Positions 1-64,000 of a DNA stretch of 64,000 nucleotides are shown piece by piece. Source of the DNA: Terriglobia bacterium (GTDB taxonomy: Bacteria; Pseudomonadota; Alphaproteobacteria; Acetobacterales; Acetobacteraceae). Each line of letters opens with the position of its first letter. Positions within the stretch are counted from its first letter, which is position 1. Both the position numbers and the translations under genes were made by a program. The DNA is taken from assembly GCA_023511585.1 (NCBI GenBank), contig JAIMBF010000008.1:1-64000 (forward strand). Reading direction: 5' to 3'. A model generated the notes under the pieces. It was not told where the DNA came from. It saw only the letters and a list, made by a program, of their open reading frames with translations, and made no database searches.

Positions 1-1152
1 CAAATCACCTACGGCTGCGAGGTGGTGACCTTCACCGCCGATCTCGGCCAGGGCGAAGAGCTGGAGCCCGCCCGGCGCAAGGCGGAAATGCTTGGGGTGA
101 AGGAGATTTTCGTCGAGGATCTGCGTGAACCCTTCGTGCGCGATTTCGTCTTTCCCATGTTCCGCGCCAACGCCCTTTACGAAGGGCAATACCTGCTCGG
201 CACCTCCATCGCCCGGCCCTTGATTGCCCAGCGCCAGATCGAAATCGCCGAAGCCGTCGGGGCGGATGCGGTGGCCCATGGCGCGACCGGAAAGGGCAAC
301 GACCAGGTGCGCTTCGAGCTCTCCTATTATGCGCTCAAGCCGGACGTGAAAGTGATCGCGCCCTGGCGCGAATGGGATTTGACCTCGCGCAGCAAGCTTT
401 TGGCTTTTGCCGAAGCGCATCAAATCCCCATTGCCAAGGACAAGCGCGGCGAGGCGCCCTTCAGCGTGGATGCGAATTTGCTGCATTCCTCTTCGGAAGG
501 AAAAATTCTGGAGGATCCCGCCGCCGAGCCGGACGAGATTGTCTATCAACGCACGGTGCGCCCGGAAGATGCGCCGGATCACCCCACCGTGATCAGCATG
601 GATTTTGAACGGGGGGATCCGGTTGCGGTGAACGGCGAGCGGCTTTCGCCGGCCAATCTGCTCGCGCGGCTGAACGAATACGGGCGCATCAACGGGATCG
701 GCCGGCTGGATTTGGTGGAGAACCGGTTTGTCGGCATGAAGTCGCGCGGCGTTTATGAAACGCCGGGCGGCACGATTTTGCTGGCGGCGCATCGGGCGAT
801 CGAGAGCCTGACGTTAGATCGCGAAGCCGCACATCTGAAAGACAGTTTGATGCCGCGCTATGCCGAGCTGATTTATTACGGTTTCTGGTTCAGCCCGGAG
901 CGGCGCATGCTGCAGGCATTGATCGACGAGAGCCAGAAATCGGTGAGCGGCCGCGTCCGGCTGAAGCTTTACAAAGGCAACGTGACGGTGATCGGGCGGG
1001 AGAGCCCAAACAGCCTGTATTTCCCGGATGTGGCGACGTTTGAGGAAGATCTCGGCGCGTATGATCAGGCGGACGCGGAGGGGTTCATCAAACTGCAAGC
1101 GCTGCGGCTTCGCCTTGCCGCACGCGCCGGCAGGCGGGGCGGCGCGCTGTAG
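1..1152 (+). CDS. argG: Argininosuccinate synthase, C-terminal part (5' end outside window)
   Basis: ArgG joins citrulline and aspartate with ATP to make argininosuccinate, the penultimate step of arginine synthesis in the cytosol. The reading frame is open from base 1, so the first roughly 20 codons, including the N-terminal ATP-binding loop, lie upstream of the window. The visible 383 residues begin with [17 protein letters not shown] and contain the family motifs [13 protein letters not shown] and [10 protein letters not shown]. The C-terminal oligomerisation tail ends in an Arg/Gly-rich stretch and TAG at 1150. No other arginine gene is adjacent. A small secreted protein follows 71 bases downstream on the same strand. 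Identification is firm; the start cannot be judged from this window. Confidence 0.96.
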
Positions 1153-1223
1153 GGGGGCTTGCGGGCTGAAGCGAGCGAATTTTAAGGGAGTGCGCGGTGA
1201 GAAAAGCGGGATAGAGGGAAGAA

Positions 1224-1502
1224 ATGGGAGGAACTCTGTTGCGTTTATCTCTCTCCGTTTTGGTCCTTGCTTCCGGCCTAGCAGCAAACCTATCGGCAAA
1301 CCCGGCCATAACCGTGCCGTGTTCGCCGAGCGAGGTGAAGATTCCATGCCGAGATATGGGAGACGGCCGGATTTTGGTCGATGCGCTTTATCTCCCCGAC
1401 AGCGTGATCGCGGGGAAATCCGACTACACCATTATCCACACGCGTCCGACCAGTATGCAAGGCGAGTGGGCCAATCTCGTTTGCACTCTCAAGATGAACT
1501 AA
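1224..1502 (+). CDS. Small secreted hypothetical protein
   Basis: A 92-residue protein of unknown function. The N-terminus has a signal-peptide pattern: a short polar start, a hydrophobic core at about residues 5-22 (LLRLSLSVLVLASGLAA) and a likely cleavage site near residues 24-28 (LSANPA). The predicted mature part of about 65 residues has three cysteines (33, 42, 87) and no recognisable domain. The ATG at 1224 has a good Shine-Dalgarno match (GAGGGAAG), which supports real translation. Secretion to the periplasm is inferred from the signal peptide. I do not recognise the family. It could be lineage-specific, and its link to argG may be accidental. Confidence 0.6.
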   Translation: MGGTLLRLSLSVLVLASGLAANLSANPAITVPCSPSEVKIPCRDMGDGRILVDALYLPDSVIAGKSDYTIIHTRPTSMQGEWANLVCTLKMN

Positions 1503-1548
1503 GAAAGGGAAAAAAGGACCCTCATTCATTCTTCTTCTCTTTTTTCTC

Positions 1549-1583
1549 TTGACTCCATTTTTCTAATTCCTAAAATTTCGCCA
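1549..1583 (+). promoter_or_regulatory. Sigma-70-type promoter predicting a leaderless transcript
   Basis: TTGACT at 1549-1554 and TAAAAT at 1571-1576 are separated by 16 bases. A start 7 bases past the -10 box falls on base 1583, the A of the ATG of the next gene. No Shine-Dalgarno sequence precedes that ATG, so a leaderless mRNA is the natural reading. Inferred from spacing only. Confidence 0.55.
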
Positions 1584-2080
1584 TGAACTTGCAAAACGGG
1601 CCGCCGGAGTCATTGCTCTCGTGGATCTCGCTGCTCCCCGCGGAGTGGCAGCGGTACGCGCGCGCGCAAGCGACCGCGCTCTGGCATAACGCCTTCGCAG
1701 CCGGCCTCGCCTCCGCGCTGGAACCTCCTCAGGCCAGGGCGACGACTTCCTCTGTTGCACCATCAGACTCCTCCGGTAGATTACCGCGGCCGCGGCGCCG
1801 AATGCTGCTGGTCCGCGGCGAGCCCGAACAACTTATCGAGGCAGCTTTCCGGCGAATCTTCCCCAAAACCGCGAGCGTGGGGCAGATTATTGAGGAAATT
1901 CAACATACAACTGGGAAACGCGTAGTGCACGGCACGGCCCATCGCGTAGTTCAGAATCTCATGCAAAAACGCGTGCTGGAGCGGGTGGGCAATACCGCTG
2001 CGTATCGCTTTGTCGCCGAAAAATCAGAAGCGGCACCATCCGAAGAGAACGGTGCCGCTCTTACTCGTGGGGGTGGCTAA
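1583..2080 (+). CDS. Hypothetical protein with winged-helix-like domain
   Basis: A 165-residue basic protein. The first half is low-complexity and Ala/Arg-rich. The second half (about residues 74-148) predicts several helices followed by a hairpin-like segment ending VGNTAAYRFVAE, which resembles a winged-helix DNA-binding fold such as those of small regulators. That is a visual impression, not a family match. The start ATG has no ribosome-binding site but sits at the predicted transcription start of the promoter just upstream, consistent with leaderless translation. The C-terminal tail ends in Gly codons that run into the acceptor part of the candidate tmRNA, an overlap of about 12 bases. 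A DNA-binding role is only a hypothesis. Confidence 0.6.
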   Translation: MNLQNGPPESLLSWISLLPAEWQRYARAQATALWHNAFAAGLASALEPPQARATTSSVAPSDSSGRLPRPRRRMLLVRGEPEQLIEAAFRRIFPKTASVGQIIEEIQHTTGKRVVHGTAHRVVQNLMQKRVLERVGNTAAYRFVAEKSEAAPSEENGAALTRGGG

Positions 2081-2390
2081 GTGCGGGGTCCGGCTTTCCA
2101 TCCAGCGCCCCGGGGGTGCAATTCCCCCCACCTCCAACCAGTTCTCGACATCGGGCTCCTGTTTGGAGCAGCCCCTTTGTCGATGTTTCCAACTCCAACC
2201 CGGGATTAGCCGAGAAGGAGATGAAATTGCTACCGTCTTGTTAACTCACGAGGGCTGATGCCCTAGCTGCGTTACCATCCGGCTTGGTTGTGCGTGGATT
2301 GCAAGGCCACGGCAACATAAGATAAATGGCTGAGAACGCAGGTTTTGTCAATGATTTTATATTTTTGCTCGCTTAACAGGCGAGCAAATT
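2069..2390 (+). ncRNA. ssrA: Candidate two-piece (permuted) tmRNA
   Basis: tmRNA rescues stalled ribosomes and tags the nascent protein for proteolysis; in Alphaproteobacteria it is encoded permuted, acceptor piece first. Acceptor end: T stem 2112-2116/2124-2128 with loop TGCAATT, acceptor strand CACCTCC (2129-2135), A2136, then ACCA. The strand has U at position 70, as expected for the G3-U70 alanine identity pair. Coding piece: an H-type pseudoknot (S1 2293-2297/2307-2311, S2 2299-2302/2312-2315), 13 bases, an alanine resume codon at 2329, 15 sense codons (AENAGFVNDFIFLLA), and TAA at 2374 inside the loop of a 9-bp hairpin (2364-2372/2380-2388), as in known tmRNAs. A hairpin at 2146-2182 may be the excised spacer. 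Weak points: no convincing 5' acceptor strand or D-arm of the coding piece was found, and the best heptamer pairing with the acceptor lies upstream (2069-2075). The tag sequence is unusual. Confidence 0.5.
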
Positions 2391-2861
2391 TCGTGTCTTG
2401 GGCCAACTTCCTGCATGAAAAAGCTGTTTGAAGACGAGGCTACGAGAACACCGACTCCTGATCATTGAGACGACAGCAAGATCATAGTTAACCCATCGAC
2501 GAAACCCTCCCCACGCCTCGGTACGGCCACGTTGCGGGTATGGAAGGCCGATTGCGGCAAGCGGCAAACGGCGCGCCGCACATGAAAAAATTGCCCCGGA
2601 TGTTGGATTATCGGTCACACTTCCCGGCGCTTTCGTTAATTTTCCGGGAAACGCCCGGCGTTGCGGGACCTAACCGTAACTTGCTTCCTATTGGTTCCAC
2701 CGACTCCCAGTGATTCCATAGACTATTCCAATTCCATGCCTTTCGCTGGAATTGAAAGAATCTTTCAAGCGCTGGGCTGCATTTTGCTGCGCAGCGGCAC
2801 AAGGATAAGTTTTAAAGATTTTATCAATGTTGTGGGTTATCTTGATATTGTTCTCTTATAT
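2391..2861. other. Intergenic region without a supported gene
   Basis: About 470 bases between the candidate tmRNA and the RusA-like gene hold no convincing ORF on either strand. Two inverted repeats are visible: TTCCCGG/CCGGGAA near 2622-2653 and a perfect 8-bp pair CAATTCCA/TGGAATTG near 2729-2755. Composition is less GC-rich than the flanks. The octamer CTCCAACC at the acceptor end (2132-2139) recurs at 2192-2199. Together these hint at past insertion at the tmRNA 3' end, a common integration site, but no integrase is present. Confidence 0.4.
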
Positions 2862-3502
2862 TTACCCGAGCCAGTTATCAAACGTTCGGGGATTCTTATG
2901 CCAGACTTTAGCATTAATAACCACAAACGCGTCGTTCGCATCCACTTCTCGCTTGCCCGGCAACAAGAGAAGTTCATCGGTAACAACACGAACCTCGGAC
3001 ACAAGTTTATCATCTTCCAGGAGGCAAAAAAACGGATCTTCATCCGCCCCTGGTGCTACGCCACGAATCTTATTTGCACCATCTGGAATTCGAAGAGCAT
3101 CGACGATCGTTTTTAGCTGTCCGTCAATATCGCCTTGATTGATGATATGGCGTGTCGTTGATGGGCCGGGCCTGAGAAGCAATATGTTCAAAGAACATAT
3201 TGCGTCCTGATCACGCGTTACCAGAGGAACACAATGGAAGCCGGCACACGACCATTTGTTTCCCATTTTTTCAAACCCCATCAAATACGGGCTTCTTCGT
3301 CTTTTAGGTTGTATTCAATGGGAGGTTCATCATCAGAAGCCCGAGATGTCCAGCTCCTAGCAAGCTGGCGCAAGTTGGGCCGATTATCCCATAAAAGGCG
3401 TAGTTGTGGATGAAATGCCTTGCGAATCTCATGCGTTTCTTTCGGATGACCTTTATTTGCGGTAGGCCTCACCCGGCCTGAAAAAAGAAGCCTGAATTCC
3501 AT
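2862..3502 (-). pseudogene. RusA-like protein, split by a frameshift
   Basis: Two overlapping reading frames form one protein. The N-terminal frame runs from the ATG at 3502 (MEFRLLFSGRVRPT, preceded by AAGGA) to TGA at 3281-3283. The C-terminal frame continues from TTG at 3284 (GFEKMGNKW) to 2862. The second part has the acidic pattern of RusA-type Holliday-junction resolvases: GDIDGQLKTIVDAL with two Asp, then LLEDDKLVSEV with a third. RusA itself usually has DLDN where this has DIDG. One extra T in ATTTGATGGGG would restore a single product of about 214 residues. It is therefore a decayed gene, a sequencing error, or a natural slip or coupled re-start (the frames overlap by 4 bases). AT-rich codon use differs from the neighbours and suggests transfer. 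Confidence 0.6.
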
Positions 3503-3676
3503 AAACCAATATCCTTTTCTAAAAAGGAAAATCGACTCCGTAAACACTGTGATAAAAGAGCAATTTAAGAAATCAAAATTCGATCGGCAATAGGGGCTGC
3601 TCGCTGAACGAGAGAGTTTCCTCAATTATTGCCTTTCGCGGATTGTCGTGCGGGATGGGGGAGAGCCCGGGATTCT

Positions 3677-3696
3677 GGGGGTGAGATTTCACCCCC
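3677..3696 (-). terminator. Hairpin over the prpE stop codon
   Basis: Perfect 8-bp inverted repeat GGGGGTGA/TCACCCCC with a 4-base loop. Its right arm includes the TGA stop of prpE. It could end or protect the prpE transcript, but no U-tract follows on the minus strand, so a factor-independent terminator is unproven. Confidence 0.4.
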
Positions 3697-5590
3697 TTCC
3701 GGCAAAGGCGGACTTGACCTCATCCAAGGCCGCGGGGTCTTCAATGGTGGGCGGGGGTGCGGGCGGCTCGCCATTGGCCAGGCGGCGAATGCTCGCGCGC
3801 AGAATCTTGCCCGAACGCGTCTTCGGCAAACGCGGCACCACATAAACCTCCTTGAACGCGGCCACCGGGCCGATGCGCTCGCGCACCAAGGCCACGAGCT
3901 CCTCGGCAATCGCCGCGTGCGGTCGGGAAATGCCGGCTTTCAGCACCACCAAACCCACCGGAACCTCGCCTTTCACTGCATCGCGCGCCCCGATCACGGC
4001 GCATTCCGCCACATTCGGATGCGAGGCCAACACTTCCTCCATCGCGCCCGTGGAGAGCCGATGGCCGGCCACGTTGATGATATCATCGGTGCGGCCCATC
4101 ACCCAGACATCGCCGTCTTCGTCGATGTAACCGGCATCGCCGGTGCGATACCAACCCGGGAAATCGGCAAGATAGGCAGCGCGGAAGCCTTCATCGTTCT
4201 GCCAAAGCGTGGGCGAGGCGCCGGGGGGCAACGGCAGGCGCACGGCAAAATTGCCGGACTGCCCGCGCGGCAGAACCTTTCCCGAATCATCCAGCACTTG
4301 CAGGTCATACCCCGGTGCAGGCCGGCCCGCGGAGCCGGGTTTCGGAGCAAACAGACCGAATTCGCGAAACCCCGCGGTGATCGCCCAGCCGGTTTCGGTC
4401 TGCCACCAATGATCGACGACCGGCTTGCCGAGTTTTTCCGCGGCCCAGAGCGCGGTCGGCGGATCGCACCGCTCGCCGGCCAAAAACAGCGCCTCCAGCC
4501 GGGAGAGATCATAGCGTGCCATGAGTTTGGCCTCGGGGTCTTGCTGCTTGATGGCGCGGATCCCCGTGGGCGCGGTGAAGAACACCCGCACCCCGTGCTC
4601 GGCGCAGACCCGCCAATAGGCCCCGGCATCCGGCGTGCCGACGGGTTTGCCTTCATACATGATGGTGGTGCAGCCGGCCAAAAGCGGAGCATAGACGATG
4701 TAGCTGTGCCCCACCACCCAGCCGACATCCGAGCCCGCCCAGTACACATCGCCCGCGCCGACGCCGTAAATCATGCGCATGGAATTGAGCAAAGCGACGG
4801 CATGCCCGCCGTTGTCGCGCACAATCCCTTTCGGCCGGCCGGTCGTGCCCGAGGTGTAGAGAATATAAAGCGGGTCGGTGGCGGCAACGGGCACCGGCTC
4901 GTGCGGGTGCGCGGCGGCCTCGGCCTCGGCGAAATCGTGATCGCGCCCGCGGATCAGTTCGGCCCGTGCCTGTTCGCGCTGCAGAATGAGGCAGGATTCC
5001 GGCTTGTGCGCGGCAAGGGCGATGGCCTCATCCAAAAGCGGCTTGTACGCCACCACGCGGCCGGGCTCCAGCCCGCAAGAGGCCGAGACAATCGCCCGCG
5101 GCTTCGCATCGCTGATGCGGCTCGCGAGTTCGGCCGCGCCGAAGCCGCCGAAGACCACGGAATGGATGGCCCCGAGCCGGGCGCAGGCGAGCATGCTGAT
5201 CGCGGCTTCCGGCACCATCGGCATGTAGATGATGACACGGTCGCCGCGGCGCACGCCAAGCTGGGCCAAGGCCCCGGCCACGCGGGCGGTGCGGTCGCGG
5301 AGCTCGGCATAGGAGAAGGAGACCTTGCGCCCGGTCATGGGACTATCCCAGATCAGCGCCGGCTGTGCCCCGCGGCCCGCCGCGACATGCCGATCCAGGC
5401 AGTTTTCCGCGGTGTTCAGCTCCCCGCCCGCAAACCATTGGCCGTAAACCCCGAGCGAAGGGTCGAAGACCTTGTTCCAGCGCCGATGCCAGTGAACGGC
5501 TTCGGCCTTTTCCGCCCAAAAACCTTCCGGATCCTGCTGCCAGCGGCGGTAGGCTTCGGCATAGGTGCTCTGCACGGGGGCATCCATCAT
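3689..5590 (-). CDS. prpE: Propionyl-CoA synthetase (acyl-CoA ligase)
   Basis: A 633-residue AMP-forming acyl-CoA synthetase that activates propionate (or acetate) to the CoA thioester through an acyl-adenylate. The N-terminal ACAS domain has the LNTAENCLDRH signature (about residues 58-68). The adenylation motif YTSGTTGRPKG is at 245-255, WWQTETG follows, YRTGD lies before the hinge, and the C-terminal lysine motif PKTRSGKILR contains the adenylation Lys at about residue 595. Length and order fit PrpE/ACSS3 rather than the longer acetyl-CoA synthetases. Two adjacent Met codons open the frame, and either may be used. It stands alone between the RusA-like gene and a lipoprotein hydrolase, with no methylcitrate genes near. 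Substrate preference between propionate and acetate cannot be fixed from sequence alone. Confidence 0.9.
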   Translation of the reverse strand: MMDAPVQSTYAEAYRRWQQDPEGFWAEKAEAVHWHRRWNKVFDPSLGVYGQWFAGGELNTAENCLDRHVAAGRGAQPALIWDSPMTGRKVSFSYAELRDRTARVAGALAQLGVRRGDRVIIYMPMVPEAAISMLACARLGAIHSVVFGGFGAAELASRISDAKPRAIVSASCGLEPGRVVAYKPLLDEAIALAAHKPESCLILQREQARAELIRGRDHDFAEAEAAAHPHEPVPVAATDPLYILYTSGTTGRPKGIVRDNGGHAVALLNSMRMIYGVGAGDVYWAGSDVGWVVGHSYIVYAPLLAGCTTIMYEGKPVGTPDAGAYWRVCAEHGVRVFFTAPTGIRAIKQQDPEAKLMARYDLSRLEALFLAGERCDPPTALWAAEKLGKPVVDHWWQTETGWAITAGFREFGLFAPKPGSAGRPAPGYDLQVLDDSGKVLPRGQSGNFAVRLPLPPGASPTLWQNDEGFRAAYLADFPGWYRTGDAGYIDEDGDVWVMGRTDDIINVAGHRLSTGAMEEVLASHPNVAECAVIGARDAVKGEVPVGLVVLKAGISRPHAAIAEELVALVRERIGPVAAFKEVYVVPRLPKTRSGKILRASIRRLANGEPPAPPPTIEDPAALDEVKSAFAGRG

Positions 5591-5674
5591 GGCTTGCTTT
5601 CCTGGTCGATGAATTGGGGAACCTTGCGGTTTTACGCAGAAGATTAACGCGTTTTGCGGGGCGCCGGTAGGCCT

Positions 5675-6718
5675 TCAAGCGTGTTGCAGCCAAAGGCGCG
5701 CGGCATGGTCTGCTCCCGAAGGCAGCGGCGCCGTCGGATTGTTCAGCCAGGCGATGATATCGCCGAGCGGCTTGGCGCGTTCGCGGTCGCGCAGCAGCAG
5801 ATGATAGCCGGCCGGATAATAAGCCAAGCGCACGGCCGGGTTGCCGGAGGCCGCAAGCCGCCGCCATACCCGCCGCATGGCATGGGCGGGGATCAATTCG
5901 TCATGGCCGCCGTATTGGACCAAAGCCGGTGCGGGAAAATCCTTGGCCGCGTCAAACGCCGCATCCATCAGATCGACCAGCCCGGCGAGCGTGTCCATCC
6001 GCGTTTCATGGATGGTGAGCGGATCGGTGGAAAGGCGGATCAGCGCATCGCGATTGTCGGAGGCCAGCACCTTCGCCGCCCGCCCCGTAAGCTTCATCCA
6101 CGGCAGGAAGGTGGAGACGGACCAGAGCGCCCCGCGATAGAACGGGTTCATTTCCGCGCGGCTCCAGACCGCCGGGGCCACCAGCACATAGCCTTTTGCC
6201 GGCGGGGCAAAGGGCTTGTCGGCCAGACACATCAGCACCGCCGCCCCCATGCTTTCGCCCATCAGATAAAAGGGCTGCTCGGGAGCGCGGAGCCGGAGCT
6301 GGCCGGCGATATCGGCGGCATCGAAGACCAGCGTCTCCGTGCCCGGCCAACGGCCGCGCCCGGGGCTTGCGCCGAAACCGCGTTGATCCGGCGCGATCAA
6401 GGCAAAACCCGCCTGGGTAAACCAGGGGGCGGGAATTTCCCACGCATCGCGGCTATCGTTGAACCCGTGCAAAGCCAAAACCCAAGCGCGCGGCTTCTGC
6501 CCGGGAGCCAGCAGCGGCAGCCATTGCCGATAAGGCAGGCGGATGCCGTCACGCATGAGAAAATAGCCGTCGGTGACGGTGGGCGGAGGCGGCGGAAACG
6601 CCTCAACGGGACGCCCGCCCGCCGCGCATTGTGCGAGGCTCATGCCGGCAAGGGTTAGCAGAACCTCGCGGCGCGAGCGAGCCGGAGCTGTTGCACGGGC
6701 GGGGTAAGCCTGTATCAT
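5675..6718 (-). CDS. Alpha/beta hydrolase, probable lipoprotein (lysophospholipase-like)
   Basis: A predicted 347-residue serine hydrolase anchored to a membrane by lipidation. The chosen ATG at 6718 gives an N-terminus with RRE, a hydrophobic stretch and the lipobox LAQC; an upstream in-frame start would run into the divergent zinc-finger gene. Serine-hydrolase features are visible: oxyanion-loop LHGFNDS, nucleophile elbow GESMGAA, acid GGHDELIP and a late His in AGYHLLLRD. The cap and core resemble monoacylglycerol lipase / lysophospholipase (Hydrolase_4 type). The natural substrate is unknown; long-chain glycerides or lysolipids are the family expectation. It is divergent from the zinc-finger/polA pair with only about 30 bases between starts. 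Confidence 0.82.
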   Translation of the reverse strand: MIQAYPARATAPARSRREVLLTLAGMSLAQCAAGGRPVEAFPPPPPTVTDGYFLMRDGIRLPYRQWLPLLAPGQKPRAWVLALHGFNDSRDAWEIPAPWFTQAGFALIAPDQRGFGASPGRGRWPGTETLVFDAADIAGQLRLRAPEQPFYLMGESMGAAVLMCLADKPFAPPAKGYVLVAPAVWSRAEMNPFYRGALWSVSTFLPWMKLTGRAAKVLASDNRDALIRLSTDPLTIHETRMDTLAGLVDLMDAAFDAAKDFPAPALVQYGGHDELIPAHAMRRVWRRLAASGNPAVRLAYYPAGYHLLLRDRERAKPLGDIIAWLNNPTAPLPSGADHAARLWLQHA

Positions 6719-6749
6719 TCGCCGATATTTCCTAGCCAAGAGGTTGTTC

Positions 6750-6962
6750 ATGCCGGATGTAGGCGTTCCCCCCGCCCCGATCGAAGACGTTGTTCGCGTG
6801 CGCACCCGCCGAGTTTATTGCGACGGCAACGGCGGGCCGCTCGGCCATCCCCGCGTGTTTTTGTATATCGCAGAAAAAGAGATTGTCTGCCCCTATTGTT
6901 CGCGACGATTTGTTTTGGATGAGGAGAGCGGCCACGGCGAGCAACACGGAAGCGAACACTGA
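6750..6962 (+). CDS. CHCC zinc-finger domain protein
   Basis: A 70-residue protein of the short zf-CHCC family, related to the zinc-binding part of mitochondrial complex I subunit NDUFS6. Putative ligands follow the order Cys (VYCDGNGG), His (GHPRVF) and Cys-x2-Cys (CPYCSRRF). The start is placed at ATG 6750 rather than the upstream TTG. Its 3' end overlaps the proposed polA start by 44 bases, so the two are probably co-translated from one mRNA. In Alphaproteobacteria such proteins occur singly and are annotated only as zinc-finger proteins; a role in complex I assembly is possible but not shown here. Confidence 0.8.
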   Translation: MPDVGVPPAPIEDVVRVRTRRVYCDGNGGPLGHPRVFLYIAEKEIVCPYCSRRFVLDEESGHGEQHGSEH

Positions 6963-9732
6963 CACCAAACCAACTTTGCATCTGGTGCTGATCGACGGGT
7001 CCGGGTTTATTTTCCGGGCCTTTCACGCTTTGCCGCCGATGCAGCGGCCGGACGGCACGCCGGTGAATGCCGTGTTTGGGTTCACCAACATGCTGGCCAA
7101 GCTGCTGCGTGAACACACCGGCACGCATCTGGCCGTGATTTTCGACGCCGGGCGCAAAACATTCCGCAACCGGCTTTATGAGGGCTACAAGGCGCAACGC
7201 CCCGAGCCGCCGGAGGAGCTTGCACCGCAGTTCGGCTTGGTGCGGGAAGCGGCGGAGGCTTTCAACGTTCCTGCCATTGAGCTTGCGGATTGGGAGGCGG
7301 ATGATCTGATTGCCTCTTACACCCGGGCTGCGTTGGAGGCGGGCGGCACGGTGACGATTGTTTCTTCCGACAAGGATTTGATGCAATTGATCCGCCCCGG
7401 GGTGAGCATGCTGGACCCGATCCGGCAAAAACCCATCGGGGCGGAAGAGGTGGTTGAAAAATTCGGCGTGCCGCCGGAGAAAATGATCGATCTGCAGGCC
7501 TTGGTCGGGGATCCCACCGACAACGTGCCCGGCGTGCCCGGCATCGGGCCGAAGACGGCGGCGCAGCTGCTGGCCGAATACGGGGATTTGGAGGGCGTGC
7601 TGGCGGCGGCGCAGAGCATGAAACCCTCCCGCCGGCGGGAGTTGTTGCTGGAACATGCCGATGCCGCACGCCTATCCCGCGAGCTGGTGCGGCTGCGCGA
7701 AGACGCACCCCTGCCGCTGCCGCTGGAAGCGCTTACGGTTAGGGAGCCCGATCCCAAGAAGCTTGCCGCATGGCTCACCACCCAAGGCTTTCGCAGCATT
7801 CTGGTCCGCTTCGGGCTGGAGCCCGTGAAACCTTCCGCCTCGCCCGATCCTGCCGTGCCGGACTCTGCCGCGGCAGGCTCGGCCGCGGAGCCGCACTCCG
7901 CGCAGGGCAAACCGGAAAGCGCGCTGCCTTTCGGGCCCTATGAGACGGTAACCGCGCTCGAAGCGTTGCGCCTCTGGATTGAAGAGGCGAGAAAAGCGCA
8001 CGTGGTTGCGCTCGATACCGAAACCGACAGTCTCGATGCCTTGCGCGCCGGGCTTGTGGGGTTTTCCATAGCCACCGCGCCCGGCCGGGCGTGTTACGTT
8101 CCGCTGCGCCACGAAACCGGAGCGCCGCAGATTGCGCCCGAGGCCGCCATTTCCGCGCTGCTTCCTTTGCTGCGCGATCCTTCGGTTCTGAAGGTCTTTC
8201 ACAATGCCAAGTTCGATCTCGAGGTGCTGGCGCGGGCCGGGGCCGAAGAGATCAACCCGATCGCGGATACGATGTTGATGTCTTATTCCATGGCGGCCGG
8301 CGCGCACGGGCATGGCATGGATGAGCTTTCCCTGCTGCACTTGCACCATCAGCCGATCAGCTATGACCAAATCACCGGCACGGGCCGCGCGCGCATTCCT
8401 TTTGCATCGGTTCCTTTGGATCGTGCCACGGCCTATGCCGCCGAGGATGCCGATGTGACGCTCCGGCTTTGGCAAAAGCTGCGGCCGGAGCTTCGGCCCA
8501 ACCGGGCGCTTGCGCATTATGAGCAAGTGGAGCGGCGGCTCGTTCGCGTTCTGATGCGCATGGAGCAGGTCGGCGTGAAGGTGGATGCGGAAGAACTCCG
8601 CCGCCTCTCGGACGATTTTGCCGAACGCATGCGACGCATGGAAGACGAGATCCATCGGCTGGCCGGGCGCCGCTTCAATGTGGCAAGCCCCAAGCAACTC
8701 GGCGAGGTTTTGTTCGAGGAAATGAAACTCGGTGCCGGCAAGCGCATGAAAACGGGCGCGTTCGGCACCGATGCTTCCGTGTTGCAGGAGCTTGCCGAAC
8801 AGGGCCACGAGTTGCCGCAACGCGTTTTGGAGTGGCGCCAGCTCGCCAAGCTGAAATCCACTTATGCGGATGCCTTGGTGCAACAAATCAACCCGGAAAC
8901 GGGCCGAGTGCACACGAGTTTTGCCATGGCGGCCACGAGCACGGGCAGGCTTTCCTCCACCGACCCGAATTTGCAAAACATTCCGATCCGCACGGAAGAA
9001 GGCATGCGCATTCGCCGCGCATTCATTGCCGAGCCGGGATGGTTGTTGGTGAGTGCGGACTATTCACAAATCGAGCTGCGCTTGCTTGCGCATGTCGCCG
9101 ATGTTCCGGCTCTGCGCGAGAGTTTTTTGCACGGGGAAGATATTCACGCGCGCACGGCAAGCGAAGTGTTCGGCGTGCCGATGGCGGAGATGGATGCGCT
9201 CACGCGCCGCCGCGCCAAGGCGATCAATTTCGGGATCATCTACGGCATCAGCAGTTTCGGGCTTTCGCGACAGCTTGGGATTGAGCCGGAAGAAGCCCGC
9301 ATGGTGATTGACGCCTATTTTGCGCGTTATCCCGGAATTCGCGAATATATGGAGCAAGCCAAAGAAGCGGCGCGGCGAGATGGTTACGTTCTGACACCGT
9401 TCGGCCGGCGCTGCTATATTCCGAATATTGCGGATCGCAACGCTGCACGGCGGAATTACGCCGAACGGCAGGCGATCAATGCGCCGCTGCAGGGAGGGGC
9501 CGCGGATATCATCAAACGCGCCATGGTACGTTTGCCGAAGGCGTTGGCGGAGGCCGGGCTGAAAGCGCGCATGCTGTTGCAAGTGCATGATGAATTGCTG
9601 TTTGAGGCGCCGGAAGCGGAAGCGGAAACCACTGCGGAGGTTGCACGGAAGGTGATGGAAAATGCCGTGCAGATCTCTGTTCCGCTGGTGGTGGAAACCG
9701 GGATCGGCAAAAACTGGGCCGAGGCGCATTGA
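6919..9732 (+). CDS. polA: DNA polymerase I
   Basis: A 937-residue polymerase that removes RNA primers and fills gaps in replication and repair. The N-terminal FEN-like 5' nuclease starts LVLIDGSGFIFRAFHALPPM and has the helix-hairpin-helix GVPGIGPKTAAQLL. The 3'-5' exonuclease is probably active: DTETDS, HNAKFDLEVL and YAAEDADVTL keep the acidic residues. Polymerase motifs are intact: TSTGRLSSTDPNLQNIP, SADYSQIELR (motif A), RRRAKAINFGIIYG (O helix) and QVHDELLFE (motif C). The frame is open further upstream, but ATG 6919 gives the normal family length and lies inside the zinc-finger gene, implying coupling. Confidence 0.96.
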   Translation: MRRAATASNTEANTDTKPTLHLVLIDGSGFIFRAFHALPPMQRPDGTPVNAVFGFTNMLAKLLREHTGTHLAVIFDAGRKTFRNRLYEGYKAQRPEPPEELAPQFGLVREAAEAFNVPAIELADWEADDLIASYTRAALEAGGTVTIVSSDKDLMQLIRPGVSMLDPIRQKPIGAEEVVEKFGVPPEKMIDLQALVGDPTDNVPGVPGIGPKTAAQLLAEYGDLEGVLAAAQSMKPSRRRELLLEHADAARLSRELVRLREDAPLPLPLEALTVREPDPKKLAAWLTTQGFRSILVRFGLEPVKPSASPDPAVPDSAAAGSAAEPHSAQGKPESALPFGPYETVTALEALRLWIEEARKAHVVALDTETDSLDALRAGLVGFSIATAPGRACYVPLRHETGAPQIAPEAAISALLPLLRDPSVLKVFHNAKFDLEVLARAGAEEINPIADTMLMSYSMAAGAHGHGMDELSLLHLHHQPISYDQITGTGRARIPFASVPLDRATAYAAEDADVTLRLWQKLRPELRPNRALAHYEQVERRLVRVLMRMEQVGVKVDAEELRRLSDDFAERMRRMEDEIHRLAGRRFNVASPKQLGEVLFEEMKLGAGKRMKTGAFGTDASVLQELAEQGHELPQRVLEWRQLAKLKSTYADALVQQINPETGRVHTSFAMAATSTGRLSSTDPNLQNIPIRTEEGMRIRRAFIAEPGWLLVSADYSQIELRLLAHVADVPALRESFLHGEDIHARTASEVFGVPMAEMDALTRRRAKAINFGIIYGISSFGLSRQLGIEPEEARMVIDAYFARYPGIREYMEQAKEAARRDGYVLTPFGRRCYIPNIADRNAARRNYAERQAINAPLQGGAADIIKRAMVRLPKALAEAGLKARMLLQVHDELLFEAPEAEAETTAEVARKVMENAVQISVPLVVETGIGKNWAEAH

Positions 9733-9778
9733 AGGAGCAATATCGCCAAAATAAAGCCGACTCTCCTTTTAAGGATAA

Positions 9779-10282
9779 TCATTTCCGCTGCTTGAACAAG
9801 ATATAGACACAAAACGCTCGCCTGTCGCTTTTCGGTTCCGAAAGGAATTTCGCGATGGCCCCTTCAACGAGGATTAAGTCTGTCTTGACGGAAGCCTTTG
9901 CAAACTGCACGGAGGGATTGTAGTCCGCATCATATCTTTTTTGTTGTATTTCGACGAACGCATCGGCAAAATCTTGGATGCCGTTGGGAAACTTCGCAAG
10001 CATTTTGGTGTTTTTACACCTTTCCCTTGCGATCCCGTGTTCTAAGGAGCGGTAAACCTGTAACCACGCTTCCGGACTTCTTCCCGAATTCGGCCCGCCG
10101 ATCAGAAGATCGGCGCACTCGCGCGCCAAGCAGTGGAAAAGCGCGTAATATAAAGAACTAACCGCCCGACGTAGACAGACTTGCGTCGGCTTCTTCGTGT
10201 TCGAAGATAGCAAAATTTCTGCCGGTTTGATCAGATCGCGCGGCTTCAAGCTTTGCCGCCGTCCGTAACGCCGATGACGCAT
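9779..10282 (-). CDS. HEPN-like hypothetical protein
   Basis: A 167-residue all-helical protein. Residues about 13-50 (LKPRDLIKPAEILLSS, then LRRAVSSLYYALFHCLAREC) match the first helices of HEPN-type proteins, where an S-x-Y-Y-A-L-F helix is characteristic. The later part has FADAFVEIQQKRYDADYNPS, where RYDADYNPS resembles the R-x4-6-H-type active helix of HEPN nucleases but with Y/N in place of His, so nuclease activity is uncertain. It follows the 95-residue partner gene on the same strand after 125 bases. Its own ribosome site is buried in a perfect palindrome (10290-10308). Base composition is lower in GC than flanking genes. A toxin- or defence-like role is suggested by the domain and pairing, not proven. 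Confidence 0.7.
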   Translation of the reverse strand: MRHRRYGRRQSLKPRDLIKPAEILLSSNTKKPTQVCLRRAVSSLYYALFHCLARECADLLIGGPNSGRSPEAWLQVYRSLEHGIARERCKNTKMLAKFPNGIQDFADAFVEIQQKRYDADYNPSVQFAKASVKTDLILVEGAIAKFLSEPKSDRRAFCVYILFKQRK

Positions 10283-10289
10283 AATTTTG

Positions 10290-10308
10290 CCCTCCTTTCA
10301 AAGGAGGG
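10290..10308 (-). promoter_or_regulatory. Palindrome burying the ribosome-binding site of the HEPN-like gene
   Basis: Perfect 9-bp inverted repeat CCCTCCTTT/AAAGGAGGG around one base. On the minus-strand mRNA the 3' arm is an ideal Shine-Dalgarno sequence 7 bases before the ATG at 10282, and the 5' arm is its exact complement. Folding (7 bp with a 5-base loop) would hide the site. It could also be a DNA operator. Confidence 0.65.
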
Positions 10309-10407
10309 ATAATCGGAAACTCACGAAAGAGACGCAAAGAATTTTTATGATTGGGTATCTATCATATGAGAAATGAGATTGGGATAGAGGGTTTTTACCC
10401 CCGACTT

Positions 10408-10695
10408 CTACGTTACGGGCAAAAACTTCTTAATGTCTGCTTTCGAGATAAAGCTGAGCAGCGGAAACTCATCGTGATTTGCACTAACAAGGCGTGTTTT
10501 CAGATGTCTTATTAGACCGACGAGAGCATTACGATCCATGGCTTTGGAAACATCTTCGAATGCAACATAGATGCGAAGAATTTCATCGCCGTCCTCGCCT
10601 ACGTCAGGTTTCACGATAACTTTGGCGACGCGTGCCGAGGGAAACTTTTCTTTAATGACCGCCTCGACCAGATCCTCTACGCGTTCACGCTTCAT
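10408..10695 (-). CDS. Conserved hypothetical partner of the HEPN-like protein
   Basis: A 95-residue protein starting MKRERVEDLVEAVIKEKFP. It has a helix followed by beta-rich segments (ARVAKVIVKPDVGED, ILRIYVAFED) and a C-terminal helix and tail (GLIRHLKTRLV, FPLLSFISKAD). No catalytic motif or known domain is recognised. I see the same kind of pairing as in two-gene modules where a small protein precedes a HEPN protein, which is an inference from layout. It lacks the GSxxxxxxDxD signature of MNT nucleotidyltransferase antitoxins, so it is not a standard HEPN-MNT pair. The promoter-proximal palindromes (10719-10737) suggest autoregulation by this protein or its partner. Confidence 0.65.
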   Translation of the reverse strand: MKRERVEDLVEAVIKEKFPSARVAKVIVKPDVGEDGDEILRIYVAFEDVSKAMDRNALVGLIRHLKTRLVSANHDEFPLLSFISKADIKKFLPVT

Positions 10696-10718
10696 GTTTT
10701 GTCCCGACCGAGATATTT

Positions 10719-10737
10719 ACTGTACAGTATATACAGT
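10719..10737 (-). promoter_or_regulatory. Operator-like palindromes overlapping a -10 box
   Basis: ACTGTACAGT is a perfect 10-bp palindrome, and a further ACAGT half-site follows after ATAT, making three ACAGT/ACTGT half-sites in 19 bases. On the minus strand TATACT within this stretch is a good -10 box about 30-40 bases before the ATG at 10695. A repressor bound here would block transcription of the two-gene module. It resembles an Escherichia-type LexA box (CTGT-N8-ACAG), but the spacing is 9. Confidence 0.5.
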
Positions 10738-10941
10738 ATGGTCCTTGTCCTTTGCATTTTGCGCATGGAGGCTATGCGTTAATCTGAAGGGTTGCGTTGT
10801 TCCAAGACATTTGTTTGCTGAATTTATCGTTGAAAGTGGAAAATCGGAGTAAAGTCAGCGGCCACGGTGTTTTACGCGTGGAGCGGTGCACGTGCCGCGC
10901 GAGGACTTGGGAGACCACTCTGGTCGAGGGAGGGAATTGCC

Positions 10942-11742
10942 ATGGAGTTGACGGCTGAACAGCTGCGGCAGTTTGCCGAAGAGGGCTATCTGTTCCTGCC
11001 CGATTGCTTCTCGGAGGAAGAGGTCGCGGTTTTGCGCGAGGAAGCCGAGCGGATTTACGCGACGAACCGCCCGGAAGTCTGGCGCGAAAAGACCGGCGCG
11101 CCGCGCACCGCCTTCGCCGCGCACACCTATAACGAGGCCTTTCGGCTCTTGGGCGCGCATCCGCGCTTGATCCGCCCGGTGGAACAGGTGTTCGGCGAAA
11201 AGCTCTACATGCATCAGTTCAAGATCAACGCGAAGGCGGCGTTCGAAGGCGATGTCTGGCAATGGCACCAGGATTACGGCACCTGGGCACGCGACGACGG
11301 CATGCCGGAGCCGCGGGCGATGAACATCGCCGTGTTCATGGACGAAGTGATGCCGATCAACGGCCCCTTGATGCTCATCCCCAAGAGCCACGTCTACGGC
11401 GTTCTGGAAGCCGGGCACGACAAGGAGACGACCTCCTACCCGCTGTGGACGCTGGATAAAGAGACCGTCACACGGCTGGTGGCGCAGGGCGGCATTGTCG
11501 CGCCCACGGGCAAGCCCGGCTCGGTGCTGATGTTTCACGGGAACCTCGTGCACGGCTCGGCGCCGAACATCACGCCTTATCCCCGGCGCATCGTGTATCT
11601 GACGCTCTGCGCCGTCTCCAACTACATCCGCAAGCCGACACGGCCGGAATGGATTGCGCATCGGGATTTCACGCCGATCGAGCCGGTGGCGGACAGCGCC
11701 TTGCGCGACTACGCCCGCGCGCGGAAGGCAGCGGCCGAATGA
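10942..11742 (+). CDS. Phytanoyl-CoA dioxygenase (PhyH) family oxygenase
   Basis: A 266-residue Fe(II)/2-oxoglutarate-dependent oxygenase. The facial triad is visible: His109 and Asp111 in WHQDYG and His204 in LVHGSAPN, with Arg215 (PRRIVYLT) to bind 2-oxoglutarate. The sequence MHQFKINAKAAFEG before the triad resembles ectoine hydroxylase and related small-molecule hydroxylases. The ATG at 10942 is preceded by GAGGGAGGGAA. The stop overlaps the start of the next gene as ATGA, so the two are translationally coupled and probably act in one pathway. The substrate is unknown. No ectoine biosynthesis genes are in the window, so calling it EctD is not justified. Confidence 0.85.
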   Translation: MELTAEQLRQFAEEGYLFLPDCFSEEEVAVLREEAERIYATNRPEVWREKTGAPRTAFAAHTYNEAFRLLGAHPRLIRPVEQVFGEKLYMHQFKINAKAAFEGDVWQWHQDYGTWARDDGMPEPRAMNIAVFMDEVMPINGPLMLIPKSHVYGVLEAGHDKETTSYPLWTLDKETVTRLVAQGGIVAPTGKPGSVLMFHGNLVHGSAPNITPYPRRIVYLTLCAVSNYIRKPTRPEWIAHRDFTPIEPVADSALRDYARARKAAAE

Positions 11743-13073
11743 ACCTCTACCGCATGGCGCGCGAACGCGCCGCAGCGGGGCGGCCGGTCAAGGTGGGGCT
11801 GATCGGTGCCGGCAAATTCGGTGCGATGTTCCTCAACCAGGTGCCGAGCATGCCGGGCGTCGAAGTAACGATGGTTGCCGACCTCGACCCGGAGCGGGCG
11901 CGGGTGACATGCCAAAAGCTGGGGTGGGAGCCGCACCGCATAGGCCGGACGCGATTTGTCGATTCCGGGGCTGCGCTGTGCGCGGATCCGGAGGTGGAGG
12001 TGGTGGTGGAAGCCACCGGCGCGCCCGCTGCCGGCATTGCCCACGCGCGCGCTGCGATCGATGCCGGCAAGCACATCGTGATGGTGACTGTTGAGGCCGA
12101 TGTGCTCGCGGGGCCCGTACTGGCCGAAGCGGCGCGGGCGAAAGGCGTGGTCTATTCGCTCGCCTACGGCGACCAGCCGGCCTTGACCTGCGAGCTTGTC
12201 GATTGGGCGCGCGCCTCGGGCTTTACGGTGATCGCCGCGGGGAAGGGCACCAAATACCTCCCGGCCTATCACGAAGTGACCCCGGATGGGGTTTGGGAGC
12301 ACTACGGGTTAACGGCAGAGGAAGCGCAGCGTGCCGGCATGAACCCGCAAATGTTCAACTCCTTCCTCGACGGCACGAAGTCGGCCATTGAGATGGCGGC
12401 GATTGCCAATGCCACCGGCTTGGATGTTCCTTCCGACGGGCTCGGTTTTCCGCCTTGCGGCGTGGATGATCTGCCGCACGTGCTGCGCGGGCGCGCTGCC
12501 GGCGGCGCGCTGGAGCGCGAGGGGATGGTGGAGGTGGTCTCCTGCCTCGAGCGCGACGGCCGGCCCGTGTTTCGGGACCTGCGTTGGGGCGTTTACGTGG
12601 TGGTGAAGGCGCCGAACGCCTATGCGCGGGCCTGTTTTCGGGAATACGGGCTGAAAACCGATGCGAGCGGTTGGTATGCCGCGATGTACAAGCCTTACCA
12701 TCTGATCGGCTTGGAGCTCGGCATTTCGGTGCTTTCGGCGGCGCTGCGCGGCGAGCCGACTGGGCAACCGCAAGCCTGGCGCGGCGATGTCGTTGCGGTG
12801 GCCAAGCGTGGCCTCCGTGCCGGCGAGATGCTGGATGGTGAGGGGGGCTATACGGTCTGGGGCAAACTCGTGCCGGCCGCGCGGAGCCTTGCGGAGGGCG
12901 CGCTGCCGATCGGCCTTGCGCATCGCGTGAAACTGCAGCGCGATATCGCGCCGGGCGAAATGATCCGCTGGGCCGATGTTACGCTGCCGAAGAGCGAAGC
13001 ACTCGCGGCGCGGCGGGAGATGGAGCAGCGCTTCGGCTTAAGGGCCGACCGCGAAACCGCGATCATGGCGTAG
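11739..13073 (+). CDS. NAD(P)-dependent oxidoreductase with C-terminal SAF domain (homoserine-dehydrogenase-like)
   Basis: A 444-residue protein. The N-terminal Rossmann fold has VGLIGAGKFGAMF at about residue 19. A middle dehydrogenase domain follows (VEATGAPAAG, GKHIVMVTVEAD, AGKGTKYLP). The C-terminal SAF-like domain (about residues 350-425) includes KRGLRAGEMLDGEGG and LQRDIAPGEMIRWADV. Family members are annotated as homoserine dehydrogenase-like or SAF-domain proteins linked to sugar-acid and branched-sugar metabolism. The precise reaction is unknown. The start overlaps the PhyH stop by 4 bases. The pair suggests oxidation after hydroxylation of the same compound (inference). Confidence 0.8.
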   Translation: MNLYRMARERAAAGRPVKVGLIGAGKFGAMFLNQVPSMPGVEVTMVADLDPERARVTCQKLGWEPHRIGRTRFVDSGAALCADPEVEVVVEATGAPAAGIAHARAAIDAGKHIVMVTVEADVLAGPVLAEAARAKGVVYSLAYGDQPALTCELVDWARASGFTVIAAGKGTKYLPAYHEVTPDGVWEHYGLTAEEAQRAGMNPQMFNSFLDGTKSAIEMAAIANATGLDVPSDGLGFPPCGVDDLPHVLRGRAAGGALEREGMVEVVSCLERDGRPVFRDLRWGVYVVVKAPNAYARACFREYGLKTDASGWYAAMYKPYHLIGLELGISVLSAALRGEPTGQPQAWRGDVVAVAKRGLRAGEMLDGEGGYTVWGKLVPAARSLAEGALPIGLAHRVKLQRDIAPGEMIRWADVTLPKSEALAARREMEQRFGLRADRETAIMA

Positions 13074-13108
13074 CGCCGTTGGAGTCGCACGCGCCGCGGT
13101 GAGCCGGA

Positions 13109-13138
13109 GAGGCGAAACGGCAGGCGTTTTTTCGCCTC
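13109..13138. terminator. Inverted repeat between convergent genes
   Basis: GAGGCGAAA/TTTCGCCTC, a perfect 9-bp pair with a 12-base loop holding most of a T6 run, lies between the ends of the SAF oxidoreductase and phaB. It may serve as a two-way terminator, though there is no clean U-tract after the stem. Confidence 0.4.
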
Positions 13139-13142
13139 CTCC

Positions 13143-13865
13143 TCAGGTCATATAATGGCCGCCGTTGATGGTAAGGGTTGCGCCGGTGATGAAACCCGCT
13201 TCATCGGCGGTAAGAAACACCACGCCGCGCGCGATCTCTTCCGGCTGGCCGAGCCGGCCCACGGGAATGCGGGCGATGATCTTTTCCAAGACATCCGCCG
13301 GCACGGCGCGGACCATATCGGTATCGATATAGCCGGGGGCAATCGCGTTGACGGTGATTGAGAAACGGGCGGCTTCCTGCGCGAGCGCTTTGGTAAAGCC
13401 CAAAATGCCGGCTTTCGCGGCAGAATAATTCGCTTGCCCGGCTTGCCCGGCCTGGCCGTTAATGCTGCTGACGTTGACGATCCGGCCGAATTTGCGCGAA
13501 CGCATCCCGTCGTAGACGGCCTTCGTCATGTTGAAGCACGAGGTGAGATTGGTATCGATGACGGATTGCCACATCTCGAAGCTCATGCGGCTGAAGCCGG
13601 CATCGCGGGTAATGCCAGCATTGTTGACCAGAATCTCGACAGGCCCCACTTCGTTGGCGATTTTCGCAGCGGCCTCCTGGCATTCTTCGAATTTCGCGAC
13701 ATCGAACCGGATCACGCGGATGCCGGTTTCGGCATGGAATGCCTGCGCCGCGGCTTCATTGCCGTGATAGGTTGCCACCACGGTGCGCCCGGCATCTTTC
13801 AACGCCCGGCTGATCGCGGCGCCGATACCTCGTGTTCCGCCGGTCACAAGTGCTACCCTGGCCAT
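13143..13865 (-). CDS. phaB: Acetoacetyl-CoA reductase
   Basis: A 240-residue short-chain dehydrogenase that reduces acetoacetyl-CoA to (R)-3-hydroxybutyryl-CoA, the second step of polyhydroxybutyrate synthesis. Motifs: nucleotide-binding TGGTRGIG (residues 8-15), NNAGITRDAGF, catalytic Ser in NVSSINGQAGQ and the YSAAKAG Tyr/Lys pair. The GQAGQANYSAAK segment is typical of PhaB rather than FabG. The start at 13865 (MARVALVTGG) follows GGGGG-rich mRNA; an upstream frame extension is not family-like. It follows phaA on the same strand after 258 bases. No phaC synthase is in the window. Confidence 0.93.
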   Translation of the reverse strand: MARVALVTGGTRGIGAAISRALKDAGRTVVATYHGNEAAAQAFHAETGIRVIRFDVAKFEECQEAAAKIANEVGPVEILVNNAGITRDAGFSRMSFEMWQSVIDTNLTSCFNMTKAVYDGMRSRKFGRIVNVSSINGQAGQAGQANYSAAKAGILGFTKALAQEAARFSITVNAIAPGYIDTDMVRAVPADVLEKIIARIPVGRLGQPEEIARGVVFLTADEAGFITGATLTINGGHYMT

Positions 13866-14123
13866 TGTCGGTTTCCCCCTTTGCAGGCGTGCAGCTTCTT
13901 CCAACAAGCAATACGCGACCTTGAGACAAATCAAAGCGCGGGGACGTTTCGGATACAAGCAAAAACTGCTTGACCGTTTTCTTTCCGTCCCCGACGCGAA
14001 GTCTTCAAGCTTTGAATTTCAAACCGGTTTTGTGCAGCGCATGCGCAAGAACTTGGCCTTGCACATGCGCTTGCAGTTTTCTCGCTCAAGCGAGCCAGTG
14101 AAAGGATCCCGAGAAAGCCGAGA
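13866..14123. other. phaA-phaB spacer with inverted repeats
   Basis: An unusually long gap for a phaA-phaB pair. It holds GCGCATG/CATGCGC (near 14037-14070, the left arm lying inside the palindrome GCGCATGCGC) and the small palindrome CTCGCT-CA-AGCGAG (near 14081-14094). No ORF is credible. It may contain a second promoter or a processing site for differential expression of the two genes. Confidence 0.35.
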
Positions 14124-15296
14124 TCAGCGCTCCACGCACATGGCGACACCCATGCCGCCGCCGATGCAGAGCGTGGCTAGACCTTTCTTGGCGTTTCTCC
14201 GCTGCATTTCAAAAAGCAGAGTGGTGAGGATGCGCGCCCCCGAAGCGCCGATCGGATGCCCGAGCGCAATCGCCCCGCCGTTGACGTTGACCTTTTCCGG
14301 ATCAAGGCCGAGGTCTTTGTTGACCGCGAGCGCTTGAGCGGCGAAGGCTTCATTGGCCTCGATCAGATCGAGATCCGCAACCTTCCAGCCGGCCCGGGCC
14401 AGCGCTTTGCGGCTTGCGGGAATGGGCCCGGTGCCCATTAAGGCCGGATCGACGCCGGCGGTTGCGAAGGCTGCGATGCGTGCGAGCGGCTTGAGGCCGC
14501 GCTTGGCGGCTTCGGCCGCGGTCATGACCACCACCGCGGCGGCGCCGTCGTTGATGCCGCTGGCGTTGCCGGCGGTGACCGTGCCGTCCTTGGCGAAGGC
14601 GGGCTTGAGCTTGGCCATGGCCTCGAGCGAGGCGTCATGGCGGATGTATTCGTCATCGGCGACCACGGTTTCGCCCTTGCGGGTCTTGACCGTGACCGGG
14701 ACGATTTCATCCTTGAACTTGCCGGCTTTCTGCGCTGCCGAAGCGCGCTTTTGCGAAGTCAGGGCGAACTGATCCTGTTCTTCGCGCGTGATTTGATAGG
14801 CTTTGGCGACGTTTTCGGCGGTAATTCCCATGTGATAGCCATGGAACACATCCCAAAGCCCATCCTTCAACATGGTATCGACAAGGTTGAGCTCCCCCAT
14901 TTTCACGCCGGCCCGCAAATGCGCCGCATGTTGGGATTGGCTCATGCTTTCCTGGCCCCCGGCGACGACGATGGCGCTTTCGCCGGTGCGAATTTGCTGG
15001 GCCGCCAGAGCCACCGCCCGGAGCCCCGAGCCGCAGACCTGATTGATGCCGAATGCGGTTTTCTCGTCCGGAATGCCCGCGGCTCGCGCGGCTTGCCGCG
15101 CCGGGTTCATGCCTTGCCCGGCGGTGAGGATTTGACCCAAAATCACCTCATCGACTTCTTCCGGCTTCAGGCCTGCGCGTTCCATGGCGGCTTTGACGGC
15201 GACACAGCCCAATTCGTGCGCGGGCATGGCGCCGAAAGCGCCGTTGAAGCTGCCGATCGGGGTGCGGGCAGCAGCCACGATGACGATGTCTTCCAT
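14124..15296 (-). CDS. phaA: Acetyl-CoA acetyltransferase (beta-ketothiolase)
   Basis: A 390-residue biosynthetic thiolase that condenses two acetyl-CoA to acetoacetyl-CoA. The active-site Cys88 is in [11 protein letters not shown], His347 in GHPIGASG, and the second Cys377 in [15 protein letters not shown] is also present. Length is exactly typical. The start ATG at 15296 is preceded by AGAGGAGA. With phaB downstream it supplies (R)-3-hydroxybutyryl-CoA for polyhydroxybutyrate, or acetoacetyl-CoA for other pathways. The upstream 167 bases to recR probably hold the promoter. Confidence 0.95.
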
Positions 15297-15463
15297 GAAT
15301 AAGGTCTCCTCTTGCCGCGGTCGCGGCCCTTTTTCGAGCTTTATGAGTAAACAAGTCTACCGGCTGGAGAGGGGTTTGCCTAGCCGAGCCGATGCAGGGG
15401 CGTGATGCACAGCAGCAAGAGCCGGGTCGAAGGGGGCCGGAGGGCGCTTTTTCATGCCTTTGT

Positions 15464-16057
15464 TCACACCACGCGGCGGGCCTGCAAAGCGGCGGCCAGC
15501 GTGCCGTCATCCATCGCCTCCAGCGTGCCGCCGATCGGCACCCCTTGCGCCGGGCGCGAAAGGGTTACGCCCAGCGGGCGCAGTTGATCGGCGAGCCAAT
15601 GCGCCGTGCTGGCGCCATCGACAGTGGCGGCGAGCGCCAAAATCACTTCCTCAACACCGCCGGCGCGGATGCGGGCCAGCAAGGGGGCGACGTTCAGATC
15701 CTCGGGGCCGGTGCCGTTGAGGGGCGAGAGCAGCCCGCCCAGCACGTGATAAAGCCCCCGAAACATTCCGGTTCGCTGCAAGGCCCAGAGATCCCCCACA
15801 CTTTCCACCACGCAAATCAGCCGCTTTTCCCGCGAAGGATCGGCGCAGATGCTGCAGGGATCGCGGCTGTCCAGATTGCCGCAAAGCGAACAGCTGCGCA
15901 CCGCGCGCGCTGCCTCGCTCAGCGCAAACGAGAGGGGAGCCAGGTGTTTTTCGGGGTTGCTCAGGAGCTTCAACGCAATCCGGCGTGCGCTCCTGGGGCC
16001 GAGCCCGGGGAGCTTGACCAGCTCCGCAATCAGCCGTTCGATTTCCGGCCCGCCCAT
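15464..16057 (-). CDS. recR: Recombination protein RecR
   Basis: A 197-residue DNA-binding clamp of the RecFOR pathway, which loads RecA at gaps. The N-terminal helix-hairpin-helix KLPGLGPRSARRIALKL, a four-Cys zinc finger (CSLCGN and CSICAD) and a TOPRIM domain (ICVVESVGDLWALQRTG) are in order. The C-terminal Walker-B-like part ends QARRVV. It lies 19 bases after ybaB in the conserved dnaX-ybaB-recR operon. Confidence 0.96.
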   Translation of the reverse strand: MGGPEIERLIAELVKLPGLGPRSARRIALKLLSNPEKHLAPLSFALSEAARAVRSCSLCGNLDSRDPCSICADPSREKRLICVVESVGDLWALQRTGMFRGLYHVLGGLLSPLNGTGPEDLNVAPLLARIRAGGVEEVILALAATVDGASTAHWLADQLRPLGVTLSRPAQGVPIGGTLEAMDDGTLAAALQARRVV

Positions 16058-16076
16058 CGTCGCGGCAGCTCTGGCC

Positions 16077-16400
16077 TCAGAAGGGGAGCTTAAAATCGGG
16101 CGGCAGCTTCAGGCCCCCCGTGAGGTTTTGCATCTCCTCTCCGGCGCGCTGCTCAATTTTCTGCTTGGCGTCGGCATGGGCGGCCACCAGCAGATCCTGG
16201 AGCATTTCCATCTCGTTCGGGTCGGCCAGCTTGGGGTCGATCCAAACCCGGCGAAGTTCGCCTTTGCCGTTCAGCGTCAGGCGCACCATGCCGGCGCCGG
16301 CGCTGCCTTCGATTTCCATCGCCTCCAGCTTGGCCTGCAATTCCTGCATCTTGGCCTGCATCTGTTGCGCCTGCTTCATCAGGCCGGCGAGATTTTTCAT
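16077..16400 (-). CDS. ybaB: YbaB/EbfC family nucleoid-associated protein
   Basis: A 107-residue homodimeric DNA-binding protein of the EbfC family. The N-terminal long helix ([20 protein letters not shown]) and the [18 protein letters not shown] strand segment are characteristic. The start overlaps the dnaX stop by 4 bases and recR follows, the classical operon order, which links it to recombination and repair. The exact role in this organism is unknown. Confidence 0.95.
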
Positions 16401-18265
16401 TCCATTTCTTCCTCAGACTCTTCGGTCAGTTCATCCTGATCATCCTGCTCACCCGCGGACGGCGCGAGCGCGGCAAAAGCGGCATCCTCTCCGAACGAAG
16501 GAACCGGCGAGCCTGTTCCCTCCCCCGACGCATCACGGGTTTCGGCCTCGGCTTCCGGATGCACGGCATCGATCCGCGCCCCGGGAAAGGCTTCCAAAAT
16601 CGCCTGAACCAGCGGGTGCTGAGCAGCCGCACGGCGGCGTGCGGCGTCGGCCGCTTTCTCTTGCTCGGCCAGTGTCGGCTCGCCTTCCTCATGCGAGAGC
16701 GCAATGGTCCAGCGTTCGCCTGTGCTGCGCTGTAGCAGGGATGCAAGCTGGGAAACAAGATCGCGCGGGGCATCCGGCTCCAGCCGGAGTTCCAAAACGG
16801 GCGGGGCGAAACGCACCAGGTGCACCATGTGTGTCAGGCGCGCGTGCAGAAGGGCCTCCCGCTCCGCCGCGGCGAGCGCCACCACGTCGCGAAAGCTCGT
16901 AAGCCGGGGTTTGTCGGCGGGAAGCGAAGCCGCCGAGGGCTCGGGGATTGCGAGCGCGGTGGCGCCGATCCCCTCCGTGGGCGAGGCGGTGCGCGGCGCG
17001 CGCCGATCGGGCGGCGCAAGGCCGGCCGGAGCGGGTTTGGGCTCGGCTTTCTCAAGGCGGCGCACCAATTCGCCGGGCGGCGGGAGATCCGCCACATGGC
17101 AAAGCCGGATCAGCACCATTTCCGCCGCCGCGCGACGATCGGGCGCGGCTTCCACCTCGGCCAGGCCTTTCAGCAGCATTTGCCAGGCGCGTCCCAGCAC
17201 CGGCACGCTCAGGGCCTCGGCAAGCGCCGCGCTGCGGGTGCGGTCGGTTTCGGAAAGCGAGAGATCCTGACGAAGTTCCGGAATGAACTTCATGCGCGAG
17301 ACGGTGTGGAGAATTTCCAGCATGTCTTGAAGCAGCATGCCGAGATCGGCGCCGCGCGCGTATGCTGCCTCGGTTTGCGCCAATGCCTCGGCCACCCGGC
17401 CCGCCATGACGGCTTCCAAGAGGTCGAAGACCTGAGCCCGATCGGCCAGGCCCAACATGGCATTGACCGCGGCCGCGGTGACCGGCCCGCCCCCTTCGGC
17501 TTGCGCGATGGCCTGGTCGAGCAGGGAAAGCCCGTCGCGCACCGAGCCGTCGGCGGCGCGGGCAAGCAGCGCAAGGGCTTCCGGCTCGACCGCGATGTGC
17601 TCGGCCTCCGCAATGCGGCCGAAATGCGCGATGAGCTCCTTCACCGAAACCCGGCGCAGATCAAAGCGCTGGCAGCGCGAGAGCACGGTCAGCGGCACTT
17701 TGCGCAATTCGGTGGTGGCGAAGATGAATTTCACATGCGGCGGCGGCTCCTCCAGCGTTTTCAGCAAAGCGTTGAAGGCGTTCCGCGAAAGCATGTGGAC
17801 TTCGTCCACGATAAAAACTTTCGTGCGGGCTTGCAGGGGGCGAAAACGGGTTGCCTCGATGATCTCGCGCACGTCATCCACCCCGGTGCGCGAGGCGGCA
17901 TCCATCTCCACCACGTCGGGGTGCCGATCCGCCAGAATGGCGGTGCAATTGGCGCAAACGCCGCAGGGATCCGCCGTCGGCCCGCCGTTGCCGTCGGGCC
18001 CCGTGCAATTCAATGCCCGCGCGATAATGCGGGCGGTGGTGGTTTTCCCCACCCCGCGCACCCCGGTGAGCATAAACGCATGCGCGACACGCCCTTGCGC
18101 GAAGGCGTTGCGCAGAATGCGCACCATGGTTTCTTGGCCGATCAGATCCGCAAAGGTCTGCGGGCGATACTTCCGTGCCAGCACCCGATAGCCCGCGGGG
18201 CTTGCCCAAGCGGACCGCGCGGAAGCGTCGGGGGTGGAGGGGGTGTCCTCGATCAGCTGGGACAT
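16397..18265 (-). CDS. dnaX: DNA polymerase III subunits gamma and tau
   Basis: A 622-residue clamp-loader ATPase. AAA+ motifs: [14 protein letters not shown], Walker [14 protein letters not shown], a zinc site with Cys in CTGPD...PCGVCANC, Walker [10 protein letters not shown], and sensor-1 [10 protein letters not shown]. Domain III and a Pro/Ala-rich linker (about residues 400-450) lead to a tau-like C-terminal part that ends in an acidic tail ([15 protein letters not shown]). Whether gamma is made by frameshifting is not evident; no obvious A-rich slippery heptamer was noticed. The SRP RNA gene lies just upstream on the same strand, as in many Alphaproteobacteria. Confidence 0.96.
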
Positions 18266-18287
18266 GCGCTTTGCAACTCGTAAAGTG

Positions 18288-18382
18288 AGGGACTGACGAA
18301 CGACCCGGGCGGAGACTCGTTATGGCTGCTTCCTTCCGGACCTGACCAGGTTGGCGAGACGCCCGTCCGCCGCCAGCCCCCG
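18288..18382 (-). ncRNA. ffs: Small signal recognition particle RNA (4.5S)
   Basis: The minus strand carries the near-invariant domain IV sequence GGTCAGGTCCGGAAGGAAGC, followed by AGCC, which binds Ffh. The flanks can pair: GGGGGCTGGCGGCGGACGGGCG at the 5' side with a complementary segment ending CGTCAGTCCC at the 3' side, giving one long irregular hairpin of about 95 nt. Exact ends are estimated from pairing. With Ffh it targets nascent membrane proteins to FtsY. A possible promoter lies just upstream (TTGGCC and GATAAG, 16-base spacing). Confidence 0.93.
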
Positions 18383-18444
18383 GCGGCTCTCTTATCACGG
18401 CTTGCCCGAGAGGGCCAAGCCGGGGCACGCACCATCCGCCCGAT

Positions 18445-20049
18445 TCAGGAAACCACGCCGTTGGCCACCGGTTCGAGCGCGAACGCGGCTTCCACAAGCT
18501 CGCGGGTGTAGCGCTCGCGCGGATGGCGAAGAATGCGTTCTGCCGGGCCTTCCTCCACCACTCTGCCTTGCCGCATCACGATGATGCGATGCGCCAAGGC
18601 CCGCACCACTCGGAGATCATGGCTGATGAAGAGATAGGCAATGGTGTGGCGTTCTTGCAGCTCCCGCAGCAATTCGACGATTTGCGCCTGCACCGAACGG
18701 TCGAGCGCGCTAGTGGGCTCGTCCAGCACCACAAAGCGGGGCTTGAGGACCAGGGCGCGCGCGATGGCGATACGCTGACGCTGCCCGCCCGAGAATTCGT
18801 GCGGAAAGCGATCGGCCGCATCCGGCGGCAAGCCCACTTCGGCCAGCGCCTCGGCCACGCGGGCTGCCCGCTCGGCCTTCGAGAGCCGCGGAGCGTGGAC
18901 GGCAAGCCCTTCCGCAACGATTTCGCCGACATGCATGCGCGGGGAGAGGCTGCCGAACGGGTCTTGAAAGACGATCTGCATGCGCGCGCGCAAGGCACGC
19001 AGGCTGCGCCGATCGAGCTTGGCCAGCTCTTTGCCTTCAAAAGAAATGCGGCCTTGGGCCGGGGTAAGGCCGAGAATACCGAAGCCGAGTGTGGTTTTGC
19101 CGGAGCCCGATTCCCCGACGAGCCCCACGGTTTCGCCCTCCCGCACTTCCAGCGAAATACCGTCGCAAGCGCGGACATACCCGACGGTGCGCCGCAGCAA
19201 GCCGCGGGAAATGGCAAAATGCACGCAAACATTCTCCGCCTGAAGGATAGGGGCTGCGGAGTTGGGCAGCGGGGCCGGATCGCCTTTCGGTTCGGCGGCC
19301 AGAAGCTCGGCGGTATAGGCATGGCGCGGATGGGCAAAAACGCGGGCGACCGGCCCGGATTCCACCATTTCGCCCGCACGCATCACCACCACATCATCGG
19401 CGTAATGGCGCACCACCTCGAGATCATGCGTAATCAAGAGCAGCGCGAGCCCGCGCGCGGCCTTGAGATCGGCAAGCAGTTTCAAGATCTGCGCCTGGAT
19501 GGTTACGTCCAGAGCCGTGGTGGGCTCATCGGCGATGAGCAGCGGAGGATCGTTGGCAAGCGCCATCGCAATCATCACCCGCTGGCGCTGCCCGCCGGAC
19601 AGTTGATGCGGATACGCCTCCAGCCTTCGCTCCGCATCGGCAAAGCCGGCGAGCCGGAGAAGCTCGATAACGCGTGCGCGGGTTCCGCCTTTCGGCGGAC
19701 GCCGGTGCAGCAGGATCGCCTCGGCAATCTGCTTGCCGATGCGGTGCAGCGGGTTGAGGCTTGTCATCGGCTCTTGAAAGATCATGCCGGCGGCGCTGCC
19801 GCGCATGTTGCGAAGGGTTTGCCGGCTCGCTGCCAGCATATCCACGCCCTGTAAGACGACACGCCCGGAAATCTTCGCCAAACCCGGCGCAAAGAGCTGC
19901 AGGAGGGCAAGCGCGGTAACGGTTTTGCCGGAACCGCTTTCCCCAACCAAAGCAAGCGTTTTCCCCCGCTCGAGCTGAAACGAAACGCCCTTGACGACGA
20001 GGCGGCCGCCCAAGGAGACGGAAAGATTTTCGACTTCGAGCAGGCTCAT
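18445..20049 (-). CDS. yejF: Fused two-domain ABC ATPase of a peptide importer
   Basis: A 534-residue protein with two complete ABC ATPase domains. Domain 1: Walker A GESGSGKTV, signature LSGGQRQRV, Walker B LLIADEPT, and the H-loop in ITHDLEVV. Domain 2: GESGSGKTTLG, FSGGQRQRI, FVVLDEPTSALD and ISHDLRVV. Each is followed by an oligopeptide-transporter-type tail (HPRHAYTAELLAAEP, HPRERYTRELVEAAF). This fused arrangement is typical of YejF. The ATG at 20049 overlaps the yejE stop by 4 bases. It powers uptake through YejB/YejE of substrate delivered by YejA. Confidence 0.92.
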   Translation of the reverse strand: MSLLEVENLSVSLGGRLVVKGVSFQLERGKTLALVGESGSGKTVTALALLQLFAPGLAKISGRVVLQGVDMLAASRQTLRNMRGSAAGMIFQEPMTSLNPLHRIGKQIAEAILLHRRPPKGGTRARVIELLRLAGFADAERRLEAYPHQLSGGQRQRVMIAMALANDPPLLIADEPTTALDVTIQAQILKLLADLKAARGLALLLITHDLEVVRHYADDVVVMRAGEMVESGPVARVFAHPRHAYTAELLAAEPKGDPAPLPNSAAPILQAENVCVHFAISRGLLRRTVGYVRACDGISLEVREGETVGLVGESGSGKTTLGFGILGLTPAQGRISFEGKELAKLDRRSLRALRARMQIVFQDPFGSLSPRMHVGEIVAEGLAVHAPRLSKAERAARVAEALAEVGLPPDAADRFPHEFSGGQRQRIAIARALVLKPRFVVLDEPTSALDRSVQAQIVELLRELQERHTIAYLFISHDLRVVRALAHRIIVMRQGRVVEEGPAERILRHPRERYTRELVEAAFALEPVANGVVS

Positions 20050-21074
20050 ACGAGGATTTTGCGAGGGTCGAAGGAATCTCGCACCGCCTCGCCGATAAAG
20101 ATCAAGAGCGTCAGCAAGCCGCCGAGCACGACAAACGCGGTAATGCCGAGCCAAGGCGCTTGCAGGTTATTCTTGCCCTCGGAAATCAGCTCGCCCAAGG
20201 AAGGCGAACCCGGCGGCAGGCCGAAGCCCAGAAAATCGAGGCTGGCCAGCACGGTCACGGAGCCGGAGAGCGTAAAGGGCAGAAAGGTCAACGTCGCCAC
20301 CATGGCGTTGGGAAGAATATGGCGCCACATTACGGCAAGATCGCTCACGCCGAGCGCGCGGGCGGCGCGCACATAATCGAGACTGCGCCCGCGCAGAAAT
20401 TCCGCGCGCACCACGCCGGTGAGATGCATCCAACTGAACAACAACAGGAAAACCAGCAAGACCCAGAAACTCGGCGTGAGAATGGAGCCCAAGATAATCA
20501 GCAAATAGAGTTGCGGCATGCCGCTCCACATTTCAATAAAGCGCTGAAACAAAAGATCGACGAGCCCGCCGTAGAAACCCTGCACGGCGCCGGCGGCAAT
20601 GCCGATGGCCGAGGCAATCGCGGTGAGCGTGAAACCGAAGAGAACGGAAAGGCGAAACCCGTAAATCACGCGGGCGAGCACGTCGCGCGCTTCATCGTCG
20701 GTGCCGAGCCAATGGCGCCACGACGGCGGCGAAGGTGCGGGCGCGGAGAGATCATAGGCGACGGTGTTGTAGCTATACGGAATGAGCGGCCAAAGCATCC
20801 AGCCTTTGGTATGAATCGATGCTTGCAGCTCGGCGTCGCGATAGTCCGCCTCGGTCGGCATGGCCGCCGGGTCGAACGTATCGCCGCTGTAGTCGAAAAG
20901 AACGGGAAAATACCAATGCCCGCCGTAGTAGATGACGAGCGGACGGTCGTTTGCGATGAATTCCGCAAACAGGCAGATGGAAAAAAGCACAAGAAAAATC
21001 CAAAGCGACCAAAAGCCGCGGCGATGCGCCCGAAAGACTGCAAGCCGACGTTTGGTGAGCGAGGAAAGAGCCAT
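20046..21074 (-). CDS. yejE: Peptide ABC transporter permease
   Basis: A 342-residue inner-membrane permease of the OppC type. The N-terminal TM helix (FWSLWIFLVLFSICLFAEFI) is followed by a long periplasmic insert (about residues 40-130) characteristic of YejE, including YYGGHWYFPVLFDYSGDTFD. Further TM helices and the cytoplasmic coupling motif (RAARALGVSDLAVMWRHILP) follow. It abuts the yejB stop and overlaps the yejF start, so the operon is translationally coupled. Confidence 0.93.
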   Translation of the reverse strand: MALSSLTKRRLAVFRAHRRGFWSLWIFLVLFSICLFAEFIANDRPLVIYYGGHWYFPVLFDYSGDTFDPAAMPTEADYRDAELQASIHTKGWMLWPLIPYSYNTVAYDLSAPAPSPPSWRHWLGTDDEARDVLARVIYGFRLSVLFGFTLTAIASAIGIAAGAVQGFYGGLVDLLFQRFIEMWSGMPQLYLLIILGSILTPSFWVLLVFLLLFSWMHLTGVVRAEFLRGRSLDYVRAARALGVSDLAVMWRHILPNAMVATLTFLPFTLSGSVTVLASLDFLGFGLPPGSPSLGELISEGKNNLQAPWLGITAFVVLGGLLTLLIFIGEAVRDSFDPRKILV

Positions 21075-22154
21075 TTATCGCCTGGCTTCGAAATCGATCC
21101 GCGGATCGACGACCGTGTAGAGAAAATCACCCAAAATCTGAAGAAGCAATCCCAGTAAGGTATATATATAGAGTGTGCCGAACATCACCGGATAGTCTCG
21201 CGCGATGGCGCTTTCAAAACCGAGCAAACCCAGCCCATCAAGCGAGAAAATAATCTCGACCAGCAGGGCCGAGGTAAACAGGATCCCCAACAACGCCGAG
21301 GGAAACCCCGCAACCACCAACAACATGGCATTGCGGAAGATATGGCCGTAGAGGATGCGCCGGAGGCTCGCGCCCTTGGCCGCCGCGGTGAGGACGTAGT
21401 GCTTGCGAACCTCTTCCAGAAAGCAATTCTTGGTGAGCATGGTAAGGCTCGCAAACCCGCCCACCACCAGCGAGGTGACCGGAAGCACCATGTGCCAGAG
21501 GTAGTCGCGAATGCGTTCGGGCCAGGACAGGCTCCACCAATTCTCGCTGACCAGGCCGCGCAGGGGAAACCACTCGAAGAAAGAGCCGCCGGCAAAGAGC
21601 ACCACCAGCAGAATGGCGAAGAGAAAAGAAGGAATCGCATAACCGATCAGCACGGCCACGCTGGTGATGACATCGAAGCGGCTGCCGTCGTGCACGGCCT
21701 TGGCAATGCCGAGCGGGATGGAAACAAGATACACCAGCAGCGTCGACCAAAGCCCCAAGGAAATACTGACCGGCATTTTCTGCAAGATCAGCTGCAGGAC
21801 GGTTTGATCGCGAAAGAAGCTGCGGCCCAAGTCAAACCGCAGATAGCCCTTGAGCATAATCCAAAAGCGAACCAGCGGCGGCTTGTCGAAACCGAACATG
21901 CGCCGGATATCGGCGATAATGTGCGGATCCAGCCCGCTTGCGCCACGGTAAAGGCCGGCTTGGCCGGCTGCGGCCTCGTGCCCCCCTTCGCCGGACATGC
22001 GCCCCATGGCGGCACCGCCGTGCCCTTTGAGTTCGGCGATCATCTGCTCCACCGGTCCGCCGGGTGCGAACTGCACCACCACGAAATTGATGGCGATAAT
22101 GCCGAACAGCGTGGGGATGATGAGTAAGAGCCGACGGAGAAGATACGCAGCCAT
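21075..22154 (-). CDS. yejB: Peptide ABC transporter permease
   Basis: A 359-residue OppB-type permease. It starts [20 protein letters not shown], has a YejB-type insert with Gly/Ala-rich sequence (about residues 40-75, [13 protein letters not shown]), and the EAA-like loop [19 protein letters not shown]. Six or so TM helices are apparent. It lies 6 bases after the yejA stop, in the order yejA-yejB-yejE-yejF known from enteric bacteria, where the system imports microcin C and peptides. Confidence 0.93.
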
Positions 22155-22160
22155 GGACTA

Positions 22161-24002
22161 CTATTCGATACCGGCTTGCCTCGCTTTATCGGTGACCTCG
22201 GCGAGTTTGGCATCGATCCACCAGGAGTCAAAGGCAAATCCCGTGCGTACCGGCTTTTCCGGCCGGCCGAAACGGTTCCAATAAGCAACGCGCACAAACG
22301 GCAAATACCAGTGCGGCACCATGTACCAATTCCAGAGCAAAACCCGATCAAGCGCATGCGCGATGGGAACCAAATGTTCGTGGTCGGGGGCGTTGATGAG
22401 CTTCTTCACCAAAGCGTCGACGACCGGGTTGCAAACGCCCATGAGATTGTCGCTGCCTTCTTGCCCGGCGCTGGCGCAGCTCCAGTAGCCGAGTTGCTCG
22501 TTGCCGGGATCGTCGCTTTCGGGAAAGACGGCAACCGTCATGTCGTAATCGAAAGCGTCCATCAGCCTTTGATATTGCGCCGGATCCACGGTGCGAACCC
22601 GGGCATCGATGCCGAGCCGGCCGAGCCATTGCACATAAGGGAGCGCCACGCGCTCAAAGGCCGGCTCGCTCAGCAAGATCTCGAAACGGAAGGGGTTGCC
22701 CTCGGCATCGACGAGCTTGCGTTCTTTGACCTGCCAGCCCGCTTCGCGCAAAATGGCCAATGCTTTGCGCAAATTCTGTCGGTGGTCGTCCTGGGTGCGG
22801 TTGACGGGCAGGCGGAAGGGCTCGGTGAACAATTCGGGCGGGAGATCTTTGCGAAAAGGCTCCAACAACGCGAGCTCCTCGCCTTGCGGAATGCCGGAGC
22901 AGGCAAGATCGCTGTTGGCAAAATAGGAGTTGGTGCGCGTATAGGCGTTATAAAACAGATTTTCATTGCACCATTCAAAATCGAAAGCCAGCGCCATGGC
23001 ATAACGCACGCGCCGATCTTTAAACACCGCCCGCCGCGTGTTCATAGCGAAACCCTGCATGCCCGCGGGCAGACGCTGCGGAAGCAACACCTTTTTGACC
23101 AAGTCCTTTTTCACCGCGGGAAAGTCGTATGCAGTGGCCCATTGCTTGGCGATGTTTTCCTGACGGAGGTCGATTTTGCCGGCTTTGAAGGCTTCGAACG
23201 CGACCGTGCCATCGCGAAAATATTCGACGCGGATCGTATCGATATTAAATCGCCCGCGCACGGTCGGTAAATTTGCCGCCCAATAATCCGGCACGCGCTT
23301 GTAGACGACGGTGCGGCCGAAATCCACGTGCTCCACCCGATACGGGCCGGAGCCGAGCGGGGGGTCGGCGAGGGGGCGCGAAAAATCCCGCCCATCCCAG
23401 AAATGTTTCGGCAGAACCACCATTTCGCCGATGATCATCGGCAGTTCTCGATTGGTGGTGGTTTTGAAATGGAACACGATGCGCCGCTCGCTTTCCACCG
23501 TGGTGCCTGCGACATCGGCGTAATAGGCGCGATAAAAGGGCCTGCCCTGGCTGCGCAGCATCTCGAATGTCCATGCCACATCCTCGGCGGTGACGGGATG
23601 ACCGTCGTGGAACTTGGCCTCGGGATGCAGCTCGAAGGCCACCCAGGAGCGGTCTCCGGCAAGCTCTACCCATTGCGCCAGATGGCAATAATAGGTGCTG
23701 ATCTCGTCGTCGTCGCGCTGCAGCAGCGTGTCCCAAATACGGTTTAATTCCGAGGCCGGCGTGCCGCGGACGATGAAGGGGTTGAAGCTGTCGAAGCTGC
23801 CGATGGCGGCAAGGGTTGCCTCACCGCCTTTCGGCGCATCGGGGTTGACGTAGGGAAATGCTTGAAAATCCGGCGGCAGGCCCGGTTTTTCCAAGAGCGT
23901 GAGGGCGTAGGTGCGGCGATTTTCGTCGGCCAGGGCCGAGCTTTTCCCGGCGCCGATCACGCACGCAAGGGGCAGGCCTGCAAGCAATGTGCGACGATAC
24001 AA
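22161..24002 (-). CDS. yejA: Extracellular solute-binding protein, family 5 (peptide)
   Basis: A 613-residue periplasmic binding protein. The likely start is TTG at 24002: GGGAGGGAA sits 8 bases upstream, whereas the longer frame would begin inside that ribosome site. The N-terminus YRRTLLAGLPLACVIGAG then AAs to SALA is a signal peptide, possibly Tat-type because of the twin Arg. SBP_bac_5 features: PDAPKGGEATLAAIGSFDSFNPF, VEFELHPEAKFHDG-like text (WVAFELHPEAKFHDGHPVTA) and GSGPYRVEHVDFGR. It captures oligopeptides or peptide-like compounds for YejBEF. Confidence 0.92.
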   Translation of the reverse strand: MYRRTLLAGLPLACVIGAGKSSALADENRRTYALTLLEKPGLPPDFQAFPYVNPDAPKGGEATLAAIGSFDSFNPFIVRGTPASELNRIWDTLLQRDDDEISTYYCHLAQWVELAGDRSWVAFELHPEAKFHDGHPVTAEDVAWTFEMLRSQGRPFYRAYYADVAGTTVESERRIVFHFKTTTNRELPMIIGEMVVLPKHFWDGRDFSRPLADPPLGSGPYRVEHVDFGRTVVYKRVPDYWAANLPTVRGRFNIDTIRVEYFRDGTVAFEAFKAGKIDLRQENIAKQWATAYDFPAVKKDLVKKVLLPQRLPAGMQGFAMNTRRAVFKDRRVRYAMALAFDFEWCNENLFYNAYTRTNSYFANSDLACSGIPQGEELALLEPFRKDLPPELFTEPFRLPVNRTQDDHRQNLRKALAILREAGWQVKERKLVDAEGNPFRFEILLSEPAFERVALPYVQWLGRLGIDARVRTVDPAQYQRLMDAFDYDMTVAVFPESDDPGNEQLGYWSCASAGQEGSDNLMGVCNPVVDALVKKLINAPDHEHLVPIAHALDRVLLWNWYMVPHWYLPFVRVAYWNRFGRPEKPVRTGFAFDSWWIDAKLAEVTDKARQAGIE

Positions 24003-24077
24003 GGTGAATTCCCTCCCCAAATGTTCGGGCCAAAATACGATTTCGCCTATTTTCTGCGAGGATCGCGTCCATAAAAA

Positions 24078-24863
24078 TCATTTTAGCAAGTCTACCGCCG
24101 GGCCCAAAAGCCGCGGATTACCCAGCGCGAGAACATCGCCTTTGCTTTTGGGGCTCAGCGCGTTGCCCTGCCAATCCGTAAGGCAGCCGCCGGCCCCTTC
24201 CACAATCGGCACCAGCGGCACCCAGTCCCAGATTTTCAGGTCGGCTTCCGCAATCACATCGATATGGCCGAGCGTCAGCAGCCCGTAATTGTAGCAGTCT
24301 CCGCCCCAGGAGACACGCTGCACCGCCTGCGCCAGGCGCTGAAAGCGCGGCATGAGCGCGCCTTGGAACATCGCCGGGGAGGTTGCGGCAAGCTCCGCCG
24401 CTGCAAGCGCGGGGCAAAGACGGCAGCCGACCCTGCCGCCGAAAGGGCCGCGGAAAGTTGTCCGCCGGCCGCGCGCACCCACCCAGCGCTCCTGGGTGAT
24501 CGGCTGATCGATCACCCCGAGCAGGGGTTGGCCGTCTTCCAAAAGCCCGATCAAAGTGCCGAAGATGGGCCGCCCGGTGAGGAACGCGCGGGTGCCGTCG
24601 ATGGGGTCCAACACCCAAACCCGGCGGGACTGCGCCTGCTTCAGGCCGAACTCTTCGCCGAGAATGCCGTCTTCCGGGCAGCGCTCGGTGAGCACGGCCC
24701 GCATCGCGGCTTCGGCGCTGCGGTCCGCCATGGTGACGGGAGTGCGGTCGGCTTTGAGCTGAACCTCGAAGGGTTGCCGAAAGTAGGGTCGGATGGCCGC
24801 GCCGGCGACATCGGCGGCCGCTTCCGCCGCGGCGATGAGGCGATCAAGCTCGGCCGCGTCCAA
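24078..24863 (-). CDS. hisN: Histidinol-phosphatase of the inositol monophosphatase family
   Basis: A 261-residue metal-dependent phosphatase. Motifs: GEEFG (metal Glu), WVLDPIDGTRAFLTGRP (metal Asp cluster) and LKIWDWVPLVPIVEGAGG (third metal Asp). The DPIDGTRAFLTGRPIFGTLIG text matches HisN-type histidinol-phosphate phosphatases better than general inositol phosphatases. Only a TTG start (24863) is available after the in-frame stop of the cytochrome gene 9 bases upstream; no Shine-Dalgarno site is evident, so it may rely on translational coupling. No other his gene is near. Confidence 0.83.
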   Translation of the reverse strand: MDAAELDRLIAAAEAAADVAGAAIRPYFRQPFEVQLKADRTPVTMADRSAEAAMRAVLTERCPEDGILGEEFGLKQAQSRRVWVLDPIDGTRAFLTGRPIFGTLIGLLEDGQPLLGVIDQPITQERWVGARGRRTTFRGPFGGRVGCRLCPALAAAELAATSPAMFQGALMPRFQRLAQAVQRVSWGGDCYNYGLLTLGHIDVIAEADLKIWDWVPLVPIVEGAGGCLTDWQGNALSPKSKGDVLALGNPRLLGPAVDLLK

Positions 24864-24872
24864 GGTTCGGCA

Positions 24873-25895
24873 CTACTTGGCGGCCGCCCCGCTTGCGGCG
24901 GGCAGCGGCGCGGGGTGGTCGGAAAGGGTGCGGAGATAGGCGATCACGTCGGCGCGCTCCTTGGTGTTCTTGATACCCGGAAAGATCATTTTTGTATCCG
25001 GCACCACCGCGCGAGGATCGTAAATCCAGTGGTTCAGGTTTTCATAAGTCCAGGTGCCGCCGAGCTTGGCAAGCCCCTCGGAGTAGGCAAACCCGGCCTC
25101 ATGCGCGCGCTTGGCGTTGACGATATCGTAGAGGTTGGGGCCGATTTTCGGCGCGCCGCCTTTGTTGAAAGAGTGGCAGATGCCGCAAAGGCTCTCGACT
25201 TTCTGCTTGCCCACGGCGACATCGGCATTGGCCAGATAGGGCTCGATCGCGGGGATCTCCGGCCCGGCCGGTTTGGCGGTTTCGGCTGCCGGCGCCGGGG
25301 CGGCCGCGGCGGTCTGCGCCGGCTGCGCTTTCGTCTCTGCGGCAGTGGGCGAAGGCAACGGCTCGGGATGATCGGACAGCGTGCGGAGATAGGCGATCAC
25401 GTCGGCGCGTTGCTTGTCGTTCTTGATTCCAGCAAAGGCCATGCGGGTATCGGGCACCACGGCGTGCGGATCGTCGATCCATTCGTTCAGATTCTCATAG
25501 GTCCAGGTGCCGCCGAGCTTGGCAAGCCCCTCGGAATAGTTGAAACCGGATTCATGCGCGCGCTTGGCACCGACAATCCCGTAAAGGTTGGGGCCGACTT
25601 TCGGCTCGCCGCCTTTGTTGAAGGTATGGCAGATGGAACAATCCTTCTGCACGATTTTCTGACCCTCCGCCGGATCGGCCGAAGCCAGCAGCGCGGCAAT
25701 GGGCGGAACGTGCGGCCCTGCGGGCTTGGCTGCTTCCGGCGCGGGGGCTGCCGCAGGCATGCCTTCGATCTTGATGGCAGGTTGCTTCAGCGGCTCCTCA
25801 TGCACCACGCTGCGGCCGATCATCCCCGCGACCGTGTAGGCGATCCCGGCAACCAAAATAGCCGCGATCATTTTATTGACATCCATTGTATCCAT
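24873..25895 (-). CDS. Membrane-anchored dihaem cytochrome c (tandem duplication)
   Basis: A 340-residue cytochrome with an N-terminal membrane anchor (MIAAILVAGIAYTVAGMIG) and two class I haem c domains, each with CxxCH (CSICH and CGICH) and a distal Met (DTRMAF, DTKMIF). The two domains share nearly identical stretches such as SEGLAKLGGTWTYENLN and RADVIAYLRTLSDHP, joined by an Ala/Pro linker. This is the CycM / cytochrome c552 type that passes electrons to terminal oxidases. Single-domain forms are common, so the duplication is notable. ATG 25895 is chosen. It is divergent from kdsB. Confidence 0.88.
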   Translation of the reverse strand: MDTMDVNKMIAAILVAGIAYTVAGMIGRSVVHEEPLKQPAIKIEGMPAAAPAPEAAKPAGPHVPPIAALLASADPAEGQKIVQKDCSICHTFNKGGEPKVGPNLYGIVGAKRAHESGFNYSEGLAKLGGTWTYENLNEWIDDPHAVVPDTRMAFAGIKNDKQRADVIAYLRTLSDHPEPLPSPTAAETKAQPAQTAAAAPAPAAETAKPAGPEIPAIEPYLANADVAVGKQKVESLCGICHSFNKGGAPKIGPNLYDIVNAKRAHEAGFAYSEGLAKLGGTWTYENLNHWIYDPRAVVPDTKMIFPGIKNTKERADVIAYLRTLSDHPAPLPAASGAAAK

Positions 25896-26086
25896 CGAGC
25901 GACTTCCCCAACCGAAACCGAGACCCATGAAAAACACAAACCTTTTCGCCGCGGCACGATCCACGCCCCGCGTTGCACCCGAGCCGCGGCAAACATAAGC
26001 TTAGGCGCAGGTTAGGCAAAGCCGCAGCCCGGAGCAACCCATCCCGCCTTCATGAGCGTATTTTTCTGCATCATTCATCACCACGC

Positions 26087-26821
26087 ATGAAACCCATTGT
26101 GATTATTCCCGCCCGCATGGCGGCCACCCGTTTGCCGGGCAAGCCGCTTGCTGATATCCACGGCAAGCCGATGATCGTCCATGTTTGGGAAAAAGCCCGC
26201 GCGGCCGGAATCGGCCCCGTGGTGGTGGCGTGCGGTGAGGCCGAGATCGCCGAGGCCATCCGCAATGCCGGCGGCGAGGCGGTCTTGACGGATCCCACCC
26301 TTCCCTCCGGTTCCGATCGCGTGCATGCCGCGCTCGGCCTGCTCGATCCGGCGGGGGAATACGACGTGGTGGTAAACGTGCAGGGGGATTTTCCCACGAT
26401 TATGCCCGAAACATTGCAGGCCGTGCTGGAGCCGCTGGCGGATCCCGCGGTGGATATCGGCACCTTGGTGGTGCCGATCGCCTCGGAGGAGGAAGCAAGA
26501 ACCCCCTCGGTGGTCAAAGCCGCCTGCGCTTTTGCCGATGGCAGCACGATCGCCCGTGCGCTCTATTTTTCCCGCCTTCCGATTCCTTGGGGCGAGGGAG
26601 AGCGTTGGCACCATCTGGGCATTTACGCGTATCGGCGTGCGGCGCTGAGCCGCTTTGTCGCCTTGCCGGAGTCGCCGCTGGAACGGCGCGAGAAGCTTGA
26701 GCAGTTGCGGGCGCTGGAGGCCGGAATGCACATCGCCTGCCGACGCCTGCCGCAAGGCCCCTTCGGGGTTGATACACCGGCCGATCTTGACCGCGCGCGC
26801 AGACTGCTGGCGCCGCGATAA
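26087..26821 (+). CDS. kdsB: 3-deoxy-manno-octulosonate cytidylyltransferase
   Basis: A 244-residue enzyme that activates KDO with CTP to CMP-KDO for lipopolysaccharide core synthesis. Motifs: IIPARMAATRLPGKPLADI at the N-terminus, TDPTLPSGSDRV, VVNVQGDFP (metal and nucleotide site; the family usually has VQGDEP) and HLGIYAYRR. Start ATG 26087 matches the family N-terminus. It is followed by pheA after 16 bases. The cytochrome c / kdsB / pheA neighbourhood is recurrent in Alphaproteobacteria. Confidence 0.94.
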   Translation: MKPIVIIPARMAATRLPGKPLADIHGKPMIVHVWEKARAAGIGPVVVACGEAEIAEAIRNAGGEAVLTDPTLPSGSDRVHAALGLLDPAGEYDVVVNVQGDFPTIMPETLQAVLEPLADPAVDIGTLVVPIASEEEARTPSVVKAACAFADGSTIARALYFSRLPIPWGEGERWHHLGIYAYRRAALSRFVALPESPLERREKLEQLRALEAGMHIACRRLPQGPFGVDTPADLDRARRLLAPR

Positions 26822-26837
26822 CCGGAAAGGAGAGAGA

Positions 26838-27683
26838 ATGCAGGGACCGATCGCCTTTCAAGGCCGCCCCGGCGCCTATTCCGATCTTGCCTGCCGCACC
26901 GCTTTCCCGGGCGTGCAGACATTGCCGTGCGACACCTTTGAGGCCGCCATCGAAGCGGTGCGCAGCGGCGCGGCGGAGCTGGCCATGCTGCCCTGCGAGA
27001 ACAGTCTGGCCGGCCGCGTGCCCGATATTCATCATTTGTTGCCCGATTCGGGTCTCTTCGTGGTCGGCGAACACTTCCAACGCATCGAGCACAACCTGCT
27101 GGCCCCGCCCGGCGCCAGCCTTGCCACGCTGAAACGCGTGCATTCTCATCCGGTGGCTTTGGGCCAGATCCGAAGGGTGTTGAAGGAGCTCAAGCTGGAA
27201 GCGGTGGTGGCGGCCGATACGGCGGGTGCGGCGCAACAGGTGGCGGAGTGGAACAAGCCGACCGAGGGGGCGATCGCCTCGACGCTGGCGGCGGAAATTT
27301 ATGGGCTGCAAATCTTGCGCCGCAACGTGGAAGACGCGAGCCACAACACCACGCGGTTTTACGTGATGGCGGCAACCCCGCGCACGCCGCCCGCCGATGC
27401 CGCCGACATCATGACCACCTTTGTCTTTCGCGTGCGCAACGTGCCGGCGGCGCTTTATAAGGCGCTCGGGGGTTTTGCCACGAACGGGGTGAACATGACC
27501 AAGCTCGAGAGCTACATGCTCGACGGCGAGTTCACGGCGACGCAGTTCCTCTGTGACGTGGAGGGCCACCCCGAACAACCGCCGCTGGCGCGCGCGCTGG
27601 AGGAGCTGATGTTTTTCTCTCGCGAAGCGCGGATTTTGGGCGTCTACCGCGCCGCTCCCTTCCGGCTTGCGCAAAAGACCTAA
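26838..27683 (+). CDS. pheA: Prephenate dehydratase
   Basis: A 281-residue stand-alone prephenate dehydratase converting prephenate to phenylpyruvate for phenylalanine synthesis. The PDT domain starts IAFQGRPGAYSDLAC, has LPCENSLAGRV and the catalytic NTTRFYVM (residues near 175). The C-terminal ACT domain follows with GALYKAL-like (PAALYKALGGFATNGVNMTKLES), which binds phenylalanine for feedback control. No chorismate mutase domain is fused. ATG 26838 has AAAGGAGAGAGA upstream. Confidence 0.95.
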   Translation: MQGPIAFQGRPGAYSDLACRTAFPGVQTLPCDTFEAAIEAVRSGAAELAMLPCENSLAGRVPDIHHLLPDSGLFVVGEHFQRIEHNLLAPPGASLATLKRVHSHPVALGQIRRVLKELKLEAVVAADTAGAAQQVAEWNKPTEGAIASTLAAEIYGLQILRRNVEDASHNTTRFYVMAATPRTPPADAADIMTTFVFRVRNVPAALYKALGGFATNGVNMTKLESYMLDGEFTATQFLCDVEGHPEQPPLARALEELMFFSREARILGVYRAAPFRLAQKT

Positions 27684-27684
27684 C

Positions 27685-27745
27685 GGCGCCTTCCCCGCCT
27701 GTTTCTGTCCATGGCCGGGTCAGGCGGGGCAAAGCGCCGGGCGCC
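27685..27745. terminator. Nested inverted repeat between convergent genes
   Basis: CCCCGCCTG (27693-27701) pairs with CAGGCGGGG (27721-27729), flanked by GGCGCC on both sides (27685-27690, 27740-27745). The whole spacer between pheA and the hydroxyacid dehydrogenase can form one cruciform-like hairpin, a likely bidirectional transcription end without U-tracts. Confidence 0.5.
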
Positions 27746-28753
27746 TTAATACATATCCGGGGTGATCACGTTTTGCGGATGCGGGCCGAGCAGCGCCGCG
27801 CGCATGGTCTCCGCCGATTTTATCCGAATATCGTGCCAGGCTTCGGGCGAATAGAAGGCGGCATGGGGCGTGATGATCAATCGCCCTTCCAGCCAGGGCT
27901 CACGCGCGCGGTAGGCTTTGAGCAAGCCGGGCAAGGGCTCGACCGGCGGCTCTTGCGGCAAGACATCCAGCCCGGCACCGGCGATGTGCCCTTCGCGCAG
28001 CAGCTCTTCCAGCGCATCAAGGTCGAGAATCGGCCCGCGCGCGGTGTTGATCACCACCGCATGCTGCGGCAGAAGCGCAAGCTCTTTGCGCCCGAGCATG
28101 CCTTTGGTTTCCTTGGTCAGCGGCGCGTGGATGGAAAGCGTATCGGCGGCGGAAAGCAATTCTTCCAGCGTGCGCGCCCGCCCGATCCCAAGCCCGCGCT
28201 CCACCCCGTTCGGCTGGTGGGGGTCATAGGCCAGGACGCGATAACCGAAGGCTTTGGCGCGGAGTGCCACGGCGGTGCCGATGCGGCCGAGACCGATGAT
28301 CCCGAAGGTGAGCGATTCGGCGCGTCGGATCATGGGGTTGAGCACGTGCACCCAGCCGGCCGGCGGATCCGCGCGCTGAGCATCGTGATGAAGCGCGATG
28401 CCGCGGCGAAGCGCCAGCGCCAGCGCGATGGCATGATCGGCCACTTCCGCGGTGCCGTAATCGGGGACATTGCAAAAGAGGATATTGCGCTCGGCCAGGG
28501 CCGCGCGGTCGATACGATCGTAGCCGACGCCCATGCGCACCACGGCCCGCAAGCGGGGAAAACGGGCGATATGCGCGCGCGTGAGAAAATGGCGCATGAC
28601 CATCAAGCCGTCGGCGGCGGCGCAATCTTCCTCGGCGAGCGCACCGATATCGGCGGCGTCGCGAAAACGTACCTCGACATCGGGGCCGAAAATTCGGCGC
28701 TCTTCGCGATGATCGGGGTAGAGTGTTTCGGCATAAAGCACGACAAGCGGCAT
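27746..28753 (-). CDS. D-2-hydroxyacid dehydrogenase (C-terminal-binding-protein-like)
   Basis: A 335-residue NAD(P)-dependent dehydrogenase reducing 2-oxoacids or oxidising D-2-hydroxyacids. The substrate domain is followed by the NAD fold (GIIGLGRIGTAVALRAKAFG). Catalytic Arg is in VINTARGPILD, the Glu equivalent lies near VLPQEPP, and His is in TPHAAFYSPE. VRMGVGYDRID is also typical. ATG 28753 follows AGGAGGA. It diverges from a ThDP decarboxylase/synthase-like gene 123 bases away, suggesting shared control and perhaps a shared 2-oxoacid substrate (inference). Physiological substrate unknown. Confidence 0.88.
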   Translation of the reverse strand: MPLVVLYAETLYPDHREERRIFGPDVEVRFRDAADIGALAEEDCAAADGLMVMRHFLTRAHIARFPRLRAVVRMGVGYDRIDRAALAERNILFCNVPDYGTAEVADHAIALALALRRGIALHHDAQRADPPAGWVHVLNPMIRRAESLTFGIIGLGRIGTAVALRAKAFGYRVLAYDPHQPNGVERGLGIGRARTLEELLSAADTLSIHAPLTKETKGMLGRKELALLPQHAVVINTARGPILDLDALEELLREGHIAGAGLDVLPQEPPVEPLPGLLKAYRAREPWLEGRLIITPHAAFYSPEAWHDIRIKSAETMRAALLGPHPQNVITPDMY

Positions 28754-28876
28754 GGGCACGTCCTCCTTCCTACGGCGCCATGGTGCGCGGCAGGGCTGCC
28801 AAGCGCAAGCAGGCGGTTGCAAGAGAGGGGCATTCTTTGCAGTCTTTCCCCCGCAAAGGGAAGGAGACGAAAGCCC

Positions 28877-30418
28877 ATGAAAGGCGCGGAAAGCTTGGTG
28901 CGGACGCTGACCGGCTGCGGCGTTGAGGTCTGCTTTGCCAATCCTGGAACCTCGGAGATGCATTTCGTCGCGGCATTGGACCGGGTTGGCGGAATGCGCG
29001 CCGTGCTCTGCCTGTTTGAAGGCGTGGTGAGCGGGGCGGCGGACGGCTATGCCCGCATGAGCGGCCGTCCGGCGGCCACCTTACTGCATTGCGGCCCCGG
29101 CTTGGCGAACGCGCTGGCGAACTTGCACAACGCGCGTCGGGCGCGAACGCCGATGGTGAATATCGTGGGCGATCAGGCCACCTACCATCGTCCGTTCGAC
29201 GCGCCGTTGACCGCCGATACCGAAGGCTGGGCACGACCGGTCTCGGGCTTCGTGCGGACGGTGACGAGCGCGGCGAGCCTCGGCCGCGATGCCGCCGTGG
29301 CCGTGCAAGCGGCCCGCACCTCCCCCGGCCAGATCGCAACGCTGATTCTGCCCGCCGATGTCGCCTGGAACGAAGGCGGAGAGGTGGCGGAAGCCTTGCC
29401 CGTGCCAAGCCCGCCGACGGCAAGCCCCGACCGCATCCGCCAAGTTGCGCACGTGCTTCGGCGCGGTGAGCCGGCGGCGCTGCTGCTGGACGGCGCCGTG
29501 CTTGCGGACGAGGCGGCCTTGGCCTCCGCCTATCGGATTGCGAGCGCCACCGGGGCGCGGTTGCTGGCGCCCTTCTCTTGCGCCCGCATTGTGCGTGGGC
29601 GGGGCCGCGTGCCGCTCGAGCGGGTGCATTACCCGGTCGATGCCGCGTTAAAGCAGCTTGCGGGCCTCCGGTATCTGATTTTGGTCGGAGCGCGGCCTCC
29701 GGTTGGGTTTTTCGCCTATCCCGGCAAACCGAGCCGGCTTTACCCCGAGGAGTGCACGCTGGAGGTGCTGGCTCGCCCGGAACAGGACGCAGGCCTGGCG
29801 TTGGCGAATCTGGCCGATGAGCTCGAGGCCCCGCGAGTGACGCCGCCCGACCCCGGCCCGCGGCCCGAACCCGCGCGCGGGCGCATCAGCCCGGAGGGGG
29901 TGGCGCAGACGCTGGCGGCGCTGATGCCGGAGGCGGCGGTAATCGTGGACGAGAGCATCAGTTTCGGGCGCGGCTTCTTCGCGGGCACGCACGCTGCCCC
30001 GCCGCATGACTGGCTGCAAATCGTGGGCGGGGCCATCGGGGCCGGCGTGCCGCTAGCCACCGGCGCGGCGATCGGCGCGCCCGGCAGGCGGGTGATAGCG
30101 CTCGAAGCCGACGGCTCGGCCATGTACACGCTGCAAGGGCTTTGGACCCAGGCGCGCGAGCGGCTGGACGTGACCACGGTGATCTTTTCGAACCGGAAAT
30201 ACGCGATTCTTCTCTATGAGCTCTCGCAAGTGGGCACCAACCCCGGACGCACGGCACTGGATTTGATGGATCTCGGCAACCCCGAGCTTGATTGGGTGCG
30301 CCTGGCCGGCGGCATGGGGGTGGAAGCCGCCCGTGCCGAAACCCTGGAGGCGTTCGGCGATCTGCTCGCCCAATCGTTCCGGCGCCGCGGCCCGTTTCTG
30401 ATCGAGCTGGTAATTTAG
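28877..30418 (+). CDS. ThDP-dependent enzyme, acetolactate-synthase-like
   Basis: A 513-residue thiamine-diphosphate enzyme. The N-terminal Pyr domain has FANPGTSEMHFV and the catalytic Glu in CLFEGVVSGAADGYARMSG. The PP domain has the metal/ThDP motif EADGSAMYTLQGLWTQARE ending with VIFSNRKYAIL. Proteins of this length with PGTSEMHFVAALD are annotated as acetolactate synthase large subunit family, but they lack the features of anabolic IlvB (shorter, no FAD-contact regions I can recognise, no ilvH nearby). They resemble 2-oxoacid decarboxylases such as benzoylformate decarboxylase. The strong AAGGAGA site before ATG 28877 is clear. Reaction unknown. Confidence 0.85.
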   Translation: MKGAESLVRTLTGCGVEVCFANPGTSEMHFVAALDRVGGMRAVLCLFEGVVSGAADGYARMSGRPAATLLHCGPGLANALANLHNARRARTPMVNIVGDQATYHRPFDAPLTADTEGWARPVSGFVRTVTSAASLGRDAAVAVQAARTSPGQIATLILPADVAWNEGGEVAEALPVPSPPTASPDRIRQVAHVLRRGEPAALLLDGAVLADEAALASAYRIASATGARLLAPFSCARIVRGRGRVPLERVHYPVDAALKQLAGLRYLILVGARPPVGFFAYPGKPSRLYPEECTLEVLARPEQDAGLALANLADELEAPRVTPPDPGPRPEPARGRISPEGVAQTLAALMPEAAVIVDESISFGRGFFAGTHAAPPHDWLQIVGGAIGAGVPLATGAAIGAPGRRVIALEADGSAMYTLQGLWTQARERLDVTTVIFSNRKYAILLYELSQVGTNPGRTALDLMDLGNPELDWVRLAGGMGVEAARAETLEAFGDLLAQSFRRRGPFLIELVI

Positions 30419-30427
30419 CCCGATCGC

Positions 30428-30868
30428 TTAGGCCGTGCGCGGCGCGCGCGGCATCAAGAGCGGAAGAATGATGCCGACGCCCAATCCCCAACAGCCGTTA
30501 ATCAGCAGGGAAATCACCCAGGGGCGCCAAGCGAATCCGTAGGCCACGGGCAGGTGCTTGAGCGGATTGACGATAAAAAGCCCGACCAGCGCCGCGATAA
30601 TGCCGAGCACGATGCCGGCCTGCCAAAGCGGCCAGCGAATGCGCGGCAGAAGAAGGCCGAAAACGGCCCCGTAGAGACCGCCCCAAAAGGCGAGGCTGAA
30701 GATTCGCGGCACCCCGAAGGGATGCGTGGGCGCCATGGGAAATGGTGCCGCCGGCATCAGGCCGATACCCCAGAGCACGGCCCACATGGCTTGATGGAAG
30801 GTAAAGGTGGCGATCGCGGCGGCCACAAAGCCGAGAATGGCGCGAATGAGCGGAGATTGCGCAGGCAT
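30428..30868 (-). CDS. Hypothetical membrane protein, four TM helices
   Basis: A 146-residue hydrophobic protein with four likely membrane helices (about residues 8-34, 55-75, 80-101 and 116-140) separated by short loops; PTHPFGVPRIFSLAFWGGLYG is in the middle. No transporter or enzyme signature is recognised. It ends 9 bases from the ThDP gene stop (convergent) and is divergent from the ribosomal operon. Function unknown. Confidence 0.75.
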   Translation of the reverse strand: MPAQSPLIRAILGFVAAAIATFTFHQAMWAVLWGIGLMPAAPFPMAPTHPFGVPRIFSLAFWGGLYGAVFGLLLPRIRWPLWQAGIVLGIIAALVGLFIVNPLKHLPVAYGFAWRPWVISLLINGCWGLGVGIILPLLMPRAPRTA

Positions 30869-31037
30869 ACCGTTTTCCTCCTGAGTTGTTGTTAGGCGTG
30901 CGATTGGTGATAACTGGGTAGATTTCCGTGCAAAGGAAGAGGCCGATCGGCGCTGGACAAAGGCGAGCGATTCGTGTAGCAGCGCCGCTTCACTTGGAAC
31001 GCGGGAGACCGGCCTTGCCGCAGGCAGAGGCTGGTCG

Positions 31038-31055
31038 CAGGGACCGCGGTCCCTG
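31038..31055. repeat. 18-bp perfect palindrome upstream of rplK
   Basis: CAGGGACCGCGGTCCCTG is fully self-complementary and lies 55 bases before the rplK start. It could form a hairpin in the rplK leader or act as a binding site. The 241-base spacer holds no ORF; the promoter of the operon should be here but is not obvious. Confidence 0.55.
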
Positions 31056-31109
31056 AGGTTTCACAAGCAGGGTTCGGCTTACGGTCGAGCCCTTAAGCCG
31101 GGGATTGTC

Positions 31110-31544
31110 ATGGCGAAGAAAATTGTCGGGTACATCAAATTGCAAATTCCCGCCGGGAAGGCGAACCCTTCGCCTCCCGTAGGGCCGGCGCTCGGCCAGC
31201 GCGGCCTGAACATTATGCAGTTCTGCAAGGAATTCAACGCGGCGACGCAGAACCTGGAACCGGGCATGCCGATCCCGGTGGTGATTACGGCCTATGCCGA
31301 CCGCACCTTTTCCTTCGTGACCAAGACGCCGCCGAACTCGTATTTTTTGATGAAAGCGGCAAAGCTTGAGAAAGGCTCCCCCACTCCCGGCAGAAGCGGC
31401 CCGATCGGCAGCGTCACAATGAGCCAATTGCGCGAGATCGCCGCGCAAAAAATGAAAGACATGAATGCCAACGATCTGGAAGGCGCCGTGCGGATGCTGA
31501 TCGGTTCGGCGCGTTCGATGGGTCTTTCGGTGGTGGAGGGTTGA
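31110..31544 (+). CDS. rplK: Ribosomal protein L11
   Basis: A 144-residue large-subunit protein of the GTPase-associated centre. Motifs [21 protein letters not shown] and [13 protein letters not shown] are diagnostic. The C-terminal RNA-binding domain ends [16 protein letters not shown]. It begins the rplKAJL-rpoBC cluster. The normal upstream pair secE-nusG is missing here; a divergent membrane protein lies instead. rplA begins 4 bases after its stop. Confidence 0.97.
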
Positions 31545-31548
31545 GGCC

Positions 31549-32241
31549 ATGAAGCTCGGCAAGCGGCTGAAGGCGCTGCGGCAGGCCTACGATTTCACCA
31601 AGGCGTATCCGCTTCCCGAGGCGATTCGGCTGGTGAAAGCGACCGCCAAGGCCAAATTCGACGAGACGGTGGAAATCGCCATGAATCTCGGCATCGATCC
31701 GCGCCATGCCGACCAGATGGTGCGCGGGATGGTCGGGCTGCCGCACGGCACCGGCAAAACCGTGCGCGTGGCGGTGTTTGCGCGCGGCCCCAAAGCCGAG
31801 GAGGCTTTGGCGGCAGGGGCGGATATCGTAGGGGCGGAGGATTTGGCGGAGAAAATCCAGGCCGGCGAGATCAATTTCGATCGCTGCATTGCCACGCCCG
31901 ACATGATGGGGTTGGTGGGCCGACTCGGCAAAATTCTGGGGCCGCGCGGGCTGATGCCGAACCCGCGCCTGGGCACGGTGACGATGGACGTGAAAGGGGC
32001 GGTGGCGGCGGCGAAAGCGGGCCAGGTGGAATTCCGCGCCGAAAAGGCCGGCATTGTCCACGCGGGCATTGGGAAAGTGAGCTTTCCCGAGGAAAAACTT
32101 TTGGAGAATGCGCGGGCGTTCGTGGATGCGATCCAGAAGGCGAAGCCGGCAGGCGCCAAAGGAGCCTATGTCAAGAAGGTCTCGTTGAGTGCGACGATGG
32201 GGCCCGGGATTCGCGTGGACGTGAGCAGCCTCGCGGGCTGA
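31549..32241 (+). CDS. rplA: Ribosomal protein L1
   Basis: A 230-residue protein of the L1 stalk that helps release of deacylated tRNA and, as known in other bacteria, represses its own operon. It starts [37 protein letters not shown] and [24 protein letters not shown] are family signatures. It follows rplK closely and precedes the long rplJ leader. Confidence 0.97.
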
Positions 32242-32576
32242 CCGCGCCGCGACCGCGCCGAGAGATACGCCGGCCGGGTTTCGGCCGGCGGGCAGGGTGA
32301 AGCCTATGCCTTCGCCCGAACCTGTCCGAGACCGCACGTGCCCCATCAGGGGCGGAAGGGGCGCAAGCCCGCGGGCGGTAGATGGGGTGAGCAGGCTCCG
32401 CGGAGATGTTCCGAGGAGTTTGGCGGTTCCGGAGAATTTCTCCCGCGCCTTCCGGGCATGAGGGGGGAGTTCCGGAAGGACTCTTCAGGGCAGGCGAACC
32501 GGACCATCCGAACGGGTGGTCGTGAGAGCAACCGGGCTCGGCGCCTCGTGCGCCTGGGCCGAGAAGGAGATGGGAC
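32242..32576 (+). promoter_or_regulatory. rplJL leader, candidate L10-binding control region
   Basis: A 335-base gene-free stretch between rplA and rplJ. In most bacteria this leader carries the promoter for rplJL and a kink-turn RNA bound by L10(L12)4 for autogenous control. A perfect 9-bp hairpin (CGCCGGCCG/CGGCCGGCG, 32268-32290) lies at its start, and several GC-rich repeats (for example GTTCCGGAGAATT with GGAGTTCCGG) can pair further on. It ends with the rplJ ribosome site AAGGAG. The specific L10 site was not modelled. Confidence 0.55.
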
Positions 32577-33095
32577 GTGAACCGGACAGAGAAGCGTGAA
32601 TTCGTCGCTTCGCTTGCCCAGATGTTCGCTGCGGCGTCGATGATCGTGGTGACGCGCAACCAAGGCTTGACGGTCGCGGAAGCCACCGAGCTTAGGCGAT
32701 CCATGCGGGCGGCAGGGGCAAGCTTCAAAGTGGCGAAGAATCGGCTGGCCTCGCTGGCTTTGGCGGGCACCCCGTTTGAGGGCCTGAGACCATGGCTTGA
32801 GGGGCCGACGGCGCTGGCATGGTCACGGGATCCGGTGGCGGTGGCGAAAGCGGCCGTTCAGTTCGCCAAGACCAACGAGAAGCTGGTTGTGGTGGGCGGT
32901 GCGCTCGGCACGCAGCTGTTGGATGCTGCCGGCGTGCAGGCGTTAGCGGAGTTGCCTTCGCTCGAGACATTGCGGGCGCAGCTGGCGGGGCTGATCGCCA
33001 CGCCTGCGACGCGGCTTGCGCGTGCTTTGCAGGCCCCGGCGGGCCAGCTCGCGCGGGTTTTCGGGGCCTATGCCCGCGCCGAGAAGGCGGCCTGA
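32577..33095 (+). CDS. rplJ: Ribosomal protein L10
   Basis: A 172-residue base of the L7/L12 stalk. Start is GTG at 32577 with AAGGAG 8 bases upstream. The N-terminal rRNA-binding domain has NRTEKREFVASLAQMF and VTRNQGLTVAEATELRRSMR; the C-terminal helix that holds L12 dimers includes LARALQAPAGQLARVFGAYA. It is preceded by a long regulatory leader and followed by rplL after about 87 bases. Confidence 0.96.
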   Translation: MNRTEKREFVASLAQMFAAASMIVVTRNQGLTVAEATELRRSMRAAGASFKVAKNRLASLALAGTPFEGLRPWLEGPTALAWSRDPVAVAKAAVQFAKTNEKLVVVGGALGTQLLDAAGVQALAELPSLETLRAQLAGLIATPATRLARALQAPAGQLARVFGAYARAEKAA

Positions 33096-33182
33096 ACGCA
33101 CCCACGGAAACGCGGACGGGCTATGCAGCTCGGGAATACTTGCAAGTAATCTCTGAAACATCCATATTGAGGGGTCTTGATC

Positions 33183-33563
33183 ATGGCGGATTTGGCAAAG
33201 TTGGTGGAGGAGCTCTCCAGCCTTACGGTGTTGGAGGCGGCGGAGCTTTCGAAACTTTTAGAGGAAAAATGGGGCGTATCGGCGGCGGCGCCCGTTGCGG
33301 TGGCGGCGGCCCCGGCTGCCGGCGCGCCCGCGGCGGCTCCGGCTGAGGAAAAGACCGAATTTACCGTCGTCCTCGCCAAAGCAGGAGAAAAGAAAATCAA
33401 CGTCATCAAGGAAATCCGTACCATTACCGGGCTTGGCCTGAAAGAGGCCAAGGATCTCGTGGAAGGGGCGCCGAAGGTGGTGAAAGAAGGCGTCAATAAG
33501 GAGGAGGCTGAAAAGATCCGGAAGATGCTTGAGGATCAGGGAGCCACTGTCGAGATTAAGTGA
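33183..33563 (+). CDS. rplL: Ribosomal protein L7/L12
   Basis: A 126-residue stalk protein that recruits translation factors. The N-terminal dimerisation domain ([20 protein letters not shown]), an Ala/Pro-rich hinge (about residues 37-56) and the factor-binding C-terminal domain ([21 protein letters not shown]) are in order. ATG 33183 is preferred over the TTG two codons upstream; TTGAGGGG lies just before. rpoB follows after 235 bases, a spacer with a small GGGCC-TTC-GGCCC hairpin (33767-33779), a position where transcription is often attenuated or processed. Confidence 0.96.
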
Positions 33564-33798
33564 GCCTTCACCCCAGGTTTTCCACGCCCGTCAGGGCCAG
33601 TTTTTCGGAATCGTGCGCTCGGGCGGAGCCGTTCGCGGCTGCCGCCCGCGTGAGCGTTTCATGTGTGCCTGCACATGCGGCTCTCTTCGGTCCGAGTAAG
33701 CCGCACCGGAAGAGGCTGCCCCATGCGGCCGCGGGGCAAAAGCTTGGCCGCACCGTTGCTGAAGAAGGGCCTTCGGCCCGTTTGCTCGAGGGAAGAGC

Positions 33799-36700
33799 AT
33801 GAACGCGATGAACGGATCTTTTACCGGACGCAAGCGTATTCGCAAAAATTTCGGCCGCATCCCCGATGTGGCCCCGATGCCGAACCTGATCGATGTGCAG
33901 CGGGCGAGCTACGAAGCATTTTTGCAAATGCACGTTGCGCCCGATCGGCGCACGCATTCCGGCCTGCAGGAGGTCTTCAAATCGGTCTTTCCGATTGATG
34001 ATTTCGCCGGGCGGGGCCGTTTGGAATTCGTCGCCTACGAATTTGAAGAGCCGAAATACGACGTCGAAGAGTGCATGCAACGCGGCATGACCTATGCCGC
34101 GCCGCTGAAGGTGATTTTGCGCCTGATCGTTTGGGACGTGGACGAAGATACCGGGGCGCGTTCGATCCGCGACATTAAAGAACAGCCCGTTTATATGGGC
34201 GATATGCCGTTGATGACGGATAACGGTACCTTCATCGTCAACGGCACCGAGCGGGTGATCGTGAGCCAAATGCACCGCTCCCCCGGCGTGTTCTTCGATC
34301 ACGACAAGGGCAAGACGCACGCTTCCGGCAAGTTTCTTTTTGCCGCGCGCATTATTCCCTATCGCGGTTCGTGGCTCGATTTCGAGTTCGACGCCAAGGA
34401 TTTGATTTATGTGCGCATCGATCGCAAGCGCAAACTGCCGGTGACGACGCTGCTTTATGCCTTGGACAGCAAGGCGACGGAGGAGTTGCGCGCCGCGCGT
34501 GCCGCCGAAGGCAAAAGCGTTGATCCGGCCGAGATCACCGGCATGGATGCCGAGGAAATCCTGAATTATTTTTACGATCAGATCGTCTATACCCGTACGC
34601 CGAAAGGCTGGGCGCGGCCGTTTGATCCGCAATCTTTCAAAGGCGTGAAGCTGCTGGAGCCGTTGGTGGATGCGGAAACCGGCGCGGTGGTGGCGGAAGC
34701 CGATACCAAGCTGACCGCGCGTGCCGCCCGCAAAATTGCCGAGACGACGCGGGAAGTGCTGACCGGGCGCGCGGATCTGATCGGCCGCTATGTGGCGGAA
34801 GATTTGGTGAATTACCAAACCGGGGAGATTTACGCCGAAGCCGGCGAGGAAATTACCGAGGCGAAGCTTACCCTGCTGGAAGAGGCCGGCATCGAGCGGC
34901 TGCCCACGCTTGCGATCGACCAGCAGACAGGCCCCTGGCTGCGCAACACGCTGGTGGTGGACAAGAACTCCAACCGCGAAGACGCGCTGATCGATATTTA
35001 CCGCGTGATGCGGCCGGGCGAACCGCCCACCCTGGAAACGGCGGAAGCGCTGTTCCGCGGCTTGTTCTTCGACCCGGAACGCTACGATCTTTCCGCCGTG
35101 GGGCGGGTGAAGATGAATATGCGGCTCGGCATGGAGACCGATGATTCGGTCCGCGTGCTGCGCAAGGAAGATATCCTGCGGACGGTCAAGACGCTGTGCG
35201 ATTTGAAAGACGGGCGCGGCAATATCGACGATATCGATAATCTCGGCAACCGCCGCGTTCGTTCCGTTGGCGAGCTGATGGAGAACCAGTATCGCATCGG
35301 CCTTCTGCGCATGGAACGCGCCATCCGCGAACGCATGAGCAGTGTCGATATCGATTCCGTCATGCCGCACGATTTGATCAACGCGAAGCCGGCGGCGGCG
35401 GCCGTGCGAGAGTTTTTCGGCTCCTCGCAGCTCAGCCAGTTTATGGACCAAACCAACCCGCTTTCGGAAGTAACGCATAAGCGCCGCCTTTCCGCGCTCG
35501 GTCCCGGCGGGCTCACGCGGGAACGCGCGGGGTTTGAAGTGCGCGACGTGCATCCGACGCATTACGGCCGTATTTGCCCGATCGAGACGCCGGAAGGGCC
35601 GAATATCGGCTTGATCAATTCGCTGGCGACCTACGCGCGGGTGAATAAATACGGTTTCATTGAAACGCCGTATCGGCCCGTAAAAAACCGTAAAGTGCTG
35701 CCGGGTTGGAAATACCTCTCCGCAATGGAAGAGGAAAAGCTTACGGTTGCGCAGGCAAATGCGAAAACCGACGAAGAAGGATATCTTGTCGAAGACTTGG
35801 TCTCGGTGCGCAAAGGCGGCGAATTCCGCCTGGTGCCTGCCGATCAGGTCGATGCGATCGACGTCTCGCCGAAGCAGCTGGTTTCGGTGGCGGCGGCGCT
35901 GATTCCGTTTCTGGAAAACGATGACGCCAACCGCGCGTTGATGGGTTCCAACATGCAGCGCCAAGCGGTGCCGCTGATTCAAGCCGAAGCGCCGCTGGTC
36001 GGCACCGGCATGGAAGAGGCGGTGGCGCGGGATTCGGGTGCCACCATTATTGCGCGCCGGGCCGGCGTTGTGGATCAGATCGACGGCGAGCGCATTGTGG
36101 TGCGGGCCACCAACGAAGACGGCACCACCAAGGGCGTTGATATTTACCGCTTGCGGAAGTTTCAGCGTTCCAACCAGTCGACCTGCATCAACCAGCGGCC
36201 GCTGGTACGGGTCGGCGATCGGGTGAAGGAAGGCGATATTATTGCCGACGGTCCTTCGACGGAACTCGGCGAACTGGCGCTCGGCAGAAACGTTCTGTGC
36301 GCCTTCATGCCGTGGAACGGTTATAATTTCGAGGACTCCATTTTGATTTCCGAGCGCATCGCGCGCGATGACGTTTTTACCTCGATCCACATCGAGGAAT
36401 TTGAAGTGATGGCGCGCGATACCAAACTCGGCCAGGAGGAAATTACGCGCGATATCCCCAATGTCGGCGAAGAGGCGCTGCGAAACCTCGATGAGGCCGG
36501 GATTGTTTACATCGGCGCCGAAGTCAACCCCGGCGATATTTTGGTGGGCAAGGTCACGCCGAAAGGCGAAAGCCCGATGACGCCGGAAGAGAAATTGCTG
36601 CGCGCGATCTTCGGCGAAAAAGCTTCCGACGTGCGCGATACTTCGCTTCGGCTTCCGCCCGGGGTTTCCGGCACGGTGGTGGATGTGCGCGTCTTCAGCC

Positions 36701-37971
36701 GCCGCGGCGTAGAAAAAGACGAGCGCGCCATGGCCATCGAGCGCGCCGAAATCGAACGTCTTGCCAAGGACCGCGACGACGAAAAAGCGATCCAGGAGCG
36801 GTCTTTCTACAACCGGCTGCAGGAAAAGCTGCTCGGCCGCAAAGCGGCGGGCGGCTTTAAGGGCATTAAGGCCGGCACGGTGATTACCGAAGCGATTCTT
36901 GCCGAACACCCGCGCGGGGCATGGCGCAATATCCCGCTTCAGGACGATGCGGTGATGGCGGAGATCGAAACCCTGAAGCGCGAATTCGATGCCGCTGTGC
37001 AACGGTTGGAAGACCGCTTCCAATCAAAGGTTGCCAAGCTGCAAGGCGGCGATGAGTTGCCGCCCGGCGTGATGAAGATGGTAAAGGTCTTTATTGCGGT
37101 GAAGCGCAAGCTGCAACCGGGCGATAAGATGGCCGGACGGCACGGCAACAAAGGCGTGGTTTCCCGCGTGGTGCCGATTGAGGATATGCCGTTTTTGGAG
37201 GACGGGACGCCCGTCGATATTGTGCTCAACCCGCTTGGCGTGCCGAGCCGAATGAATGTCGGGCAGATTTTTGAAACGCATCTCGGTTGGGCGTGCGCCG
37301 CTTTGGGCCGGCAAGTGGGGGCACTGGTGGAGGCGTATCGTCGCGATCAGAGCAAGCGCAAGGATTTGGCGGAAAAGCTGCGGACAATCTACGGCGATGA
37401 GATTTACGAGCAGCAGATTGCCAAGCTTTCCGACGCCGAGCTTGACGAGTTCGCACGCATTCTCAGCCGCGGCGTGCCGATTGCTTCGCCGGTTTTCGAC
37501 GGCGCACGGATCGGCGATATCGAAGCGATGCTGCGGGAAGCGAAGCTTGATGTAAGCGGCCAGACGACGTTGATCGACGGACGCACCGGTGAGCCGTTTG
37601 AGCGCAAGGTGACCGTCGGCTACATTTATATGATGAAGCTGCATCATTTGGTGGACGACAAGATCCACGCGCGCTCCATCGGTCCGTATAGCTTGGTGAC
37701 GCAGCAGCCGCTGGGCGGCAAAGCCCAATTCGGCGGCCAGCGCTTCGGAGAAATGGAGGTATGGGCTTTGGAAGCTTATGGTGCTGCATATACGTTGCAG
37801 GAGATGCTGACCGTGAAGTCCGACGACGTTTCGGGCCGCACCAAAGTCTATGAGGCGATCGTGCGCGACCAAGACACCTTCGAGGCGGGCATTCCGGAAA
37901 GCTTCAATGTTTTGGTGAAAGAACTTCGCTCTCTCGGTCTTAATGTCGAGCTCGATAGCCGACCGGTTTAA
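33799..37971 (+). CDS. rpoB: RNA polymerase beta subunit
   Basis: A 1390-residue catalytic core subunit. The rifampicin-site segment is of the sensitive type: [20 protein letters not shown] followed by RLSALGPGG. Conserved stretches [40 protein letters not shown] (catalytic-site lysines) and the C-terminal [20 protein letters not shown] are intact. The start ATG 33799 is closely followed by a second in-frame ATG. It is 84 bases upstream of rpoC in the usual operon. Confidence 0.98.
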
Positions 37972-42219
<4,248 letters not shown>

Positions 42220-42277
42220 CCTTGCCCGAGGGACCACGCCCGCGGCGGCGGCTGCCGGGCATGGGGGAGCGCCGGAG

Positions 42278-42922
42278 ATGGTCTGGCTGAAGGCTCTCTT
42301 GGGCGGCGCCATCTATATTTTGGTGCCTGGCCCGGCATTTCTTGCTTTGTTGGCCATTGCCGCGGAGCAGGGGCGCCGGGCGGGCAGCCTTTTTGTGCTC
42401 GGCAACCTGACCGGGGATTTGCTTTGGAATGCGCTGGCCCTGGTGGCTCTGATCGGGGCGCACGCGCTCGGCGCCGGCGTGTTTACCGCACTGGGCCTGA
42501 TTTCCGGGGCATATCTCTCATGGCTCGGCGGGCGCGCGCTCTTCGCGCCGGGCCGGCTTGCGGAGCCGGAAACTTTGCCTCGGCCGGGGCTGCACGGGCT
42601 TGCTTTCGGAATGACCAATCCGAAAGGTTATCCGGTGGCGCTGGCAACCTACACCGCTTTGTTGGCAAGCGCCGGGCCGAACCTCACGGCGGCGCGCTTG
42701 CCTGCGCTTCTGGTTGCGGTAGCGGCCGGCATTCTCGCTGCCGATGCGATTTTGATCTGCGCCGCGGGCGCTGCCCCTGTGCGCCGTTTCTACCGAAGCT
42801 ATGCCGCGTGGTTCCGACGTGGCGCCGGGCTGCTTTTCCTTGGCTTCGGGCTTCATACCCTGTTGACAACCATCGCGGGCATTCGCCCGGAAATCTCCGA
42901 GGGCTTGCCGCGCCGCGGCTAG
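42278..42922 (+). CDS. LysE/RhtB family exporter
   Basis: A 214-residue membrane protein with about five to six TM helices. The N-terminal signature YILVPGPAFLALLAIAAEQG and the later GLAFGMTNPKGYPVALATYT fit the LysE/RhtB amino-acid efflux family (P-G-P and N-P-K motifs). ATG 42278 has GCCGGAG close upstream. It lies 58 bases after rpoC and may be read through from it. The exported amino acid cannot be inferred. Confidence 0.88.
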   Translation: MVWLKALLGGAIYILVPGPAFLALLAIAAEQGRRAGSLFVLGNLTGDLLWNALALVALIGAHALGAGVFTALGLISGAYLSWLGGRALFAPGRLAEPETLPRPGLHGLAFGMTNPKGYPVALATYTALLASAGPNLTAARLPALLVAVAAGILAADAILICAAGAAPVRRFYRSYAAWFRRGAGLLFLGFGLHTLLTTIAGIRPEISEGLPRRG

Positions 42923-42992
42923 GTTTCGGCACTCCTTGCGCCCGAATTCGCAAAACATCTGTTGCATGCATACGCGTGCTGATTGTAAATAG

Positions 42993-43019
42993 GCAGAGGC
43001 TTTCGCTCTGCGGTTTTTG
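42993..43019 (+). terminator. Factor-independent terminator
   Basis: GCAGAG (42993-42998), loop GCTTTCG, CTCTGC (43006-43011), then a T5 run (43014-43018). It probably ends the rpoBC-lysE transcript and insulates the next cluster. Confidence 0.75.
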
Positions 43020-43095
43020 TCTTGGGCGGATGAGAGACAAAAAGGCGAACAACGCGGCGGGGCGATAGCTGCGCTTGGTTTCGGGAGAGCTCACG

Positions 43096-44304
43096 ATGTC
43101 CGCCGTTCTTGAACGTCAGCAGCAGGGTGTTCAGGCCGCCCCGTTTGCGCCGAAGGGAAACTTAGAGCTTATTCATAGGGTCGATTTCGGCCTTGGCGGC
43201 AATAGCGAGGCCTATTTGCTGGATGGCTGGAGCCATACCGAGCAATTCGCCACCTGGGCAATCGGTTCCGAAAGCATGGTTCTGCTCTCTCGGCGCCCGG
43301 AAGACCGGCACCTGGTGGTTGAGATAGATCTCCAGCCCTTTGTTGTGCCCGACTCGCTTCCCTCGCAACGGCTTGCCGTGTTGGTCAATGGCCGGCCGAT
43401 TGCGGCGCTTCGCGTGGCGGCCCGCTCGGTTATCGGGTTTGAGTTTGACGTGGGCGCGGATGAGCCCGTGATCAAACTCTGCTTTCAGCATCCGGACGCG
43501 GCACGCCCCTGCGAGCACGGCCGGAGCGAAGACCGGCGCGCCCTGAGCTTTTACTTTCGCAGCCTTCGGCTCTACCGGATGGAAACGAAAGCGGAAAGCG
43601 CATTGCCCATTCGCGTTGACGGTTTTGAGAGCGCTCGATCCAAGGCGGCCGGCGCGCAGAACCCTTCCCTTACGGAGATGTTCTTGAATTTGGAAAGCCT
43701 TGGTTGTGACTGCGAGCTCGGCATGATTCAGCGGGCATTTGATGCGGAGCCGCTCGGCTTGCTGCGTTTCGGCACTACGCCTTTGCCGAGCTTGCTTGCC
43801 ATGCTGGAGGCCGGTTTTGAAAAACTCGGCTTGCCCGAATATACCGAGGCCGAACCCGACCATCTCAATGAATATATCGTGTATGATACGGCTTACGGCT
43901 CAAGCCGGCATACCTGGATTAACAAAACGGCGTTGTCTCCTGAGCAATTGCTTGCCCGCGAACAGAAGCGCATCAGCTTTCTGAAGCGCAAGCTGCTGCA
44001 TGATCTTGAAGAAGGGGAAAAGCTTTTCGTCTTCAAGCATCACGAGCCGCGACCTGCCGAGGATATGCTGCGGCTTTCGCAAGCGCTGCGGCGGTATAAC
44101 CCGCGCAATGCACTCCTTTGGGTTGGCCCGCATGACGAGCGCCATCCCAGCACGATGGTGGAAAGCGTTCACGACGGCGTGATCAAGGCTTACATCCATC
44201 GCTATTTTCCGAAGGAATGGCAAATGCCGGATTGCCGCAACGCCTGGGTTGCGATTCTCGAACAAGCCTATCTTTTGTGGCGAACCGGGCGCGCTCGGCG
44301 TTAA
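43096..44304 (+). CDS. Two-domain protein: beta-rich N-domain plus papain-like (DUF1796-like) C-domain, copy 1
   Basis: A 402-residue soluble protein, unknown function. Residues 30-162 look like a beta-sandwich carbohydrate- or glycan-associated domain (GNSEAYLLDGW, QRLAVLVNGR, FQHPDAARPCE). Residues 193-395 resemble DUF1796/papain-like putative cysteine peptidases: SLGCDCELGMIQRAF with Cys206, AEPLGLLRFGTTPL, DTAYGSSRHTW with His272, and the EKLFVFKHHE and NALLWVG strands. Copy 2 follows 211 bases downstream and shares all of these. ATG 43096 has GGGAG upstream. No signal peptide or TM helix is seen. Neighbours FkbH and ACP suggest a role in handling a carrier-bound glyceryl group (inference). 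Confidence 0.72.
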   Translation: MSAVLERQQQGVQAAPFAPKGNLELIHRVDFGLGGNSEAYLLDGWSHTEQFATWAIGSESMVLLSRRPEDRHLVVEIDLQPFVVPDSLPSQRLAVLVNGRPIAALRVAARSVIGFEFDVGADEPVIKLCFQHPDAARPCEHGRSEDRRALSFYFRSLRLYRMETKAESALPIRVDGFESARSKAAGAQNPSLTEMFLNLESLGCDCELGMIQRAFDAEPLGLLRFGTTPLPSLLAMLEAGFEKLGLPEYTEAEPDHLNEYIVYDTAYGSSRHTWINKTALSPEQLLAREQKRISFLKRKLLHDLEEGEKLFVFKHHEPRPAEDMLRLSQALRRYNPRNALLWVGPHDERHPSTMVESVHDGVIKAYIHRYFPKEWQMPDCRNAWVAILEQAYLLWRTGRARR

Positions 44305-44396
44305 ATCCGCAAAGCGGCGCGCGGGCTCGCGGGCGCCGAACGGCCGGCGCAAACCGTGCTCCGTTCTGAGCGCGTCGCGCAAGCGAGCCGGAAAAG

Positions 44397-44426
44397 TTGT
44401 CCGTCTCTTGCGTCGGGTGGTATAAA
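44397..44426 (+). promoter_or_regulatory. Sigma-70-type promoter before copy 2
   Basis: TTGTCC (44397-44402) and TATAAA (44421-44426) with an 18-base spacer, 90 bases upstream of the second paralogue. It would allow copy 2, fkbH and the ACP to be made without copy 1. Confidence 0.5.
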
Positions 44427-44515
44427 TCGGGCAATATTTCCCGGTAAAGCCTTGGCTGCGCCGCGGTAAGTTGCGAACAGCGGGACAGCGGTGCCGAACC
44501 GCTTGGGAGTGAGGC

Positions 44516-45727
44516 ATGTCCCTAGACGTCGAGAGCCTGGAACAATCGGGGGGCAAGCAGCAGGCGGCAGAACCTGCCCCGAAACTTCAACTCGTGGAAG
44601 CCGTGGAGTTCGGCGCCGTCGGCAACAGCGCGATGTTTCAGCTTGAGGGCTGGAGTTTCCCCGAGGAATCATGGACTTGGACCGTCGGGCATCGCAGCAT
44701 GCTCTTGTTTAAACGCCCGCCGGGCAATGCCAAGTTTACCATAGAGCTGGAGCTACACCCTTACGTGGTTGCCGGTGCCGTGCCTTCGCAACGCTTGGCT
44801 GCTTCGGTAAACGGGCGAAACGTCGGCGCGCTGCATGTTTTCGGGCATTCGGTGATCGGGTTCGATTTTGAGCTCGCGGAAGGGGAAGATCGGATCACGA
44901 TATGCTTTGAACATCCTGATGCCGCGCGCCCTTGCGATTATACCGATAATCCGGACGCGCGCTTGCTTGCTTTTTGTTTTTTCAAGGCGCGGCTTTATCA
45001 AACCGAGCAGCAGAACGAAACCTCGGCTGCCGATGCGGCTTATGCGGTTTCGGAAGAGCCGCCTCCGGCTGCAAAAAATGAGAACGGCGCGCATATAGAA
45101 TTGTTCCTGCACTTGCAAAGCCTCGGCCAGGATTGCGAGTTAGGGGTTGTTCAACGAGCGTTTCATGCCGAACCTCTCGGATTGCTGCGCTTCGGCACCA
45201 CGCCGCTGCGGAGCCTGATCGCAATGCTTGAGGATCGGTTTACGAAGATTGGCGAGCCCGGCTATACCAAGGTGGAAGTCAATCCGGACGGCGAATACAT
45301 TGTTCTTGACACTGCCTACGGCTCTTTGCGGCATACCTTTGTCAAGAAAGATGACATGCTGGCCGAGCAATTGTTGGAAAGGGAGTTATCCCGGCTTGCT
45401 TTCTTGCGGGAAAAGCTCATTGAAGAGCTGGAAGAAAGCGAGAAACTTTTCGTGTTCAAGGAACCGGAACGCCAACCCGTCGAAAGCATTGTCGCGCTTT
45501 CGCAAGCATTGCGCCGTTACAACCAAAATAACGTGCTTCTCTGGGTTTCCCCTTACGCGGAAATTCATCCGCCCGCAAGCGTGGAACCGTTTGGCGAAGG
45601 GATCATCAAAGCCTATATGCCGCGCCATTTTCGCGAGCAATGGGATACCGAGGAAGCCCGCCGTACGTGGCTTGCCGTTGCCGAGGAAGCACTTGCGCTT
45701 TGGCAAGCAGGGCGGAGCCAATCATAA
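44516..45727 (+). CDS. Two-domain protein: beta-rich N-domain plus papain-like (DUF1796-like) C-domain, copy 2
   Basis: A 403-residue paralogue of the preceding gene. The same order holds: N-domain (about 32-164) with GNSAMFQLEGWSFPE, QRLAASVNGR and FEHPDAARPCD; an Ala/Pro/Glu linker (165-190); C-domain (194-398) with SLGQDCELGVVQRAF (Cys207), AEPLGLLRFGTTPL, LDTAYGSLRHTF (His273) and EKLFVFKEPE. The C-domains are more alike than the N-domains, suggesting a shared catalytic or binding job with different partners. It lies 98 bases before fkbH and has its own promoter candidate. Function unknown; a peptidase call would be premature. Confidence 0.72.
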   Translation: MSLDVESLEQSGGKQQAAEPAPKLQLVEAVEFGAVGNSAMFQLEGWSFPEESWTWTVGHRSMLLFKRPPGNAKFTIELELHPYVVAGAVPSQRLAASVNGRNVGALHVFGHSVIGFDFELAEGEDRITICFEHPDAARPCDYTDNPDARLLAFCFFKARLYQTEQQNETSAADAAYAVSEEPPPAAKNENGAHIELFLHLQSLGQDCELGVVQRAFHAEPLGLLRFGTTPLRSLIAMLEDRFTKIGEPGYTKVEVNPDGEYIVLDTAYGSLRHTFVKKDDMLAEQLLERELSRLAFLREKLIEELEESEKLFVFKEPERQPVESIVALSQALRRYNQNNVLLWVSPYAEIHPPASVEPFGEGIIKAYMPRHFREQWDTEEARRTWLAVAEEALALWQAGRSQS

Positions 45728-45825
45728 CGCCGCAGCCTGTTCGTTCGGCTCTCCGTGCCGGCAGGCTTGACGGAGCCGGCGATTTGCGGCTTGCTAGCTT
45801 GGCATAAGCGGAGAAGGGATGCGCG

Positions 45826-47721
45826 ATGCTTAGGCCCGAATTCGGCTGGCTGCCAGCGGATCTCGGGTGGAATGCCCGTATCAAGGCTCTGGAGCAGCAG
45901 GACGAGGTGAGCTGGACGGAACTTACCGCGCTCGCCAATTACCGGATCGATCTCCTGCAAACCGAGCGGCTTGACCGTCTGCTCCGGCGTCATTACGCGG
46001 ATGTGCCGCCGAAGGAGCTTGCCACGCGCCCGGTTCGGCTTGCGGTGCTTTCCTCTTCGACAAGCGCGCACCTTCTTCCCGGCATACGCGTCGGCGCATT
46101 GCGCCGTGGGATTTGGCTTTCCTGCTACGAGCCGGATTACGGCCAATATTGGCAAGAGCTTCTCAACGAAGCCTCGGCGCTTTATCGTTTCGAACCAGAC
46201 ATTATTTTGTTTGCTTTTGATGCGCGCCATCTCGCGTCCGGTTTCACGCCGCCGGGCGATGCCGAGCAGGCCGAGAGCGCCGTGAATGACGCCCTCGAGC
46301 GGCTGCGCACGCTTTGGCATCTCGCGCGCGAACGTTTGCATGCCCAGGTTTTGCAACAAACTGCCTTGCCTGTTTTGCCCCCTTTGCTCGGAGACAACGA
46401 ACACGCCATGCCGGGGGCGCCGGCGGCGCTTCTCTTGCAGCTGAATGCGAAGCTTCGTGAGATTGCAGCAAAAGAGGGCGTGAGCCTCGTCTCGGTGGAT
46501 AGCTGGGCGATGCGCCATGGGCTGGATGCCTGGCATGACCCGGTATGGTGGCACCGGGGCAAACAGGAAATCAGCCCCGCAGCCGGGCCGTTTTATGGCG
46601 ATCTGATCGGCCGCCTGCTTGCCGCCATGCAGGGACGTTCCCGCAAATGCCTCGTGCTAGATCTGGATCATACGCTCTGGGGCGGCGTGGTCGGCGATGA
46701 CGGCGTGGAAGGGCTGGTGCTCGGCCAAGGAAGCGCACTCGGAGAAGCGTATCTCGCTTTTCAGGACTATGTGCGAGCGCTTTCCGAGCGCGGGGTTATT
46801 CTTGCCGTCTGTTCCAAGAACGATCCCGACGTTGCGCGCGCCCCGTTTGAAGTGCATCCCGAAATGCGGCTGAAACTTTCCGATATTTCCTGTTTTATCG
46901 CGAATTGGAACGACAAGGCGGCAAATATCCGCACGATTGCAAAGGAACTCAATATCGGGCTCGATGCCCTTGTTTTTGCCGATGACAATCCGTTCGAGCG
47001 CGAGCTGGTGCGCAAGGAATTGCCGATGGTTGCGGTTCCGGAACTTCCGGACGATCCGGCACTTTATGCCGAATGCTTAGCCCAATCCGGCTATTTCGAA
47101 GCAATCGCGATCACGGCGGAAGATCGCGCGCGCACAAAACAATACCAAGCCAATCGCGAGCGCGCGCTGCTTCAAGAGCAGGCCACGGATCTCGATTCCT
47201 ATTTGCGCAGCCTAGAAATGCGTCTGCTCTGGCGCCGGTTTGATACCGTCGGGTTGCAACGCGTCACGCAGCTGATCAACAAAACCAATCAGTTCAACCT
47301 GACCACGCGCCGCTATACCGAGGAAGAAGTGCGCATGATGATGCAAGACCCCAATATTGTCGGGCTGCAATTCCGCTTGCTGGATCGGCTCGGCGATAAC
47401 GGCATTATTGCGGTTCTGATCGGGCGGTTGCAGGAAAACGGCGACCTTTATCTCGATACATGGTTGATGAGTTGCCGGGTTTTGGGCCGGGGCGTGGAAG
47501 AGGCAACCCTGAACGTTCTGGCATCGGAGGCGAATCGCCTCGGCGCGCGGAGATTGCTGGGTGAATATCGTCCGTCATCGCGCAACGGAATGGTTGCGGA
47601 GCACTATCCGAGACTGGGTTTTGCGCCGGTTGCTGGGGGCGAGAGCGGTGTTGCTCGGTTCGTGCTTCCATTGAACGATTATGTGCCGCGCGAAACCCAT
47701 ATCGGAATTGTGGAGGAATGA
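45826..47721 (+). CDS. fkbH: FkbH-family HAD-IIIC protein (glyceryl-ACP forming enzyme)
   Basis: A 631-residue protein. The N-terminal half resembles the SGNH-like region of FkbH proteins (VLSSSTSAHLLPG). The HAD-IIIC domain starts KCLVLDLDHTLWGGVVGDDG with nucleophile Asp279 and acid Asp281, then LAVCSKNDPDVA and VFADDNPFERELVR. The C-terminal GNAT-like domain includes INKTNQFNLTTRRYTEEEV and CRVLGRGVEEATL. Known FkbH proteins load a glyceryl unit from 1,3-bisphosphoglycerate onto the phosphopantetheine arm of an ACP. The ACP gene begins 3 bases after its stop, fitting that reaction. No methoxymalonate genes or polyketide synthase are present, so the glyceryl group probably goes elsewhere. 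Confidence 0.88.
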   Translation: MLRPEFGWLPADLGWNARIKALEQQDEVSWTELTALANYRIDLLQTERLDRLLRRHYADVPPKELATRPVRLAVLSSSTSAHLLPGIRVGALRRGIWLSCYEPDYGQYWQELLNEASALYRFEPDIILFAFDARHLASGFTPPGDAEQAESAVNDALERLRTLWHLARERLHAQVLQQTALPVLPPLLGDNEHAMPGAPAALLLQLNAKLREIAAKEGVSLVSVDSWAMRHGLDAWHDPVWWHRGKQEISPAAGPFYGDLIGRLLAAMQGRSRKCLVLDLDHTLWGGVVGDDGVEGLVLGQGSALGEAYLAFQDYVRALSERGVILAVCSKNDPDVARAPFEVHPEMRLKLSDISCFIANWNDKAANIRTIAKELNIGLDALVFADDNPFERELVRKELPMVAVPELPDDPALYAECLAQSGYFEAIAITAEDRARTKQYQANRERALLQEQATDLDSYLRSLEMRLLWRRFDTVGLQRVTQLINKTNQFNLTTRRYTEEEVRMMMQDPNIVGLQFRLLDRLGDNGIIAVLIGRLQENGDLYLDTWLMSCRVLGRGVEEATLNVLASEANRLGARRLLGEYRPSSRNGMVAEHYPRLGFAPVAGGESGVARFVLPLNDYVPRETHIGIVEE

Positions 47722-47724
47722 ACG

Positions 47725-47973
47725 ATGACGGAGGAGGAAATTCTGGCTGGGCTGACGGAGATCCTGCGCGAAACCTTTGCCGATGATCAACTGATCGTAA
47801 CGCCGGAAACCACCGCCAAGGATGTGCCCGGATGGGATTCAATCCGAATGGTTTCGATTCTGATCGCGGTCGAGGAGCGCTTCGGAATCAAGACCCGCTC
47901 GCGCGAGATCGATCGGCTCCGTTCCGTCGGCGACTTCGTGCAACTTATTCAGGCGAAGCAAAAAGCGGCGTAG
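47725..47973 (+). CDS. Acyl carrier protein
   Basis: An 82-residue stand-alone carrier with the phosphopantetheine site GWDSIRMVSIL (Ser39), where standard ACPs have DSL. Helix pattern and acidic N-terminus are normal. Its ribosome site (GGAGGAA) is in the last codons of fkbH, implying coupled synthesis and a dedicated partnership. It is too far from fatty-acid genes to be the general AcpP. AcpS encoded near the window end could install its prosthetic group. Confidence 0.9.
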   Translation: MTEEEILAGLTEILRETFADDQLIVTPETTAKDVPGWDSIRMVSILIAVEERFGIKTRSREIDRLRSVGDFVQLIQAKQKAA

Positions 47974-48038
47974 CCGTCGGCATCCTTTGCAATTTTTTTC
48001 GAAACTGCAGCGCGCTCTTAGCGGAAGGGTAATCAGGA

Positions 48039-49499
48039 GTGGAGACACCGCCTGCAATAGTGTGGTTTCGTAACGATCTTAGAATCTCGGATAATCCCGC
48101 TTTGAGGGCCGCTTCGGCTCTGGGACAGCCGATCGTTCCTGTCTATATTCTGGACGAGCACGCGCCCGGAACTTGGGCCGCAGGCGGCGCAGCCCGCTGG
48201 TGGCTGCACCATAGCCTCGCGGCTTTGAAAAGCTCTTTCGCCAAGAGCGGCCTTGATTTGCTTTTGCTCCGTGGTCCTGCCGCCCTCGTTCTGCCTCGCC
48301 TGGTGCGCGAAACCGGCGCGCGAGCGGTTTTCTGGAACCGGCTCTATGAACCTTGGGCGGTGCAGCGCGACCGGCAGATCAAGAGCGCGCTTCGAGCGGA
48401 GGGCGTTAAGGTGGCGAGCTTCAACGCTTCGCTTCTGTTCGAACCGACGTCCATTCGCACACGAAACGGCGAAGCTTTTCGCGTGTTTACACCGTTCTGG
48501 CGAGCCTGTCTTGCTGCGCCCGAGCCGAGCGAACCGGAGGGCGCGCCCGATTTGTCATTCTTGCGCGGTTTCAAGCTTCCGGCCGGAGAACGGCTGGAAG
48601 ACTGGCGGCTTCTGCCGACGGCGCCGAACTGGGCCGGCGGCTTGCAGGCGGCGTGGCAGCCCGGCGAAGCGGGCGCCCGGGCTCGGCTTGATGCGTTCTT
48701 GGCCAAGGCGCTTGATCATTACGAAAGCGAACGTGATCGGCCGGACCATGCGGGGACCTCGCGGCTCTCGCCGCATCTCCATTGGGGGGAGATCAGCCCG
48801 CGTCAGGTCTGGCATGCGGCGAAAACCCACCCAAACGCAAAAGCATTTTTGCGCCAACTCGGTTGGCGCGAGTTCAGCTACCATCTCCTCTTTGCCTTTC
48901 CGTCGTTGCCGGAGGAACCTCTGGATGCGCGTTTTCAGGCGTTTCCGTGGGCGGAGGATGCAAAAGCGCTGGCCAGCTGGCAGCGCGGACGCACAGGGTA
49001 TCCCATTGTCGATGCCGGCATGCGCGAGCTCTGGCAGACCGGTTGGATGCATAATCGCGCGCGGATGGTTTGCGCGTCGTTCTTGGTGAAGCATCTGCTT
49101 CTGCCGTGGCAGTACGGCGAGCGATGGTTTTGGGATACGCTTGTCGATGCCGATCTCGCAAACAATGCCGCGGGTTGGCAATGGGTTGCCGGGTGCGGTG
49201 CCGATGCGGCCCCGTATTTCCGCATCTTCAATCCGGTTTTACAGGGCGAGAAATTCGATCCCAACGGCGATTACGTCCGAAAGTTCGTGCCGGAGCTGGC
49301 AAGGCTTCCTGCCCGTTTCATTCATCGGCCTTGGGAAGCTCCGCCTGCGGTTCTCGATGCCGCGGGGGTAAAGCTCGGCACCACCTATCCGGCGCCCATC
49401 GTCGATCATCGCGCGGCGCGGGAACGCGCGCTTGCAAGTTTCGTTGGCGAAAGGCGGGTGGGCATCGGGCGCATGCGCTCTGCCGTCGTGCGTGGCTAA
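48039..49499 (+). CDS. phrB: Deoxyribodipyrimidine photolyase
   Basis: A 486-residue light-driven enzyme that reverses cyclobutane pyrimidine dimers using FAD. The N-terminal antenna domain starts IVWFRNDLRISDNPALRAA. The FAD domain has GTSRLSPHLHWGEISPRQVW, FLRQLGWREFSYHLLFAFP, GYPIVDAGMRELWQTGWMHN and NNAAGWQWVAGCGADAAPYF. Start is GTG 48039, supported by N-terminal family match. Its stop overlaps the ClC gene stop by 3 bases on the opposite strand. An SPL-like radical SAM gene nearby also relates to UV damage. Confidence 0.95.
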   Translation: METPPAIVWFRNDLRISDNPALRAASALGQPIVPVYILDEHAPGTWAAGGAARWWLHHSLAALKSSFAKSGLDLLLLRGPAALVLPRLVRETGARAVFWNRLYEPWAVQRDRQIKSALRAEGVKVASFNASLLFEPTSIRTRNGEAFRVFTPFWRACLAAPEPSEPEGAPDLSFLRGFKLPAGERLEDWRLLPTAPNWAGGLQAAWQPGEAGARARLDAFLAKALDHYESERDRPDHAGTSRLSPHLHWGEISPRQVWHAAKTHPNAKAFLRQLGWREFSYHLLFAFPSLPEEPLDARFQAFPWAEDAKALASWQRGRTGYPIVDAGMRELWQTGWMHNRARMVCASFLVKHLLLPWQYGERWFWDTLVDADLANNAAGWQWVAGCGADAAPYFRIFNPVLQGEKFDPNGDYVRKFVPELARLPARFIHRPWEAPPAVLDAAGVKLGTTYPAPIVDHRAARERALASFVGERRVGIGRMRSAVVRG

Positions 49500-50842
49500 C
49501 TGCGGGGCCGCGTTGCCTCTAGAAAACGGTCCGCCAAGGCACCGTAGAGGGAACGGCGGCAAATCAATCGCGAAACCCCGAATGCCACCATCGCCGTTGC
49601 CAACAAGGGCACCGTCATCGCTTGGTTGCTCGTCATCTCCATCACAATGACCGCAGCGGTAATCGGCGCTTGCACCGCGCCCGCGAAATAGCCCACCATG
49701 CCGAGCAACGCCATGGCGGCCGGCGAAGCGCTCGGCACCAAGGGTGCGAGCAGCGCGCCGAAGCCCACGCCCACCGAAAGCGAAGGCGCGAAGATGCCCC
49801 CCGGAATGCCGCTGATATAGGAAACGACCGTGGCGGCGAACTTCAAAAACGGATAGCTCCAGGGCACCGAAGCACGCCCCTCGATAACTGCCCGCGCCAC
49901 GGCGTACCCGGTGCCGGAGGTGCGCCCGTCGGAAGCCCAGGCAATCAGCGCCAGCAGAAGGCCGCAGCCCGCGGCAAAGAGCATCGGCCGGCGCGCGATC
50001 CACTGCCCGAGCGCGCCCGGCAAGCCGGCGGTGAAATTCAGCAGCGTGAAGGCGAAAAGGCCGCCGGCACCACCGCCCACCACGCCACAAAGCAGCACGG
50101 CAAGCCAGCCGGGGCCGATGGCGAGATCCGCGGAAGTCGAGCCGAAATACGTATAATTTCCAACCAAGGCGAGCGTGGCGATCCCCGCCACGATCACGGC
50201 GGTGAGCGTGGTTCCGCTGGTGCGCGCCTCAAACGAGCCGGCGAGTTCTTCCACCGCGAACATCACGCCGGCAAGCGGCGTGTTGAACGCGGCGGCGATG
50301 CCGGCGGCCCCTCCCGCCAAAATCAGCGCCCGCTGCAAATCCCGCTCCGGGTTGCGCAACAAAAACCCAATGTTGAACATCAGCGCCGCCCCCACTTGCA
50401 CGGTCGGCCCCTCGCGGCCGATCGAAGCGCCGCAAGCGAGCCCAAGTAGCGTTAGGAGGATTTTGCCAACAGCAATTCGGAGCGAGAGCACCGCGCGGAT
50501 GGTTTCGGGATTTTGCATGCGAAGCGCCGCGATGGCTTGCGGGATGCCGCTGCCTTGCGCGCCGGGGAATACCTTTCGGGTGAGCAAAAGGGAGAGCATC
50601 AACCCCAAAGGGGTCAGCACAAACGCTGGGAAGAACCCAAGCCCACGCGCCGCGCCCTGCCGTATGACCCAGAAATATAGGTCTTGAGCCGAATTGGCCC
50701 AGCTCGCGAGCAAAATCGCTGCCACGGCCACCAACAAGGCGCCGGTCCAAAACAGCAAACGACGCAGCCAACGCGCCTGCGTGACGCGCGCGATCCGAAT
50801 TAAAACAATGATATGTCGCGGCGAAATCCTCATCAATGGCAT
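49496..50842 (-). CDS. clcA: ClC-family chloride channel or H+/Cl- exchanger
   Basis: A 448-residue membrane protein. The anion-path motifs GSGIPQ (about residue 97), GREGPTVQ with the gating Glu, and GGIFAPSLSVG are present. Another part, GYFAGAVQAPITAAVIVMEM, is typical of bacterial ClCs. There is no C-terminal CBS pair. The proton Glu of E. coli ClcA was not located with confidence, so exchanger versus channel is open. Start is ATG 50842 or ATG 50833; the latter overlaps the stop of the upstream gene by one base. It is the last gene of a three-gene minus-strand run. Confidence 0.92.
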   Translation of the reverse strand: MPLMRISPRHIIVLIRIARVTQARWLRRLLFWTGALLVAVAAILLASWANSAQDLYFWVIRQGAARGLGFFPAFVLTPLGLMLSLLLTRKVFPGAQGSGIPQAIAALRMQNPETIRAVLSLRIAVGKILLTLLGLACGASIGREGPTVQVGAALMFNIGFLLRNPERDLQRALILAGGAAGIAAAFNTPLAGVMFAVEELAGSFEARTSGTTLTAVIVAGIATLALVGNYTYFGSTSADLAIGPGWLAVLLCGVVGGGAGGLFAFTLLNFTAGLPGALGQWIARRPMLFAAGCGLLLALIAWASDGRTSGTGYAVARAVIEGRASVPWSYPFLKFAATVVSYISGIPGGIFAPSLSVGVGFGALLAPLVPSASPAAMALLGMVGYFAGAVQAPITAAVIVMEMTSNQAMTVPLLATAMVAFGVSRLICRRSLYGALADRFLEATRPRS

Positions 50843-51420
50843 GGCTTACCTGCCTGCCAAGCCCGGTAATCCGCTTCGTCGTCGACATCGCGCAGCCGGC
50901 GGAGGAAGCGGACCTTGCGGTGCACAAAATTTCTCAACGTATCCGCCAAAGCATGGGGGCTCGACCAACGCACCCCGGCAAACGGATGCGCCGGCCGCCG
51001 CGGGCCCAGGGCGACCAGCCAGTAGCCGCCATCCTCGGCCGGGCCAAAAACGGCATCGGCCGAGCCCAAGGCACGAAAGGCGGCGTGCAGGTCGGATAAA
51101 GCGAGGCTAGGGATATCGCAGCCGATCAACACAACACGGCCGCGCCGATAGCGGTTTGCCGCCCGTTCCATGCGCTGGCCAAGATCGCCTTGCCCTTGCG
51201 GAATGCGGGCAAGACCCCGCGGCCAACGTGCATGCGCGCGATCCGGCGTGGTGGCCAGCACGGCGCGAAACCGGCGATGACCTGCCAAAAGGCGAACGAT
51301 CCGCCTGAGCATCGCAAGATGGAACCGAAGCGCGGCGCGCGCGCCGATTCCGGCCGCAAGCCGCCGTTTGACCGTCCCGAGCCGAGGCGCACGGGCAAAC
51401 ACGATGACGGTATCCTTCAT
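50833..51420 (-). CDS. TIGR04282-type glycosyltransferase-like protein (DUF2064)
   Basis: A 195-residue GT-A fold protein starting MKDTVIVFARAPRLGTVKRRL, with GQGDLGQRMERA, VVLIGCDIPSL (DxD-like Asp) and the EDGGYWLVALG motif. It belongs to the rSAM/selenodomain-associated transferase 1 group. The upstream gene is the matching transferase 2 type, with ATGA overlap between them, so they work as a pair. The donor sugar and acceptor are not known. Confidence 0.87.
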   Translation of the reverse strand: MKDTVIVFARAPRLGTVKRRLAAGIGARAALRFHLAMLRRIVRLLAGHRRFRAVLATTPDRAHARWPRGLARIPQGQGDLGQRMERAANRYRRGRVVLIGCDIPSLALSDLHAAFRALGSADAVFGPAEDGGYWLVALGPRRPAHPFAGVRWSSPHALADTLRNFVHRKVRFLRRLRDVDDEADYRAWQAGKPCH

Positions 51421-52103
51421 TCGTAGAGACGCGCAATCAGACGCGGGGAAACGCCGAGAAAGTAGAGGGCAAGGCAAGTCATATTCCGGAGCGAGCGAAG
51501 CCGCCAGCCCTCGCGTTCATAACGTTCGGCGGCGGTGACCGCGGGAACACAGAGTTCCTTGAGCCGCTTGCGGCCGATCCGGCGCACCAGATCGACGTCT
51601 TCCATCAAGACCAGCGGGCGCATCCCCCCGAGCTTGTCGAGAAAATCCCGTGCAATCAGCAGACCCTGGTCACCGTAGGGAAGGCCCAGCCGGCGGCATC
51701 GCCAGGCCACCCAGCGTTCGATCCGCCGCGCCTCGAGTGCCGAAGAAGCAAGCGCGAAGCGAAAATAGGCGGCACGTTCGTGATTTTCGGGCTCTGCCAT
51801 AAATGCTTCCGCCGCGCTCCGCCAGCCGGGCGCAAGGCACGTATCGGCGTGGAGCAGCAGCAGCCACGGATGCCTGCTTGCCGAAATTCCGGCCGCAAGC
51901 TGCACGCCCCTTCCCCGCGGCGCCGACACGATTTTTGCGGATGTTGCTTCGGCAATGCGCAGGGTCTGGTCCGTGCTGCCGCCGTCGGCCACGACGATTT
52001 CCGCGCCCGCATCCTCGCGCCGGACTGCCTTGAGGCATTCCGGCAGCCAGCGCGCGGCATTCAGCGTCGGAATGACAATGCTGAGCGCCTGCTTTAACTG
52101 CAT
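51417..52103 (-). CDS. TIGR04283-type family 2 glycosyltransferase
   Basis: A 228-residue GT2 enzyme: LSIVIPTLNAARWLPECLKA, IVVADGGSTDQTLRIAE, LLLHADTCLAPGW (HADT metal site) and LVLMEDVDLVRRI. It is the rSAM/selenodomain-associated transferase 2 type and overlaps its partner gene downstream. The C-terminus has a hydrophobic stretch (MTCLALYFLGVSPRLIARL) that may touch the membrane. The divergent radical SAM gene 83 bases away gives the context named in this family. Confidence 0.88.
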   Translation of the reverse strand: MQLKQALSIVIPTLNAARWLPECLKAVRREDAGAEIVVADGGSTDQTLRIAEATSAKIVSAPRGRGVQLAAGISASRHPWLLLLHADTCLAPGWRSAAEAFMAEPENHERAAYFRFALASSALEARRIERWVAWRCRRLGLPYGDQGLLIARDFLDKLGGMRPLVLMEDVDLVRRIGRKRLKELCVPAVTAAERYEREGWRLRSLRNMTCLALYFLGVSPRLIARLYE

Positions 52104-52186
52104 TCCTGCATCCTGCTTTCACTCCCGGAATTCTTTTGGAGTTCTTTTTTTGTTCTTGACATTGCGGGGCGCTTCGGGCAGGGTTT

Positions 52187-53410
52187 ATGGAACAAACAGG
52201 AAACATGCCCATGGATCAGCCTTGGCACGATGCCCACAGAGGGAAGCCGGAAAACGCTCGCGGCCTTGCCCGAGCAGGCAGTGACGCCTCGGCCGAGGAT
52301 GCCGTTTCCCACGGCGCTATCCTGCCGCGGAAAGGGCGCGGCGCGTTGTTCAACCCTCCAAACCGGTTTGAGCGCTGCCATCATGAGACCTTCGATGATG
52401 GTTGGGATACTCTTGAGGCAGAATTACACGAGCTGCCGCGCTTACCCACCACGCTGATTCGCGATCATTCCCGTTCGGCCATCACGTGGAATGAAAGCCC
52501 GGACATTGGCTTCGATCGCTCCCTTAATCCTTATCGCGGCTGCGAGCACGGTTGTATTTATTGTTATGCGCGGCCCTCTCACGCCTATCTCGGATTTTCG
52601 CCCGGCCTCGACTTTGAAAGCAAGCTGCTTTTCAAGCCCGAAGTTGCAACGCTCTTGGAGCGGGAGCTACGCAAACCCGGCTATCGCGTGCGCCCGTTGG
52701 CTTTGGGGACCAACACGGATCCCTATCAGCCCGTGGAGCGCACTTTGCGACTGACCCGTTCCGTGCTGGAGGTGCTTGATCGGTTTCATCACCCTGTGAG
52801 TATCGTCACGAAATCGGCCGGGGTGTTGCGGGATCTGGATATTCTCCGGGCGCTTGCCGCGCGGCGGCTGGTGCGCGTGTGCCTTTCGGTCACCACGCTT
52901 GACGCATCGCTGGCCAGGCGCATGGAGCCCCGCGCGAGCTCGCCGCAACGGAGGCTTGCAGCCATCCGCGAGCTCGCGCAGGCCGGCGTTCCCACGGGAG
53001 TGATGTTCGCCCCAGTCATTCCCGGCCTGAACGATGCGGAGCTTGAGAGAGTCATCGCCGCGGCGGCCGAGGCCGGGGCGCGCTTCGCGGGTTACGTCTT
53101 GGTGCGCTTGCCGCGGGAAGTGGCGGATCTCTTCCAAACCTGGCTGCAGGCGCATTTTCCCACCCGAGCGCAGCATGTTTTGAATCTGATCCGCAGCCTC
53201 AGAGCCGGACGGCTGAACGAGCCGCGGTTTCATCATCGCATGAAAGGCCAAGGCGCGCTTGCCGAACTGCTGGCGCAACGATTCGATCAGGCTTGCAAGA
53301 AGTGGGGGTTGAACGGAGAACGCCTCACGGGGCTTGATTGTTCGGCGTTTCGTCTGCCGCCTACCCCGCAGGAAGCGAAGCCGGCGGCGCAGCAATTGGC
53401 GCTCTTCTAA
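52187..53410 (+). CDS. PA0069-family radical SAM protein (SPL-like)
   Basis: A 407-residue radical SAM enzyme. The iron-sulfur motif CEHGCIYCYARPSH (CxxxCxxC) follows SLNPYRGCEHG. LALGTNTDPYQPVERTLRLTR and PVIPGLNDAELERV are typical of the group related to spore photoproduct lyase. The N-terminal 75 residues and the C-terminal tail after MKGQGALAELLAQRF are family features. The true reaction in non-spore formers is unknown. It lies divergent from the transferase pair and 2.7 kb from photolyase. Confidence 0.9.
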   Translation: MEQTGNMPMDQPWHDAHRGKPENARGLARAGSDASAEDAVSHGAILPRKGRGALFNPPNRFERCHHETFDDGWDTLEAELHELPRLPTTLIRDHSRSAITWNESPDIGFDRSLNPYRGCEHGCIYCYARPSHAYLGFSPGLDFESKLLFKPEVATLLERELRKPGYRVRPLALGTNTDPYQPVERTLRLTRSVLEVLDRFHHPVSIVTKSAGVLRDLDILRALAARRLVRVCLSVTTLDASLARRMEPRASSPQRRLAAIRELAQAGVPTGVMFAPVIPGLNDAELERVIAAAAEAGARFAGYVLVRLPREVADLFQTWLQAHFPTRAQHVLNLIRSLRAGRLNEPRFHHRMKGQGALAELLAQRFDQACKKWGLNGERLTGLDCSAFRLPPTPQEAKPAAQQLALF

Positions 53411-53589
53411 GCCGGCATTTCAAGGCAGGGTTGCCGCACGGAGGGTATGCCCCGATGGGTTGCGGAATCCTATTTGTTGAATCATGACTTGGCGTCCATG
53501 TAAGCGATGGGCTTTTCTGCCACACGCGGAGCTCGGCCCGGCCGTTTGGGAAACCGAGAACTCCGCCGGTTGGCGAGCGAGATAGGTTT

Positions 53590-55482
53590 GTGCGCAGGAT
53601 TGAGACAGATCAGCAACAGGTGCCCGCGACAACGAAGGCTACCGCTGCCTTGAGCACCGCCGGTCTCGGCCGCTCGGGCTTAAGGACCTTGGGCTCGCTC
53701 TTGCCCTATTTGTGGCCGAAGGGCGATTACGGCGCGCATTTCCGCTTGGTTTCGGCAGCGGTGTTGTTGATCTTGGCGAAGCTCGCCACGGTCTTGGTGC
53801 CGATTGCCTATGCGCGAATCGTCGATCTGCTTGCGCCGCATGCGGCGCAGTCTCTTGCCGTAGTGCCGGTGGCGTTGATTGTCGGATACGGCGTGCTGCG
53901 TATGGCCGCGGCGGGATTTGGCGAGCTGCGCGATGCCGTGTTCGCGGCCGTTCAGCAGCGCGCGGCGCGGCGCGTGGCTTTAGCGACATTTCAACATCTG
54001 CACGCGTTAAGCCTGCGCTTTCATCTGGATCGTCAAACCGGCGGTCTCGCCCGCGCGATCGAGCGCGGCACCCGCGGCATCGAGCAGGTCTTGCGGCTTG
54101 CGGTGTTTAATATTTTGCCGACATTGGTGGAAATGCTGTTGGTCACCGCGATCGTTTGGCGGTTGTTCGATTGGCGTTTTGCCTTGGTGACTTTCGGCGC
54201 GGTGAGCCTGTACATCGGCTTTACCATGGCTTTTACCAATTGGCGGGTTCGTTTCCGGCGCATTATGAATGAGTTCGACAGCGAGGCCCACACCCGCGCC
54301 ATCGACAGTTTGCTGAATTTTGAAACGGTCAAATATTTCGGAAACGAGACACACGAAGCCCGTCGTTTCGATGAAGCCTTGGCACGTTACGAGCGTGCGG
54401 CCGTGCGCTCCATGGTTACCCTCAACATGCTCAATCTGGGGCAGGCCGTTATCATTGCCGCGGGTCTGGTGATTTTGATGCTGATGGCGGCAGAGCAGGT
54501 CCATGCGGGCCATATGAGCGTGGGCAAATTCGTTCTTGTGAACACGTATTTGATGCAGCTTTATCAGCCGCTGAATTTTCTTGGTTTCGTCTACCGCGAA
54601 ATCAAGCAGGGGCTGGTGGACATGGAACAGATGTTTCGCCTGCTTTCGGTCCCTGTCGAGGTTTCCGATCGCCCGGGGGCCATCGCTTTGCCGATGGCGG
54701 TTCGCTCCGGCCCGAGAGGCAGCTCGGTACGGTTTGAGCAGGTGGAATTCGGCTATCGCCCCGACCGGCCGATCCTGAAAGGGGTGAGCTTTGCGGTGGC
54801 GCCGGGGCGAACACTGGCCATTGTGGGGCCGACGGGTGCCGGAAAATCGACCATTACCCGGTTGCTCTATCGGTTTTACGACGTGGATGCCGGCCGTATC
54901 CTGGTCGATGGGTATGATATCCGCGATTTGACCCAGGCGAGCTTGCGTGCGGCCATTGGCGTGGTGCCGCAGGATACGGTTTTGTTCAACGATACGATCG
55001 GTTACAACATCGCTTACGGCCGGCCGAGCGCAACCCAGGCCGAGATCGAACAGGCGGCAAAGGCAGCGCAAATTCACGACTTTATTATGAGCCTTCCGGA
55101 GGGATACGCGACTCGGGTAGGGGAACGCGGGCTCAAGCTTTCCGGGGGTGAAAAGCAACGCGTGGCGATTGCGCGGACTTTGCTTAAGGATCCGCGCATC
55201 CTTATTTTGGACGAGGCGACCAGCGCGTTGGACAGCAGAACCGAACAGGAAATTCAGGCGGCGTTGAAAATTGTTTCGCGCGATCGGACCACTTTGGTGA
55301 TTGCGCATCGGCTTTCCACGGTGGTTGATGCCGATGAGATTCTGGTTCTGGCGGAAGGGCGCGTGGCCGAACGAGGGCGCCATGCGGAATTACTGGCATA
55401 TGGCGGTTTGTATGCCCATCTTTGGACGATGCAAGCAGAAGAGACGGTGCTCGATCCCGAACGCCCGCACGCGCCGGCATGA
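53590..55482 (+). CDS. Atm1-type ABC exporter
   Basis: A 630-residue half-transporter: six TM helices (about residues 50-340) and one ATPase. Walker A GPTGAGKSTITRLL, LKLSGGEKQRVAIARTLLKD, Walker B ILILDEATSALD and the H-loop VIAHRLSTV are intact. FLGFVYREIKQGLVDMEQMF and LNFETVKYFGNETHEARRFD are typical of the Atm1/HMT1 group, which exports glutathione-linked or sulfur-containing compounds for metal and Fe-S homeostasis. Start is GTG 53590. A small conserved helical protein gene follows 48 bases downstream. Confidence 0.92.
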   Translation: MRRIETDQQQVPATTKATAALSTAGLGRSGLRTLGSLLPYLWPKGDYGAHFRLVSAAVLLILAKLATVLVPIAYARIVDLLAPHAAQSLAVVPVALIVGYGVLRMAAAGFGELRDAVFAAVQQRAARRVALATFQHLHALSLRFHLDRQTGGLARAIERGTRGIEQVLRLAVFNILPTLVEMLLVTAIVWRLFDWRFALVTFGAVSLYIGFTMAFTNWRVRFRRIMNEFDSEAHTRAIDSLLNFETVKYFGNETHEARRFDEALARYERAAVRSMVTLNMLNLGQAVIIAAGLVILMLMAAEQVHAGHMSVGKFVLVNTYLMQLYQPLNFLGFVYREIKQGLVDMEQMFRLLSVPVEVSDRPGAIALPMAVRSGPRGSSVRFEQVEFGYRPDRPILKGVSFAVAPGRTLAIVGPTGAGKSTITRLLYRFYDVDAGRILVDGYDIRDLTQASLRAAIGVVPQDTVLFNDTIGYNIAYGRPSATQAEIEQAAKAAQIHDFIMSLPEGYATRVGERGLKLSGGEKQRVAIARTLLKDPRILILDEATSALDSRTEQEIQAALKIVSRDRTTLVIAHRLSTVVDADEILVLAEGRVAERGRHAELLAYGGLYAHLWTMQAEETVLDPERPHAPA

Positions 55483-55530
55483 CGGCCGACTGCAAGAACC
55501 GGCTGGGATGATGCCGGCAGCCAAGGAGGT

Positions 55531-55854
55531 ATGATGCAGCAAAACCCTAATCCCGCGCCGAGGCAGACACAATCGGCGGACGTTCCCGAAGATTTGGAAA
55601 TTCCCAAGGATCTGGGCCGCGCCGGCGCGGTGGTGCAAAAATCGATCGAACACATGCTGAGCATGGAGCTCGATGCGCTTTCCGTGGCTTCCGCCCTGCT
55701 CGGCGGAGCCATGGAGGTGCTTTCCCGGGTGCTCGATGAGGCGGCGATTGTGAAAGTCTTGCAAAACGCAATCGCTAGCGTGGAAGCCGGGCACCTGCGC
55801 CGCTCCGGCGCATCGGAAGAGCCGGCGAAGGCGCAAGAAGAGCAGCCGAAATAG
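55531..55854 (+). CDS. Hypothetical small helical protein
   Basis: A 107-residue protein (two Met codons at the start; AAGGAGG precedes). A Pro/Gln-rich N-terminus leads to a helical core (about residues 28-88) with [20 protein letters not shown] and [20 protein letters not shown], then an acidic/Gln tail. No TM helix, metal site or catalytic motif is clear. It follows the Atm1-type exporter and may share its mRNA. I do not recognise the family. Confidence 0.7.
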
Positions 55855-55966
55855 CAAGTCGGGCCGCGGCGGCTTGACTGGGCAGGGTAGTTCCGCAATA
55901 AGCAGGCGCTGTCGCGGCACTTGCCGTTCGCATAAGCCCGTAAGCCGTCGAAATAAGGATGATCTC

Positions 55967-56266
55967 ATGTCTCGCCGTTGCCAGATTACCGGCAAAAGCG
56001 TGTTGACCGGCAATAATGTCAGCCACGCCAACAACAAGACACGCCGCCGCTTCCTGCCCAATTTACAGGAAGCATCCTTCCTTTCGGATATCTTGGGCCA
56101 GCGGGTTCGCCTGCGCCTTTCCACCCGTGCCATTCGCACGCTCGAGCGGCGCGGCGGCATCGATGCCTTCCTGCTCTCCACCCCCGATCGGCGGCTTTCG
56201 CCCGAGGTGCGGGTGATTAAGCGCCGGCTCGAACGGGTTCAAGCGCGCTCCGGAGCCAACGGCTAA
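55967..56266 (+). CDS. rpmB: Ribosomal protein L28
   Basis: A 99-residue large-subunit protein. [20 protein letters not shown] followed by [14 protein letters not shown] is diagnostic. ATG 55967 has AAGGATGA upstream. A possible promoter TTGACT (55874-55879) with AATAAG 17 bases on lies upstream. Alphaproteobacterial L28 is often longer than the enteric one, as here. Confidence 0.95.
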
Positions 56267-56361
56267 ATCAAAACCCGAGGGGTCATTGGCGGGGCGCACA
56301 AGAAGCCTGGCCCCGGCAGCCGTTAACCTTCGTTTTGCCGCCGCCGAAGTAACTTGCGGCC

Positions 56362-57180
56362 ATGCCATCGGCCGCAGTGATCCTTATCGGCGAAAGCGCC
56401 GCGATCGTTATTCTCGCCGGAGTCGCGCTCGCGCTTTTTCTGTGCCTGCGCGGGGCCAAAGCCGCGCGCGCAGGGCTTGGAAAAGAGCGGAACGCCGCGT
56501 GCACTCAAGAAGCTTCGGCCTTGCGCCTGCTGCGCCTTGCGGCCGAGGAGCTGCGGCAGGCCATGCTGAGTTTGCAATCCGCCGCCGAGCGGATCAGCAC
56601 GGGGTTGAAAGAAAACCGCCCTGACGATGTCGCGCACTACGCGGCCGCAGCGGCCGCTCTTGCCACGGAATTGCTGGCACTGGCGGATGATCTGGATGAT
56701 TATGGCGTGTCGCTGGATGCGCCGCGGGCGCTGAACGATGAAGCCGTTTCCCTTGAAGAGCTGATTTCGGGCGCGGTTGCCGCAGTGGCTGCCACGCTTG
56801 GGCCGAGCTCCCGGAATTGGTGGATCGGAGACGCCGTAAGGGTGCTGTGCCTGCGCGCCGACCGGCGGGCTTTGCAGCACGTGATCATGCGGCTGTTGGT
56901 CAATGCCGTCCGCTCCTCCGCCGATGGCGATTGGATTTATATTTTTTCCGAGCCTGCCGAGGGCGGAGTCGCGATTATTGTGGAGGACGAAGGGGGCAGG
57001 TTGTTCGCCGGGGATCCAGACGGCGACGCCCGAGGCGTAGGGACCCGCGGCATGGGGCTTGGGCTCACGCTGGCGCGCGCACTGATGGAGGCGCATGGCG
57101 GGCGGCTTTTGATCGAGACCGCTGCACGGATCGGCACACGTGTGACCCTCTTTTTCCCGGAAGAGCGGGTGCTGGGATAG
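56362..57180 (+). CDS. Histidine-kinase-like ATPase lacking the phospho-accepting His
   Basis: A 272-residue protein with an N-terminal TM helix (about residues 8-30). A dimerisation-helix-like segment reads RLAAEELRQAMLSLQSAAER; the place of the usual H-E-L-R box holds E-E-L-R, so no phospho-accepting His is present. The HATPase_c domain keeps an N-box (IMRLLVNAVRSS), a G1-like IVEDEGG and the G2 box TRGMGLGLTLARALMEAHGG. It may bind ATP but act as a phosphatase, scaffold or sensor rather than an autokinase (inference). No response regulator is adjacent. It starts about 95 bases after rpmB. Confidence 0.75.
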   Translation: MPSAAVILIGESAAIVILAGVALALFLCLRGAKAARAGLGKERNAACTQEASALRLLRLAAEELRQAMLSLQSAAERISTGLKENRPDDVAHYAAAAAALATELLALADDLDDYGVSLDAPRALNDEAVSLEELISGAVAAVAATLGPSSRNWWIGDAVRVLCLRADRRALQHVIMRLLVNAVRSSADGDWIYIFSEPAEGGVAIIVEDEGGRLFAGDPDGDARGVGTRGMGLGLTLARALMEAHGGRLLIETAARIGTRVTLFFPEERVLG

Positions 57181-57258
57181 GCGGCAAAGCCGCCGAGCGC
57201 GAAACTTTTATGTAACCCCCGCTCAGACCTTTCCTCAGAGCGGCAGCGGAGCGTATGG

Positions 57259-57459
57259 TCAAAAGTCTATGCAGCGGCCTTTTCGTTCCCAATCATTGTA
57301 GCGCGTGGGTTCCGGCCCCTTCGGACCGCCGATCTCCTTGGGCCGCGGTTGCGGGTTTTTCGGCTTTTCCTGATGCGCCGCGGCCTCAGCGTTTTCACGC
57401 TTCGGCGCATCACCCTCCTTCGAGACGGAACCCGATGCCACGGCGTTCGCTCTCCTCAC
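57259..57459 (-). CDS. DUF1674 / succinate dehydrogenase assembly factor 4-like protein
   Basis: A 66-residue protein ending with the family hallmark EIGGPKGPEPTRYNDWERKG and then RCIDF. DUF1674 proteins are homologues of mitochondrial SDHAF4, which helps insert flavinylated SdhA into complex II. The N-terminal 40 residues are variable and charged, as usual. The frame opens with GTG 57459; a GTG at 57441 is an alternative. sdh genes are not in the window. It would be easy to miss because of its size. Confidence 0.85.
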   Translation of the reverse strand: MRRANAVASGSVSKEGDAPKRENAEAAAHQEKPKNPQPRPKEIGGPKGPEPTRYNDWERKGRCIDF

Positions 57460-57460
57460 T

Positions 57461-57491
57461 TATGCCATGCAAGAACCTATGCCATGCAAGA
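57461..57491. repeat. Tandem direct repeat upstream of the DUF1674 gene
   Basis: TATGCCATGCAAGA occurs at 57461-57474 and 57478-57491, a 14-base repeat with a 17-base period, directly before the DUF1674 start. It could be a two-site binding element or a simple duplication. Confidence 0.6.
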
Positions 57492-57637
57492 GCCCATACA
57501 CCCCCGTTCGCGCGTCTCGTATCGGAGAATCGCGGAAAGCCGGGCAAGCTTTCAGGCCCCTTCTCCGTTTTTCCCCGAAAAAGGCAACGGGGGCAAGGTG
57601 AAAACCAAGGCGGCTCGCGCAGCAACAGTCGCCGGCC

Positions 57638-58072
57638 CTAAACGGCGCCGGCGACATAAGCCTTGAGACTATTCATCTCCTGTTCTTGCTGCATCAGACG
57701 GGCTTTCACCACATCGCCGATACTGGCAATGCCGATCACTCGCCCGTCCTTTACCACCGGCAGATGCCGAAACCGGCCTTCCGTCATCATGGCCATCGCG
57801 GCCTCTACGGTCATTTCCGGATTTACGGTGAGCACTTTTTGGCTCATGAGATTTTCGGCTTTCATCGAAAGCGTGTTTGCACCATACCGTGGCAACGCCC
57901 GCACGATATCGCGCTCACTGACAATGCCAAGCAGCCGTTCGGCTTCATCTTTGACAAGAACCGCGCCGATATTGTGTTCGGCCAGGACGGTGGCCACATG
58001 AGCAATGCTGTCGGCGGGCTTTACGGAGACGGCGCCGTAGCCTTTATGCTTGAGGATGGCTGCAAGAGTCAT
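57638..58072 (-). CDS. CBS-domain-pair protein
   Basis: A 144-residue protein made of two CBS motifs (about residues 10-65 and 75-132). IGAVLVKDEAERLLGIVSERD and FRHLPVVKDGRVIGIASIGD are the paired halves. Such proteins form Bateman modules binding adenine nucleotides or NAD-type ligands; the regulated partner is unknown. The ATG at 58072 is preceded by AGAGGGGGAAA. Its upstream leader has a long inverted repeat and a short ORF. Confidence 0.92.
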   Translation of the reverse strand: MTLAAILKHKGYGAVSVKPADSIAHVATVLAEHNIGAVLVKDEAERLLGIVSERDIVRALPRYGANTLSMKAENLMSQKVLTVNPEMTVEAAMAMMTEGRFRHLPVVKDGRVIGIASIGDVVKARLMQQEQEMNSLKAYVAGAV

Positions 58073-58104
58073 GGTTGTTTCCCCCTCTTCAAGAGCAGGA
58101 GAAG

Positions 58105-58183
58105 GGTTCAGGTTTCACCGGACCATCTCCGCTTGGTGTTTCCTGCGGTGATCCATGACCTGAACCTTACAGAGTTTTAACAT
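58105..58183 (-). promoter_or_regulatory. Structured leader with a 22-codon ORF before the CBS gene
   Basis: Perfect 9-bp arms GGTTCAGGT (58105-58113) and ACCTGAACC (58158-58166) enclose an inner pair CACCG/CGGTG (58116-58120/58146-58150). On the minus strand a short ORF (ATG at 58183, stop at 58115-58117) encodes MLKLCKVQVMDHRRKHQAEM plus VR and runs through the first arm, stopping just before the second. Translation could therefore open the hairpin. I do not recognise the peptide. Confidence 0.5.
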
Positions 58184-58335
58184 AAGCACGATCTCTGCCG
58201 GCATCAAATGGAAGCTGTGCGCTGCAGCATATCCTCGGCCCAAACCTTGTCAGTCCGGAGCGAACGTGGCTTTTTGCTTTTCGTTGAAGCAGGCTTGCGC
58301 TTTTGGCCTGCAGGTGAGTGGTTTAAGGAGACGGC

Positions 58336-58437
58336 ATGGTTGGTGGCTTTCACGCGCTGCTGAAAAGGGCAGTCGCGCGCATGAGCGGAGACGCCTTCAA
58401 AGCCCCATGCTGCCTTAGCCTGGTTTTGCGCATATGA
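58336..58437 (+). CDS. 33-codon ORF coupled to the TonB-like gene
   Basis: ATG 58336 sits 6 bases after a strong AAGGAG site. The product is 33 residues (MVGGFHALLKRAVARMSGDA and so on, ending SLVLRI) and ends with TGA overlapping the ATG of the next gene as ATGA. The TonB-like gene itself has no ribosome site, so this ORF probably delivers ribosomes to it. No domain is recognisable. It may be a leader peptide rather than a functional protein. Confidence 0.5.
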   Translation: MVGGFHALLKRAVARMSGDAFKAPCCLSLVLRI

Positions 58438-59696
58438 AAACGCCGCACGGGTCCGAGATCGCGCCGCTCCTGCCCGAGAAGCCGAAAACGCGCCTTGCGC
58501 CGGTTTATGCGCGCCCTTTGCACATCCTCTCGCAGCGTCGGGGAGCGGCGAGCCTGCGGCCGATGCTGGGCCGCTCGGCGTTGCTGCACCTCATATTGCT
58601 TGTCTTGCTGGTGGTGACGGTGCGCCAACACATGCCGCCGGAGCCGTTGCCGCCCCCGGGCGTGGCGGTGGTCTTCCAGTCCGGCAGCAAGACCGGGCCG
58701 GCGGTCCCCAACCCCACGCCGTTTCAAGAGCTGCCGCGTTCGCAGGCAACACCCACGCCGGTACCGAAAGAGCTTCCGCCGGCACCTTCTCCCCCGGAAG
58801 TGGCCGCCCCGCCCGCGCCTCCGACCGAGCGCGTCGTGCCGCCTGCGCCTGCCCACGTGGCGCCTTCGCCCTCGCCAGAGCAGGCCGCTCCGTCCGCTCC
58901 GGCGCCGAGCGTCGAGGCGCAGCCGCCGCCGACGACGCAACAACCGCCTCGGCCTTCCTCGGCTGAAGCCGCGGCACAGCCCTCCAAAGCGCTGGCCCCT
59001 GCCACGCCGAGCGCGAGCGCGGCGAAAAACCCGGCCCCGCCGGTATTGGCCACCCCGTCCCCTGAGGTGACCGCCATCCGCCCGCCTGCCCCGGCGGCGC
59101 AGAAGCAGATGGCCAAACCGCTCGAGCCGCAGCGTCAGGCGGAGCCGACGCGCCTTGCCAGCCCGGCGCCGGAGGTGGTTTCTCCCAGCAAGCCGGCGCC
59201 GGAGAAGGCGCAAAAGAGCGAGATGGCCGCCGCGCGCCCGATGGTTCGGCCCCTCACGCGGTCGCGGCCGGCGCTGAAATTTCCTGCCCCCATGAAATTT
59301 TCGTTCGGGCCCACCTTTAACGGCACGTCGACCGCCCTGTTGGAAGGACCCCATCGCAAGGGGGCCATGGTCTTGACGCCGCGGGCCGACTTTGCGACCG
59401 CGCAAGACCTCGGCGCGGATTGGCGAAACTTGTTCGCGGCATGGCTGGAAGCGCACAAATACTACCCGCCGGATGCAGCTATGCGCGGTGAGGAGGGGCT
59501 TAGCACCGTGCGCGTGGTGATGAATGCCGACGGCACCATCGTTTCGGTGGTGCTGCGGCAAAGCTCGGGCTATCGCGCGTTGGACGATGCCACCACCGGC
59601 CTGTTCCACGATGCCCGCTTACCGCCCCTGCCTTTCGGCTCGCCCGATCCCACAATTACCTTCGATCTCACCATCCACTACATTTTGCTGCGTTGA
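58434..59696 (+). CDS. TonB-family protein, proline-rich
   Basis: A 420-residue protein with one N-terminal TM helix (LGRSALLHLILLVLLVVTV, about residues 45-63), a long Pro/Ala-rich periplasmic spacer (about residues 68-270) and a C-terminal TonB-like domain (about 315-420: WLEAHKYYPPDAAMRGEEGL, VRVVMNADGTIVSVVLRQSS). It would link the proton motive force to outer-membrane receptors, but no exbB, exbD or receptor is adjacent. It might serve another envelope role. Translation seems coupled to a preceding 33-codon ORF. Confidence 0.85.
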   Translation: MKTPHGSEIAPLLPEKPKTRLAPVYARPLHILSQRRGAASLRPMLGRSALLHLILLVLLVVTVRQHMPPEPLPPPGVAVVFQSGSKTGPAVPNPTPFQELPRSQATPTPVPKELPPAPSPPEVAAPPAPPTERVVPPAPAHVAPSPSPEQAAPSAPAPSVEAQPPPTTQQPPRPSSAEAAAQPSKALAPATPSASAAKNPAPPVLATPSPEVTAIRPPAPAAQKQMAKPLEPQRQAEPTRLASPAPEVVSPSKPAPEKAQKSEMAAARPMVRPLTRSRPALKFPAPMKFSFGPTFNGTSTALLEGPHRKGAMVLTPRADFATAQDLGADWRNLFAAWLEAHKYYPPDAAMRGEEGLSTVRVVMNADGTIVSVVLRQSSGYRALDDATTGLFHDARLPPLPFGSPDPTITFDLTIHYILLR

Positions 59697-59720
59697 GCGG
59701 GCTCAAGCCGGCCCGTGCGC

Positions 59721-60182
59721 TCAACGCACGTAAATGCGCACTTCCTGAACGCTGATGCCCTGCTCGGTGCGGGCGAGAAGCCGGATGGCCGAGGGGTTGA
59801 TGCCGAAGCCGATCATCTGGTCGATAACGGCGCGGGCGGCCGAGCTCGCTTGGTTTGCCGCCTTGATTTGCTCATCGGCGTTGCCTTTTGCCGGGGCCAC
59901 GGCCACCACGTCGTACTGCGCCTCAGGCCGGCGCGCTTCGGCCATTTCCAAGGCCCGTTGAAGTTGCGAGCTGTAGGCGGTTTCGCTGCCGTTAAAGCGG
60001 ATATCCACAAGCGGGATGCGCGAGTCCGGCTTCAAAGCCTCGGCTAGTAAATCCGGGGCGGGGGGTTCGGGTTTGGCGCCGAAGGTGGTTTGGTCGATCA
60101 ATTTGCAGCCCGGGAGCGCAAAAAAGAGCAGGCCGGCTGCGGCTAAAAATGCGCGGGCGTGGGTTTTGCGGACATTCGGCAT
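59721..60182 (-). CDS. Hypothetical lipoprotein
   Basis: A 153-residue protein with a lipoprotein signal (LAAAGLLFFALPGC, lipobox LPGC, Cys26). The mature part has FNGSETAYSSQLQRALEMAE and VAPAKGNADEQIKAANQASS, and a C-terminal strand SVQEVRIYVR. The shape (Asn/Glu, repeated position index, AIRLLARTEQGI) resembles the alternating strand-helix pattern of OmpA-like domains but lacks their peptidoglycan-binding motif. Similar proteins occur in Rhodospirillales/Acetobacterales by memory, without an assigned function. It follows the ThDP enzyme gene on the same strand. Confidence 0.78.
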   Translation of the reverse strand: MPNVRKTHARAFLAAAGLLFFALPGCKLIDQTTFGAKPEPPAPDLLAEALKPDSRIPLVDIRFNGSETAYSSQLQRALEMAEARRPEAQYDVVAVAPAKGNADEQIKAANQASSAARAVIDQMIGFGINPSAIRLLARTEQGISVQEVRIYVR

Positions 60183-60209
60183 GAGACATCTTCACCCGCG
60201 AGAGGCCAT

Positions 60210-61853
60210 TTAGGGCAATTGCCTGCGCCAGCTTTCGTCAAATCCGCGGACGCGGGGAAGATGGATAAACCGCCAAGGGTTCGGCATCGGGCCGACGGGA
60301 ACGTGCACCAAAGCCGGGGCGGAAAGCGCAAGAGCCGCGCGGAGCGCCTGTTCCAATTCTTCGGCATTGCTTGCCCGAAACGCCGCGACCCCGAAGCTTT
60401 CCGCGAAGCGCACGAAATCAGGGTTGGTAAGATCACATGCGATCAGCCGATTGCCGAACATTTCTTGCTGAATACGACGAACGTTTCCGAAAGCGCCGTC
60501 ATCGATGACGAGAGCGACAACGGGCAGGCGATGATGCACCGCGGTTGCGAGTTCGGCGGCTTGATACAGGAACCCGCCGTCGCCTGCCAAGGCCACCACG
60601 CTGCGGCCGGGAAGCGCTGCCGCAACCCCAAGCGCCGCTCCATAGGCCCAGCCAAGATTGTCCTGATAGCCTGCCGAGAGGTAGAGCCGCGGGCGGGAAA
60701 CCGGAAAGGCAAGCCGCCCGACAAAGCCGAGCTGGGTGACGTCTTCCACCAAAATGCCATCATCCGGCAAGGCGCTGCGGATGGCGCGAAGCAGGCTCAT
60801 TTGGGGTTCGAGCTTGGCAACTTCGCCCGCAAACCAGGCACGCGCTTCTGCGAGGTCCGCCCGCGGCGGCCGCTTGGTTGAAGAAAGCGCGCCGGCGATA
60901 GCGGCAAGGGCGGCCGCGGCATCGGCCACGATCGGCAGATCCGGCGGGCGTGGTTTTTCCATCTGCATGGCATCCGCTTCGATGCGGATGACGGTGAGGT
61001 TGCGGTCGGTGCCCCACCAGGCCAGAGGGAAAAGCGAACGCGCCCCCACACTCAACACAACATCCGTTGCGGCCCAAAGCCGATGGGCCACCGGGACAGG
61101 AATGGCCAAGGGATGTTCGCTCGGCAAGAGGCCTCGGCCGCGCCGATAGGTCATCACCGGAGCGCCCAGGGCGTCTGCCAAAGCCCGAAGCTCCGGGCCA
61201 GCATGCAGCGCACCGCCGCCGGCGATGATCAAAGGCCGCTGGGCGGAAGCCAAAGCGCGCACGGCGGCGGCGACGGCTTCGGGATCCGGAAGGAGGGGAC
61301 GCGGCCGCGCCTCGGGAAAGGCGGTGATTTCGGCAACCCGCGGCCAGACATCGATGGCGCATTCCAACGCCACCGGCCGCATGGGTGGAGACGTCGCCTC
61401 GGCAAGCGCTTGCGCCACCAAATGCGGAGCTTCGGCCGGATGGGTGATGCGCGCCGCGTATTTGGTGAAATGCCGAAGCAAGCCGAGCTGGTCGCGCAGC
61501 TCGTGCAGATGGCCGACCCCTTGGTCGATCGCGATTTGCGGGATTTGCCCGACAATCGCCAAAACCGGCGCGCCGAGGCCGTACGCGGTGAGCAAGGCCG
61601 CCGAGGCATTCAGCAGGCCGGGGCCCGGAACCACCGAGAAAGCGGCCGGGCGTCCGGTGGCGAGGGCCGCGCCGAGAGCCATGTAGCCGGCGGTTTGCTC
61701 ATGGCGGGCGTGAATGACCCGAATCCGCGGCGCCGCCCGTGCCATGGCGTCGAAAAACGGGTCGTTGTGCACGCCCGGCACGGCGAAAACAGTCTCTATG
61801 CCTGCCTGCAGCAGGCTTTCGACCACCGCCTCGCCGGTGCTCAGCCGTGCCAT
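60210..61853 (-). CDS. ThDP-dependent enzyme, acetolactate-synthase family (second copy type)
   Basis: A 547-residue thiamine-diphosphate enzyme. The Pyr domain begins GEAVVESLLQAGIETVFAVP with the catalytic Glu in ARHEQTAGYMALG. The central domain has PLIIAGGGALHAGPELRALA. The PP domain has ALAGDGGFLYQAAELATAVH and VIDDGAFGNVRRIQ. These fit the IlvB-like group of 2-oxoacid-handling enzymes, but no small subunit is encoded. It is not closely similar to the 513-residue enzyme at 28.9 kb. The reaction is unknown. It follows an aldo/keto reductase gene by 47 bases. Confidence 0.87.
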   Translation of the reverse strand: MARLSTGEAVVESLLQAGIETVFAVPGVHNDPFFDAMARAAPRIRVIHARHEQTAGYMALGAALATGRPAAFSVVPGPGLLNASAALLTAYGLGAPVLAIVGQIPQIAIDQGVGHLHELRDQLGLLRHFTKYAARITHPAEAPHLVAQALAEATSPPMRPVALECAIDVWPRVAEITAFPEARPRPLLPDPEAVAAAVRALASAQRPLIIAGGGALHAGPELRALADALGAPVMTYRRGRGLLPSEHPLAIPVPVAHRLWAATDVVLSVGARSLFPLAWWGTDRNLTVIRIEADAMQMEKPRPPDLPIVADAAAALAAIAGALSSTKRPPRADLAEARAWFAGEVAKLEPQMSLLRAIRSALPDDGILVEDVTQLGFVGRLAFPVSRPRLYLSAGYQDNLGWAYGAALGVAAALPGRSVVALAGDGGFLYQAAELATAVHHRLPVVALVIDDGAFGNVRRIQQEMFGNRLIACDLTNPDFVRFAESFGVAAFRASNAEELEQALRAALALSAPALVHVPVGPMPNPWRFIHLPRVRGFDESWRRQLP

Positions 61854-61900
61854 GAAGGGGATCCGGTGTTTCTCACCTTATCGGTTCTCGGTTCGCGACT

Positions 61901-62851
61901 TCAGCTTGCGCTCGCATCGTTTAATTCTTTCACGGCTTCTTGGTCCAAGCGCAAGTCCGCAGCCTTCAAAATTTCGTCAAGCTGGGCGAGGCTGGTTGCG
62001 CTGGCAATCGGCGCCGTGATGCTGGGCCGCGCCATGAGCCATGCCAGCGCAATTTGCGCAGGCGTTGCCCCCATGCGTTTGGCAACCGAATCCAGCGCGG
62101 CGAGAACCCGCAGACCGCGCGCATTCAGGTATTTTCGGAGATTCGGCCCGCGCACGCTTTTGGCGAGATCTGCTTCGCTGCGGTATTTGCCGGTCAGAAA
62201 CCCGGCGGCGAGCCCGTAATACGGGATAACGCCAAGCCCTTCTTTGAGGCAGAGCGGCTCAAGTTCCTGTTCATAGGCCGCGCGCTCCAGAAGATTGTAA
62301 TGCGGCTGCAGCGATTCATAGCGCGGCAGGCCCGATGTTTTGCTTATTTGCAGCGCTTCTTCGAGGCGTTTGGCTGAGTAGTTGGAAGCCCCGATGGCGC
62401 GCACCTTGCCTTGCCGGATCAGCGCGGCAAAGGCTTCCAGCGTTTCTTGCAGCGGCGTTGCTTCATCATCGTAATGCGCTTGATAGAGATCGATGTAATC
62501 GGTTTGCAGGCGGCGCAATGAATGCTCGACTTCTTGCATGATCCAGGCTTTGGAGAGCCCTCTTTCGCCCGAGCCCATTTTTGCGCCCACCTTCGTGGCG
62601 ATGATGACTTTATCGCGGCCGCCGTGCTGCTTGAGCCATTTGCCGATGATCGTTTCCGATTCGCCGCCGGCATGGCCGGGAACCCATACGGAATAAACGT
62701 CGGCGGTATCGATTGCCGTGAAGCCCGTATCGAAAAGCCGATCCAAAAGTCGGAAAGAAGTGGCTTCATCGGCCGTCCAGCCGAAAACATTCCCGCCGAA
62801 AACAAGCGGCGGAACTTCTATGCCGGAATGGCCAAGCTGGCGCTTTTGCAT
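61901..62851 (-). CDS. Aldo/keto reductase
   Basis: A 316-residue NADPH-type oxidoreductase with a TIM-barrel fold. The catalytic set is visible: Asp and Tyr in AIDTADVYSVW, Lys in IIATKVGAKMG, and His in LYQAHYDDEATP. The start MQKRQLGHSGIEVPPLVFGG is typical of the YajO/Tas-like group. ATG 62851 has a GGAGGGG site. Substrate is unknown; the following ThDP enzyme makes a 2-oxo or hydroxyketone compound a possibility (inference). Confidence 0.92.
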   Translation of the reverse strand: MQKRQLGHSGIEVPPLVFGGNVFGWTADEATSFRLLDRLFDTGFTAIDTADVYSVWVPGHAGGESETIIGKWLKQHGGRDKVIIATKVGAKMGSGERGLSKAWIMQEVEHSLRRLQTDYIDLYQAHYDDEATPLQETLEAFAALIRQGKVRAIGASNYSAKRLEEALQISKTSGLPRYESLQPHYNLLERAAYEQELEPLCLKEGLGVIPYYGLAAGFLTGKYRSEADLAKSVRGPNLRKYLNARGLRVLAALDSVAKRMGATPAQIALAWLMARPSITAPIASATSLAQLDEILKAADLRLDQEAVKELNDASAS

Positions 62852-62884
62852 GCACCCCTCCTATGAACAGATACGAAGCCGTAG

Positions 62885-63301
62885 TTACGAAGCGTTGCCT
62901 TTTGTGATGGCTGAGATAATCACTTGCGCAAACGCGTAAGGATATTCGTCCGTCATCGTCAAGGCAATCTGCGCATCGGCATTCGGCGGGGTTAATTGAG
63001 CCAAACGCAGGGCCGCGCCTCCGGTGAGCATGATCGTCGGTTGCCCGGAAGGTAGGTTGACAACCCCGATATCGGAAAAGAACACGCCGTTGCGAAAGCC
63101 GGTGCCGAGGGCTTTTGCGGTTGCTTCCTTGGCGGCAAAACGCTTGGCGTAGGTGGCGGCGCGGATGCGTTCCGTCCGCCGTTCCGCGCGGCTTCGCTCG
63201 ATCGGGGTAAACACGCGCGCAAGAAAACGCTCCCCGTATCGCGCAATGACCGCTTCGATGCGGCGAATATCACAGATATCGGAACCGATCCCGAGAATCA
63301 T
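62885..63301 (-). CDS. acpS: Holo-[acyl-carrier-protein] synthase
   Basis: A 138-residue trimeric phosphopantetheinyl transferase. [20 protein letters not shown] with the metal Asp, and [19 protein letters not shown] with the metal Glu, are diagnostic. It converts apo-ACPs to holo form, including in principle the ACP beside fkbH. It starts 7 bases after the RelA/SpoT stop, a common alphaproteobacterial pair. Confidence 0.96.
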
Positions 63302-63308
63302 CGAACGG

Positions 63309-64000
63309 TTAACCGCGCACGCGCTCAACCTGCTCGATATTCGGAGCGCCGCGCAGCCCTGCAATAACGGAGGAAAGATGCCCGAGATCGCGCACCTCCA
63401 CATCCACCAGAACTTCGCAGAAATCTTGCTGGCGATGGGCTATCTTGAGTTGCGAAACGGTGCCTTTGTGCTTGGCGACCGCATTGGCGAGATTTGCGAC
63501 TGCCTGCGGCTCGTTCGCAGCAATCACGCAAAGCCGTGCCGTGTGCGCGGGATGATCACGCGCTAAGGCTTCCGCATCCCAATCGACATCGATAAAACGC
63601 TCGGGTGTTGCCGCGAAGCTTTCCAAAGTCGGGCAATCGGCGATGTGAATGGTGACGCCTTTGCCGGTGGTGACGATCCCGACAATCCGATCACCGGGCA
63701 GAGGATGGCAGCAACCGGCGTAATGAACGCTCATGCCCGCAATCAATCCGGTGATGGGAAGTTTCGGTTCGTCTTTGCCGCGTTTTTTGTCGCCGCGCGC
63801 GGGCAGGCCGACGAGCGGGCGCGGCGCACGCTCGGTCGGTCTCAGTTCCGGATAGGCCGCATGAACGACGTCTTTAGGGCCGATGCTGCCGTTTCCGACA
63901 GCAATGTAAAGATCATCAAGGGTTGCGCATTTGAACGTCTTCAGCGTTGTTTCCAAGACGCGTTCACTGCCGTCCAGGCCTTCCCGCCGGAAGGCCTTTG
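63309..64000 (-). CDS. RelA/SpoT family (p)ppGpp synthetase/hydrolase, C-terminal part (5' end outside window)
   Basis: About 230 residues of the C-terminal regulatory half of a bifunctional Rsh protein; the frame stays open to base 64000. The TGS-adjacent helical region ([20 protein letters not shown]), a zinc-finger-like segment with [20 protein letters not shown] and [10 protein letters not shown], and the C-terminal ACT domain ([20 protein letters not shown]) are present. It senses starvation on ribosomes in other bacteria. Hydrolase and synthetase domains lie outside the window. Confidence 0.95.

Follow-up and report, generated by a model that had tools for sequence, protein, structure and literature searches.

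Four genes on the + strand of the window (43096-47973; the window is the whole stretch of 64,000 nucleotides of DNA analysed here) encode two paralogous proteins, an FkbH-type HAD protein and a stand-alone acyl carrier protein (ACP). This observation, made in an earlier note on the same DNA, is confirmed. We propose that the four genes form a loader-ACP-transferase system. The C domain of the paralogues would serve in it as a Cys-His acyltransferase that depends on the ACP and modifies a glycan, the group transferred in this operon being glyceryl, and we put the probability of this reading at about 0.6. The genomic context of the proposal is strong; its chemistry, acyl group and acceptor are what we infer. 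No account of this FkbH/ACP/C-domain system was found in the open-access literature.

Results

The operon and its setting

The two paralogues share 49% identity over 397 aa and are separated by 211 bp, with a further 98 bp between paralogue 2 and the FkbH gene and, as the earlier note had it, only 3 bp between the FkbH stop and the ACP start (Table 1). With the 211-bp and 98-bp gaps, a single transcript for all four genes is no more than likely. The terminator that was said to set the genes off upstream is present as a hairpin with a T-rich tail, but the region contains 15 terminator-like sites where shuffles lead one to expect 12.8, and since this number is not above shuffles, the hairpin is weak evidence for a terminator. 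As none of the four proteins has a long hydrophobic stretch, all of them are probably cytosolic. The operon is flanked by a LysE-like gene and a photolyase, both names having been read from the sequence.

No polysaccharide gene cluster was found around the operon, and within it there is no dehydrogenase, methyltransferase, FabH-type partner or MBOAT. A polyketide synthase (PKS) was not found anywhere in the genome, and the single full ketosynthase (439 aa), which adjoins another ACP, looks in size and setting like an enzyme of fatty-acid synthesis. The earlier statement that there is no methoxymalonate set, ketosynthase or PKS here to use the glyceryl-ACP holds, for the PKS genome-wide. Altogether, the genome carries one FkbH, three C domains and four ACP-like domains.

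Table 1. Features of the four-gene operon, with positions in the window
Feature	Position	Strand	Evidence
Hairpin then T-rich tail, possible terminator of upstream gene	42993-43011	+	Weak evidence
Paralogue 1, 402 aa, N and C domain	43096-44304	+	ORF and paralogue alignment
N domain of paralogue 1, residues 22-163, carbohydrate-binding-module-type beta-sandwich (modelled)	43159-43584	+	AF2, VIA
C domain of paralogue 1, residues 189-402, DUF1796-like alpha/beta, proposed ACP-dependent acyltransferase	43660-44301	+	
Cys206 codon (paralogue 1), proposed nucleophile	43711-43713	+	133 Cys, 1 Ser aligned
His272 codon (paralogue 1), proposed partner of Cys206	43909-43911	+	His in 122 aligned domains
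Paralogue 2, 403 aa, domain order as in paralogue 1	44516-45727	+	ORF and alignment
C domain of paralogue 2	45077-45724	+	
Cys207 codon (paralogue 2)	45134-45136	+	
His273 codon (paralogue 2)	45332-45334	+	
FkbH, 631 aa, predicted glyceryl loader	45826-47721	+	TIGR01686, PF21211
DLDHT motif of the HAD domain, FkbH residues 279-283	46660-46674	+	
Stand-alone ACP, 82 aa	47725-47973	+	PF00550
Phosphopantetheine site of the ACP, Ser39, in W-D-S-I	47839-47841	+	

FkbH and its carrier protein

As judged from its sequence, the third protein is a full-length FkbH: it scores 313.5 bits against TIGR01686 (cut-off 146.65) and carries the HAD motifs (DxDxT, Ser/Thr, Lys and Asp-Asp), including the intact DLDHT that had been noticed before. 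Its FkbH_N region (residues 71-241) gives 32.2 bits against PF21211, where the cut-off is 27. Residues D279, D281, T283, S330, K331, K364, D386, D387 and C550 are invariant in 47 FkbH proteins of related loci. The neighbouring protein matches the ACP family PF00550 with 27.3 bits (cut-off 20.8), and D38-S39 is invariant in 59 related ACPs. FkbH-ACP pairs have been proposed to make glyceryl-ACP (PMC7489565), and by analogy with the FkbH family we predict that this FkbH would produce glyceryl-S-ACP from 1,3-bisphosphoglycerate.

The two domains of the paralogues

Searches of Pfam, NCBIfam and PDB sequences returned no assigned family for either paralogue, and their domains were characterized by structure prediction. 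The AlphaFold2 (AF2) model of paralogue 1, built on 62 relatives, has a mean pLDDT of 87.9, with the N domain mostly above 90. When compared by VIA with residues 32-181 of 2w5f, the fold of this N domain aligns over 120 residues with a Z of 12.6 and an rmsd of 2.1. Many of its structural matches are CBM22, CBM35, CBM29 and CBM36 modules, and Eph receptor domains are found among them too. The model thus points to a carbohydrate-binding-module fold, for which sugar binding is putative. In relatives, the N domain is fused to GT2, GT61, SGNH, AlgX and methyltransferase domains.

Modelled on its own, the C domain reaches a pLDDT of 93.4. In this model the Cys begins a helix that directly follows the first strand, and the His lies in a strand. 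Cys206 and Cys207 are located where the earlier note had placed them, and we pair them with His272 and His273. Among 134 aligned C domains, the Cys206 position is Cys in 133 and Ser in one, while His occupies the His272 position in 122, being replaced in about 10%, mostly divergent members. The sole Cys-less C domain is the third repeat of the protein at one locus (L041), and there the His is gone too, a joint loss that is as expected for a working pair.

What kind of domain is this? Neither paralogue matches the Pfam model of DUF1796 (PF08795), even at an E of 10, and a few of their relatives match it weakly (E 0.14-0.28). The fold of the C domain does, however, find five viral proteins (E up to 6.7e-4). 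Four of these, from giant viruses, bear the name papain-like cysteine peptidase (TM 0.49-0.60), and the fifth is named a glycosyltransferase. Furthermore, hhalign of the C domain against DUF1796 proteins gave an E of 1.1e-4 and a probability of 56%, with Cys aligned to Cys. Because fold and profile match while the Pfam model fails, we call the C domain DUF1796-like, a putative remote relative by its fold and Cys position, and claim no member status. It shares with DUF1796 the fold (TM 0.60 to viral members) and the conserved Cys position, and differs in the missing Pfam match and in having its own motif, S-L-G-x-N-C-E-F-G-L-V-Q-R. Of the DUF1796/papain-like domain in the earlier note, the DUF1796-type fold therefore stands, the relation being remote, and 'papain-like' is to be read as a label for that fold. 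Foldseek gave no match of the C domain to the PDB below E 0.001. The best match to a solved structure, found by VIA, is 2g6t; its Z of 7.9 is at the level of common arrangements, and no homology is claimed. All PDB matches listed are as weak as this or weaker, and there is no papain structure among them. Fusions of the C domain involve WcbI with TPR repeats (WcbI at locus L098), GT61, sulfotransferase and methyltransferase domains.

Linkage of C domains to ACP and FkbH genes

A profile scan of GTDB contigs yielded 79 C-domain loci, at which gene-neighbour counts are lower bounds, and linkage was measured on a set of 116 non-identical C-domain loci. C domains prove to be strongly and tightly linked to ACPs: the first 500 bp around the 116 loci hold 22 ACPs and the first 3 kb hold 43, as against 2 at 3-10 kb, and the density at 0-500 bp is 0.196 per kb. 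FkbH domains are distributed alike, with 17 within 2 kb and 3 farther away. The far distance bins serve here as an internal control from the same genomes. At most C-domain loci, however, neither an ACP nor FkbH is present within 10 kb, and for that reason the link is recurrent, not obligate.

At the level of genomes, 200 of Acetobacteraceae type contain FkbH in 79, a C domain in 61 and both in 45, an odds ratio of 8.7 (p 8e-11) that ignores kinship and genome size. Part of this co-occurrence may come from genome size and kinship, and only the local linkage escapes that. Where C genes have no linked ACP, FkbH was found elsewhere in 14 of the 14 genomes checked; the three FkbH-free genomes of that set have an AMP-binding ligase and an ACP beside the C gene. 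In the family sample, an ACP adjoins the C gene in 11 of 16 FkbH-free genomes with a C domain. The gene order of C domain, FkbH and ACP is shared by the closest relatives (L061 and L104), and also by L060, whose FkbH was found by tblastn at 59% identity. Outside the Acetobacteraceae, a Nitrospirillum locus (L116) combines a gene of N-N-C architecture with neighbouring ACP and FkbH genes. The co-occurrence that the earlier note put up as a test is thus largely borne out, by ACP linkage and by FkbH per genome and per locus, with the exception of the many loci that have neither gene nearby.

Exchange of loaders and transferases

The 31 C-domain loci with an ACP divide into 17 where FkbH, 11 where an AMP-binding ligase and 3 where neither adjoins the ACP; none has both, for which the chance is about 4e-6 if relatedness is ignored. 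At four such loci the ligases were confirmed by Pfam. Mapped onto a tree built from 110 C domains, FkbH as a neighbour requires 13 changes and the AMP-ligase 9, which indicates that these partnerships were gained or lost repeatedly. That the loader is swapped while ACP and C domain are kept is expected if the C domain itself uses acyl-ACP.

The reverse is seen from the side of FkbH. At 40 FkbH loci, an adjacent ACP is present in 38, a C domain in 14 and an MBOAT O-acyltransferase in 9, and the latter two never occur together (chance 0.011, relatedness ignored). Likewise, no MBOAT was found near any C-domain locus.

Discussion

In the mechanism that we propose, FkbH would take glycerate from 1,3-bisphosphoglycerate and attach it by a thioester bond to the phosphopantetheine of the operon's own ACP, as carried over from the FkbH family. 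The C domain of each paralogue would then accept the acyl group from the ACP, a step suggested by the context and the residue conservation, probably on Cys206/207 aided by His272/273. From there, as the folds and fusions suggest, the group would pass to a hydroxyl on a glycan intermediate in the cytosol, bound by the N domain, and the product would be a glyceryl-decorated polysaccharide or lipid-linked sugar. The earlier interpretation is thereby partly supported: a route from glyceryl-ACP via a Cys-His domain to an acceptor bound by the N domain fits the context tests, but with an AMP-binding ligase in the place of FkbH at 11 loci, the system as such is not tied to glyceryl.

One of the closest known parallels is the D-alanylation of the Dlt system, with the AMP-ligase DltA, the carrier DltC and the MBOAT DltB. 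There too, an activated acid is placed on a dedicated carrier and then given to a cell-surface polymer, and both an AMP-binding ligase, in relatives of the operon, and MBOATs, beside FkbH-ACP pairs, recur here. In contrast to Dlt, the loader of this operon is FkbH, and in place of an MBOAT the transferase would be a soluble Cys-His domain joined to a domain of carbohydrate-binding type.

Where the earlier note left the acceptor as glycan, lipid or protein, a putative glycan is now favoured, because the modelled N domain has a carbohydrate-binding fold and both domains are fused to glycan enzymes in relatives. Among the neighbours of FkbH-ACP pairs is a protein of 1,552 aa in which GT2 and GT9 domains are combined. 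Glycerate is moreover known to acylate a bacterial polysaccharide, the gellan of Sphingomonas, which carries it as an L-glycerate ester (PMC9104527). WcbI (PF18588), a capsule enzyme of Burkholderia whose Cys and His surround the thioester acetyl-CoA, sets a precedent for the handling of an acyl thioester by Cys and His in the making of a capsule; a role in capsule acylation was proposed for it, with no activity found for the isolated protein (PMC4104973). The C domain shares such a Cys and His and is fused to WcbI at one locus, yet WcbI belongs to another sequence family and binds CoA.

Could the acceptor be a protein or lipid after all, with the machinery as proposed and the N domain a general beta-sandwich for a non-sugar ligand? 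Beta-sandwich folds are common to non-sugar binders such as Eph receptor domains, and the operon adjoins no polysaccharide cluster. The N and C domains of several relatives are, however, fused to glycosyltransferases and glycan-modifying enzymes, and we regard such an acceptor as unlikely. Quite improbable in our view is a C domain that performs no transfer and is instead a peptidase, or a thioesterase or hydrolase releasing or editing the ACP-bound acyl group. Its conserved Cys and His would suit such an enzyme, and Pfam describes DUF1796, the remote relative, as a putative cysteine peptidase of papain-like type. Yet the loaded acyl group would then be wasted, the FkbH-ACP pair is elsewhere served by MBOAT transferases, C domains occur in fusions with glycosyltransferases and further enzymes of group transfer, and no papain fold turned up among the listed PDB matches, themselves weak.

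FkbH-ACP pairs are also known from the tetronate and methoxymalonyl routes, where FkbH likewise adjoins a stand-alone ACP (Mad7/Mad8 and Mad14/Mad12, PMC7489565), so that the operon might be thought to yield a small molecule derived from glycerate, be it a tetronate-like compound or another, in which case the C domain would be a condensing or releasing enzyme of an unusual kind. We consider this very unlikely. In contrast to those pathways, the operon lacks a PKS, a FabH-like enzyme, a dehydrogenase and a methyltransferase, the genome has but one full ketosynthase, and a carbohydrate-binding fold, as modelled for the N domain, does not speak for such a product.

Returning to ACP-dependent transfer to a glycan, a wider reading, to which we give about even odds, is that the C domain represents an undescribed family of soluble, Cys-dependent, carrier-specific glycan acyltransferases found mainly in Acetobacteraceae. 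FkbH would supply these with glyceryl and AMP-ligases with other acids, and MBOATs would take the place of the C domain beside the same FkbH-ACP pairs. Under this proposal, a conserved Cys-His domain with a DUF1796-type fold gains a function that can be tested, and FkbH is placed outside polyketide synthesis. The proposal further suggests how glycerate, and perhaps further acids, may reach bacterial polysaccharides by way of a carrier protein and not of a coenzyme. As only four small soluble proteins are involved, the whole of this proposal could be reconstituted in vitro.

Variation among C-domain proteins and their neighbours

The C domain (DUF1796-like) occurs in several arrangements among the related loci of other contigs, and in one group of proteins (those of L121, L125, L127, L128, L129, L130, L135 and L137) the layout is reversed, with the C domain preceding the N domain. 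The L041 protein carries three copies in tandem, the third of which has lost both residues of the conserved pair (Cys to Ser, His to Ala). In a subgroup of three variants (L098, L122 and L042), the stretch ahead of the Cys is changed (G-C-E-F-G), and Arg occupies the position of His272. The third C-domain gene of the window genome (L051) encodes both Cys and His and sits apart from FkbH and ACP, with no glycan genes evident nearby.

Features discussed in this section
Feature	Location	Strand	Basis
Putative holo-ACP synthase (AcpS) gene	window 62885-63403	-	reading of sequence
Protein with 3 tandem C domains	L041:12483-14765	-	
Third C-domain gene of window genome, stand-alone, 254 aa	L051:10011-10775, contig C8		
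C-domain variant, altered pre-Cys stretch, Arg at His272	L098:4591-7902		
Same variant type	L122:7612-10401		
Same variant type	L042:8854-11196		

Judged from its sequence, the product of the putative AcpS gene reads like a holo-ACP synthase, and could be the phosphopantetheine source for the ACP.

At nine loci (L157, L164, L170, L177, L182, L185, L189, L190 and L191) an MBOAT O-acyltransferase adjoins an FkbH-ACP pair without a C domain, and these look like Dlt-type glyceryl systems. Four of the nine share an extra protein of ~350-370 aa, for which the one member scanned gave no Pfam match.

A C-domain-like fold also lies within A0A7M3UP73 of the giant virus Pyramimonas orientalis virus. Since this protein is annotated as a glycosyltransferase, viruses too may combine the C domain with enzymes of glycan metabolism.
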